A stretch of 64,000 bases of DNA from Bryum argenteum (taxonomy: Eukaryota > Streptophyta > Bryopsida > Bryales > Bryaceae). The number at the start of each line of letters is the position of its first letter. The stretch's first letter is position 1. Below, piece after piece: positions 1-64,000 of the stretch. Location: assembly GCA_037043015.1 (NCBI GenBank), contig CM073329.1, positions 10,680,648 to 10,744,647 on the forward strand. Direction: 5' to 3'. The notes under the pieces were generated by a model. That model saw nothing but the letters and a program-made list of their open reading frames with translations. It was not told the DNA's origin and made no database searches. Both the position numbers and the translations under genes were made by a program.

Positions 1-3000
1 TCATGAATGTGCCCACATCATACTCCCCAGGTCCAGCTCCTGGCACCAACTTCTTTTCGGCTGTGAATCAATCACCACGATACGAGATCAGTCTTCAAGA
101 ATCAGTACTCGGAAAGTAAATCGCTGAAGAAAATTAGGTCAAATCTCAAAGATATAGTCCTCCTCGCACTACGACAAACAAACGCGATCCTACAATGTGT
201 ATAGATGACTACATGCTTTATAACGCAAAGTAATTGAGTAATTAAGCGGGCCAATCACGGAAGTAAAAACGTACTGGTTCCAACTGCAAGGATGGCCGCT
301 TGCGGAGGATTGACGATGGCACAGAACTGCTTGATTCCAAAAGGTCCTCCCAGGTTGGAAATTGTGAACGTTCCATTCTGCGTAGTTGATACATTCAGAA
401 GTACCCCCATATTATTAGGACAGTAAACATGACGACAAAATCTCGTAAACGATTCTCTAATATATGAACTATAAGAACATGCATGCTTCTTCCTCGATGT
501 ACGAAGTGTTACTCTTTACGTACCTCGTAGTCGCTGGGTTTCAAAGTGTTGGACCTGGCCTTGCCAGCTAATGACTTCACATCATCTGTAATTGTGGACA
601 AACCCTTCTTGTCCGCATCCTGGAGCAGACAAAGAAGAGCATAGTCAATGTCATATCTGAACGAGCTCCCAAATCATTACACCTAAAAACAAGTCGATAG
701 CTATAAACCTGAAAGTGCCAAGATGTTGTTGTATCAAACAATTTACCTTCACAACAGGAACCATCAGACCATGATCAGTCTGCACGGCAACGCTGACGTT
801 CACATTGTTGTACCTGCGAACCAATTTCAGCAAATGAGAGGAAACTCATTAGGACGCACTTTGCAGTGCAGAAAACTCGCACATCTTGATGTATCTTTAG
901 ACCTACCGCTCGTTTTGAGATGAGCAATTCTAATCATCTGTTATGACTCTTCTACTTGGTACACCATACTTCGAAGCTGACTACGAAACATAATACACCC
1001 AAAAGTACTTGAAAAGGATACTAAAATATTCATTCATTCCCCCGCACATAGTTTTGAGGAAAGGGTATACTACCATAAGATCGAGATTTTCTTATCAGAG
1101 GAATCTGGCAAACGAAGATGTGGCTACAAGCACTTACTGTCTGATGTATTCGTCGGTCCAGGAACTGTTAACCTCTGGAACCTTCTTCAAAGCCAAGGCT
1201 GCAGCCTGCAAATCCACGAGTTCAGTCAGTGACAAGGAAACAGGATATCTAGAGCATACACAGTCAACCACACTAAGCTGGAAACAGACAGGGTAGAACC
1301 TTGATGATGAAGTCGTTCAATGATAGTTTCTTGGGTGGAGCATCCTTCTTCTTTGTTGCCTCCAATGTTGCATTCAGTTCCGCACGCATCCTGTAAGCCA
1401 ACACAGGAAACACTCACTTATGAGCCCTCCAAAGGACACAAATTTCATCAACGCACCAGAAATGTGGGATGTGGACACGTCGTACACATCGGCTCTCAAC
1501 AACCTGAAAGGCTAAGAAGCATGAAAAAGAATAATACGTACTCAAGAAGCTTGTCAACACGTAGCTCAAGGCTCAGATAGTAGTGAGGTATTGTTTGCTT
1601 TGACTGGAGTAGACGTTTAGCTGTGACCTGTACCACAGGAATAGATAGTTCAAAGTGCACGTAAGTCACTCAACCATAGCTTCACAGAAAGATGCTAAAA
1701 CTTCTATCAGATTTTCTATTCCATCACTTTTACTATACGGCAAAAAAAAGCAGATGACACCTAAACTTTCGGATGAGAACCATACTCTACTTGAAGCCAT
1801 GTATACTTGTATACTTGATGGATATATTTACTACGGTGTACACAAGAACAAGAACATGTGTTACATAGCTATTTGCACAGTAGAGCACTAACTTCATCGT
1901 GAAAAGACAGATCTGGAATATGCAAGGAGGGTCAACATGTAATCCGCCTTACCCTCCTGATTTGACTGTTGGGAATGTCAGTGTAATCCAAATCACCCAT
2001 CGGTTGAACTCCGCCTGGTACGGCTCCACCTGCGACCTTCTGGTCGGTCCTCTTCGATGGTGAAGGTCCTGATGCTGCACAAAACAGATGAATAGACGCC
2101 TCACCACAAATTAGCACCTCAGCTTACACCTATCTAGCAGCAAGGACAACCCCCAACACCATCATAACATAACCCTGAACTCATAGCTCACTTGTGCAGT
2201 CCCAACCACAGGTAACCTATCCAGTCAACTACTGAACATAAATGCAGGATGAAAGCTTCATTCAGAGACATCACCGGGAGGTACCGCCATGTACTGATAA
2301 TTACCTAGATACTCTTCAACATCAGCCTTCACGATCCCTCCATCTGGACCTGTCCCCTTAATGCCGGACAAGGAAACCTGAAGAATGGAGCAATGCCACC
2401 ATTAAGCAAAGCAAAAAATTACAGCGCTAACGTGTGACACTGAACAGTGTTGATCTAGTAAATAGGGTCTGCACAATGGAAGCTATCCGAGGCTGCAATG
2501 ATAAACGTATATCACCCACTCTATCAATGTTGACATATGCGAAGTAGTGGCTTTAGATGAAGCTTTCTTCGTGCAATTATGAAGATGCTAAACTCGAGCT
2601 CAGCCTTGAATAACACTCACATTAGAGATCCACTCAAAACCCAAACCAGGGTGTAGCTATACACAGATACCACTCATTCAGCCAGAATAACAAGAAAAGG
2701 GCGTTACTGATGGAATAGGATTCATGTGATTACATTCTTCTCCTCTGCAAACTTCCTGGCTGCTGGTGTCGCGAAAACACGGTCTCCACTCGTTTGAGGT
2801 TGAGACGCCTGAGCGGGTTTGGAAGGTGCAGATTTCGGTGCCTCTTGCTTCGGAGCCTCTTGCTTTGGAGGGGGAGGGGGAGCCGACTCCTCTTTCTTCG
2901 GTGAAGCAGGAGCCTCGCCGCCTGCTGAAACCTTGTAGTCACCAATTGAGGCTAACTCCTCCTTTGAATCCACCATCAAACAAATAGCCTGTCCATTGAA

Positions 3001-4907
3001 ACAGTCGAAAGCAAGTGAGAAAAGAGCCCACGAGGCGAAACCCTAGTCAACGACGGCAAGTGGAAGAATTACAAATTAGAGAACTTGATGCTTCAGACAT
3101 TGTTTTCTGCACTCGAACCAGCTAATACAAAGCAATGCATTGCATGTCTGCATCTTCTAAGATCTATATGATAAGATACATGTTCAGTGACCTCTATCCT
3201 TCAATAATTCAGATCATCGAAACGACCATTTTTCTGAAGATTTGTGATATACCTGACCAACTGGGATGTCCTTAGCACCGTCACCAACCAAGATCTTCCC
3301 CAAGAAACCATCTTCCATCGATTCCATCTCCAAAGTGGCCTTGTCCTGTTGACAGATGTTTTCAAGTCGATGACAACCGAAACCATGCGAACGTAAAGAC
3401 ATGAAAAGGAGGAAAGTGATAGCTTATTGGAACAGCCTGAGTAACTGAAAGGAACCCTACACTAAGCGCAAGCTTACTTCACTTAGAAACTAGTGACCAC
3501 TGAACCTACCGTCTCGATTTCACACAAAACGTCCCCAGCAGCAACTTGCTCTCCCTCTTTCTTCCGCCATTTAGCGATGTTACCCTGGGAAAACAGACGT
3601 CATGTTAGACCAATTGCAATCACAAAGTAAACTATCAGCTACTAATAACCATCGGTATGCATCTTTCAAAACGAAGCAATAAAGAGTAACTCCAGTTCCA
3701 TTCACAAAAGATTCATAAAGAGCAAAGGATGAACAAACCTGAGTCATGGTGGGTGAAAGTGAAGGCATGCCAATTTCCAGAACTTCACGAGCTGCACGCA
3801 AGTAAGCAATTACTTCATATCAGACTCCCAATGCTGAAAATCCAAGAGCTCCAATAACATCAACTAAATATGTTTATCTGCTTACTAAAGAACAAAGTCC
3901 AATCAGAAAATGAACTCGAGCCAGTATTCTCTCGCGGCTGTACATACCACTGGAAGCATGGATTGCTGCTCTTTGTTCTCTGGCCAAGTTGTTGGGAATC
4001 GTTACAGACCGCTGGAAATAGGACCTGATCAACCACAACAGAAAAATGCAGAGCGTGTTCAGCATGAATCAAAAAAATTCATAGGAACTTGTGGATTTCA
4101 GTCGAAACCTCAGATAAACCACAGCACAACGGGACATTCTTCCAGAATCCTTCCCAACTACGATCACAATTGCCGCCGAACACACTATAACTTAGCTGTA
4201 AGCATACGTACAAAGACTAAAAAATAGAAGAGCGAGATGTCATTACGATTCCGCAACCAAGCAGCGTGAGTCCCGTGAAGAGGTCCCCTAATCAAGTTTA
4301 AAACATCACCCGCAATCATCTACAGACGCGAATGACATGATCCAACCAGCGTAATAAATGGAAGTAATGGAAGTGAATCTACTGGCGCGAACGCGATGCG
4401 CTCCTAAGTGCACATTGCATTAAGGAGGTTAGGTTTAGAAGGAATATTAACTAGTTCAGTGGACAATTCCGTCAATGAACATGTTCCGATGCTCTTCTCA
4501 ACTACAGAACCTGTTGCAATGCTCTGTTTAACTACAAAGCCTGTTGCGATGCTCTTCTCAACTACAAAAACAATCCCTGCAACAAACATAACCTCCAGAT
4601 GCTGTTCTCAACTAGATGACCTATTCCTGTAACCAAAACCTAAACCTCCGAATTCTCGCGACCTGAGCACTAGCAGGAAATTCTCTCCAGCGTGGATCCA
4701 AGGAAGGGGAGAATACCTGGATGGAAGGTCCGCACGGGCAAGCGACACCGAGGAAAACGCGCGTTCGGCGGGCAATTCGCCATTTCGGGGAGCAGAGTCG
4801 AGGAGATCGGCTTGGCACAGTGGCCGGGCCCTGGCTCCTCGACGCGAAGAGCCAGCAATGCATGTGGCGCCTCTGCGGGCCAGAATCGCAGCCCGACGGG
4901 AGGCCAT
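1..4907 (-). CDS. Dihydrolipoamide acetyltransferase (E2) of mitochondrial pyruvate dehydrogenase, 3' end off window
   Basis: E2 core of the pyruvate dehydrogenase complex: it takes the acetyl group onto a lipoyl arm and passes it to CoA in the mitochondrial matrix. By eye I place 15 exons, all frame-consistent: 4907-4663, 4024-3948, 3791-3739, 3584-3510, 3345-3253, 2988-2734, 2377-2305, 2074-1953, 1627-1542, 1390-1300, 1205-1138, 813-747, 619-524, 377-275 and 60-<1. Residues 1-about 90 are Arg/Ala/Ser-rich, like a transit peptide. The lipoyl domain follows ([13 protein letters not shown], then [10 protein letters not shown] with the lipoyl lysine), then a Pro/Lys/Glu-rich hinge, the E3-binding domain ([32 protein letters not shown]), and the catalytic domain ([48 protein letters not shown]). 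About 521 codons are visible. The final stretch with the HxxxDG catalytic motif lies beyond base 1, so activity cannot be judged. Family assignment is firm; the start at 4907 fits the transit peptide. Confidence 0.95.
4480..4620. repeat. Short tandem repeat, about 36 bp, in intron 1 of the E2 gene
   Basis: Three to four degenerate copies built around GATGCTCTTCTCAACTACA and CCTGTTGCAATGCTC follow one another. They lie between E2 exon 1 (ending 4663) and exon 2 (starting 4024), so inside the first intron on the minus strand. They create open frames on both strands that I regard as repeat artefacts. Confidence 0.7.
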
Positions 4908-6128
4908 AGCTACACTTCCGGACGGACAGATCCCTGCACCAAATGGAATGGAATAAGTCGGGCGATCGTGAGCTGTGGTTGATCAGGGTTGCTAGAGGAG
5001 CAACAAATGAGCCTCCCTGCCCGTCACGCTGGTCGCCCTTCGCAACAACGATGCGCAAAGGAATGCCAAAAAGCAGAGCAGAGCCGCGGCATCGGGCCAC
5101 GAGGCGGCCAACGGGGTCGCCCAGGCGACGCCCAACGGCCAAGCTCGAGCTCCGACGAACGAACCAGGCATATACGTCCCACGATCATATTCTTCGTCCA
5201 CCTCCGGCCTTATTCTTGCCATGAGTACCATTGAATGCTTAGGGCCGCTTTACACGAGGGGCCAAGCCATTGATAGGGCCAATTTATGACCAAATTCTTC
5301 CTTTTGATTGGTCCAGTTCTTGAAATTGGCCCGAGGGGCTTTCCATGTGGGAGTCAAGGCCAATTTTGTGAAATTATACTATAATGGGTGTAGGACAAGT
5401 TATGACACGGCCTGCGCTTCAAAAATTTGAGAGATACAAGAATGGAAGGCCAATTCATGGCTTAGAGGCAGTTTCTTGATTTCAATACAAAATCATTATT
5501 TCACTAAAATATTTTAATGTGAACAGAGTAAAAGCATGGAATGTAGCTAATAATGGGAATAGGCCCCCATGGCCTTGTTTTTCCTTCTACAAATCGGCCC
5601 CAAGGGCTTTACACATGAGGAATTGGCCCATAATTTATTAATTGTTTATTGTGTTCTCCAAGTGGCCCCATGGGTGGTTAAGAGGGACAAGGATGGTTAA
5701 GAGTTAACTAAGATCATAAACTCTAATTTTATGGTTTTTATTTCACACAAGTATGACCTTAAGGTAAATTCCAACAGCTGCTTAGTTAGAAGTTTTTTCA
5801 TTCAATTAATTTTAATGATGGATCTTCAATAATGTTACCATTCGAAAAAAATTGAAATTATTTGTGGTCCTTGAGGTTCCCTTCATCCACCATGCATTTT
5901 CAACATTATTTGCAAGGTTGTATACCAATTTGAGTCTAGTTTTTGTCACAAGGAACCCGCTCAATCCAACATGTAAAATTCTATGACTTCAATTTTTAAT
6001 TTTGTATCCTTTGTAAAGTTTGTAGTTTTTTTTACCATTCCAAGGCTATTATTTGAGCCAAGAAAGTTTTTTTTGGTGATTTTTTTGTGGCTACAAGGGT
6101 GTGTTTGAGATGGAGAGGAACAACTTTA
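4908..6128. other. E2 upstream region, then a degenerate interspersed repeat
   Basis: 4908-5230 is GC-rich and is probably the E2 promoter and leader; its overlapping open frames resemble nothing I know. From 5230 the sequence becomes AT-rich. 5230-5700 holds loosely repeated phrases of the type GGCCCxAGGGGCTTTxCAxxTG. 5860-6128 is clearly related to 58850-59150 on the same strand, so it is a dispersed repeat. No gene seen. Confidence 0.6.
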
Positions 6129-6152
6129 ACGCGCAATTAAGCAATTATGCAC
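6129..6152 (+). repeat. Left terminal inverted repeat of the 11.3 kb element
   Basis: 24 bp matching the reverse complement of 17390-17413 except at the third base. The inner continuation includes AAGTGCACTT and ATGGCCAT, echoed at the right end. Confidence 0.75.
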
Positions 6153-6999
6153 CCGGCTATTTAAAAGTGCACTTGGGTACTACGATGGCCATTTCTTGCA
6201 AAAATGGAATTTTTTATTTTTAAACTTGATTTTTTCTGGAAAAAAAGGTGTTTTGCAAAGAATGTTGCGTATTGTCAGAAGTGGTAATATAAAAAGACTT
6301 CTAATGGCATTGTGAACATATTTTTGGTATAAATCCATGTGAATAATACAAATATTTTTGTCCAGGGATATTTGAAATGCTTAGTATATGCTACAAATTG
6401 TGTAGATTATAGTTAATATATTTTTGGTGAGAAAAAAATGACGCGAGCACCAAAACTGTTAATAAAAGTAGGCACCAAATTGTTCCAATGGACATTTAAT
6501 AAAAATATACTTCATATTGTACTTTGTATATATGTGGTAGAAAAGTATCTAAATACATGATTCTAAATGTATACCAAGTTATGTATATAATCGATAATAC
6601 AACTAAATTCAACCCATATGTTCATCGCAACAACACGTCCCGAAAATAATCCTTGCGCGATCTTGTACTATCTAGTACGTATATACACTTAGAAACACCA
6701 TGTGTACACAAAACACATGGACTACATACTAATATCTAATGCGGCTTGCAAGCGGTCATTGTCGATAGCTTGGGTTTGCATTGCGATATATTCTAATATG
6801 TGGGCCTTCGCAGATTGGATAATGCAAATGTTGCTTGGAACCCGTGACTCCAAAGACATTGCGGTTTCTCCCCGACTATGACTGCACATGATTCTTTTTC
6901 GGTTCGTCCGCCCGTGAAAAAAATACATGCCTCTTTCTCTATCCAATCGTGATTCTCCCCGGATGGCTCCCACAATGAATCCAAACAACAGATACCGTT

Positions 7000-9290
7000 G
7001 TAAAGAGGAACTCGGTCCGTCACCAACTCCCCTCGTATGATTGGCCAATACCAACAAACTTTCATCTTGATTTTATTCCGGCCTTTTCCGTCTTCAATCA
7101 CCTTCCCTAAATAAAATGGAACACCCCGTACTTCTCGCACGATCAACACCGAGGGCTACAAATTGTCCGAACGGATATCGGATTGAGGATCGATTGGGGA
7201 AAAGGATCGTCAAGACCTTCCGATACCGCTCTTTCTTGGTTCCATCAAAGATGTGATGCGAGCCGTTTTTTTGTGCCCTACGACCGCTTGGTTAGGTGGC
7301 CTCTCTCTTCGATGACCAAAGTATCCTCTAGCCTCGAATTTGGAAGCATCGCCACTATTTGGTCCACAATAGTAATCTCGTGGTTTGATTCATTTCGATC
7401 GTCAATAACATCTATTGATGCATCTACAATAGGTGATGTCTCTAATACCTCGAAGGCCAAAGTCAGAAAGAACTATGCTCGTTGCTACGATCTTTGCTTG
7501 GGAATTCGGCTAGGTATAGTTTCAAATGTTCTCGCCTCTCTTTTAGCTTCACCATTTTTCGGATGTTGGAATCTTTGAATGCACCTTTCTTTGTATGCAA
7601 TAAAGTCATCCAATGCCTTCAACTCCCTTTCATCACCGCAAACACCTTTTGCAAACGATGGTCGTTCTTCTTTATTTGGTAGCGATTGCAACGTCTTTGT
7701 CCCCGACTCAGTCCCCATTTATCCTTGCTATAATGTTTGTGTTGTCTTTCGAACCTTACCGACCCCCTCTCGATTGTCCATATAGAATCGCATGTGGTGC
7801 GGAAAGGTTATGCCAACCAAAGAGTCCCCCGTCGACAAGTGAGGGGTTATGAAGGACTTCCAATCCCACACATTTTCTAAGAGTCGGCGCTAACAAACGC
7901 CTCTGTTATGGATGTACCTTGTTCTATTAGACTAAGCATTTCCTTCAATGAGTCGATGTCCGACCTCTTCAACACATTAGATATACAACTAAAGCGTTGG
8001 TCGATATCTTCGTGTGTATGGCCCACTATAAGGAAAAAGAGAGCTCCACCTCTTGAAAAAACCCAATCCCACCAATGAAACACATAGAGCAAACATGTAA
8101 ATGTTTTTATTCTCTCTGTGCAGATTATCCGCTTGGATACGTAATGTTGGAGGCAAAAAAAGCGTTTTCTCCTCTTCACATCTCCTATCACGCGCAACAA
8201 TGCGCTCACCACCTGGTTGCTATCATGTTTTGTGGTGCGCGCCGAACTAACCACACATCGCAAAGATAAACCAATCCCATATACGAGGCTCCACACAAAT
8301 GGGTCTTCACAAACCGATACTCGATGTTCTTCACGGTTTGACGATTTCGGTACCATGGTAGTGTTTTGATCCACGCCATCAACAATGATGCACATGTACA
8401 ACTCCGGCCGATATAAGACGACCTCTTAAATATCCAATAATCTCTCCGTTCCTCCATCCGAATACGAAGATGCATCATAAACAACTCTTTTATTTTGATC
8501 CGAAGATCCGCATTCGTGGTTCCTCCATGGCACATTTATATTCCCAAAGCAGGTGATAACACTTTGAAAACCTTGAGAATTGAGGTCGCGGACATGAGGA
8601 TACCGATGCGCCACATCCTCCGGAACGAGCTAATGAAATGGTTTCTCCGTTACAAACTCTCTTCACCTCCTCGTTCACGTAATTGAATATATCGACTTCC
8701 GAGTATTCGTGGGCGAGGAGAATAAGAGGCACCACCGTTGTCATCCTTACGAAGAATTGAACGATGAGGTTGAGGGACAACCAGCCTTCGTCCACAAATG
8801 ATTTAAATGAGGCCTCCGCCACGACATTCTAGTCTCTCCCAAAGCGGGTTTGAAAAGGTCATTCTAGTGAATCGCCGCCACTCTTCCATATATTAAACAC
8901 TCCTTCTTGATTGTTTAAACCGTCTTTGTGAATATCCAATGCCAGAAAGATAACAAGCATTACAAACTTGTTTGCCATCTAACTTTTGCGACAAATTTAT
9001 CTCGTTGGAAACGTTTCGTCCGTGTATAAAAAAAAAGAAGATTTGTCTCATCCAAGATTTGAATTGCATAAGTAGAAGCCCACGCATTATAACGCATGTC
9101 CAATAGATACCGTTCTTGAATGTCTCTCAAACAATTTTGTTTGCATCCTCCTCCTCGCCCTATTGCCCAGACGCTTAGAAGAGATACCTTCGTAGATATA
9201 CCTTCTCTAGAAGATGTCTCCTGGAATCTCTCTTCTTCTATTTTGCATAGAATATGGACGTCGGGCCGCTCGACATTTAATAAGCCCATC
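7000..9290 (-). pseudogene. DUF7869-type transposase-like gene, frameshifted
   Basis: Read on the minus strand, the fragments fall in the order known for DUF7869-family proteins. A Cys-rich start comes first (CKQNCLRDIQERYLLDMRYN, about 9130), then KQVCNACYLSGIGYSQRRFK (about 8960-8900), then ELFMMHLRIRMEERRDYW (about 8490-8430). Next is VDGVDQNTT (about 8380), and finally VGHTHEDIDQRFS (about 8025-7990). The two acidic motifs DGxDQ and GHTHEDID are the family's hallmark and look like part of a DDE-style active site, though that role is inference. The pieces lie in different frames with stops between them, so it is a pseudogene here. Downstream sequence to about 7000 may be the C-terminal part but I cannot align it. 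It is the best candidate for the enzyme that moved the 11.3 kb element. Confidence 0.7.
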
Positions 9291-10879
9291 TACATGGGGC
9301 AAATCTCGGATGTTGGAAAAAGACTTTGAGAAAATGGAGAGTTCTCATCTACGGGGTTTGAAGCTTTATACTACTACGCCGAGACCTATCGGTGGATCCG
9401 GTGTGTTGAAGTTGTCATGGAAATCAAATTCTTGTGTCAACCTAAAATATTGGTGGCGTTTGAAACCCATTCAATACGCCCTCGCCATTTTGAATGGTGG
9501 GTTCCGTGGCTATCGCGACGTAGATAAGATTTGTGCCAACGGATGATCAATCCAACACACATTCAAGACGTTCTCCCACAATCTAGGTCCGTCAATGCAA
9601 TGCATCGTCTACCCTAGTGATGCGATCGCCACCCGGACGGGAATAACTTCGATCCATGCGATTGCGCGCCGATTTCAAATGTATACTCCCAGTTCTTGCG
9701 TTCGACAACTTCTCTTCTTTTTCGATAACAATTCAAATGTCCTTTCCAATTGAGATGAAAATGACGAGTAATACCATCTCCAGTCCCCGCCTCGCACGAG
9801 CCGTCAGATTAATCGCGCTCCCACCGAACCGTTCGGATTAATGACATCGCTTCGTATTGGGTGTTTTGATGTACTAAAGGGATTTGGAAATTGGAGTGTC
9901 CATTGTCGTTGTTGAACTAATAGGAACCTATACATTGCAAACATGTGAAAATATGTGTGTAAGAATAGAAAATATCATTCATTCAAACGAACATATGTTC
10001 AAGGACATAAAATTTTGCTTCTAAACATGATTGTTAATGTTGGTTACTAAGTTCAAAAAGATATTATATATAATTGTTAAGATTGTTTAAAGTTGTTAAA
10101 TTACTTAGGATTATCTTGGGTACTTTATTTATATATAAATTAACGGTTTATCTACCTCTCTGGACATGTGTTGGATAAAATAATACAATGCTAAGTTTTG
10201 ATTACATGGAAATAACAATAATCATGTTTGATACCTTGTCCAAGACTATGTTACACCTTAGGAATTGGATTGTTTGCGTTTCATAATACATTGCTAAAAA
10301 TCGTTGATTGAAATAAAAAAAGACAATGACAACATGAAATGGCGTCAAATTACTTTTTGTACCTATGGCAATTTCCATTATAAATCCTACATCATGCTTT
10401 GAGCGTGCATAAAATCACAAAGATGGTGGTATTGTTTAGGATAAAGGAATAATTATTGCAATGACAATGATTATAGAAAGTTACAACTTACTTATAGGTT
10501 CAATTAAATTTGCAAGAAAAAATAATATTTGCAATATTCATTGTATGATCTATTATCATAGCGATGGATAGAATTATCATGTGTTCTTGTATGTATGCAA
10601 TATATTATTGTTTGGAAAATATGGTAATTTTAAACTTTACCTTTAACTTCTACTACATTATAAAAATGAAAGTTGAATAAAACTTGCAACCAATGATTCA
10701 ATTGCACTCAAGTAGGAACAAAGTTTTATAAAGCAATACAAAGCAGCGCCTGCACCTCGGCCGCAGGTCAGCCCGCCAGCAAGGCAGGGGTCAGGGGGTG
10801 TCCGGGCGAACACCTCTACCACCTCCTTTTTTTTTTTTCATCTGACCTGTCCGCTTCTGATCTTCTGGCACACTTGCCG

Positions 10880-11255
10880 TTTCTTCCTCCGCTCTTGCTC
10901 GTGTTTTTGAAGGTCGTTGTTGCCGTTACTTCCTCCTCCGCTCTTGCTCGTGTTTCTGCAGGTTGCTATTGCCGTTTCTTCCTCCTCCGCTCTTGCTCCT
11001 GTTTTTGAAGGTCTTTGTTGCTGTTTCTTCCTCCTCCGCTCTTGCTCGTGTTTCTGCAGGTTGCTATTGCCGTTTCTTCCTCCTCCGCTCTTGCTCCTGT
11101 TTTTGAAGGTCTTTGTTGCTGTTTCTTCCTCCTCCGCTCTTGCTCGTGTTTCTGCAGGTTGCTATTGCCTTTTCTTCCTCCTCCGCTCTTGCTCGTGTTT
11201 CTGCAGGTTGCTATTGCCTTTTCTTCCTCCTCCGCTCTTGCTCGTGTTTCTCAAG
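10880..11255 (+). repeat. 49-bp minisatellite with alternating A/B units (98-bp higher-order period)
   Basis: About seven and a half units of 49 bp begin with TTCTTCCTCCTCCGCTCTTG. Two variants alternate. One has GCTCGTGTTTCTGCAGGTTG; the other has GCTCCTGTTTTTGAAGGTC. The order is roughly B', A, B, A, B, A, A, A-partial, so the true period is partly 98 bp. Because 49 is not a multiple of 3, each unit shifts frame, and the plus strand is open through the repeat in more than one frame. Those open frames are not evidence of a gene. Confidence 0.9.
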
Positions 11256-11741
11256 AACGCTGCTAGAACGATCAGAGAGCACTAGGAGAGTTTCGTGACT
11301 TGTTGCAAACAAAAATATTTTTGCCGATTCTCCTTATCGCTGCTTTCTTGCATCAATCGAATCATTGCTTAGTACCGAATCATTCGCCGCTATTTGTACC
11401 AGGATCGCCTTTGTTGTTGCTATCGAATCGATGCTTGCTACTTATCGATCTTGTTGCTATTCCTCATTGCTATCACCTGGTATTGTTGCTCATTGTTGCG
11501 GCGTGCATTTTGGGTTCTTGTTCGCTCTCTTATGCAGTGACGCTACTATTCAAGTTCGCCCCACTTTGTACTCGATATGTTAAAATCTTCGTCTTCCTCC
11601 CTTCATCCTCTTTGTGGTCTTTGTTGCGGACCACATGCAGCCCGCCACCAAAGCCACCAAAATCCTAATCTTAAATCCTTAAACCTAAAAAAAATTTAAG
11701 AATCTTTAAAAATAGAAATAATAAAAAATTATGAGAGATTG

Positions 11742-11765
11742 CAAGGGGTGTGCGCACACCCCTTG
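11742..11765. repeat. Perfect 24-bp palindrome
   Basis: CAAGGGGTGTGC followed directly by its reverse complement GCACACCCCTTG, with no spacer. It closes the GC-rich block that begins at 10740. Confidence 0.9.
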
Positions 11766-12879
11766 AAACAATCAACCAAGTGAACTCCAATAAACATCCC
11801 ATTTACTATATTAAAGCCATTTCAAACGTCTGATACCCGCCCATGAGGGATACCCGCCCATATTGATACCCGTCATACATTATAATTACTTGCTTAAGAA
11901 CAAGAAAAATGAAAACATTTAGCAACACATGATAGTAAAAATATTAATGTAGATATTGTAGAACTAACATCTTTCACATACAGTCGTTTGAGACTAAAGA
12001 ATATTACCTTCTTTTACGATTCCAAATTTCTAAAATTGTCTTCACTGTAAAAAGAGCATTTAGCCCCAGTCAAACATGTTCGCACATTTTGGTCAAGGGA
12101 GAGAAAAAAAACACTATTTCCTACATAAAACCTATAGATCTTCATTTTTTTAATTTTTTTTTTCTAGCGAAAAATTTATGTGATAAATAAATTCTTATCA
12201 ATCATTTTGGATTTTCATTCTAAAGCATGTTGAGTTCACAAAAGAATAAAATGTGGCATAAAAGTTTGTCAAATAATTTCAATCTCGATCCTTTGCATAT
12301 TTGTTTTGAATATGCTACACACCTTTTCCATGTCTAGAAATTGGTTTTAAGGTAACCAACATGATCATGCCTATCATGATTTTAAAGAAGTTAGACCTTG
12401 TATAGTGAATTTTTTTTAAGCCAAGTGAAATTAAAGTGTGCTAGACCACTCAATACAATTAAACACATGAATTATTCTTATGATTTCAAATGCTATAATA
12501 TTTTAATCCTTCCGATGCATAGTAGCCTAAAAAATTTGGTGGCTTTATATCAATGTTTATTTTAAGATTCTAGGATTAGAAGTCTTAAATTTCACTCTAA
12601 AACTAGATTTTAAAGCCACTTTTCGATAGTGACAAATTTGAAGTGTTTCTTGAAGAATAATGGCCTAGGCTTTTCGGGGCTAAAGAGTCGTCAACCATAA
12701 AACATCTTCCACATGAAGTCATATTAGAATCAAAACAAACAAAATGGCCTATGTTAGTCTATATTCACATGAACCATGTGGTCGGATGGTGAATTTTGGT
12801 ATAAGTTATCAATATTTTATTGAATAGAAATCAAAACAATTGTCAAATAGACTCTAAATTACACCATATTAACCATTAT

Positions 12880-15800
12880 GATATTGTGTTCCAATGATGA
12901 TCAGGTTGCCATACGCCGCAACGTCGGAACCAACCGCAAAATCGACAAGACATGGGAGAAGCGGATGGTGGATTGTAGAAGAGGACCCTCAAAGCCTTAT
13001 TTGTGGATGACGCACCAACCTTTTAAAATAAGGGACCGTGACGTCGGCGTTAAGCAAGCGTTTTGGCGAGATTCAAGCAATTACTACCCGCCCATCGCCC
13101 CGACATGATATATGTGATGTGTGTCCTCAGATGTCGATGAAGCAATGCAGAAGACTTCTCCGTCGAGACGAGCCTTCTTCTTGCATCCATTCCGTAATCC
13201 TTGCTTGCAAGTTTAAGGTCCGTGAAATTTCTCAATACCTTGCAGAAATTTTGGTCAATATCGCTCCTGCATGCGTACAATGGCGCGGGAGAGCATATGT
13301 CACATTGTCTAGGGTTATCACAGGAGGATGTGGCACGAGCAATGGTTCTTATGGATGCCCATATTAAGACGAAGCATTACTAGAGGCGGATCCAACACAT
13401 GCAACATCACAAGGTCCTTGGTTGAACAGGAAGAGACGGATCCAATTCATCGTAGTTATGTTATGGAGGTGAGTTGGATTACTACCACTTCAAAGAGATT
13501 GCACAACTGTGCCCGTCCCAGCCGTATCGCGACCATCGAGCGCTTTGTAGGAAGTGTTCCTCTATCTGGAAGAGGACGTCCTTCAAAGCGGCCACGACGT
13601 GAGAGAGGCGACATAGCATCTGGTTCGGGTGGACGATCGTCGAATGTGGCTACAAGTGGTGCGAGGTCAACTGGACGAGGATCGAGGCGCGTGGTAGGGG
13701 TAGTGGGTCTACAACCATGAGGTTTCCATTTCAAGATGGAGCATCTAACTTATGTGTCGAGTTCTTCACTGAATGTATCGGCGGTGGAGGACGAGTTTGA
13801 AATATCGGACCGGGACGAAGAGGATTGAGTCGGAACCGAGGATGGCGTTGGAGGCCTCAACGTCAAGTAAGTTCCTAGCACCGATACCATTTGAAGGAGA
13901 AATCGCGAAAGGATCACTATGGGGGACATTGTATTCGAGGTGAAGATCGACAAGATTATCCAGTGGAGAGTCCTTTGACAAACCATCGGTACTCTCTGCA
14001 AAGAGAGTTAGAGAGGTTTATGACTTTATGAGACATCAGGAGAACAAGACTTGTGTGAAGCAAGTTGGTTCTTCGTCCGTCAAGACATTGTGGATGTCAC
14101 TCACCGGCGATGGTGTGGTTCGGCAAGAAGAGGTGGCATTCCCCCCGAAAAGAGTTCAACGAGTTCCAACGCATATTTGATACACACGGATTAGTGTCTA
14201 TTCACGGTACAACACATTCTCGATTGTGTTGGCTTGGAGGAGAGGATCATTTGGGAGCGGTGGATGGACAACACATTGTTGCGGACTGCGATTTTGCGAA
14301 GGAAGAGGTTGCCCAACACAAACTCTCACGCTGAGTTTATTAACATCTTTGAAATGCGGGAGGCAACATTTGTCGTATACGATGATCCCGCATTGTACCT
14401 AGCGAAGTCCGCGGGTCAACAAGAAAGAATGGAATAGGACAAAATATTCCACCATGGATGAGGACTTGAGAAAGCTACGCGAGATTTGGAAGTTGTATGG
14501 GAAGCTCGATAGCTTGGTTCGTGCAGACGATGACGCGGGGCTAAAGCTCGTGTGTGTGCGGCTAATCACGCGGTCTAGAAGAACCTTGTTGAGGGCAACA
14601 AAGGTATAACAATCAAGAGGTTGGAAAGCGGATCGTGACTTGACCATTCACGCGTGGAATCGCCGGCGCGAGTGTTACGAAGCTATCCTTCAAGTGTGCG
14701 AGGACTACGAAGATGGCCATCTCTTTATAGCGAGGAAGAAGAGGAGAAGAAGTGGAAGGCGTTTGCAGACAAGAACAACCTAGATCCTCTTGTGGATGTC
14801 ACGGGGCGTGAAGCGAATGACCATGCATTGGTTGAGGCGGCTGAATGTGGTTCCACGATCCGCTTATCTACGGCTAGTCAAGTCTTGTGCGGCTAAGCCA
14901 GGTGGGGAGGACACCGTGAGACGCCGACAATCATATTACTTTCACGCCATCGAGGATGCGTTCAGGGATACCCGTACTATTGCAGTGCGATTGACCGGAT
15001 CATGAGACAAGAAGCGGTCGCTAATATCACTCGTTGGTTAATGGTGTCCAACAAAGTCGCTCACCTAATTCCATGGAAGAGTTCTTCCACATATCTCAGA
15101 CGGAAGTATTTTTTAAAGCAAAAGCAAATTGATGCATTTGGCAAGGACTTGGCCAAAGACACAAAAAGCCGCATGGGCTAAACCTACACGAGAGAAGGTG
15201 CCCAAGTTGGCGGGCATATAAGTGAACTTATTCCCACCTCCATCAAGGTTCACTATTATGACATTGCAACAAAAACACATGGAGAAGTGGAAGCATCGGC
15301 AGATGAGGTGGTGCCACTACCGTCACATGGAAGTGGGTGTTATAAGTTCGAACGCCAACTCGCATCAAGACACCGGATCATCTTATGGTTCGAAGCAGGA
15401 AGGATTATTTCATCCACGATGTCCGTGATTATTGACACAATCATACTTATGGGTTGTTGATTGTCGACGTGGTGGGGAAGACGTGGAGACGGTCGCAGGA
15501 AGAAGAGCGATTCACCAAAGTTATTGCACAATTGTCGGCGTGGATGACGGGCGTTGAACGATGGAACAAGATTCTCTTGCTATTCACGGCCATGTTTGCT
15601 AATGCCGAGTTGTTCGCGAAGCTCAAACTTCCCGGAGGATGGCACTCAACGATGGATGGATGTTGGGCATTTGGCGCAAACTCGGTTGATCGGTATGCCC
15701 TCAACTTTACTGGGGTGGTCGATTCTGACAAGCGGTGGAACCATTTGGAGGTGTTGTTGTTTATATGCAACACCTGTTGATACTTTCCCCCCAGAATTAT

Positions 15801-16570
15801 GTTTTCGGGACCATCCACTACCACTTGTATTTCACGATCAATGGAGTGAGACACATCAACCGTCGGAGGGTGATAGACTCGAGCGATCGCCATCCGAGCT
15901 CTCTAGACTGGTGGATGCGTATTTGCCAATTGGTTGGGGTTTGGCTGCGTATAACATTACAACGGCCATTCCGACAATCCTTCATGGAGGTTTCCATGGA
16001 TCGGAGATCATTGTCATTGACGATAGCCTAGAAAGGCTAAACTTCTTGTATACAAAGTTGTTTCTCAACTTCCAAGGACAATTTCAGATCCCTGAGATGA
16101 CGGGTGCAACAAGGAGCACTAGCGTTGGCATTTCCGAGGGCGAAGATCCGATGAACATAGGTTCAGAGGAAGGCGGTAGTGACGAGGACGAGCTTGGAGA
16201 TGAAGCGGATACTTCTATTCCAGCACCATATACATTGGCAAATGTACGACAGCCGCGTGAGTATGACACAGATGTACCCTCGCCTGATCATAATTCATGT
16301 GACGACGGACTTTATTCGTCTGTGGAACCTAATGGCTTTGGGGAAGGATCAGAGATACCGGAGGTGGTTCTAGATACTCCAATTCAAACGAGACCAATAG
16401 TGCCATCCATTCCACAATCTACAGAATCAGCGGAGACCATAGCATTCAATGAGGCCTTCGCACCAATGATGACATTTAGAGACGGCTTCTACTATAACAC
16501 CGATGGCATAAGGTACACTCGCCACGGTGAGCCGGCGATTCACGCGTTCGGAGAGAGTCTGCGTCCATGA
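12880..16570 (+). pseudogene. Decayed plus-strand coding-like region of the 11.3 kb element, unidentified
   Basis: The composition is more even and GC-richer than the AT-rich flanks, and many moderate open frames overlap on the plus strand, as in a broken gene. The longest (15554-16570, 338 codons) ends in an acidic, Ser/Pro-rich tail (GSDEDELGDEADTS). A second frame at 15454-15780 contains a Trp-rich segment (DSDKRWNHLEVLL) that distantly recalls the hAT dimerisation region. I could not confirm a zinc finger or a catalytic motif. It could be the element's second protein or a nested DNA transposon. Confidence 0.4.
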
Positions 16571-17389
16571 TCTTCAAGATTCTATTGATCCCCAATGTCA
16601 TTTGGCGGCGATGGATCGTATGGTACATGAGGCCTATGAAAGCGACCGTGAGTAGGACAATGGAGGAGGATGATTAGAGCATCAGAGATTTATAAGTAGC
16701 AAGTCAATATGATGTTTAGGTGACATGTTAGGTTAGATTGATATGTTTGAGTAAAGTATGAGATGTTTGGTTATAGTATTATGCATGTTATATTATAGTA
16801 TTTACTATCAGTTTCTAAAGTACGTTTATGAATTTTATGTATGGATTTTCATATAATATAGAGCGAGATGCTACATATTTTCTCGTTGAATAGCACATGT
16901 TGGCCTTTTATCTCTTATAAAGTATGTTTGTTGTATAAATGCCAAAAATAGTATATAAATGTCATATAGCAATGTACAACGTAGAGGTTCGTAATCAAAA
17001 TTGTATTGAATCTAAAAAGAAACACTATAGGAAGTTCAAGGACAAAATTGAATCTTTGAAATTCTTTAAATTTCAATTTTTGCACTCCAAGACGTGACGT
17101 TGTCCTTCATATTGATCCATTGGGATTTGTATTCCAAAAAATTATATGGTGCACAAAATAATAAAATAGATGTTGGCAATATTTGAATATAATAATTTGG
17201 TAGTATTTACAAAGCAATAAAACATGATTTAGCAACAAATTTGTTATTAAAAAAATACTATTTCTCATTAGTTTAAGTTTAGTGCCTCCACATTTAAATT
17301 TTTTTTTTTTGTGTGGAATTTTTGTTGTTTTTTTTCATTTTGGAGGAAAATGTTGTTGTTTTGACATGCCATTGAGTGCACTTGGCAAA

Positions 17390-17413
17390 GTGCATAATTG
17401 CTTAATTGCGTGT
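17390..17413 (-). repeat. Right terminal inverted repeat of the 11.3 kb element
   Basis: Inverted partner of 6129-6152, 23 of 24 bases identical when reverse complemented. Just inside lies AGTGCACTTGGCAAAG, partly matching the inner part of the left end. Confidence 0.75.
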
Positions 17414-18023
17414 TCTTTGTAGGTGAGATATTTTTTAATATTGCAATAGGTTTGTTAGTAATGTTTTCACTATAAAGTGAAAACTCATTCAAAAACAATG
17501 TTTCTACACTAAAAGTACATGGGACACATAGGGGTTAAAGTGTCATATCTTAGCACCAAATAACAATATTTTTGAGGTGTTTGATGCCATCAAGTTACCT
17601 TACAAATTCACTAAAGATTTGAGTGGTATAAAAATAATTGACCATTGAATGAATAACCAATTTACTTATTTTCAAGTGGTATTTCTCTTATTCAAAGTTA
17701 CTTTCAAAAAACCTTCTTCAGGTAATGTACATGGTGAGTTAGCACTTATGGTAGCTTGTTGGTTTTAAAATGGTATTCCAAAATTGGCACACTAGAATGA
17801 ACTCTCAAGGAAGTACATAAAAGCTCTAAAGGCTATACTTGGTATGAACATTCCACACCATACCAATTTAGGAAAATCTACAAGTCAAAAATATGAAATT
17901 TATAACGAAACTTCATAAGGGTCAAAACGATGATTCCAATAGATCCAAACTTCTACACTCATATTGCTTGCATAGTTAAAACTTCACAACTCTTTGAAAC
18001 TTGTGCAATATTAGTCAAATTTA
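17414..18023. other. AT-rich spacer, right flank of the element
   Basis: 17414-17490 resembles 59118-59215 (TTGCAATA, then TCACT-AAAGTGAAAA type sequence), so it belongs to the same dispersed repeat as the left flank. Nothing gene-like is seen in the rest. Confidence 0.6.
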
Positions 18024-18350
18024 TAGTAGAGTCATTCAAAATGGAACATGCTCCACAACAGAGATTTAGTAATCTTCACTCATAAATACATAATAGCTTC
18101 TCTATACTTCAATACCATGTACTCACTAGACACAATATAGAGTATCACTTCAGGGCACCATTTTAGGAACACGTATGTCTCCAACTTCAAAAACTGATAA
18201 CTCACCGTAGAAGAGTCCAAAAATGATGATTTCACTTGCTATAACTTTATGCTAATTTTCCCTAAGCATGAAAATTGCTTACATTAGTGACATCCCTGTA
18301 GACTTCCCTTGATGAAAATTGCGCCAACCTTACTTTGTCCCCAAAATTGC
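18024..18350 (+). mobile_element. Foldback/Tc1-mariner-like MITE, copy 1 (right end worn)
   Basis: The left end TAGTAGAGTCATTCAAAATGG, with TA before it, matches the end of the 60416 copy. The body matches that copy and the 32000 copy: AATCTTCACTCAT, ATAATAGCTTCTC, TATCACTTCAGGGCACCATT, AAAATGATGATTTCACTTGC and CTGTAGACTTCCC. The right arm stops being recognisable after GAAAATTGCGCCA. Confidence 0.75.
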
Positions 18351-19048
18351 AAACCACCCCGGAGGTGTGGTCCAGTCGGTCTTTGAGATAACTATGAAAA
18401 GCATGCTCTAGTTTCCTATTGGCCCTGCATCATGCTCCCGGGCAATGGTTCGTGGCAGCTACCAAGGAGGCACCCTAGAATCCATGGGGACCTCCCAAGG
18501 CCGTTTTTTGAAAATTTTGAATTCAAATTTGAGGTCTGCAATCCCAAGTTACCCTTCGAAGCCTACTCCTTGGCATTTAATGTCTATACATCAAAAAATT
18601 AGGGGGCTCATTACCCCTCCTCCATCCTACTTGGTAGCTGCTACGAACGCTTACCCCATTCTCCCTATTATTTTATTCTTTTAATGAATTGATCAATCCC
18701 TGGTCTGGTGATATTAGGGAGGGGTTGATTTTCCCCATACTGAGCTGAGGAGGTGAGAGGTGACAATACAGAATGGGAGTTGTCGGCAAGGAGAGTTTAC
18801 ATATGAGATACCCAAAGGCATCAATTTGCGATACCTCCGTCTGATTCTACAGAGGAGAGGATCACACTGTAGCCGGATGAAATCGAAACACTCTCTCGAC
18901 TGACTACAGAGTCTTGCTGTCAGAGTTCCCTACATTTGCGGCGTTGACCCCATTCCAGCTTGAAGGCGCCTCCTACAGTGAATGCACATGTTGCGGGAAG
19001 CGCCTCGTGTGAAAAGCCCTTCAACTCTGAGCTATTCCATCAGTCTGC
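18351..19048. other. Spacer and probable promoter/leader of the 19049 gene
   Basis: No gene is seen. The last 200 bases are mixed in composition and probably hold the promoter and 5' leader; no clear TATA box was found. Confidence 0.5.
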
Positions 19049-19930
19049 TTGTCAATCGTTGCATTTTTCAATCGTAAGTTAGTTGCCGCGAATTCAAGGG
19101 CTATGGCGGACAAGCCAGCGCGGGCGCTTGTTATCTATGGCGACGGGGCGATGCCTGCCGTGACGCCACAGCACGAGCATCTCCACCGACTCGCAGCGAC
19201 GGGATCGTGCGGTTTCCTGGCATTACGAACGCTTCCACCCACAGGCGTCGATCGGGAGGCCTTCGAGCTCGCGCAGCTCCTCGATCTCGTGGACAGCTCC
19301 GATTCTTCACTACCCACCATGGCAGAGCGCTTCATGGGCCTCAAGTCTACGTTTCTGAGCACGTCAACAGAGCCCTCACCACTCGGTGCCAAATTCGGAG
19401 CCGCATCTCAGTTGCAGCCGGATAGTTCAGATCCCGCGGCCGTCGCGTCCAACCTCTTGGGCTTATTAGGGTTCACGGAAGAGAGCGCCAAGGAAACCCC
19501 GAACGAGCTCGTGTTCGTGCACGTGACTGGCTCGGATCCGACACTCGTAAACGATTTAGTTGGATCCGTGCTTGATTCCTCCAAGGAAGGCTCCCTGGCT
19601 TACGGGCGTCTGTTCCTGGTCATTGTTTTAGGGTATGGCGATGCAAGGGGGTTGGAGAATGTGCCCAGTTTCCAACAGGAGAGCGAGCTGCCGGAGCTTC
19701 GGCCTCGCCAGAGTTATACGATGAAGGCGGGCAAGCCTGTCGAGGGAATCCGGGAGGATTATCCATTGCTGGCCGTGTACCACCAAGTGGCCGTCACTCG
19801 TCGTGATCACGTGCAGCAGTTTGAATTCGAAGAGTTCCGGAAGCGTGCCGGCAATCTCGTCATGCTTGCGGATCGGTTCCTGTACGAAGTCGCCTTCAAA
19901 CTGTGGAAAGCACCCAAGTATGGCGCCTGA
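19049..19930 (+). CDS. Conserved protein of unknown function, alkaline-phosphatase/iPGM-like N-terminus
   Basis: A single uninterrupted frame of 293 codons, GC-rich and unlike the AT-rich surroundings. The likely functional start is either Met1 or the in-frame Met at 19103 (MADKPARALV), which begins right before the conserved core. That core, ALVIYGDGAMPAVTPQHEHL followed by LHRLAATGSCGFLAL, resembles the opening of the alkaline phosphatase/independent phosphoglycerate mutase fold (hydrophobic strand, DG, then TPxxxxLAxxGxxG). The usual metal-binding His/Asp set of that superfamily is not evident further on. The end contains a Phe/Glu/Arg-rich stretch (FEFEEFRKRAGNLV). It resembles an uncharacterised plant family I cannot name with certainty. 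No signal peptide or membrane segment is seen. The fold link is inference. Confidence 0.85.
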   Translation: MSIVAFFNRKLVAANSRAMADKPARALVIYGDGAMPAVTPQHEHLHRLAATGSCGFLALRTLPPTGVDREAFELAQLLDLVDSSDSSLPTMAERFMGLKSTFLSTSTEPSPLGAKFGAASQLQPDSSDPAAVASNLLGLLGFTEESAKETPNELVFVHVTGSDPTLVNDLVGSVLDSSKEGSLAYGRLFLVIVLGYGDARGLENVPSFQQESELPELRPRQSYTMKAGKPVEGIREDYPLLAVYHQVAVTRRDHVQQFEFEEFRKRAGNLVMLADRFLYEVAFKLWKAPKYGA

Positions 19931-21300
19931 TTAAACTTGTGGTATGTAAGGTGAAGGCACCCAGTCTGAATTGTAGCAAGTTACATCATGCTTCTTGGAG
20001 TTGTATCCATAATTCTTTGAAGTCTACACACACGGCTTTCTTTTTGTAGACACTGATGTGGAACTTCAGACTGAACAAGGGAATGAGTAGACAAGTTATT
20101 GGACGACAGTATCTGGGAAAGGAATGTTGTAGGCAGCTTCCAATTTAGGGTTGTGTAAGGTAAATCTGTAAGAAACAAGAGCGAGTGATCGATATAAAGG
20201 ATTGGGCTTCGAAATGGAATTAAGGAGGTACCGTATTGTCTTGTGTTCTTGTTGATCGCAGTAACAAGCAATACTCTTTCTTCCTCGAGTATAACTAGTA
20301 ACTGCACCATTCAATCACAGCGTACGTGGATCCGATGAAAGCACTACGACGAGTGCGCAAGTTGAAACCCAAATCTGAGCTTCACGGAGACAAGACGTAC
20401 ATCGAAAGGACGAGTCACGCCATTGAGCGGGTCCAATCCTCGCAGTACCGACCCAGAACAGGATGGGTCACAATCGAATGCATATAATTGATCAATTGAT
20501 AAAAATCTATCGTTGTACGCTACTAATCGAAGACAAAGTTTCAGCCAGAACCACCCGTAGGATCAAAGCTCAAAAATCACCAGATGTATCAACATGAAAG
20601 TTCGATTGACGGAGCAGAATCACAACGATTGTCATAGGAAATGGCGAATGATAACCCCTGTGGAAAACTCGATGGAATCTAATTACCTGATGTTGAGGCA
20701 ACACTCAATTCTCTCGCACTCTTTGCAAAAGGTACTTATCGCAGAATACCCACGATGACTGAATATATAGACTGAATGTGAGGGTAGAAGGTTGTGCGGG
20801 TACAAGTGAGTAACTCCACTTCGCGATGAAACACGGGTGCGGGAGCTCAAGCAAGGACGCTATTCCAGCAACATGTCTTCATACAATTACTGAACCTTAC
20901 AACCGATCAAGGGATCCACTTCTAGCCGTCTCCAAACCAGCTATTACAAACGAAAGACAAAGCCCGATTAAGCTGACTCATTGAAATTTGCTACCTCAAG
21001 GATCCCTCGCGTTACTTTTACACTCTCCACATAGCCCTCAGGTCGTGTACGATCATTTACTTCGGTGATCGGTGATCCATGTAGCCAGTAGCATTGCTAG
21101 AATTTGAAATGATTTAACCGATTCATCAGAAGGAACATAACGGACAATGAGATTCTAAGTTAGTAGCTGGATGCTAGGAAACTGAGACACAACAAGCTAA
21201 TTGATTTACATATCTAAAGTTGAAGTCGTAGCATCCAGGACTTCAATGATCAAGTCACACTGCGTATATAAAAGCAAGGGCAAGAGCTGTAAAATAGCAA
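19931..21300. other. Spacer between convergent genes
   Basis: Contains the 3' ends of the 19049 gene and of the rhomboid-like gene. Several short open frames look random. Nothing else recognised. Confidence 0.5.
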
Positions 21301-23845
21301 CTAATGCATCTGAGATTCTAGTAACAAGGTTGTCGCTTGGTTGATATCGTTTCGAGCAATCGCCAAGGCTTGTAGAGCATCGTCCCGGTCGAATCCCATT
21401 TGCACCAGCGTTGCAACGTACTCTTCAGGTGGTGGCGCTGGTGCACTCAACGGCGGTGCACTTGCAGCAAAGCGGTGCTGCAATTCGAGATGTAAGATCA
21501 GATTTTAATAGAACTGCAATAAGGTGCTGCAATCTCGCATGTGATTATCGAAGGTGAGATACTTTTTATCCTCAAATGCCCAATTTTCTGGTATCATGTT
21601 TCTCTGGCACAAATTGTCTCAGATCGAAAGAAAGAGAAAAGAGTGATAAGATATATATGATTGTGCATACCTCAAACGGGCGTCCTCCAGGTCCGTTGAG
21701 AGCCGACCCTCGAGCTGTTGTTGGTGGTGTGGAGACGCCAGACATGAGTGGCGCAAACAGCCTACCAGCTGCTGACGCCAATCCTTCCGGAAACTGCAGA
21801 TCAGAAACTAAGGATTCAAAACTCACTTTCTCTCTACTTCCTTTTATTGATTTCTCATACGTAAAACTTCTACCTATTGACTCGTTTAGTCTCAAATTGT
21901 ACCAGCTTATCGAATGGAAGGTTATTAGGGCTTGACCACAACCTTCACTTTTCTGATGCCCAACACATTAGACTTATAAATGAACCCTGCTATGAGTCCA
22001 CACACGCCGGGGATGAGGGACCGCTTCCATGATGACAACAGAAGCTGCAAAAGAAAAGACTCCCACGTTAGTGTGAACTTTTCAACAAAAAATTTTAGCT
22101 TCAAGAAGTCTACAAAGAGTCTCAATCCTGCCATCCACTGTGGATAAGATATTTTTTATAAGCTGCATAGACAATGCAAATCGCGAAGCTGTAAACAGGG
22201 CGCGAGACTCTACCTGCAATCCAGCGAGGTAAACAAACGACTTGTCCGAAAAGCGAGCTCCGAAGATTTTGAAACGGGTGGAAATTGGGATGTCGAAGAA
22301 GAAAGGAACGAACGAAGCGAAAATTAAGCCATAAGGACCAGGAGCCAAGGAGATTCCTGTCAATGCAGTGGGGTCTGGAGATGAAATTTGATACATTTCA
22401 AGCTTATGACTCCTCAGCAAAGTGCAAACAGCCTGTGTTCGTGATATACCTCTTAGCAGAGTCAGTGCTACCACCTCAAGGAGTGTTGAGACAACCGATG
22501 AAAACATCACAAAGAACTGCCATGCACACTCTCCCGAAGTCAGTTCACAAGGATTGAGTTCATCCTCCTCAAAACGAGTATCAACAAGGTCCAAAACAGT
22601 TCATGTTAATGACTGGAAAATGCCAGCATACCAGATATTTATTGGACCCGATTTGTCTTTCGAAAACTCTGAAAAAGTAGACGAGGTAGAGCCCGAACAA
22701 GAGCTCCGGTGTTGACGAAAACACACATGATGATGTGAATAAGCGCCATAGTTGTAGCTTTTGCACTACTTTCTGTCAACGCCACAACAGCAGCACAAAA
22801 CCTCAACTTCATAATGCTGAATTCAGCTATAAATCTAGATTCCAGGATATGCAATAGTCCGTATTTTTCACAGAGATTTGACAGAACGAAATTTACCTGG
22901 TAAGAGAGGCTAAAACCATTAGCCCCGCTAGCGGTGCCGACCAGCACCGTGGCAAGTCCACAAGCTGCCACTACGCACTTCGTCACGGGAGCATTGTCTG
23001 CAAATCCCACGGATTCGCTGTTAACGACGTCTTGTTGAAGAACTATGTTTTAATCGTGACTGATTTTCAACACCCTAGCAATCGAAATTCACTCCGTCGA
23101 AGCAAGACTGGCTTGTTCAAAGCTTCCAGAAAAGCTATCGATCACTTGTTTTGATAACTACGCCTTATCGAAGAGCCATGTTCAAAAAACCTCACTCAGT
23201 CGCTGCAAGGATAGCTCGTTCGATGTACACCTTTTGTACTCTTACGAAAGAATCACTCGTTCTGATACTCAGCAATGAATCTACAAAACAGTACCAGCTC
23301 TGAATCTCTGCTCTCATGCGGTATTCTCACATTTTCCGTAGCTATCCAACAAAACCCTAGAAACTAAGAGGAGATTTTCTGGCACCAGGTGCTTGGCGAA
23401 AGAGGAATTTGACATATGCTCCGATTGCTAAGAAGAAAGGCAAACTATAAATAGGAATAGCTCCACTGTAGCTGGAATTGACCCAAAAATGAAAGATTAA
23501 GAGACCTACATTTTTTTGAGATTAATCCCTGCTACATGTTCATAGTCGCCGTATCAGGAGCGCATCTTATGTAGCTTGTCGACGAAACCCTAGAAATTCC
23601 GACACTAAAATTTCGAGCTTAAAATGCGTGGCGTAAGGGGAATTCGAGCTACACTTCAATCGCTAAGGAGGGAGGCGATATATCGAACAAACAACGAAGC
23701 ACACACACAGTATCCCGACAGATGGTCAGTCCCGAACCGAAACCCTAGCATCGATCGTAAAAACCCTAGAGATCCGAATAAACGAAATTGCAGCATCAAA
23801 ATTGGTGGAGATGAGCTTACGGAATCCGGATGGTCCGGCGTTCAT
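21301..23845 (-). CDS. Rhomboid-like protein with C-terminal UBA domain (UBAC2/RBL18 type)
   Basis: Eight frame-consistent exons: 23845-23821, 22997-22897, 22772-22632, 22516-22450, 22374-22214, 22044-21943, 21793-21671 and 21477-21301, giving 298 residues. The product starts [15 protein letters not shown] and contains [57 protein letters not shown] and [20 protein letters not shown]. These are the signature blocks of the Derlin/rhomboid-like UBAC2 family, with several membrane helices. The last 45 residues form a UBA domain ([28 protein letters not shown]), which binds ubiquitin. The GxS/H catalytic pair of true rhomboid proteases is not apparent, so it is probably a pseudoprotease acting in the ER membrane in protein quality control. 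Size matches the Arabidopsis homologue as I remember it. Function is from family knowledge. Confidence 0.93.
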
Positions 23846-25538
23846 CGTGAACAAAATTTGCAACCAACCCAAGATCCCGCTTCTTCGAACTTGGGGTTTC
23901 AACGACGAATAAACAACCAAGTGAAGTGCCAGACTCTTCTCTATTCCGCCATCACCTGACTGATTGACTGTCTTGTTTGCGTAATAATTCAACAGAAAAC
24001 GGAAGATCTAAGCTGAAGCTGCTTTTCCGAACAAGCGCCTGCTCATTCCACAACTAAGCTGCTCATTGAAAGACGAAATCTGCGGTCACGAAAAATGTGC
24101 ATGAAATGATTGTCTGTATCTGCACAAATGACTACAATACAAAATTGTATGAAAAAGGGAGAGGACTCTGCCACAACTGGCGGAGAGAGGAGAGGTTCGT
24201 GTGCCTTCTTCTAAAAGTAACAAACTTTGTCCTAACTTTTTCCTTTATCAACCTTTTCTCGTTCTGTTTTGTGTGGATGAAACTCTGTTTGCTACGGACG
24301 TTGGAGAGGGTGAGATATGCGATGTTCTATTGAGAGGGGAAAGTAGCTGCGGCTTCAAAGATTTGATGAGAGGCCATCAATCTATTCATTCTTGCAACCC
24401 GGCGATTGATGGAGAGTAATAACTTCAGCGGCGCTGATGATGAGCGGCAGTCACCAATCTCGTTGTGCTCGTGCCTTTATCATCTCATGAGTCGACGCTG
24501 CTGCTTTGCGCGCCACTTGTCTTCCTGCAGGACAGCCATGCTCTGCCTCTACTAACCTCGCTCATGCACTAAACGTAGTTCCTTGTAACTTTATTCAGTC
24601 TTGCGAACGGTGGACAGAGAATTTCGCGAGGAGCTCCTGAAGCTGCGATTACTTCTTCAGCTTCACTTCATTTCTTGGGTGGCCTTCTTCGACTGCGAGC
24701 TGCAAAACCCTTACACTTGTAAGTTTGCGATTTGGTTGTTGGTGCAAGTCTCAATTTTAGCTCCCATTATTCAACCTTCCAGTTTCAAATCGCAAACGTT
24801 CGGATAGTAATGGTGGTGACTTTAATCTTTAGAATACTCAGGATGCAAATCGGTTTTGAGATTCTGGGTCGTGATCTCTAAACCCTTGTGCGCAAGAAGA
24901 GTCATTGACTCTAGTTTGCCTTCTGACAATGTGTCGTCGTTAATTGCTGTTTCTGTTCATGCGTGTGACATTCAGATTCGTTTTGTGAGTATCTTGTTAA
25001 TCTTTTACACTACGGAGCTATACTTTCTATACTTCAGGGTTTGAATGTTCAGCACTCTTGCTTAATCACGAGAACACCAATGCTCACGTGCATACTATCC
25101 GAAAAAGGGGGGCTAATTAGTAATCCATAACATTATGCTCATTAGTACAGTCATGTTTATGATGGTCAGGCACAAAACAATCTGTTCAAGTGGCGTACTT
25201 ATTGAAGTACATTGCTCTTGTTGATCCAAGTTCACCTCCATATTACTCTTTGGATACGAGGTTTCTTTACATAATTCTTCAGTAGCGCTTCTTGGATTGA
25301 ATGGAGTACACACACATCATTCGTTAAATTGAATAGCATTATACTTGTAGGTGCAAATACGTACTCTTTCATATCATTTCAGAAGGTCCATTTGACGAGG
25401 TTCTTCGTGTTCATGATGGGATCAATGACCTAGCATTATGAAGAGAGAGATCATTGAAAGCTGAGAAGGCTTCTTCCTGGTGTAGGTTCCATTTTCACCG
25501 ATTCAAGCAGCGGTGGAGTACAGAAGGAGGTAGGAGTC
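23846..25538. other. Divergent intergenic region and 5' leader of the PLA2-like gene
   Basis: Lies between two genes read away from each other, so it holds both promoters. The 24600-24810 open frame is unlike any family I know. 25380-25538 is probably 5' leader. No other gene seen. Confidence 0.5.
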
Positions 25539-26941
25539 ATGAGGTTAGACGGGTTGAAGTTTCTGAACACAGCTCAACTACCGCAACAAATACAAAAGCT
25601 TGTATTCGGGGGAGAAAATGAGCAAGTTAAAATTAACAACCCAGTGGCAGCAAAGGAGATTGCATTGCCAGATGCGGAGACAGATACATCGTTGGACGAG
25701 GTAGACAAGGAGGTAGATGAGTCGAGGAGCAATGTAGCAGGATGCCCCGTGCCTCCGTTTGTTCCATATACTCAGACCATCCCCTGGCACAGCGGCTCTC
25801 GCAATATGTTCTCCAAGTTCTTTCCTAGGTATGGAAATTACTGTGGCCCGAATTACTCCAGTGGCCGTGAATCTGGCTCCCCGCATTGGGACAAACCGCC
25901 CACTGACTGGTTGGACTACTGCTGCTACCGCCACGACATGGGGTACTCTTCCTCTCTCTTAAATGAGACTTTCAACGCACCTAAGCATGGATTTCATATG
26001 CAGAAGCTATCTTTGCTATCAAATTGATATCAATCTGTGGTGAGTCTGTGTTGGAGAATGTTGAACTGAGCAGAGCTCTTCTGTCTTCTAGAGTTTTGAA
26101 GCACCTAAGCATGTGTCGTTTGCAGAAGCTCTATCTTTCTATTTGAACATTGCTAGAAACAGGTTTTATGTAGTGTTTTTGGAGAATTTAAAGTGAGCAG
26201 AGTTCTTCTGGTTTTTGAGAGCTCAAACTCACCTAAGCATCTATCAGTTGGATTCCGTATGCAGTAGTAATCTTCTCTTTTTATTTTTGTCAGTAAACAG
26301 GTGTTTATGTTGCGTTGAGACTCTCAAACTGAGCAGTGTTATTTACAGGTATGATACGTTAGATCAGTCGAAGCTTCTGGATGCCGACAAGAAGTTTCTG
26401 AAGTGTCTGCAGAACATACCTGAAGCTGCTGCCATCCCTGCTGCGGGACGAACTTACCAAAGCTTGTACATGCTCGGTAGGTATTTTGAATCCTGCATGT
26501 CGTTCACTTTCAACCTTGTGAACTGATCAGTCATACATTTCCTTCAGTTCACTCAAGTAAGATTGCTACCACTTAAGAAATCGGCAAATCACTAAACTCA
26601 AAAGAAACTTGTTGTAGAAAGATAGGTTTGTATGCATTAATGCTTCGCAGTCAAAGGATCTCTTAAGCAGTCAGGGAAAGTAGGCTATTCCATCTGCACG
26701 GTGAATGTGGTCGATAGAATCGGAAGAAGTGAATTGATATATTCTTTCCAGGGGTCGATGAGTATCAGCTAAGAGTTTATAGTTCGTGGATGTGTGTGTA
26801 GGGTTGGAGCGATTCTTGATACCTTACAGGGACATTTTGGTGAAGAAGATCGAGGAGGGCAAGCGCGGCAGAGAAACAGCGCCGGAAGTGATTGTTGAAG
26901 AAGTGCAAGAGAGAAATGCGGACATGGACCGTACCCCTTGA
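25539..26941 (+). CDS. Phospholipase A2-like protein
   Basis: Three frame-consistent exons (25539-25942, 26349-26476, 26802-26941) give 223 residues. The core is a secretory PLA2 fold: calcium loop FPRYGNYCGPNYSSG, then the catalytic helix PPTDWLDYCCYRHDMGYDT with the His-Asp pair, then LLDADKKFLKCLQNI. It should hydrolyse the sn-2 ester of phospholipids in a calcium-dependent way. Unlike classical plant secretory PLA2s, residues 1-25 (MRLDGLKFLNTAQLPQQIQK) do not form a signal peptide, and the tail is charged (ILVKKIEEGKRGRETAPEV), so a cytosolic or plastid place is possible. It resembles the longer plant PLA2-family proteins rather than the 140-residue secreted forms. The upstream Met at 25539 is the first in frame; an unseen 5' exon cannot be excluded. 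Confidence 0.88.
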
Positions 26942-27223
26942 TCCTCCATATTTTGTATTCTTATCATCCTCTGTACAAAAATAGTAGAACAATCGGATAA
27001 TTCTGTTCATTCTACTGGACTGGACTGCTTGATGTGTACATTACGATATTAACATGACGAATTATCTCCATATACCTCGTTTCAGGATGCAGGCTAGCCA
27101 ATTGTTGTCCGATTTTGAAGTTAACATGGCACTCTTCACTTCTAAATTACACTCTGCTTCACATTTTCAACTGATACTCTATTGTCACTCTTCTAGGATA
27201 ACACTACACGTCTTGAGTTTCTG

Positions 27224-29429
27224 TCATGTATTATTAAGATCAAATTCGAATCTTTCTCGAAGGATCTTCACTCCCATGTACCTGTCACAGAAATCAATAG
27301 AGTATGATTGATTATGAAATTTCTGTAAACTTGAAATCTTGACAGAGAAATTCGTAGTTAGAGATGCAATTACCTGCCCAGCATCATCAAAGTTGCTTGC
27401 GGGTTAGTGCCTGGTGAACGCGAAAACGTGGAGCCGTCAATTACACGAAGCCCTTTTGTTCCTTTAACGCGGTAATCATAGTCAACCACAGATCCCTGAA
27501 GACACCCTCCATGATAATGCCAAATTGTTTGTACGGTATCTTTGCACCATTTGCGAATGTTTATGCAATCTTGGAGATAGTTGGAAAAATCTCGTTGTGG
27601 CCAAGTACTTTCAACTGTGTCTTTGATAAGACGCAATTCATCGGGGACGGTCGCATTGGTATATTGTAGAGACAAAAGGGACGGTGCATTTATAGCCTTT
27701 AAAACGGTGCGAACCCCTTTTTCACAAATATCCAAGTCTTTTGGATTTGAAAAGTATCCAAACCTTACTTTTGGATTATCGTTTATATCTGAGGTCGCCA
27801 ATGTCAAATTGCCATAAGAATGTGGCCCAACAATTTTTTGTAAAATATTTCCGCTCCATGCTGCTTGTGCTTGATATTCTGGCGAAGTAAGAAAAATTGC
27901 CTTGATAATTTGTGCTAGCAAAACTTGTGCGTTTACTTTATTGATTTTGGAATTGTTTTCAATCTTGCTTGCATATGTTGGTGAACTTCTTAAGAGTTCC
28001 AAGACAACCTACACAATACAAACACATTTTTAAATGATTTCTTTTGAAAATTAGTAAATATGTAATTTTAAGAGTGGAAGTAAAAGAGTTTAAAATATAC
28101 CTGAGCAATACCACTTGAAACTTCAATGATACTACCAAAAGGTGTGATACCGACAACTTCAATAAGCGATACTTCTACCTCCTTATTTGTAAGCACCCAA
28201 AATGCGTTTGTGGGATTATCTGCCATATGGTCGCCAACCGCAGGATTATCGAGAATGGTGGTGATGTTGAATTCAGCGAGATGTTGAGCGGGACCAATTC
28301 CACTTAACATAAGTAGTTGCGGAGATCCTATTGCTCCAGTTGAAACAATTACTTCACTCCTTTCGTCTTTTAGCATTATTGTATGACTAACTCCATTCAA
28401 ATCGTTGAATATAACTCCGTTTGCTTTACAAGATGATGATTCTAGCATGAAACAAAGTAAAAGCATATTAAAATTAGTCACACTTTTAAAAAAAGGTGTT
28501 GAGTTGCATACAGTCAAAGCAAAAACAATTCAAAATAAAAGGTATTAAGTTTTTGCTACATACCGTCAAACAAGATCTTTTGAACACTTGCCCAAGTAAC
28601 AATATCAAGATTGTCAAAGTTGGCAGATGAGAGAAGGTCAGCCGCTGTATGACGATGACCATCTTTATCAAACAATGTGCCACCTACTTTTGTGCCGATA
28701 AGATGTTCATAGGTCTCGTTATTGTAAGGAATAACACCGGCTTCCAACAACGCATTTTTTGTTGTGTTCTGTAATCATATAAACAACACCAAACCTTGAG
28801 TATTTGAACTTTCTATAAACAACTTCTCAAACAACATCAATCAAATTAACGTAAAAGAATAATCATGATAAAACTCAGAGTTCTTCGACAAAATAACTTA
28901 CTTGAAACAATTCCAAAGATGGAAAGTGGCCAACTTTATCAACCACCCATTGGAAGGCACGATCGACATCAAAAAGATTCCAATGAGAATCTATGATAAA
29001 CTTAAGGTCCGGTTTCGAAAGAAATCCTGCGTTGATGACACTACCACCTCCAAGAACACGAGCTCGATGGTTAGGTACACCATCTTCAGAGATAAAGGAT
29101 TGGGCTGTAGATGTCGGAGTGTCAATCTGCAAATTCGGAAAGAATCCCTTCATATTCATCACTAGAGGGTCGTTATTTGTCAACCCGCCACGTTCCAACA
29201 ACAAGACTTTGGCATAATGGGAGAGAGTCGCAGCCAATGGGCATCCGGTTGTTCCCCCTCCTAGAACAACAAAGTCATAGCTATCTAAAATCAAAGGCTC
29301 TTCCGTGGCATTTTTTACATATGTGTGCCAGCCTGGATCTTGAGCATTTGTAAACGGAATTGTGACTAGTAACAAACTAATCAACACTAGTAACGACCTC
29401 ATTATTCTCATGAATCTTATAAAAAACAT
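27224..29429 (-). CDS. GMC oxidoreductase, (R)-mandelonitrile lyase-like FAD protein
   Basis: Five frame-consistent exons (29429-28902, 28768-28564, 28441-28101, 28008-27374, 27281-27224) give 588 residues from the Met at 29429; Mets at 29411 and 29402 are alternatives. An N-terminal signal peptide (MRSLLVLISLLLVTIPFTNA) precedes the FAD-binding site YDFVVLGGGTTGCPLAATLS and RARVLGGGSVINAGF. The second GMC signature is GAIGSPQLLMLSGIGPAQHL. The C-terminal catalytic block is IWHYHGGCLQGSVVD and SPGTNPQATLMMLGR. The last exon is tiny (YMGVKILRERFEFDLNNT) and easily missed. Members of this plant family oxidise alcohols or cleave cyanohydrins; sequence alone does not tell which. Secretion or vacuolar targeting is likely. 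It is convergent with the PLA2-like gene, stop codons about 280 bp apart. Confidence 0.92.
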
Positions 29430-31223
29430 GTCTCTATCACTAGAGAAGAAGTTCACTAAAGAGCTACAAAAATCATACACAGATATATATGAAGATATGC
29501 TTATATACGAATATGTATATAATCTAATTGGTGTCCACCTGTTTTGACCTGATTTTTGTAAATTTAGGTGGAAGTAAAATAACTAGGGCTAATTTTATGC
29601 CATTACCGTCAAATACAAAATATAAATATCTCAAAAGAAAAAGACAAGAACCTAAATAATATGAAATGTAATAGACAAACTAAAACACCAGCCACTAAGT
29701 GTGGTTCGAATATCTTGTGGCCCACTGATATTATCCCATCAATGCTCGTGTGGGTATGAACTAAGATCATTGCAAAAAGTGTCACTCTCAAGATTTGAGG
29801 CTCAACATCGATCAGAATCTTGTAAGCAGCTCCTTATCCAATACTAGTCTTCAAACAAATGCTCTTCTCTCTTTCACTCAATTCCTATATCTAAAAAATA
29901 TATTCTCCTTACCCTTTATTTTCTGATCATTCCCCTCTCTGGAATTGTTTTACTGAAGTATTCTTCCCCTTTCAGAAAATTGTACAATCTGACGTTTGTA
30001 CTTGAGGTATGGACATACGGGTGACCTCAGCCAAGGAGATTTTTTGCTGTGAAAATACTCATTGCTCAATTGATTGAATTTCCTGCAACATGCAAAGACG
30101 TATAATTATACACTGTCTGTATATGTCATGTACCAGGAAATGACAGTAGTAAGGAGGATTCACACTAGAAAATCGAGCTTCGACTTCTCCCGGTCTAAAC
30201 CCACCTTACACTAAGGTAGAAGTACCTAAAACCACCAGCACCCCCAATATCAACCTATAGGTCTCCCCAAAACCGCACCTAGCCTGAACTAGCATTGTCA
30301 GAACACTCAATTCAAACTGACCAATCAAAACAATAAAAAAGCTGGTTGTTTTGGGTCGAATCATGAATGGAAATTTGTACCAGCTAAGGTGGTTTTTGCA
30401 TACCCTATAGTTTAATTACGGGTCGTGCAATACTTTACTGTTTGAAAATTTGTATTAATTCATGGGTTTTACAAAAAAATATAAAAAAATTACAAACCTT
30501 CCTAAAAACTATCTTGCCACCCCCAAAAAATTACCCACTATAAATAGACCAGCTACAAATGGGCGAATTTTCTTATGTTGGTGGTTATGGGTACTTCGAC
30601 CATACAAGAGTGATGAAGCCATTCAAAAATCCATTTTTAAATTATCATGTTCACGGTTCTTGGCTAGGAGCCATGACCATGAAAAATATTCTAATTTTCC
30701 TAATCATGGCTCTTGGTACATAGTGTAAAGGGACCCTTGTGAAATATAGAAACGAACAAAAGGGATATTCCACACGAGACAAGAGACGGTACTTTCTTGC
30801 GCCAATTGGGGAATTAGCCGGGAGTTACGAGAGACGCTTCCCGGCAGCTTCCTCCAATCAGGAGGTGGGGTGAGGCTCAAGTAAAGCACGTGCCTTGGGC
30901 GCCGCGACCAATAGCCGGTCAACCTACCGGGTCCTAGGGCCACCTAGCCGGTCCGCGCACGGAACGTTGCCATGTGGCGGTTCTCGTACCTATCACCGTG
31001 GCAGCCCCACATATTGCCCCACCTTCCAGAACCTTGTCTCTTTGATAGGAATATTATATTATGAGCCTGCCAGCTCCCTGGAAACCTGACCTCATGCCCA
31101 AGGAATGCCTCGGTTGGCTCAAATTATGATAAATGATCTTAGTAATAGAATGATGTACCAATATTTTGGATCAATTTAACAGTAAATGGAATTTCTTATT
31201 TCATTTTTTACTAGTATGCTCTA
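29430..31223. other. Long spacer, mostly without recognised features
   Basis: AT-rich to about 30750. 30830-31010 is a GC-rich island with CACGTG at about 30887 and repeated CCGGTC/ACCGGG words, which may be a promoter remnant, but no gene follows. Nothing else recognised. Confidence 0.5.
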
Positions 31224-31580
31224 AGGTAGCGACACCCATTCCCGTTACTGTACCCATTTGCGTCAGCATACAGGGCACCTCAATCTGAGTGACTTTGATC
31301 ATTTGTTGAGAACAAATATTACTAAATGCAGTAAAGGTATAGTGGCAGAATTTACTTCTCCAAGTCACGGAATCAAGGCCATTTAGACACAGTCAAAATG
31401 TGCAAATCAATTTTTGACTTTGATTATCAAGAACGAACACAAATTTTCCAATAACATGACTTTTTCGATACATTTCAGATTAAAATCTAATTGCCTTTCC
31501 CCTGGTATAATAATTTCTCATACTCCTCATTCAGAAGTATGATAATTAGCTTAAAGCCACGGGAATGGGTGTCGCTACCT
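31224..31580. mobile_element. 357-bp MITE with perfect 22-bp inverted repeats and TA target duplication
   Basis: The left end 31224-31245 begins AGGTAGCGACACCCATTC, and the right end 31559-31580 is its exact reverse complement. TA lies immediately outside both ends (31222-31223 and 31581-31582). The interior has no coding sequence. Short length, perfect ends and TA duplication fit a Tc1/mariner (Stowaway-like) MITE moved by an enzyme encoded elsewhere. The identity of the ends suggests a recent insertion. Confidence 0.88.
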
Positions 31581-32506
31581 TAGCGGCTTTGTCACACCCA
31601 CTTTAATACTTTGACGATGTTCCTCTTGTTTTTCTCATAATCTAAAATTTGCTCATTTTTGTAAATTTTCGTGATTTGGGGGGCCATAGTTACTTGGAAA
31701 TCCAATGTCTTGGGATCCGTGGACCCGTTTTATGGGTCCGATAGTTGCCCGCACCTCTTCCAAATTAAAACCTCTTCCAACGACACCCCATGCGCCCGGA
31801 TCTGACGGGTGGTTTCCGAGATTATAATTTTAGTTACAAAACAAAATAAACTACCTGCCTTATATGATAGATTTCACATGGGGATATTACTTCACATTCT
31901 ACTTGCAATAATTGAGAACAACTATATTACACTAACACACAATCAGTGTTAGGTAGTCACCAATCCAAATGGAAGTAACATTAGCAGTACTGCTGATACT
32001 AGAGCTCTAGTTATCTTCACTCACAAGTCCACAATAGCTTCTCTTTACTCACTACAAACATTACACGGTATCACTTTAGGGCACCCTTTTAGGAACACTT
32101 GTTGCTTTCCAATTTCAAAAATTCGAAACTCATAGTAGAAAAATTCTGAAATGATGATTCCACTTACTCTACCTTTCTACTAAATCTCCCCGTGCACGGA
32201 AGCACTGGTGGTGTCATCCCTGAAGAGCATGCAAACCGGTAAAATTCTAGCTTATGACCGCTCTCCAGCAGCTTCCGCCGGCAAACCCACGGCTTGTGGC
32301 TGAGGGATCACCACACCCCCACCCGGCACCCACCCAATCCTGCTCTTCCTCGTGCCCCATTTACCCACTTAGTTTGCGGCTCTCAAATCCGGGTATGCCA
32401 TAACAGATAGGTGGAAGCACGCTACCGCTTTTTCGGACGAACCCGCGCCCGATTCCTGCCCACTATAACACCTGCACTGGTACACCGCACAGCAGTAGTA
32501 TTCACA
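31581..32506. other. Spacer, second foldback-MITE copy, and promoter of the SURNod19 gene
   Basis: Holds the MITE remnant at about 32000-32245, then a GC-rich leader. CACTATAACACC at 32461-32472 could serve as a weak TATA element but lies only about 45 bp before the start codon. Confidence 0.5.
32000..32245 (+). mobile_element. Foldback MITE, copy 2 (fragment)
   Basis: Matches the copies at 18024 and 60416 through TTATCTTCACTCAC, ACAATAGCTTCTC, GTATCACTTTAGGGCACCCT, AAATGATGATTCCACTTACT and CCCCGTGCACGGAAGCACTG. Both ends are eroded, so this looks like the oldest or most truncated of the three. Confidence 0.7.
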
Positions 32507-34245
32507 ATGGCGTCCCGACTAGCCTTCCTCCTGCTCCTCCTGGTGCCCACAGTCCTCGCCGCGGATTGCAATGGCTACCAGAGAACTGAGAAGGTGAAGG
32601 TGTTCAATTCCCCGTCCGTGACCTCGCGCCCGGGAATTGTTAACAACAAGTATTTCGATGTTGAAGCGCCCACCGGCCACTTTGCCACTGTCGACTTCAA
32701 TGCTGAGCTTGTCTACGACAATGGCGAGCCGGTGCCGCTTACCGATGTTTACTTGCACCACTGGATCTTGCTCGAGTATGAGAGCGAGGCCTCCCCTGAG
32801 GACGTCAAGAAGATGGCGAACATGAACCCTGCCAACTCTTACCTTGGGAAGACCGGGGGTCTTAGACAGGCTTGGGCTAAGGGCGGCGAAACTCGCTTCA
32901 CGAACTCTTACATGCCCGCTCCTTATGCCGCTGTCAGTGGTGGCGATGGAATTAAGACCAAATGGATGGTCAATCTGCACGGTATTGATACCCGCGGCGC
33001 TGCTCACCGTTGGGCTTGCACCGAATGCAGGTCAATCTCTTATACTTCGCTTTACCAATTCTGCAGTTACCAGCTTTCGTACTAATTTTAAATTAACGAT
33101 GCTCCTCATTTTATAGTGTTTGACATCGAGGTTGCCGCTTACGATGTTTTATTAGAGTAGCATGGGGCTATGTCTCTGTCTCAAACCTCCCTCCTGTAGT
33201 ATCTCAAGCCTTTTGAACAGTTGAGAGGGGTCTATTGTCGGAGAAACGATCAGATCATGTTGCCAAGGGTGATTTTTTAATGAGTGATGATTGTCGGTGG
33301 TGCAGGTGTGATCTCTTCAGCGGTGGCAACCGAACCCAGGATCTTCCCGAGGACTACATCGGTGGATTGTACTGTTGTGAGGACGAGACTCGGTGCAAGC
33401 TGAGGGAGGGTTTCAACGGTGACGATGCTTCATTCGAGAGGAAATACCACTTGCAGGTAATTGATCATTTCACTTTCAATGCTGAAAATGGCCATCATTT
33501 TCAAGTCACGACTCTTATTGGGGCTATTGCTTTAGAATCATTCTGATATACGGAGGTGCTTGCAGTACACATGGACATACATCGACTACGACGAATGCAT
33601 CGTGCCACTCACTCAGATGGGCTTAGACGTAACAGTGAAGCCAGGAGCCCCTCGTGGAACTGTGGAGTACGACGTGATGGGTCACTGCCACCGTTATGAG
33701 AGGAACAAGCCAGAGTGCGTCGACACTCGTGAAGTGATTATGGAGTCAGGGTTGGAGGGTACTCTTGTGTACGCCGTTTCTCACCTTCACGCATTCAGCT
33801 TGGACTCCATTCTATACGGTGAAGATGGCCGCGAGATTTGCCACTCGTCTCCCATTTACGGTCATGGCCATACCGCTGGCGATGAGAGAGGCTATGTTGT
33901 TGGTATCACTCACTGCGTTAATGGCGCTGACGGCGTGACGAAGATCAAGAAGGGCGAGAAGCTCAGGTACTTCAACCCCTTTCATACTCCCTTGCACACA
34001 ATTTCACCATCTGCACAGGATTCTTCCAAAACTGCATTAAATTTAATGATAGTGAGAGAATGAGTACGCAGTGTTCTCTTTTGAAATTGACCGAGGATGG
34101 TTCGTTTTTCTGCAGGTATGTTGTTACCTACACCAAGGTCGGAGGTCCGCATACGGGAGTGATGGGAGTAATGTTCTTGAAGTTCGCTGAGGGGGCAGAG
34201 ATTACTACCTCTGTGGGTTCAGTCAGCCGGAAGATGTTGAAGTGA
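32507..34245 (+). CDS. SURNod19 (stress up-regulated Nod 19) family secreted protein
   Basis: Four frame-consistent exons (32507-33030, 33306-33456, 33566-33966, 34116-34245) give 401 residues. A clear signal peptide (MASRLAFLLLLLVPTVLAA) is followed by the family's conserved pattern: YQRTEKVKVFNSPSVTSRPG, PVPLTDVYLHHWIL, CDLFSGGNRTQDLPEDYIGG, LYCCEDETRC, YTWTYIDYDECIVPL, VYAVSHLHAFSLDSILYGED, GYVVGITHC and KVGGPHTGVMGV. Conserved His and Cys residues suggest a disulphide-bonded extracellular domain, possibly metal binding; the family has no proven enzymatic role. The Met at 32507 is chosen over the in-frame Met at 32411 because only it puts the signal peptide at the very N-terminus. The name comes from a stress- and nodule-induced legume gene. 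Confidence 0.93.
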
Positions 34246-35324
34246 GTTCAGTTAGCTTGTGTGATCACGAGTCAATGAAATATTGCATACATGATATATA
34301 AATATGTAGTTTCCATATGTAGATGAGTTTAGTAGTTAGCGATATGTGAAAACTCCGGGCCGTGAAGTCGGTTTTACGAGATTGTCTTCCGAAGTTTTGC
34401 CTGATGGAGAGATCTTCAGTGGATGTTAACGTCATTCTCGTCAAATGATCAGTTGTGTATATGAGATTTATCCAGTTTATTCAGTCTCGAATTTGAAACC
34501 TTTTCAAATTGAGATTTTTGATTACTTCTTCTGTTTCTCTATTTTTTTCCTCGGATTTGTGAGTGTGAGGATGTTATCATTGTCTTGAACAAGATTTTTT
34601 TTCTTGAAAACTTGAAATATCTCAACGACTTATTAATATGGCGGTGAATACTCATCTGAACCGATGGAATCCAATCGTAATTCGGCATGAAAAAGCTCGG
34701 TACCAGATCACTGGAAATGACGAAAGTGAAGATGAAAAAACTAGGAATTACGAAAGTGGGAATGAATGAAGCTGGAAACTGACACAAACATGATTCAGAG
34801 CATAGTGGACATGGAGGGCACGGGCAACCGCGAGCTGGGAATCGTCTCCTCGCGATGCTGTTCACTGGAGCTCCCGAGAGATTGTGTGGCACATCGACGG
34901 CGCGCAGGTCCGAAAGCACGAGCGAGTGCATGAGACGGACGAGACAGACGAGTTCCCCACGAAGCCCATATTCTTGGATTCGTTCATGTGGAATGCCGGC
35001 TTCATGAATGAATGTTACGTCGGTTGCGATGCACCTTGTGTGTGCACTGGTCAATTGCCATCAATCTGAAGACGTTGTTGGTAAAGAAGAGAGAGTGATG
35101 TTGCTTCGTCACTTCGGAGACATACATAAGCAAACTTTGGTGTGGACGAATCCCATTTTAACTGAATTGCCGACATAGTTTATGTTCTTATTGATGAAGA
35201 GGGAGCAATGGAGTTCAGAGTCGCATGTCACTGAAGCTCGGTGTCTCCCATTCGGGCTATGGAGCGCACTCACGAGCATTATGATACTCAACAACAGAAT
35301 GGTAGCAGATTCTATCCCTGCATA
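34246..35324. other. Spacer between convergent genes
   Basis: 3' regions of the SURNod19 gene and the DJ-1-like gene. The 34540-35054 minus-strand open frame (Phe/Ser/Pro-rich) has no recognisable motif and I do not call it. Confidence 0.5.
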
Positions 35325-36490
35325 TTATTGCTGGGCGGCCAATTTGGCCTGGTGATACTCTGCCAGTGCGACAGCTTTGGCCACAACTTCGGGGGAGGCT
35401 TTGCTGAGAGCGCCGGAGTCGAAGGGGGGCTGCGGGTCGTACTCTGTGAACAACTGCGTCGCCTGCGCGGTGACGTTGTCCGTCAGGAGCGCCACCAGCT
35501 CAATGGCCATGTCGATCCCCGAGGACACTCCCGCCGCAGTCACGATCTTGCCCTGCCTCACCACGCGCTTGCTCACTGGATTGGCTCCGAACTTTCGTAA
35601 GATTTCTAGCAACTGCCAGTGCGTTGTGGCATCGAGACCGGTGAGAAGGCCTGCTGCACCTAATAGTAGCGATCCCGTGCACACCGACGTCGTGAACTTG
35701 CTCGTCTCATGTGCCTGCCCCACAGCAATTAACCACTCAATTACCAGACTGGATCACCCTTAATCATCGATTTAGCCCAGCAGATTATGATTCCAGGTTG
35801 AGACTGATGTGAGTCCTGGACTGCTATGATTCATAGACATCGTTCAGGTTCGGATCGATGAGCTTGAATCATAACGTTGATCTAGGTTTGGAACGCCATC
35901 ATAGTAATTACAAAATCGAGATAAGCTTTGAAAATGGCACAATCACCACCTTCCTGAACTGGATCACACATAATCATCCTTCCAGTCCAGGAATCATAGC
36001 AGAAATGGATTCCAGGTCCAGATCGAGGAGACTGATTCGATTCCTGGACAAGTTCGGATCAATGAGCCTGAATCATGACATTGATCCAGGTTCGGATGGC
36101 CATAGATGTGATAGTACAGAGAATATTGATGCAAGCGACATACCTTGCGGATCCAGTCGAGGAAGGGCTTGTCTTCTAGAAAGGCGACGGTGCCGAAACC
36201 TCCAGGGATGACCACGACGTCCGGGCTTGGGACCTGCAGGGTATTGCAAAGTTAGGGTTTCGGAAGCTAAACAATACAGTTCAATGTTTCGTAAAGGGAA
36301 TTGTATGGACCTCGTCGAAGGTGGCCTTGGCTTCCATGGTAAAGGAGCCGGAGTCGGAGACCAAACCCTTGGTGTGGCTTACGAACACCACGTCAATCTG
36401 CGGCACCGCGTTCAGAATCTCGTAAGGCCCCACTAGGTCCAGCATCGTCATGTTCTTGTAGATCGGAATGGCCACTTGCAATCGCGCCAT
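35325..36490 (-). CDS. DJ-1/PfpI superfamily protein, isonitrile-hydratase-like
   Basis: Three frame-consistent exons (36490-36311, 36233-36144, 35714-35325) give 219 residues, the size of single-domain DJ-1/PfpI proteins. The N-terminus (VAIPIYKNMTMLDLVGPYEIL) carries the conserved acidic residue of the active site. DVVVIPGGFG forms the oxyanion region, and TSVCTGSLLLGAAGLL is the nucleophile elbow with the catalytic Cys. THWQLLEILRKFGA and GKIVTAAGVSSGIDMAIEL complete the fold. These motifs are closest, from memory, to bacterial cyclohexyl-isocyanide hydratase (InhA) rather than the tandem DJ-1 proteins of seed plants. No targeting peptide is seen. Substrate is unknown; glyoxalase, chaperone or hydratase activity are all possible for the superfamily. 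Confidence 0.92.
35752..36112. repeat. Tandem duplication inside intron 2 of the DJ-1-like gene
   Basis: 35752-35910 and 35959-36112 are related: CTGGATCACxCxTAATCATC, GATTCCAGGT, TTCGGATCxATGAGCxTGAATCAT and GTTGATCxAGGTTxGGA recur in order, about 207 bp apart. It has diverged and carries no gene. Confidence 0.75.
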
Positions 36491-39400
36491 AGCTCCAGAA
36501 ACTCGATTGAAAGAAAACTAACCCCCTAATCAAACAGAGCGAACACTCACAATGTGCTTGCTTGTCACAATGCGACACTGCTTTTTGTAGTCCGATCCAA
36601 GCCTGCATTGACACAATGACCTCTCCCACAAAACAGTCGGTCTCTTCTGCTCAAATTTAGAATGTTCTGTCGAAGTCAATATGCTTGCCCAAATACAGAA
36701 TTCAGTCACTCCGTTAAACACTGCTTTTAAGTTAAGTGCCTTGACAGAGAACATTGACTTTGACTGAAGGAAAGTGCGATCGCTATTTCATCTCGATGAA
36801 AAGCGGAATGGCGAACAATGTTGATTGCACTTTGAGTTGAATTATTGCAAGTCCAGAAGAACTTTTGATCGTCTTGTCAACAAGTGAGACAGTCATGTTC
36901 TGTGTGGATATGCGAGAATCGCACCATTGCGAGTGCAAAAAACTTCGCAGAATGTGATTGTATCAATATTAGATGATTCAGCGTTGACATAAGTGTTCAT
37001 CGGCCGGGAATGCTGCTGTAATACAATATTTCAATTCCAGGCTCTGTAAACGCTGCTTTCTTCGGAGACTTGGGGAGACGATGGGGAAGCTTCAAATCCG
37101 TTGAACCCAAACTATGGCTTGCAGAGTTGCTTGAAGTAAGAAGGAGAACTTCATGTCTCCAACCCTAGGGTGAGGCAGACGTGAATAGAGTGTCTGTTTG
37201 ACCTATCTTTGTATGCATGCGAGGAGGTCATAACATCAATGACCGGATTACTACCTCCTTTTGGACTGAACATTATGCAAGTTCCTACTTAACAACTTGT
37301 GTTTTAGTGATATTGAGATGTGGTATCCCCCAATGTGTGGGTCATTTCCCTATGGCCTCTGGGTTTGCTCTCTTGAAGAAAGACCATGAAGTTGTTGTAT
37401 CATTTTATAGCACTTGTTACATTCTATTTGTTTCTATTGAAATATTTCACTAAAGGAATACTTTGATAGATTGCTTCATCAATACATTTTCTCGAAAACT
37501 AGAGCCCTATATGTTTTACAACCTCACCCATACGTGCAATGCATGCGTTCCCATCATGAGTTTCTTGCCATTACCCACTTGCTTCCTACAACATGTGTAT
37601 CTAACTGCTTGGCTTCTCCTTATGAATCTGAGAGCCTCTTCTATCATAGTGTCAAAATCAACTTCTAAAAAAATAAATCGAAGAGGTATTTCATGCACGT
37701 TAGGAGAGTGGTTGATAGCTCATTTTAAGGAAGCGTAAAAAGGTGAATAGTAGTCCATGCTTGAACGGTAGCCCTCCTTCTTGAAAGTAGACACACGATA
37801 GTTGCTTTCCATAATGTTTATCAGGTACTCGGTCCAAATCAAAATTTTACCTCTTTTTGGAGGTTTAGAAAATGTAGTACTCTCTTTCCTCTTTTAGTTT
37901 AGTCTAATCTTTAAACTTTAATACACTTTTTTAAATGCCACATTTAATTACTTCTGAAGCAATCCAAAAGTAACACATTACAATGGTTTGTGAACACAAT
38001 GCCAACAAAGCAATTAAGTATAAATACAAATATCTTTTAAGAATATAGAGATAATTATAAATCTCCCAAAGTAAATTTTCAATTATCCTAGTGATTATTT
38101 TACATAATCGAGAATAAATCGAGATTCCTTAATACATCCCAATTTAGTTAAATATAACACATTGGTTCTCTTGGCTACTTCCAATTGGTCTTGCCTATCT
38201 CAAATTCGTTCATTTCTTGAGCACCATAGCTTAAAGGACTCTAAACACAACAGACATAAGCTATAAACTTGAACATTAAATCGTTTTCACTATCATGGCT
38301 CTCAGTTAAGGGCCTTGGCCATAGAAATCCAATAGTGAAATTTTAAGTGGCTTTGTCACTCCTAGTAATATAAAGTGGATTTTGACGTGGACAAGTAGGA
38401 GCTTTATTATCTAATATTTGATTTCATCATTTTGACTCTCACTCTCCCCTTCTTCCTCCTTCCTCTTGAATGATTTGAAGAATAGCTTTAGAATCAATGA
38501 TTATTGAGCCCTAGATTATAATCATGGTCACCTAGATTACAGTCAAGACAAGGCATCTGCCTTATGTCAACAATAATCTAAAAGACCATAAATCATCATC
38601 TACTTTGGAGAATTCTGCATACTTTGGAAACCTCAAAGTTAGTGGTTACTCTCATTTTTTTAAGGTAGTGTGAAACAAAGTAGACCAAAAGTACTTTTTT
38701 GACCAATCACACATTGTAAAAGACCGAAGTCCATGATCCATAGTGTAAAGTGCTCCTAAGGATGGCTTTTGCAATGATCCTACTAGGGCAAGTGTCCAAT
38801 CAGGGTATCCTTTTCCGGACTGTCCGGACTTTAGAAAAATGTCCTTTTGGAAATGAAAAAAATATTGGAAAATTACAAAACTTTCATGGTGTCATAGATG
38901 GCATGTTGGTACACAATAATCATGTGATTTATAGGTTAAACTCAAAAATTGAATATTTTCCTAATTTATCATATTCAGCAATTGTTCACATTATAGTAGC
39001 AAAATGACTATGAATTTAAGATTTTAGATTGAAACAAATATTCATGCATTTTATTAAGTTTATATTTGAGCATTTCATATAGTTTCAAGACATAGATAAT
39101 ATGAAATCATAGTCCTTTTAGGTTGTGTAAAAATAGTGATTTTTGAAAGTTCTCATAATTAAGGAAATATAGTAAAACATCAAACTGGATTTAAGATTAA
39201 ACATAGATATAACTCTAATCTTGTATTAACTAAATTTCTTCTTCGTCACCTACTTTGCTTTAAATTGATATTCCGGATTGTTCCTTTTGTCTCAAAAAGG
39301 AATTAAGACAGATTCCTTTTTGAAAACTAAAGGAATGAAAAGGAATATGAAAATTGTTCGATTTTTCTTGCTCAATGCAATTTTGCATGGAGTATTACAA

Positions 39401-40068
39401 GTCTCTCATGAATCCATCATTGAATACATGCGAATTGAAAAAGTGTAATTTCTAGCACACAATAAGTGTAACATAAAATGACAGTGTTTTAGTAAGACAG
39501 TCCTTTTTGGTACCCGTATCAGACACTTACCCACTAACTTGCTTACCTTTTGAAACCTATTTTTATCCATCCTATATTGTCACACTTCAAAGTGTATGGG
39601 TGGAAATGCTATTGTTACTCCACCTTCAAGGCAACTTCTCACCTGCTAGAATTATCTTTAGTCATGCTGAAATGCTTGATTTAATTTATCAGTTGTAGGT
39701 GTTTGTACCTTAGTGCCATTGTAATGGAATTGAGATTGAGTGGGGATCATGAAACAAAAGCATCTCGTCGGCGGAGGATATCGAGGATATTGTTCTATCA
39801 AACTCGGAGGGAAACAAAAAAATCACCAGTCTCTGTCTAGGAAACACTTAGTAGAGGATGGAGACAAAAGAAACAACTGTAGCTGGAGAATCTTGTCGGC
39901 GCATTGCACGGAGAATTCATACTCAGTCAATCCGAAAGGAATCGAACATCAAAGCGTAATCTCTGTCTCCTCGATCGATCACACTCCACCTCCATTTCAA
40001 CTTCATCGATCAGGTCCAGCAATCTCCCTATCCGCATTCTTTCCATCTCGATCGATCAGGTTCAAGTA
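36491..40068. other. Long AT-rich spacer with dispersed repeats; BAHD promoter at the right
   Basis: 36491-37150 is the DJ-1-like gene's upstream region. Around 37179 is GACGTGAATAGAGTGTCTGT, a motif shared with 59615 and, inverted, about 50080. 37200-39700 is AT-rich with no recognised gene. 39720-40068 is probably the promoter and leader of the BAHD pseudogene, with repeated TCGATCGATCA words. Confidence 0.5.
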
Positions 40069-40079
40069 ATGGCAGAACC

Positions 40080-40331
40080 TGTAGAAGATCGTAATTGGAT
40101 TAGGGCCTAATAAGCCAGATGATTAACTTACAAATGCTCAGCAGGTAATATACCCTTGCTGGAGCTTCACCTACTACTTGGATCATTAAGTGGAGTGTAA
40201 CCACCACCAGAAGCTACCTAACTCCACCAACGCTAATAAATACAGTTAATCTGATACGATCTGGTATCTCCCTGTAGCAGGTGCGACGGCAACCTGGAAC
40301 TGACGGTTACCATCGTGATTTGACACCAACA
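40080..40331 (-). repeat. Copia 3' LTR
   Basis: 252 bp, TG...CA ends, one mismatch to 48677-48928. Confidence 0.95.
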
Positions 40332-40344
40332 CCCTCCCTCGCTC
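40332..40344 (-). other. Copia polypurine tract
   Basis: Directly inside the 3' LTR; the minus strand reads GAGCGAGGGAGGG, the usual place and composition of a plus-strand primer. Confidence 0.7.
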
Positions 40345-41113
40345 ATGGCATTGTCATGTCGAGCGCTTAAATTAGGTCACGATGTCAATTCCAGGGCGAA
40401 GGTTAATTGGAAATTTGAGGTCCATTGTTTCTCATGATCTTTCGATTTTGTAATTACTCCTCCTGGTCCTGTGGTTGATCAGTGTCGCCATACACAAGGT
40501 TTCGGGGGCAGCTGCAGAGCACTTTGAGCGGTGGTTGCTCAGTTCTTTCAAGGAGGAGGCTTCGTTGCAGGGGGAACCTGCACTTCTTGTCGCTCAAGCG
40601 GAAGCTCCTTCTCCGGCGGAAGTTCTTTCTCAGTCAATGAATCGCCTTCTTCTGTCGATGAAGCTACATCTCCTGCTTAGAGTGCAGGCAAAGCGGTTGG
40701 CAGTCTCATCCCATCCCTCCCGGATGCGGTGGTCAGAGAGTGAATTAGGCCGGTGCTGGTAAGAAGTCCTTCGGCGATGCAGTTGCTCCAATTGCAGCAC
40801 GTTAATTCTGCATGGAGGCAGCTGGTGGGGACTTCGCTGGAGTGGGCGGTATTAATCTTCGTACTGTCCGATTCGCCGGGATATCGGCAGCATGTTCGAC
40901 GACATAGGTTCCGATTCCTCACGACTACTCGAAGATTTAGGGTTAGAGATGGGTCACTTTAGACTGTTGGCAAGTGAAAGCATGGAAGAAATTGAGTCTA
41001 GGGTTAATTGTAGAGGCTTTCAATTAGGTCGCTTGCCCTTCTACGTTTCATTAGAAGGCTGCCCTCCCTGTCTGGAAGAGGATCCAAATTACTACGTCCT
41101 GTAACTACAAAGA
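40345..41113. other. Unexplained internal segment of the copia element
   Basis: About 770 bp between the RNase H region and the polypurine tract. Copia elements usually have only a short gap here. The sequence is mixed in composition with two short plus-strand open frames (40475-40762, 40892-41104) that I cannot assign. It could be untranslated element sequence or captured host DNA. Confidence 0.45.
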
Positions 41114-41668
41114 TCAATGCAAGCAGGATTCCTGCGAAGTTTCTTCTCCTACTTGAGCCTTTGGATTTTCCAGCTGAACTAACCCTAATTGCTCTCTCAA
41201 TCTCTCAAAGGCTGTTCTCCCGAGAGCTTTAGTCAGAATGTCAGCTAACTGCTTACTTGTTGGTGTGAATTCCAGGTCAATTTCTTTTGAGAGGATTTTC
41301 TCCCTGACAAAATGATGCTTGATTTCGATGTGCTTAGTTCTACCGTGAAATACAGGATTACGAGCTAAGTTTAAGCTACCTTGGTTATCTCCATGAATGA
41401 TCGTTGGAGCATGAGTGTTAATTGCATCGATTTCACTTAGCAATCGCCGCAACCAAACGGCTTCTTTCGTTCCTTCAGTTAGTGCCATATACTCCGATTC
41501 TGTGGAGGATAACGCTACAGTTGGTTGTTTCCGGCTATTCCAGGTGATGGGAGTACTTCCCAAGAAGAAAACGTACCCTGTGGTGGATTTGCGATCGTGA
41601 GCATCGGCTGCCCAATCGGCGTCGGTGAACCCTCGTAAGTCACTTCCCTCCCCACGCCGATACAACAT
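41114..41668 (-). mobile_element. Copia RNase H region (fossil)
   Basis: Recognised by LRGFTDADWAADAHDRKSTT, ALSSTESEYMALTEGTKEA and KHIEIKHHFVREK, typical of the copia RNase H domain. Confidence 0.92.
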
Positions 41669-41737
41669 CGCAAAGTTGATCGTTCCCTTGAGGTACCGAT
41701 ATAGGTGCTTAACGGCCTGAGCGTGAGGTTCTTGGGG

Positions 41738-43345
41738 TCACTGCATGAAGCGGCTGACGACGCTTACAGCGTAGGCAATGTCGATACGAGTGTGAGTTAA
41801 AAATATTAACTTGCCGACCATTCGCTGGTAGCGAGTAGCGTCAGCAAGCGGAGCATCCATCTCCGGTACAAGCTTCAGCTTCTCAAGCATGGGCGTTGGA
41901 ACAGGTTTGCACTGGTCCAGACCAAATTCAGTAAGCATCTCCAGTATGTACTTTCGTTGAGTAATGAGTATACCTTTAGGTTGAAACAGGAATTCGATCC
42001 CCAAGGAGTATGAGAGGAGACCCAAGTCTGACATCTCGAAGGCCTGCTGTATGTCGTTGCGAATAAAGGCAATGTGCTCAGTGTCGTCTCCCGTGAGATA
42101 GACGTCATCGACGTACAGTAAGAGTAAGGTGAGCTTGCCTCCTGCTTCGTGGTAGTAAAGGTTGTAGTCGGCTTGTGATTTCATGAGCCCTTGTCCCTGT
42201 AGATAGCTATCAACTTTAGTATACCAAGCCCGAGGGGCCTGCTTCAAGCCATAGAGGGCTTTCCGAAGTTTGCATGCGTAGCCACGATGAGCAGAGGAGT
42301 CAAAACCAGGCGGGAGACTCACAAATATGTCTTCGTCGATAACACCGTTCAAGAATGCTGTTTTGACGTCAAGGTGGAATATTTTCCAGCCGTGATGTGC
42401 AGCAAGTGCCACAACGCTGCGAAGTGTATTCCACTTAACGACAGGCGCGAAGGTCTCTGTATAATCCTGCCCCGGTTTTTGCTGAAAACCTTTTGCGACT
42501 AGCCTAGCCTTGAGTTTTGCAACTGTTCCATCTGCATGGGTTTTAACTCGATAAACCCATTTCGTAGCGATAGGTTTCCTGTTGGATGGCAGCGGAGCAA
42601 TGTCCCATGTTCGATTCTTGTATATTGAAGTCAATTCGTCCTCCATGGCTGTTCTCCATCCCGGGTGCTGGAGAGCTTCATCGGTACAGGTGGGAAGCTC
42701 GGACAGTGGACAGGTCTCTGCTACATGCAGATAGAAATCGTTGAGCCTGGCGGGAATCCTTCGAGTTCGACTGCTACGTGTGATAGGCGGTAGCGCGTCA
42801 GGTGGCGAATGTGAGTCACCTTCGGAGAGCTGAGGAGTTGAGATGACCGGCTGTCTCCTCTGATATGTATGAGGTGGATGTTGGGCTCGGTAAGAAGCAT
42901 CAGGTTCCATCGGGAGCTCAACTGAGAAGTCGGTGATGGGAGCCTGAGCTGGCAAGTTCGATGAGGTGTCATGAGAACTGGAGTTCTCAGTACCAGTTGA
43001 ATGGTTAGAAATTAGCTGAATAACCTCCGGACTTGGATGAGTGAACTGATCCATGGGTGGTTGCATGACAGGAACCGGTGGAGACGGAGCCAGGGAAGCA
43101 TCGTCATGTGGCACTCCAACAGCAACTTCGTCAAAGAGAGACCAGTCATGCAGGACCGGTGGTTTGATGTTGGCATCGTTAACTTGTGCACAAGGGAAGT
43201 TGCTCTCGTCAAATCTAACATCTTTGGAGATCAAGATTTTTCTCCCCTTTCGATCATAATTTCTGAAACCCCTGGAAGTTGAGTCGTAGCCCACGAATAT
43301 GCATTCATGGGAGCGAGGAGCCCACTTGTTTCGTGTTTGTCGCAA
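41738..43345 (-). mobile_element. Copia reverse transcriptase region (fossil)
   Basis: Recognised by WKIFHLDVKTAFLNGVIDED, YGLKQAPRAWYTKV and LLLLYVDDVYLTG. The upstream part carries the integrase C-terminal end (ECIFVGYDSTSRGFR) and a Pro/Ser-rich linker. Confidence 0.95.
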
Positions 43346-46300
43346 CCCTTGCTAGCTCACCTTAGCTTACACCAACTTTTTCCCAACTCTAGCAAGTGTC
43401 ACGAGCGCTAACTCTGCACATCCCCCACATGCACAAAGTTAGCTCTCCATACCAACCACCAAGCTCACCGCTTGGTTATCAATCCCTCCTACTCATGCAA
43501 CCGGGACTCAACCCCTTCGTAGGTAGCCAATGGTTAGGTGCGGACTTCCACTTATGTCCAAGGCCCAACTTGGTGGCACTCCCATACCACGCGGCCTAAC
43601 CGCACTTGGTGGTGTCTCCTCACCACCGCCCATGACCACCATGGTGACCCCAAGGCCACCAAGTAATCACAACGCCGGCGGTGAGACACCACCCCACATC
43701 GGTAGCACTCATGGTCCTCATTTTGCCTATATGAGTCCCCCGTGGTGAAGCCCCAACACTAGCTCCCCACCGGGACTCACCTTGTCCTTATGAGCCACCG
43801 TGGTGAAGCCCCAACACTAGCTCCACCCACCGTGCCTCATTTTGCACTTTGAGTCCCCATGGTGGAGCCCCAACACTAGCTCCACCCATTGGGACTCACC
43901 TTGGCTTGGGAGTCCCCATGGTGAGGCCCCAACACTAGCCACACCACTCGGGACTCCCACCTTGGTCACCACCAAGGCACCATGGGAGTGGGGAGGAGAC
44001 CAGCCCTCCCCATAGTATACTCTGTGGGATTCGGCAGCCCCTGGTCCTAGGTGAAGGGCTGGACCCTCACACCTCTTAGTTTTGGAAGACCACCCAATCT
44101 CCCAATGCCTTAGCCGCTGGAAGGCCCCGGGAGACTTCCCGAACCTTCCAGGGCTCGTATCTACCTCTTCCCGCATCCAAACGCGACGAGCGACCACTCT
44201 ATCGACATCTACTCGTCAAGTAGATGCCGATAGACACCTTACTTGCCTCATTCCGACAAGTATTGAGGGAGTTATGCCCCTCTGAAGATTCGGGAGTCCC
44301 GGGCCAGCTTCCCAGTCCAGCACTGTCCCTGGACAGCACTCCCTTTAGTCCCACAATCTTCCAACTCCCATAACTTTTAGCTCACACCTCCAAATGAGGT
44401 GCTCCTTAGCATCCCGGAATCGTGGCAACATGAGCTTCCATAATCTCATGTCCATTCCCTCGTGGCTCCTAGTCTCCGTGGGTGAGAGGCGTCTCCAACG
44501 CCCGGGGTCCTCTCCCACACTAGGCCCACTTAGGTTCCCTTCACCTTGGCACCCCAAGGCCCGGGCGTCACTCCGGTGTCCCCCTTGGGCCCTTGGTGTT
44601 GCGGTCACTCCTCAAGGAGAGGTGCGCGACACTCACCCCCACCTAATGGAGTCGATGCCCTCATCGACTATACTTGTAGTCGGTCACACCAACTCTTGGG
44701 TTGCCATCCCCATTGGTGCAGCATTGTGTTTCACCAGGGCGCGACCCCCACAATGCACTCTCAAACTTTGGCAAAGTCTCAAAGGTGTCGTCACTAGGTG
44801 GTCTGTTTAGTACCCTGGACCTCTTCCAAGGCAACTAAATTACTCTAGACCCACCTACTTTGAGACCCTCTTGGATTGCCCTTACCTTGGCTCTCCAAGT
44901 TAGGCTCCACTAGCCTAACACTTCTTCCTTGACTACTAGGTGGACCTCAATGCTTCCACCAAGTTGTCTTGGTTGCAAACCCAAGATGGCTTTTACACCA
45001 CGACTCGATCGCACGGGGTAATGCCAAGTTCCGCCCAACTCGGATCCCACTATCTCTTTCAAGGCATGGGTTCATGACTCCCATGCACTAGCTTGCACTA
45101 GTTTGTGGGAGTGGCGCTTTTATGAGCACGCGCCATTACCTTGTCCCCGCTTAGGACAAGCCCAAGGCCAAGGGACTTCATGGTTTTATCCACTCTTTCT
45201 CCTAGCCTTGGTCCCCATTACTCGGCCTTCCCAACTCGGTTTCACATCTCTATTCCCCTCTTCCACCAACTTAGCACAAGTACAAGACTAGGACTCCATC
45301 TCATACTCTTCTCTTTTGCACACACCAAAGCCAAACTTTATTGCCAAATCCAAAGAACAAGTACAAGTGTTGTGGATCTACGCCCAAGCTACAAGTCATC
45401 CTCCCCACTACGGAGGTTGATGTCCTCATCAATGCCTACGTTGCTTCTTGTTGGAGCTCCTATTCTTCTCAAAGTTCTCCACCACCTCCTTAGCATTCAC
45501 CATGTCCTTTGCCGCCACCCACGTTGCTTCTTTCTCGTGGTATCTCGCCACTTCACAAGGTATTCCTTGCTCTTGTTTTTGAGGTTCCTACTCTTGAGGA
45601 TGGCCTCTACCTCATATTCCAAATGTTGTCCAACCAACTCGGTGGTGGCCGAATCACTTGCTTGCAATCCCGCCACAAGGTATCCTCCTTGAATGGCTTT
45701 AACAATGAAACATGGAATGTTGGATGCACTTTGATCTCGGGTGGTAGCTCCAACTTATACACATCTTTGAACACCCGTTCCACAATGGGAAACGGACCCG
45801 CAAACTTGGACATGAACTTTGGAGTGAGGCCTTCGGGCATGGTGAAGTTCTTCACATTCAACAACACCTTTTGTCCCACCTCATACTCCACTTCACGTCT
45901 TCCGGCATTGACTTGCTTCTCATAGCGCCTTCTTGCCTTCTCCAACAACAACTTGGTTTTTTCCAACATATGTTCCCGCTTCTTGGCCAAGTCTTCACCA
46001 TCTTGGTTGAACTCTGGTGTTGAATGTGCCCCCTCGAGAGCTAAGTCAGCAGGTTGGAGTGGCTCCACTCCATAGGCCACTTTGAAAGGTGACTCCTTAG
46101 TCGCCGAGTGTGGCCGCATTGTAATCGAACTCCGCCAACCCCACATAGTCTACCCAATCACGTTGGTCCGCACTCACAAAGTTCCTCAAGTATTGGTTCA
46201 AGACCCCATTCACCCTTTCAGTTTGCCCGTCTGTTTGGGGATGAAAGGCAATGCTAAATGTCAACTTGGTTCCCACCTTCCTAAAGAAGTGTCTCCAAAA

Positions 46301-46552
46301 TGCACTTGTGAACTTTGGGTCTCGATCTGACACAATCACTCTTGGCAACCCGTGATGCTTCCACCATGCATCGAGAAAGATCTTGGCGGTCTCAAGCGCA
46401 GTTGCAGTTCCTCTAGTTGGCACCATATGAGCCAACTTGCTAAACCGATCCACCATCACTAAGATGGCATCATACCCTTGCGACTCGGGAAGGCTTGTGA
46501 TGAAGTCCATATGGTAAGCTGCACGCGAATGCCATACTCCTAGCTTTTTCAA
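43346..46552 (-). mobile_element. Ty3/gypsy LTR retrotransposon fragment nested in the copia element (fossil)
   Basis: Same strand as its host element. Parts seen: integrase core (MDFITSLPESQGYDAILVMV, FHPQTDGQTERVNGVLNQYL) at about 46552-46097; the integrase tail with KVLLNVKNF and KVHPTFHVSLLKPF at about 46146-45607; then about 2.2 kb of noncoding sequence, probably 3' leader and terminal repeat. Gag, protease and reverse transcriptase are not seen, and no second terminal repeat was found, so it is a partial, broken copy. Exact ends are uncertain. Confidence 0.85.
43720..43980 (-). repeat. Tandem repeat (about 65 bp) in the gypsy 3' region
   Basis: Four degenerate units centred on GGTGAAGCCCCAACACTAGC with GGGACTCACCTT between them. 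Confidence 0.8.
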
Positions 46553-47078
46553 GTAGAGTCCTGTTCTTCCTTTCAGCGATGCTGTTCTGATGAGGAGTGT
46601 GGGCCTGCGTCAATTGTCTAACAATCCGAGCTTCATCACAAAATTTAATGAATGCGTTGGATGTGAACTCGCCTCCCCTATCTGATCTGATAGTCTTGAG
46701 CTTATGATTTCCGTGGAGCTCTATCATAGCTTTGAAATGTTGGAATTTCGACAGGGTCTCAGATTTAAGCTTCAGGAAGTACAGCCATGTAAAGCGACTA
46801 AAGTCGTCCGTGATGGTGAGGATGTACCTCGACCCGGACAGGGACTTTGTAGACGACGGTCCACAAATGTCGGTATGCACAAGTTCGAGAGGACTCCTGG
46901 TACGTCGTTCCTCTTCCTTCGGTGAGCTTTTCGACTTGTCAGTAACTGGGACCATTTTTCTCCCAGGCTTGGGATTTCGGCACTGTTTTCCTGTGTGACA
47001 TGCTATGCAGAAAGGAAGCTTGGAGATCAGTCGGGGTAATCCAAGTACCTTGTGATGTGCTTGCATGAAGATCAGCAC
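46470..47078 (-). mobile_element. Copia integrase region (fossil)
   Basis: Recognised by LSGSRYILTITDDFSRFTWL, TIRSDRGGEFTSNAF and HTPHQNSIAERKNRTLLEKA. The last part of this open stretch already belongs to the nested gypsy fragment. Confidence 0.93.
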
Positions 47079-47174
47079 TTTGATACTGGCGTGGCCAAGC
47101 CGATTGTGCCAGAGTGCTGTGAGCTGCTCCTGGCCTGTAGGGATTTGTTCGTCTGTAGAACAGGTAAGTCCCTT

Positions 47175-48533
47175 CTAGCATGCGGTGGGGTCCGTTTCTA
47201 TTTCAGCACTATTTACCGTTGATTGAGGCGGCCTGAATTTGTACAGACCGTTTCCACGATCTCTTACTCCTTTTATAACGATGTTTTGAGAATCTGGTGT
47301 GGGAACGTTTCTAAGAATCCAGAAATAGTCTGAATCGAACAAGACTTTCAGCTTTTCTTTCCCATCTGCTATGGACCCCACTGACAATAGATTCTTGGTG
47401 ATGCCAGGTACGTAGAGAACTTTGTCTATCTTTATTCCTCCGGAGCTGGTAGAAACGTCAGCTGTACCTCTAGCTTCTACTTTTAGTGACTCTCCACCTG
47501 CTGTACTGATCTTAGACTTACAGCCTGTTTCTAAATCACGGAGTAGTGCCTTGCTTCCTGTGACGTGTTTGGAAGCACCACTGTCAAGAAACCAAACATC
47601 GTTTTGACTGCTATAGCTCGCTAAGTTTAGCTCGGTCAGGTTAACAGCTAGATCGGGATCGAGATCGCCGATCTCTTCGTCATCACTACTTTCAAAATTG
47701 TCGATTAAGTTGTCTACGAGGTTAATCGACTGCTTCTCCAGTCTGCTAGCTTTTCGAAGTTTCAACTCAGCCGCTAACTGGGGACAGTTCCTCATCCACT
47801 GATCGGTAGCACCACAATAGTGGCATTCGCTGCTGACTTTCTTCACTTTTGTTCGTCCTTCTTCGCCTCCAGTGTTCGGTCTTCGGCCGGTAGGCTTCTT
47901 TTTCTGTGCCGTTCTTGCAAGTAGTGCTTCATGACTTCGCCCGGTGCCTTTGATTTCTCTACGGATGTCATCCTGCATCAGGATAACTGTGAGCTCGGAA
48001 ATGGAAGGCAGAGTCGGCCGGTACATCAGAGTATTGACGAGCCCCTCGAAAGACTCTGGGAGAGCCATGAGGACGTGCTCGACGACTTCTGCGTCCGTAA
48101 CAGGCTGCCCAATACATGCGAACTCGTTCAACAGCTCCTTTAGATGCTGTAGAAACTCCGTCATTGGAGTGCCCTCCTCCATCTTCAAGTTGGTAAGCTT
48201 CCTTCGCAAGAGTAGCTTCCTCGAGTTGGTACTGTTCGCATAGAGGTCTTTGAGTACCTGCCAGCATTTGTCCGGTTCAGTGATGTTAGCAATGTAGGGT
48301 ATCACGTTGTCCTTCACGGACAGTGCAATCATCGTTAATGCCTTGTTCTTCTGAAGTTGCAACGCATCGATCTCAGCTTGCGTGGTTGGCGCTACGGTGC
48401 CCGCAGGTGGATCAGCTAACTTCCACACATCTTCTCTGCTCAACATGTTCTTCATCTTGAAACTCCAGACGCTGTAATTAGCGTTGCCATCGAGCTTAGA
48501 CGAATCTCCCATAAGTGAGTCTCTGGAAGCCAT
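47175..48533 (-). mobile_element. Copia gag and protease-like region (fossil)
   Basis: N-terminal gag (NYSVWSFKMKNMLSREDVWK), a Lys/Arg-rich stretch with a Cys-rich knuckle-like motif (SECHYCGATDQWMRNCP), then WFLDSGASKHVTG of the aspartic protease and the start of the integrase zinc-finger region. Confidence 0.92.
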
Positions 48534-48664
48534 ACTGTGAAGCTAGTTTCTATCTCTCTACTATGATCTGCTTCTGCTACTCTGAATCTCTCAGCTCGTT
48601 TCCTACAGGAGTACCGACTACTCAACGGGAGCTCCAAGAAGGACTTAACAGCTGACTACGCCTC

Positions 48665-48676
48665 GCTCTGATACCA
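48665..48676 (-). other. Copia primer-binding site
   Basis: The minus strand reads TGGTATCAGAGC, directly next to the 5' LTR. It is the classic plant copia site complementary to initiator-methionine tRNA. Confidence 0.93.
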
Positions 48677-48928
48677 TGTAGAAGATCGTAATTGGATTAG
48701 GGCCTAATAAGCCAGATGATTAACTTACAAATGCTCAGCAGGTAATATACCCTTGCTGGAGCTTCACCTACTACTTGGATCATTAAGTGGAGTGTAACCA
48801 CCACCAGAAGCTACCTAACTCCACCAACGCTAATAAATACAGTTAATCTGATACGATCTGGTATCTCCCTGTAGCAGGTGCGACGGCAACCTGGAACTGC
48901 CGGTTACCATCGTGATTTGACACCAACA
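48677..48928 (-). repeat. Copia 5' LTR
   Basis: 252 bp, one mismatch to 40080-40331. Confidence 0.95.
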
Positions 48929-50274
48929 GAACCTTCTCCCCGAGTGAGCTCGATCCTCGATCACGACCCTCATCACACCGTCAACGCCAGCAAGCAAGCG
49001 GCATCTAGCCCTTTCCAACATAGATCTAGCAGACCTCCGGATCCTTACACCAGCAGTCCTGCTCTACGAGGGACGGGAGGAGCATCCGTTCCACTCACTG
49101 AAAGACTCCCTGAGCAAAGTGCTGGTCGGGTTTTACCCATTCGCAGGCCGGATCGCGGAGGTGGAAAATGGGGTACCTGAGGTTTGGTGCGACGATTCCG
49201 GCGTTTTCTTCACCGGAGTGGTGGTCGTGGACGAGGTTGGAGCACTCGCTGGTGGTGATGCTCTTACTGAGTTTCTAGCTGGCTAGCATGAAGACTGCGA
49301 ATCTGGAACAAGAAGGATTCAATCTGTATTCGTTGCAGGATTATGATGAATACCCTCCTCTCGTCATTCAGGTACCGCATTGCAGCTTCCTTTTTGAGCT
49401 CCAAGCGTGACATCGTATGTGCACTGTGCCGACAGTGGATGTCGGCCGATACACATGTCAAGCAGACGGTTTGAAATTGACCCAACAACCGATGTTTGAG
49501 TTTGAATCAGTCAAGAGGTCAATCAATCGTTTATCATCAACATGGTCATGTGTCTTAGATAGGTTACATGTTTGAAATGTAAAACAGTTGCATTGGCGGC
49601 AAACTCGCATCACATGGGAGCAGATGGGGCTTCTGGGATGAGCTTTATGAAAGCATGAGCTGAAGTGGCACAAGGGCTAGCCATCTCTTCTCCACATGAT
49701 CATCGGTGAGTATTGATCATTACACTTCGTTCTTCTTGAAACTATCGTTGCATTCTGGAAATAACATCTTGACTCTTTAGTTTTTTATATATTGCTTCCA
49801 AAGATCAACAGTTATTACAAATTATGAAATACTGTTTATCAAAATCTTCATTATTCGAAACACAAATTCAACTAAGAACAGGACTATAATTCCATAATGG
49901 ATTACATAATGGTGTAATCTTTTAATTGCTTGTTTTTCAGACGCCATCTCTTGGAAGCGCGGGTGCCGCCAAAACCTCATGAAGGTTGCCCTTCAGGGTA
50001 CAGATTAAGTTTACTACAACAAAGTCTTGCACCAAGGTCCTTCTGCCCGGTGGGCTTTAGGTCGTTGGCTTGACGAACAGACACTCTAATCACGCCGGTC
50101 CTGAAAAAGGATTGGAGTTTTTATTATTATTATTATTACAACAAAATCCATGAATTGAAATTGCAACTCCGAAGATAGAGCAGAAACAAGTAGAATTTTC
50201 TATCCCACGATCTAAAATTTAACACTTGAAGAAACACGTTGTAGAGGAGGAACCTTCTATTTCATTCACATCCG

Positions 50275-50820
50275 GTGATTAGCTCATCTCCGCACATCTT
50301 TGGAAGCTTGTCATCGAAACAAGGAACTTGCATAGTAAGAGATGATACCACTACTTTCTACTCCATCATGGATGGAAGAAAAAAAATGAAGGACATTCCT
50401 ATGAGTAATTTTGGCAATTGCATTTTTTGTAGGACAACTAATGCTTTGGTAAGAGAGGTTGGGGTCATGCCATTGAGTTTTGTAGCCTCAATGATACAAG
50501 AGTCACTTTCCAATGTTCAAGAGGAATTTTTTTGGTCTGTGTTGGATTGGTTGGAGGTGATGGGACCCCAAAATGTTGCACATTTCCGACCTAACCTTGG
50601 AACACATGATGTGAATGCATCACTTTGGAGGTATTTTCCTATTTACAAATTAGATTATGGATTTGGTAAATCAATCTTTGGTGGGCAAAACAATCTAAGA
50701 GCTAGAAGAGTTGGATTTTTTTATATAAGTCCGACTCCTCATGTTGATGGATCAATAAACGTTAGTGTGTTTCTTTATCCTAAGGCTGCTAATGCTTTTG
50801 CTGATAAAATAGCAAAGTAA
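50275..50820 (+). pseudogene. BAHD acyltransferase, C-terminal half
   Basis: One open frame of 181 codons; roughly the last 155 match the BAHD C-terminal domain. IMDGRKKMKDIPMSNFGN corresponds to the usual DGRxRxxPPLPxxYFGN block. Then come LREV-type helices (SFVASMIQESLSNVQEEFFW), LDYGFGKSIFGG in place of DFGWG, and FFYISPTPHVDGSINVSVFL. It is probably the last exon of the same locus, since it follows directly and in the same direction. The missing middle (Ser-Thr-Phe and Trp-Arg region) and absent exon boundary make it a remnant. DFGWG is altered to DYGFG, a change also seen in diverged members. Confidence 0.8.
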
Positions 50821-53800
50821 GATAAAATTTGATGTGTATATTCTCAATTTTATATGATACATTCAACAATTTTTTCTTAGTTTATAATACAACAAATTTT
50901 CTACTTGTATCATGTAGATATATATGTACAACCCCAATGCTTTAATTTCAATCAAGTCAATCTCATTGGTTGAATAGAGCACTTACATGACTACATTGAA
51001 AAAGCTTCTAATAAGTCATAGAGTATTTTTACATGAATTTTAAAAGTTGCTAATATCGAAATAATGTAAATTTATACACGTTATTGTAAAGCTTCAAAGT
51101 TGCTTAGAAAAAGCAAAATTTTCTTAATATAACATTATGTTTTGTACACAGAATTTGAGTTACAACATATGCATTCAGTTGTCCAAACAAATATCTCACG
51201 AGATTTATAATGTAATGGATAGTTTTATGTTATTTATTGTTTGTTTAATTGTTTTATAGTATTGTATGATTTATTTGGCACTATAACAATACTTGAGAAA
51301 TCCAACTAGCTATGTTTTATACACTAATTATATGAGTAACTTTGAAGTGTTTACATTTTTCAACTTTATTGCATCAACATTAAATACCCTTAGTTTAATA
51401 CATTCACTGATTTTTGTGGTTTCTAAGCTTTGTTTTTTTTTTAATAGTAACTCAATATCGAAACCATTTTTTAAAAAATTGAAATCTCATATGTATATCA
51501 ATTCTGGAGGTGAGACTATTATTCTCATATCCATTTTTGTTTGCATTCACACTTGTATGGTTTTTTCAGCTTATATGAACAAACATTTCAACCTTGTTTA
51601 TACTAGCCCTAAGTGGGACGAACCTTAACAAGTTCATTGACATTTTTTCACTAATTCATAGTGAAATTCGACTCAATGATATTATTGTCTATATTTGTAG
51701 TAGCTCATATGTCTGGAAAGAGCTATACAACTCAATTGTTCTTATATTCAAAAACTCCTACTCCAACAAAATTCATAATTTCTATTACCTATGATTTAAA
51801 ATACTAAGGAAATTGCGCTTGGTTTTCAAAGGTCAAATCCTGAGATTTTTTTGAAAAGTAGAGAGAGTCACTATGAGAGTGTAGAAAAAGAAATTGCAAA
51901 AATAAGGCAACCATCTTGCTCACTCTAGATTCCACCTATGTTCTGAACTATGTGGAAAGAAATGTACTTCATATGCATATTGATTTTGTAATTGATTTTG
52001 GGCAAAATGATTCATGTCACTCTAGTGATTTTTGTATAGCTTAGAGAGACCAAGAAGCAACCTCCTCAACTAAATAACAAATCGGTCTAACGCGAGTTCA
52101 ACCCAACATGAAGTATGCTTAACAAAGTATAAAAGAAAATGAAATAAATATAAGGCTTACTTGTATCTTGTGTTAGCATTTAACACGAGAATACAAGCCT
52201 TGGTAGAAGAGTAAGTCACACTATCACAAGTAACACGTATGGTATAGAGCTTTGGTAGAACTGTAGAAGAACACAGTCATAGAATTGGTGGAAATACGCT
52301 TCAGAGAATCTTGGAGCAATTAAAAACAAACCATTTCACAAATAGCAATAAAAAAGAAGAAGAGCTAGAGGATTTTCACTTGCCTTATACCTTGCTGGAC
52401 TCTTTGAAGCGGCTAAAATTGAGGGAAACATCTTCTTGTTTCTTTTAAAATTCCAACAAGTCTAATAATGTAATCTTGGTTGTTACATTTAACCAGTACC
52501 GTACTGTACTCACGTTGAGTAATATCAATATGGGTAACACCAATAATGCTCTAACTAAGAAAGTATGGAACTACAATGCCTTTGTTATGTCCAATGACCA
52601 AATCGCAAAGATTCACTATACAATTGCAAAATCATGACTTGCGGAATCAATCTTAAAAGACAAAGCAAGTCCATTGTGATAGCACCTATGGTGGACTACA
52701 AATTCTAATACTCTAATGCCATCAAAATCTCTACAATGAAGTACTTGCACTACAAAATGCATACAAACCATCATTTAATTAAATCTCATCCTGGTACAAA
52801 AGAATATCCACAAAACTATGTACATAAATTTCTCACTTCAAGAAAAGCACATTTATTGATTCATTACAACACCAACAATCAATTGCAAAACCCTAATGAT
52901 ACCCTATTGCCATAAAAATCTCTACTATAAAATACGTGCACCACAAATAGAAAAGAAAAAGCCATTTCAATAAAATCTCCTCGTATTTTGAATAATATTT
53001 ACATGAATTTCTCACTTCAAGAAAAGTATACTAATTGGTTTTTGAATAATAAACACAAAAAGTATCTACATGAACTTCTCACTTCAAGAAAAGTATGCTT
53101 ATTGATTGATTACAATCCAATGCCATTTATGTAGTTAAAGGGTAGAAACTCCATCATTTATCCTTATCTACAAATTAGAAATAATGAATCATAGATGCCA
53201 AATACCCAACAATAGAGAGAAGGGCTTAAATGCCGAGAATGGCGTACCCCACTAGGAAGGTACAGTACGAGTACCGTGTAGTGTACCCGTAACTTAACGG
53301 AGCCAGCAACAGTAGCTCAAGAGTCAAGGAGCCATGGGAGCTCAATAATGCTACTCCAGCTCTGACCCCAGCTCATTGCCTAATCCGCCACTCCCCAGCA
53401 AGCAAGCTTAATTCAACCGGATGATTGCTCATCAGGAGCAGAAAGGGTTGAATGAGTTGGCTCAGTTGAATGAGCATGCAAGCTCTCGATCGTCTTCAAT
53501 CGCTGCATGTTTTGAGGTGAAGCTCCGGAACAATAGATTCTCTCCATTGACTCTGTCTTGATTGTGTGCTAGCTAGTTGAGTGATGATTGCGCATTGAAA
53601 AATAGGGCTGACCTTTGACCTCGCCTGTGATGACTAATTTTGAGTCTATTGCGAATGTTCGCATCGCAATACGAATGATTTTAGCTCCGCGAGTGGATAC
53701 CGTAGGTGTTCCTGCAAATTTCGTTTTCTTTGAGTATCGGAAGATCAATAATTGGGGTACGGGTAACATGCATCAGTCGGTCGAGCAGCTCTAGCCTTTT

Positions 53801-54211
53801 CCGTTTCGTATCGTTCGTGTAAAAGTTTCCGGTGACTTTGAGCGGTTACTTTTGATTCGAGCACGAATGATTTCAGGTGTTCTTGCAAAGTTTCTGAGCA
53901 TCGGAAAAGGCAATAATTGAGTGCAGTTGTTGGTTGTCGCTTCGAGCAGCTCGTTTCGTATTGATTTGTAGATAGAGCTTTGAAACTTTCAAGGGTTTGG
54001 TTCCTGAAGTGCGTGTCTATGACCTAATTCCAGAAGTGAGAGAGGCTGCAGTTTCAAATTTAGACAAAGCTGTTGCTGATATTGTTCTGTACGTGCAGAG
54101 GATTTCACCTTTGAGCTTCTTTCAAGAAGAAATCTTCTTGGGATAGGAGTTACGAACATGTGATCGGTGATAGTGTCGTGGCCAAGCTGATATTAGCTGT
54201 CGGTAGGCGCC
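50821..54211. other. Long AT-rich spacer; leader of the PMT gene at the right
   Basis: No gene seen from 50821 to about 53500. A diverged tandem duplication is noted separately. 53560-54211 is richer in GC and probably holds the promoter and 5' leader of the PMT gene. Confidence 0.5.
52720..53105. repeat. Diverged tandem duplication, period about 180 bp
   Basis: AATCTCTACAATGAAGTACTT...TTTCTCACTTCAAGAAAAGC (52730-52850) recurs as AATCTCTACTATAAAATACG...TTTCTCACTTCAAGAAAAGT (52915-53030). A third partial copy of the TTCTCACTTCAAGAAAAGTA word lies at about 53077. Confidence 0.7.
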
Positions 54212-57200
54212 ATGGCTATAGCAACGAAGCGAGGAGGAGCTCCAGCAGCAGCAGCCTCATCATCGAATCTCATCATCGCAGGCTCAGTGTTAGTGGGCTT
54301 CTTCTTGATCGCCGTCTGGGTGTTCACTGCACCTTCAGCAATCCCCGATCGACCAGTCAATACTCTCACCACTCCGGTCGAAAGCACCGTCACCACCACT
54401 CCCGGCGAGCCCGGGAAAGACACTACCCCGGAGGTTGAGGCGATCGAGGAAGAAACTCCGGCTGTTGAAATCGAGACCCCGCCGACAGAACCGTCAACGG
54501 AGCTTCCGGATACGATTTCCACGCAAGCGGAGCTGACGACGGAGAACAAGGAAGCGAATACGACGAAGCTCGAGACGCAAGCTGCGGAGTCCAAGGAAGA
54601 GAAGGGACTCATTCCGGAAGAGGAGAATGTGGGGTATCCTCCAACAGAGAATGTGACCATAACGGTGACTGATCAGACGGGGCTGGCTATGAAATGGAAA
54701 GTTTGTGGTTTCGAAGGCGCCCAGGACTTCATCCCGTGTTTGGACAACGAGGCGGCTATCAAGAAGCTCAAGTCGAGGAGTCACTACCAGCACCGCGAGC
54801 GTCATTGCTTCTCTGAGGAGGAGCTTCCCAAGTGCTTGTTGCCGCTGCCTGCTGATTATAAGTCGCCCATCCGGTGGCCCATGAGCCGAAACCAAGTATG
54901 ACCTAAATCCTCTTCCATCCTTTTTCTGCACATTATGTTCTTCTCCTTGAGCGATGATCGAGAATGTGACTCTTTCCGTGCAATTCTGCTAAAGTGGGTG
55001 CTCATGATGTTACTTTTCGGGTCCCAAACTCTGACTTTTACTGTGCATTTGACTTATTCTTTATAAGTTTCTTCTTCTGAATGGTTCGAGTAATGTAGAT
55101 TTGTGCTCTGCTGTGAGAGAGGATTGGTTTCGATATGTGTGGTGATGTGCTTCACTATTCCTGATAACAGATCATGAAGTCTATGTGGTTAGCTGAATTG
55201 GTGTTTCTTTTTGTTCAGAAACCCAACTTTGAATTCCACTGTACAAGAAATTGTTCGAAGTTTCTCTGATTGAATGATTGAGTTGGGGTTGACAGTGTTC
55301 TGTTTCATTTTTTAAGGGTGGTGGCGATGAAATTTTGTTCTCACGAATATAGTGTACTTAACTGGTTCTGATGCAAGTCTACGTGGTTTCTGAACACGAG
55401 TGTCTGTTGTTATTGAAGGTGTGGTTCAGCAACGTTCCGCATACGCAATTGGTATCGTACAAGGCGGATCAAAACTGGGTGAAGGTGTCCAAGGATGGGA
55501 AGAAGCTCATCTTTCCGGGAGGCGGGACGCAGTTCAAGCACGGGGCGACTCATTACATCGACTTTCTGGAGCAATCGGTGCCGGAGATTGCGTGGGGGAG
55601 GCACACGCGCGTCATTCTCGATGTGGGCTGCGGCGTCGCCAGCTTCGGCGGCTACCTCTTCGACCGAGACGTGCTCGCCATGTCCGTCGCGCCCAAGGAC
55701 GAGCACGAAGCCCAGGTACACCCATCAATCAATCACTGGTTCAACTAACTCCTAGCTCAAGTATCCCAATGAGGCATGCGATCCCATTTTCGCGATCTAC
55801 TCTTCAAGTAGATCACGATACACTCCTCACTTGCTCCATTGCAAGCTCCATTGCGGAAGATATGCCCCTCTAAACATTCAGCCTCCCCTCCTGGTGTTTC
55901 TACTCTTTAGCAAGCCATAACTCACAAACCATAGTTCTGCTCACCACAATTAACAGCATGATGGAAAGCTCTCGTTGATTGCTTTCCAACGACATCTTAC
56001 ATGCCACATTTCGGTAATATTGTCAATGCAAAAAACAGTGATGAAGTGAATGATTGGATGATTTTGCGCTGCAGGTGCAAATGGCGTTGGAGCGCGGCAT
56101 CCCGGCGGTGTCGGCGGTGATGGGCACGCAGCGGCTCGTCTTCCCGAGCAACGTCTTTGATGCGGTCCACTGCGCGCGGTGCCGCGTACCGTGGCATAAG
56201 GACGGTGGCATGCTGCTCCTGGAGCTCAACCGCGTTCTACGACCCGGTGGTTTCTTCTTGTGGTCGGCGACGCCCGTGTACTGGAAGGATGAGGAGAGCG
56301 TCCAAATCTGGCGAGACACCAAAGCCATGGCGGAGAAGATGTCGTGGAAATTGGTTGCGAAGAAAAACGACCCCAGCACTCGCGTTGGCGTTGCCGTTTT
56401 CCAGAAACCCAAGGACAATGATCTCTATGAGCTTCGTCAACCTGATGCTACTCCACCTTTCTGTGACACTGACGACAAGCCGGACGCCGCCTGGTGCGCA
56501 CTCCCCCACAAACCTCAATCTCATCAATATGTGCTGTATTGATATATATATTGGTAGTGCGTTGAAGGTGCCAAGACTCAACTATACAAGCTGTTGATTT
56601 TTTTGCCATAAGTCATCTAGTTTGCAGTAGTTGGCACTACTCCACAATGATGGCATTTCTCTTCGTTCGCAGGTACGTACCGATGAACTCATGCATACAC
56701 AAGATTCAAGGGCCGCGAGCAACGAGCTGGCCAGAAGAGTGGCCGCAACGAGTAGATGCCACCCCATCGTGGTTGAGCGACACAGAGAAGGGAATCTACG
56801 GAGGGAACCTCGCAGAAGAGTATCGATCCGACACGGAGCACTGGAAGCGCATCATCGAGAAGTCGTATTTGCAAGGACTGGGCATCGACTGGAGCGCCAT
56901 CCGCAATGTGATGGACATGAAGGCTGGCTATGGAGGGTAAGCAAGGGATCTCTCCCTTACTTTACGCGGCTCTAGCATGACATAAAGCGCTAGTTGCTGA
57001 TGGAATTGTTTGTACAGATTTGCGGCTGCTCTGGCGACGCAGCCCGTTTGGGTGATGAATATTGTTCCTGTTACGGAGCCTGATACTCTGCCTGTTATCT
57101 ACGACCGCGGATTCCTGGGCATGTACCATGATTGGTGTGAGCCGCACAGCACGTACCCTCGGTCCTATGACCTCTTGCACGCGGACCATTTGCTCAGCAC

Positions 57201-57558
57201 CCTTACCACCAAGTAAGCTACCAGAACTCTCACTCTGATACTGAAACCAACTACGATGATTTCGAAACAGTTGGAAAGTTAGCTTGATGGAGAATCTCTA
57301 TAAGACCCGAGTCTTTTTCCTGATGGTAGCTGATGATTTGGTTATTGCAGGTGCGATATTGTGAACGTGGTGATGGAGATGGACCGGATCTTGCGGCCAG
57401 ATGGGTGGGCCATCTTCCGGGACAGAGTGGAAGTGTCCAAGAAAATCGAACAGATCGTGAAATCGTTGCACTGGGATGTAGTGCTGGCGTACACACAGGG
57501 TGAGGAGGAGCTTCTCGTAGCACAGAAACGTTTCTGGCGACCTGACGAAACTGAGTAG
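54212..57558 (+). CDS. Probable methyltransferase PMT24-27 type (DUF248), Golgi type II membrane protein
   Basis: Six frame-consistent exons (54212-54895, 55419-55715, 56075-56493, 56673-56936, 57018-57212, 57351-57558) give 688 residues. A short cytosolic head is followed by one membrane anchor ([20 protein letters not shown]) and an acidic Thr/Glu-rich stalk. The catalytic region follows: [40 protein letters not shown], the SAM-binding motif [83 protein letters not shown] and [16 protein letters not shown]. This is the plant family thought to methylate wall polysaccharides such as pectin in the Golgi. The long acidic stalk points to the PMT24/25/26/27 subgroup. Start has a good context (GCCATGGC). 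All exon joins keep frame. Confidence 0.95.
55775..55900 (+). repeat. Repeat in PMT intron 2 shared with the gypsy 3' region
   Basis: CTACTCTTCAAGTAGATCACGATA...ATATGCCCCTCT resembles 44205-44283 (CTACTCGTCAAGTAGATGCCGATA...TTATGCCCCTCT) with the same order and spacing. It is probably an old terminal-repeat scrap. Confidence 0.6.
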
Positions 57559-60336
57559 CTTAGCTTATCAGGACCGTAACTTTAGGAGTAGGCTTAAGTT
57601 AGTCTTTGGTGCTCCCCACTTGATCACTGAAGGTATAGTTTAGTTCAGAACTTTTGTTCACTCTTCATTTTATTTTAACCAACAAAATGTTCAACTCTTT
57701 ATTCCAACAATTGGTTCTTGAGAAGCGTGTGTACATCTTTGCTCTTCTTTGTTGCTGTTATTGCCTTGAAAATTCAAGGTTTCTAGAAACTTACAGACTT
57801 ACTAGCAACATCTTCACGTGCGCCCATTGACCCCAAAGTGCCCAATTGATCATTTTGTGGTTGATTTAAAACTTTGAAGGGTTGTCACAGTTAGGTCTAA
57901 CATTATAACTAACTCGCTATTAACCATATAACCATCTTGGTATGTTGGATTCTCTTAAGATCAATGAAAGTCAAAATGACTTTTCCTATGAATAACATTC
58001 AGCCAATTGTCACTTTCTCACAACCGAAGAGAAATCAACAAATCAAATTCAATGTGTGAGTCAAAATTTGAAGGAAATTTAAGATTCTACAAAAGGATTT
58101 ATTCAGAAACACTCAAGACGAGGAGTCAAGTCGTTAATAGGGCAAAAAGACACAAAAAATTCCTCTCACTTGATTGGCACATGTAAGATATTTTAAGAAA
58201 TGAACAAATTATATGAGAAATAATCTCCTCCTTCGATTCCATAAACGGCTTGACTCCCCCTATAATGTGTCCCTAAATAGCACTTAAATCGGGTATTTTG
58301 GGCCCCAAGTAGAAAAAGGTCATTTTAGGTAATGTAGGCAATTTTGCATCAAGAATATTTAGAAAATTGACTTTTTGTCAAACTAAGAGTAAATTAAAGA
58401 GAACTACTATGAAATCATTTATTTCAAACCGTTAAAACTTTTTCTATTTTTTTTACCCTTAACCGGGCGGGGTGTTGAAAAACAACATCTTGGATAACTC
58501 TAGCAAGTGTGAAGTGCCATAACTTCTTCATCCAGAGTTTTTTTGAATGAAATTACTTGAATTGGGTCCCAAATCAAGTTTTGTTTTTTGTTTTGTTTTT
58601 TAGTATAAATTGCATACCATACAATGATGTATGAATAGATGACATGCATTTTAGTGAAGGTAGCTCTTGTTTTTGGGTTTCCAAACATGGGGCATGTTTT
58701 ATCATTCTGAGGCAATTATGGAAATTGAAATGAATTGGAAGTTTTTATATATTCATGATTTTAAAATGAATATTGACAACTTTTAGATGGAAGAGTTTTT
58801 ATTCAAATATTTTTGGTATTAAATTTGCGACAACGTTCCTATCTTGACAAAAAGTGAATAAATGGATGATTCTTGAGGAGCGATATCTCCTTCATCCATT
58901 GATGGATTTTGACTTTTTGGGATGGATTCCAATTAGATTCTAGTTTTAGTCGTAGAGACCTAGACAAAATCAAAGATGTATTGTAGATAAGGCATAGATT
59001 TGAGTGAAAAGGATTTAGTTTTGGACTACTTTTCCTTTATAAATTTTTTGAGAGTTTTCAACATTGCAAGGTCATTATTTGCGCAATAAATAATTTCTCA
59101 TGGATTTTTTTGTTTGAGGGTGTTCTTGAGATGAAACTAAATATCTTTGGAGTTGGTGATTTTTTTGATTGCAATAAGTATATTGTTAGCATTTTTACTT
59201 CAAAGTGAAAATGTTGAGGTTTTGTGATGTTTTTTGAGTACTAATATGTTATGATCTTGCAATCCCATGAGGCCTCATGACTCAAAATTTGACCCACATG
59301 ATGCACAATATGTCTAATACAAAATTGTACGATTTAATCTGAATAACTTACCTTGGGCTTCCTTTATTGACATTTTTTTGAGAATATATTATTATTTCTT
59401 ACCAATGAGTCAAACCATTTAGGGGTTAATAAAGTTTTGGATTTTTGTGTACCATCGCCTATTGCAATTCTCACAAAAGATTTTATAAAACCTCAAATCA
59501 GTCCAAGATGAATAGGAGAATTATAGTAGGTCACTCTATGCAATGTATCAAGAAGAGAGGTTGCCAATCCCAAGAAGAAGAAGAAGAAGAAGAACAACAC
59601 CAGACCCGTAAGGGTTGGCGTGAATAAAGTGTCCGTTCGACCTACCCTTGATGATATGCCCACAGGGCCTAACTGCCAATCCCAACTTCATATGAAGTTG
59701 TGTTGCTTGCTCAAAGTACATTGCCTCAAGTATATATAAGTGCATGTTATGCACTAAAAGCGTGGATTTCTTGATCCGGTAATGGAGTGAAAAATTTTGA
59801 AGTTTTTCGTAGAACTTCTTGTATTATTATTCTACAAGATCCTATATATATAGATTGTGAAATCACCCCTTGAAAATTTAAAAATTCATCGATTGACTTA
59901 CTCATTTTGGAAATGGTTGAATTTTCTTACTCCCTTGGGCCTTTACGAGTTAATGTAATTGGTGCAAACTAGAATACAATAGCTACGTGGCTACTTTAAC
60001 ACTTGATTGTCAATTAACTTACTTGTATGTACATTTTCTCTACTTTGTCAGAATCATATCCATGAAAATTTTAGGTTTTTTTATGATTCCAATAATATCT
60101 TTCTTTTGAAAGGCCAGTGTTCCCAAAATTTAACAATTCACAACTTCTTATAATATTGTCATATTGGCCATACAACCAATATTTAATTTTGCATTGAACA
60201 CCCGACTATAGTAAGGTGCTCAAGAATGACTCAATTTTTAGCATGTGAATACTATAGGGAAGTTACAACTGCAAGCAATTTTAGTGCATAGAGATGAAAT
60301 TATCATCTTTGGACTCCGACAATTAGTTTTGAGTTT

Positions 60337-60340
<4 letters not shown>
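57559..60340. other. AT-rich spacer containing the empty-site relative of the 11.3 kb element
   Basis: No gene seen. 58850-59220 is the copy related to both flanks of the large element. A GAA triplet run lies at 59572-59593. 59615-59650 carries the short motif shared with 37179 and, inverted, about 50080. Confidence 0.55.
58850..59220 (+). repeat. Dispersed repeat matching both flanks of the 11.3 kb element, joined
   Basis: 58880-59150 follows 5860-6128 (TCTAGTTTTxGTC, AAGGxxATTATTTG, GATTTTTTTGT, AGGGTGT, TTGAGATG). 59118-59215 follows 17414-17490 (TCTTTG, TTTTTT, ATTGCAATA, AAAGTGAAAA). The two matches meet at ATCTTTG, with no element between. Confidence 0.65.

Positions 60341-60416
<76 letters not shown>
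60341..60416. repeat. AT dinucleotide microsatellite, 38 units
   Basis: Uninterrupted (AT)38. Its Tyr-Ile open frames are artefacts. Confidence 0.98.
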
Positions 60417-60418
<2 letters not shown>

Positions 60419-60887
60419 TAGAGCGACCAAAAATGGCGCGATTGCGAAAATGGAGCCCTAGTAATCTTCATTGTCACGTACATAATAGCTTCTCCATACA
60501 ACAGTACCATGTACACACTGCAAAGATTATAGGGCGTCACTTTAGGGCACCATTTTAAGAACACCTATATTTCCATTTTTAAAAGTCATTACTTACTGTA
60601 GAAGAGTTGAAAAATGATGATTCCACTTGCTCTAGTTTTTTACTAATTTTCCCCATGCACAAAAATTGCTTGCACTGGCGACATTCCTGTAGGTTTTCTG
60701 TGCTGAAAATTGCGCCATTATAGGACACCTTACCATAAATGTCCCTAAAACAGTAGTCTAAATTGACACCCTATAATGTTTACGGCGAAGACATGGTACA
60801 GTTGTACGAGAAAGGTACTATGTACCTTAAGTGAAGATTACGAGAGTTTCATTCATGGGACCTGCTCCATTTTAGACCACTCTACTG
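60416..60887 (+). mobile_element. Foldback/Tc1-mariner-like MITE, copy 3 (most complete, 472 bp)
   Basis: Left end TGGTAGAGCGACCAAAAATG and right end, reverse complemented, CAGTAGAGTGGTCTAAAATG are related. The similarity continues inward for about 170 bp (GTAATCTTCA, TACAAC-TACCATG, ATTATAGGGxGTCA, TTTAGG). TA lies outside both ends (60414-60415, 60888-60889). No coding sequence. The CAGT-type end and TA duplication fit the Tc1/mariner/pogo group. Confidence 0.8.
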
Positions 60888-61407
60888 TATGTTAACATTC
60901 TTGACTGGCAAGTTAAAATGAGCGGGAAATTGAGCTGCCCGAACTGACAAGGGCAGCAGCCAGGGCAGACGAAGAGCTGCAAGCAACCAAGTGTTGCCCA
61001 TGAGCAACAGCCAGATGTCCCCCATTCACGATCCCTATCCCGACAACAGTTAAAGAAACAAAAGCTCCAACCAAACTGGACGACGCACGGTCCCACGCCC
61101 CCAATTCCCAACAATCCATACCGTGCGATCTCCAAACCGCTCCCCATTCCAAATAAGCAGGTACCACGTGGCGCGCAACACTGCACTCTCAACTGGCCCT
61201 TCCGCCATCTGGCACCGGCACGCCATTGGCCAGCACCCTCATGCACCCTCTCTTAGCTCCCCCTGCTTCTTCCCATTCAGTTTTCTTTCCTTGATGCACC
61301 CTTTTATGCAGCTATGGCGATCCTCGCTCTAATCGTTAATTAGGGCTACATTACTCTCTTACAGTGTTACTGTAGTACATTATACTCTCTATTTTGAAGC
61401 AATTTGA
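60888..61407. other. Promoter and leader region of the LEA gene
   Basis: GC-richer than the left spacer. Minus-strand open frames here (60872-61246) show no known motif and are not called. Confidence 0.5.
61164..61172 (+). promoter_or_regulatory. ABRE/G-box upstream of the LEA gene
   Basis: CCACGTGGC, the abscisic-acid-response core bound by bZIP factors, about 240 bp before the LEA start codon. This is the usual arrangement for drought- and ABA-induced LEA genes. The motif is seen; the role is inferred. Confidence 0.6.
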
Positions 61408-64000
61408 ATGAGGTTTTGGCGCGGGTTCACGATGATGAACATTGTGGCATTGGCGATGCTTTTGTCATCGTTAGGATCGGCGATGCTGTTATCGCCGGAA
61501 CCGATGTTAGTGAGGTCCCCCGAGGACGGTGAGAGTCCGTTGCAAGCCGTGAAGGAGGCGGCGCAAGGGACTTATGAGGCTGCGGAACACGCCAAGGAGT
61601 CTATTGTTGACGGAGTGACGAGGCCTCTTGAGAAAGGCCTCGGCTGGTTCCGACGTAAGCCTCCGACGCCGGAAGACCGTCTTGCTTCTGCGAGGGAGAA
61701 AGCAGCTGAAGCGCGGGAAGCTTTTGAAGAAGCTAGTGCTCAGTTGCGAGACGCTGCTGTTGGGAAAGCGGTCGAGACTGGTATGACATTTGAAATTTGA
61801 AATATTCGTGCTTCGATACTTTATGCTTTTAGTGATGGACATTTTGAAAATGTGCGTCTTCTTTGTTCAAGGAGTCACTGGCGTTGTTTTAACGCAACTT
61901 TTCAAGCGGAAGAATGACTTTCTTTGAGTTTCTTGAGTTTCCTCGAACATGCAGACAATTTAAATGTCTTGCCTTTCGACATGCTTTTGGCACTGGTTCA
62001 ACATTCAAAGTTCGAACGTCTCACGAGGGAAAGTGATTCGATTTTGACGCTCTGAGTGTTAAACCTTTAGAATCTCGAGAGAAAAATTGCGTCTTTCTTG
62101 TCTTGGAGTAACGGGTGATAATCAACGCAACTTCTCAATCCTTTACATAATAAAATCATCCGAGCTTTTTCGATAAGTTAGTAGTTTAAACTGTTTTTGT
62201 TCTTTGCATGCATTAGTTCACTTGAGTATGTCCTTGGTATTAATCTTGGCATTGGGAGGTTGAGAAGTACGAGACAAAACTTGCGGCTTGGTCGTTTTAA
62301 GAGTATCATATGATATTCTACTCGACACTTCAATATCAAAGGACTGAGTTTTTTCGAGTTTAGCAGCGTGGACTCTCTTCTGTCTCGACATGTGTTTCTT
62401 TATGAGAAATTATCATTAGTGTCAGTAATGACATTGCTATTAATTCTTTCGGGGTTGAGAAGCACGAAAGAAAACCTGCGTCTTTATCGTTTCAAGAGTC
62501 AGTGGTGATGTTTCACGGAATCCTTCAATACAGGGACGAAGAAAACTTCGAGTTTAGCAACTTGTACTCTCTTCTGTCTCGACTTGCATTCGCCTAGGCG
62601 TTGGTATTAGTCATGGCATATCTGTGTTCTTTTTCGGGGTTGAGAAGAGCATGAGGACTAACGTGCTGTATGCAATGAACGTGCAGGGACGTATGTTGGT
62701 GACAAAACATCCCAAGCAGTGGGAACCGCCAAGGATGCAGCCGGAACAGCTGAGGGTTGGGTAGAGAAGGGCGCCCACGTAGCGTACAACAAAGCAGCTG
62801 ATATGAAAGATGGAGCCTATCATGCTGCTGCTGCAGTAGGACAAAAGGTAGGGTCTGCCTTTCGGACGGTACGACCCTGTACCGAACTCGCTCCCCAATC
62901 CATCAACTATTAAGTACTGTTTATACAATATTCTTCGTTGCTGAAGTTTTTATTTGAGAAAGTTAATGACCTAGGTGACGGTGTTTTGCAGGCAAAAGAG
63001 ACTACGGAGGACACGTACGACGCTGCAGCGGAAACGTTGGGGTCAGCGAAGGACAAAGCATATGACAAGGCCGCAAATGCGAAGGATATAGTAGTGGATA
63101 CGAAGGATAAGGTGAAAGAGGGTGCTGAGAACGTGCACGACGCTGTGGTTGATGATGTGCATCTTGGAGTGGACAAGAGCAAGGGGACGGCGATTGATGC
63201 AGCCGAGAAGGTTGAGCAAGCAGCGCATGAGACGAAGGAGGCAGGGGTGGGGATACTAGGCAAGGTGAAGGAAGCAGCTTGTTACACGGCGGAATGTATA
63301 CGAGCACGGGCACAGGAGGCGGGATCCTATCTTCCACACCTTGGTCAAGGAGTTGGTTTCGTGCACAAGGACGCGCCGGTTGAGTCTGTGAAGGACAAAG
63401 CAGCTGAAACAGCCAGGAATGCGAAGGACACCGCGGGGGAATACTATGAGGATGCAAGAGACTGGGCTGAAGATAGATACGATTCTGCCCGGGATTCTGC
63501 CCGGGAGTATTACGATGACGCGGGGCGGCGTTACAGGAGAGCACGAGAATACTACCATGATGCGCCGAGTGATTACTACAGAGGCAGACGAGGTCGAAAC
63601 GCTGCTTCCAGATACTACGATGCAGCAAAAAACGAAGCCGAGGATTTCTACGACCACGGCATCAAGGACCGCGCGAGATATATGAGAGACAGAGCGGGAG
63701 ATTACTATGATGATGTGAGAGGATACCTCCCAGGTGGTCGTTCCAGGGATTATGGTTACGGCCGGCGAGGACGTGACTATGGTGAGGATTACTACAGGAG
63801 GTCGAAGATGGATGACCTGAACGAAGTGGTGGAATCCATGGGCTGGAAGAGAGTTGGCAAAGTGCCGAGAGATCACGTCTCGGTCTCCTCACCCAAAGAG
63901 GTCGTCATCGGCGATGTGAAGTATGCGTGGCCGCAAGGAAAAGGTCAGCCTCCTAGTGACGAGCTTCACGAGACCGTGTTCCACCACATGACGAACAGCG
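61408..64000 (+). CDS. Group 3 LEA-like protein with signal peptide and unusual C-terminal domain, 3' end off window
   Basis: Exons 61408-61780, 62687-62847 and 62992->64000 are frame-consistent; the frame is still open at the right edge. The N-terminus is hydrophobic (MMNIVALAMLLSSLGSAMLL), fitting a signal peptide or anchor. Then come many Ala/Lys/Glu-rich amphipathic 11-mer-like repeats (AKDAAGTAEGWVEKG, SAKDKAYDKAANAKD, VKDKAAETARNAKDTAGEYY), typical of LEA_4 proteins that fold into helices on drying and protect membranes and proteins. A Tyr/Asp/Arg-rich stretch (YYEDARDWAEDRYDSARD, YYDDAGRRYRRAREYY) follows, then about 60 residues without repeats (MDDLNEVVESMGWKRVGKVP, SPKEVVIGDVKYAWPQG, ELHETVFHHM). 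I do not recognise that domain. At least 514 residues are visible. The first Met at 61408 or the Met-Met at 61432 could be the start. Confidence 0.88.

Follow-up and report, generated by a model that had tools for sequence, protein, structure and literature searches.

The window, which is the whole 64,000-bp stretch of Bryum argenteum DNA analysed, carries an 11,287-bp transposon with terminal inverted repeats (TIRs) at 6128-17414. Two divergent genes are located between the TIRs, and the element is flanked by a target site duplication (TSD). The following features were annotated:

6124..6127, no strand: left TSD CTTT, identical in sequence to 17415-17418
6128..6152, plus strand: left TIR, AACGCGCAATTAAGCAATTATGCAC, delimited by inverted-repeat comparison and by the homology edge against other copies
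6734..9688, minus strand: DUF7869 gene (putative DDE/D transposase), frameshifted here; tblastn with the intact 1125-aa relative L068 covers the region in several frames, and Pfam PF25273 matches with E=4.3e-16
7916..8245, minus strand: single-frame portion of the DUF7869 domain, which includes GHTHEDID; matched by Pfam at 61-170 of ORF 7877-8425 (-)
10881..11251, no strand: 49-bp tandem repeat, 7.6 copies, between both genes
12963..16528 (about), plus strand: ORF-B, the second gene, transcribed away from the DUF7869 gene and frameshifted here; found by tblastn with the intact 1402-aa relative L095 and by the ORF-B genome search (match C9:10693498-10695150 +)
17390..17414, minus strand: right TIR, inverted copy (24/25), delimited by the homology edge against other copies
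17415..17418, no strand: right TSD CTTT, seen in the sequence; joined-flank self matches overlap at exactly these 4 bases

Both TIR arms (6128-6152 and 17390-17414) are 25 bp long and complementary at 24 of 25 positions. A previous sequence-only reading of this DNA had reported two inverted copies of 24 bp (23/24) at 6129-17413; the inverted copies are real, but those coordinates are one base short at each end. The minus-strand gene with DGxDQ and GHTHEDID described in the same reading was recovered, with DGVDQ and GHTHEDID both coded by ORF 7877-8425 (-). ORF-B is absent from that reading. The number of the 49-bp repeats seems to be variable among copies of the element, because blastn alignments with other elements break up and overlap there.

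The genome searched comprises 258.8 Mb in 25 contigs. Among its other genes, SURNod19 and Methyltransf_29 suggest that the host is a plant. Forty copies of each end region were scored genome-wide, with 98-100% identity, and homology ends at or near the TIR edge. At the left end, 33 of 39 non-self matches start at query positions 25-31 (query 29 is window 6128), and the remaining six start at 19, 20, 20, 20, 34, and 34; at the right end, all 39 non-self matches stop at window 17414-17422. The 21-bp TIR core, with up to two mismatches allowed, has 358 matches in the genome (177 forward and 181 reverse), versus none (0+0) for the same pattern read backwards as a control. A chance inverted repeat is ruled out by this control and by the presence of TSDs. 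Among 100 sites listed of the 358, neighbours less than 20 kb apart form 38 pairs, all of them inverted and convergent, so paired ends do recur elsewhere in the genome. Of the 38 pairs, 22 span 10.6-11.9 kb and nine span 3.0-4.7 kb, while the other seven range from 6.5 to 18.2 kb. The three short forms inspected keep both ends and part of the interior, i.e., they are internally deleted. The left terminus reads AACRC in 30 of 32 elements of this first family and is altered in the other two, and the right terminus reads GYGTT in all 32. GYGTT was also found in nine of nine elements of the second family described below, and at four of four loci of the L038 family (L038, L040, L041, and L043). The homology between L037 and L039 ends in sequence where L037 does not read GYGTT.

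Flanking duplications were compared in 32 elements (12 whole elements, the window included, and 20 end pairs). Identical 4-bp flanks were present in 29 of them and identical 5-bp flanks in none, while flanks paired across different copies as a control gave identical 4-mers in 8 of 992 combinations. With the element on C5 (C5:21304875-21317817) added, whose flanks TAAA and AAAA make an imperfect TSD, the overall tally of the first family is 29 of 33 elements with a perfect 4-bp TSD and four without. The duplicated sites have an A+T content of 84%, compared with 63% in the flanks, and TTAA represents only one of the 29 perfect TSDs. The empty site was searched for with the two flanks of the window element joined over one CTTT. 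Forty matches were scored, two of which are the halves of the window itself, overlapping at exactly 4 bases. All 38 non-self matches run across the joined flanks with 76-80% identity, seen as matches spanning the junction and not letter by letter. As these paralogous matches cross the junction, the window element appears to be inserted in an older repeat, other copies of which are uninterrupted. Three features of a TIR (class II) DNA transposon were thus found: inverted ends, a TSD of constant 4-bp length, and an empty site without the element.

Pfam describes PF25273 (DUF7869) merely as a domain of unknown function, in agreement with the sequence-only reading, in which DUF7869 was an uncharacterised domain of the databases. 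A search of a literature library found no paper naming DUF7869, PF25273, or IPR057191 (presumably the InterPro identifier for DUF7869), and none for the motif strings or for a Sola2/moss combination. The curated cut-off of Pfam was passed by all seven scanned proteins with the region (window 7877-8425, L019, L068, L038, L049, L096, and L097), and the domain is here tied to TIRs, a TSD, and a predicted DDE-like fold. Profile search of the genome with PF25273 gave 151 matches from 1810 first-look candidates; 150 of the candidates were scored, and 150 places are listed; the copy in the window is itself absent from these 150 matches of 1810 candidates. A listed DUF7869 match is enclosed by nine of the 38 TIR pairs, versus 0.22 expected at uniform density. 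The remaining 29 pairs enclose none of the 150 listed matches; the 38 pairs include nine short forms, and the listing rests on 150 candidates scored out of 1810. All nine enclosed matches lie 1.6-2.2 kb from one end and read toward that end. The TIR pair on C5 shares the exact TIR core with the window family and encloses an intact 1125-aa DUF7869 frame (L068), the protein of which shares 73% identity with L019, the best frame in the window family. Paired ends elsewhere in the genome do enclose DUF7869 genes. A dN/dS value was obtained in nine of 12 comparisons and ranged from 0.05 to 0.32, two of the nine having dS above 1.5; the remaining three, the ORF-B one included, were saturated. These values support purifying selection on DUF7869.

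The DUF7869 proteins of a second family share 39-57% identity with those of the first group, the value varying with the stretch used for comparison. The TIR of this second family, AACACWRTATTGAGGAAAACCGC, is unlike that of the first family and has 82 sites in the genome and none in the control. Neighbouring sites within 26 kb are convergent in 24 pairs and otherwise oriented in three. A DUF7869 match is enclosed by 11 of the 24 convergent pairs, versus 0.17 expected, and these 11 matches lie 1.3-2.0 kb from the near end and read toward it. Over both families (9 + 11), all 20 enclosed matches read toward the near end. Perfect 4-bp TSDs flank seven of nine second-family elements examined, the other two being without. 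The link between gene and TIRs proposed in the sequence-only reading is therefore upheld, with an excess over expectation and a fixed place and orientation, and it is repeated in a family with different TIRs. In a third family (L038), the end search recovered five sites of one end, which are gene-side ends where assignable, and did not recover the second end. In a search for viral or prokaryotic relatives, 22 stretches of viral contigs and 18 of genome contigs fit a pattern, none of which was confirmed.

ORF-B was searched for in the genome as well, giving 107 matching pieces, with 77 of 498 candidates scored, which were grouped into 64 places. A listed DUF7869 match lies within 14 kb of 26 of these places (about one expected), and 38 are without one, relative to the 150 listed DUF7869 matches. 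The two genes are divergent at 24 of the 26 loci. At the two non-divergent loci, both on C3, the paired DUF7869 match is located outside the TIR pair that surrounds ORF-B. ORF-B is intact as a 1402-aa frame in the C5 element, and its only dN/dS comparison was saturated. For ORF-B, searches of Pfam and NCBIfam gave nothing above cut-off, and PDB sequence searches did not explain it, the matches being weak and unrelated; its motif VDGQHVVAAC has a possible ParB-like look. Its recurrence beside the transposase gene suggests that the ORF-B protein is an accessory one.

The predicted catalytic domain was aligned in 29 sequences (alignment A2). Its residues D72, D154, and E193, which correspond to D571, D653, and E692 of the 1125-aa protein, are invariant or nearly so; exceptions are L043, where D154 is replaced by Y, and L096, where E193 is replaced by D, and L044 aligns badly upstream of the domain. 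In the predicted model of the domain (pLDDT 77.6, pTM 0.79), the secondary-structure elements follow one another as strand-strand-strand-helix-strand-helix-strand-helix. D72 lies on the first strand, D154 directly behind the fourth strand, and E193 where the last helix begins. The stretch that follows the first strand is modelled with low confidence and contains two short helices, and pLDDT is below 50 at residues 79-94 and 156-160, which adjoin two of the three acidic residues. The full-length model is poor (pLDDT 44.6). A strand and helix order with acidic residues at such positions is the arrangement of RNase H-fold DDE enzymes. The model thus predicts, with weak structural matches, an RNase H topology of the DUF7869 domain with D571, D653, and E692 in DDE positions, in line with the suggestion of the sequence-only reading to look for such a fold with the Asp motifs at the active site. 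Foldseek gave no match at E<=0.001 in the PDB or in a viral library (best 1.3e-3 and 1.9e-3), and TM-scores were low. The 50 PDB matches listed, none of which reaches E 0.001, have mostly Argonaute or PIWI titles, with two lipases; Argonaute and PIWI domains also have the RNase H fold. Among the first 31 matches in the viral library, all with E above 0.001, there are RNases H and two proteins that bear the name transposase, together with other proteins, some of them unnamed. A PDB sequence search with the DUF7869 profile gave a single unrelated match (E 0.066).

The observations comprise inverted ends, 4-bp TSDs, numerous copies across the genome, some of them with internal deletions, paralogous sites without an insertion, and a fixed place of DUF7869 in two families whose TIRs are unlike. 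With high confidence, the window element is a copy of a large class II (TIR) DNA transposon with two genes, in which we infer the DUF7869 protein to be the transposase and ORF-B to be accessory. In the proposed mechanism, the DUF7869 protein would bind the element ends (AACRC...) and cut via an RNase H-fold DDE/D active site, predicted to consist of D571, D653, and E692 in the intact 1125-aa relative. Insertion would take place at AT-rich targets, where the element would be joined to cuts staggered by 4 bp. The divergently transcribed ORF-B protein (intact 1402 aa) would serve transposition or its regulation as an accessory, and the short copies of 3.0-4.7 kb would be moved in trans.

This transposon could be a member of the described Sola superfamily (listed in PMC4455052 and PMC9587614), probably Sola2-like, with DUF7869 as the Pfam name for part of its transposase. 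Such a membership is compatible with the two-gene transposon and has slightly less than an even chance of being correct. In PMC3627910, Sola2 elements have short TIRs of 12-13 or 21 bp, a transposase of 888 aa, and TSDs of 4 bp that are AT-rich; the elements here have 25-bp TIRs, 4-bp TSDs with 84% A+T, and transposase frames of up to 1125 aa. By TSD and TIR, Sola2 is the nearest match, compared by description and not by transposase sequence. However, the Sola2 passages of PMC3627910 do not mention a second conserved gene like ORF-B or elements of 11-20 kb, both of which are seen here. If the element is a Sola, the mechanism would be the same and there would be nothing new at the superfamily level.

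Other superfamilies were compared as well. Ginger1 and Ginger2 resemble the element in the 4-bp TSD and as TIR transposons with a DDE enzyme; the passages on them in PMC2836005 give TGTNR ends and zinc-finger and integrase-like domains, with CCGG/CCGT as targets of Ginger1. They are ruled out here by left termini that read AACRC and not TGTNR in 30 of 32 elements; moreover, the targets are AT-rich and DUF7869 is the sole Pfam family for L068 at E<=1, with no integrase-core match and no integrase-like or zinc-finger feature. Kolobok and piggyBac also have a 4-bp TSD, but their target as listed in PMC9587614 is TTAA, and the single TTAA among 29 perfect TSDs rules them out. The C/DxxH group, as defined in the respective parts of PMC9587614 and PMC10045372, is ruled out by inspection of alignment A2 by eye, in which the tested feature was not seen. 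Academ is described in part of PMC10045372 with a helicase or nuclease partner and TSDs of 9-10 or 3-4 bp; in this comparison by description, ORF-B is without a Pfam match above cut-off.

We propose tentatively, and with somewhat more doubt than confidence, that DUF7869 defines a eukaryotic DDE/D superfamily of its own. Its members would be two-gene elements of 11-20 kb, with the ends AACRC...GYGTT and AT-rich TSDs of 4 bp, and would depend on a large, hitherto unrecognised partner of about 1400 aa, the divergently transcribed ORF-B. The large plant DNA transposon group with DUF7869 envisaged in the earlier reading is supported by two families with unlike TIRs, by their TSDs, and by the predicted fold. 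A Pfam domain of unknown function gains a likely function and a candidate active site and is linked with a partner gene, with a TSD, and with element ends that are defined, and DUF7869 'genes' in plant annotations could be recognised as transposons. A direct assay of transposition is feasible with a related element in which the frames of both proteins are open.

It is quite improbable that DUF7869 and ORF-B are only passengers and that another element with the same TIRs supplies the transposase in trans. The internal deletions of the three inspected copies and the frameshifts of the window copy would fit such an arrangement, but DUF7869 keeps its position and orientation in two families whose TIRs differ in sequence, its predicted RNase H topology carries a DDE-like triad, and the scanned proteins show no transposase domain besides it. 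That the inverted ends are unrelated repeats scattered independently, with the enclosed gene there by coincidence, is hardly credible in view of the convergence of all 38 listed close pairs, the TSDs, and the uninterrupted sites; nothing was found in favour of this reading.

In the transposon copy of the window, the DUF7869 gene and ORF-B are both frameshifted, and another copy keeps an 831-aa DUF7869 frame. The observed/expected ratio of CAG/CTG is 0.19 in the DUF7869 region of the window and 0.41 in the ORF-B region, and it is 0.85-1.20 in four window stretches outside the element. With the 831-aa copy as the reference, the window differs at 55 of 66 CWG sites, and three other copies differ at 47, 38, and 21 of these 66; for trinucleotides of every kind, the proportion altered in the window is 12.7%. 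The commonest CWG change is CTG to CCG, and the changes are not mainly C-to-T deamination. Nanopore reads have miscalls at methylated CHG sites. Because the CWG pattern resembles such miscalls, the frameshifts of the window may in part be errors of long-read assembly at CAG/CTG. Loci with long open frames are also CAG/CTG-depleted (0.50-0.75), which speaks against a purely technical cause, and a real CWG-directed mutation process may be at work.

The CAG/CTG trinucleotides (CWG) are strongly depleted in both gene regions of the 11,287-bp transposon, with observed/expected ratios of 0.19 at window 6700-9750 (putative DUF7869 transposase) and 0.41 at window 12900-16650 (second gene). When eight copies were aligned over the left 4.7 kb, CTG/CAG was enriched for deletions, and CTG to CCG was the commonest CWG change in the alignment of copies. 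The pattern has two candidate causes: miscalls in long reads where CHG sites are methylated, within an unpolishable repeat, or a genuine CWG-directed mutation process. The two genes are divergent, and the space between them holds an array whose number of repeats seems to vary from copy to copy:

Window 10881-11251: 49-bp tandem array.

One copy bounded by TIRs (C5:18034932-18046021; L017, L018) lacks the counterpart of window 8203-10742 and with it roughly half the DUF7869 gene. About 2.5 kb of this copy has no match to the window element among those listed; this part may be an insert, either captured or nested.

Sequences L096, L097, and L098 (contigs C1, C3, and C4) form a distant DUF7869 clade, with 25-27% identity to the intact 1125-aa relative L068 and with motifs HDKMDH ... 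Q(M/L)DN ... GHTH(D/E)DIDA. Among the matches listed in the profile search of the genome, many of the lower-scoring ones for DUF7869 are on C1.

Elsewhere in the window are LTR-retrotransposon frames, considered Copia-like because of the integrase core and GAG-pre-integrase coded there:

Window 41114-48542, minus: LTR-retrotransposon coding frames.
Window 46470-47174, minus: integrase core and GAG-pre-integrase, within these frames.
Window 45607-46149, minus: Tf2-like SH3 fragment, among the same frames.
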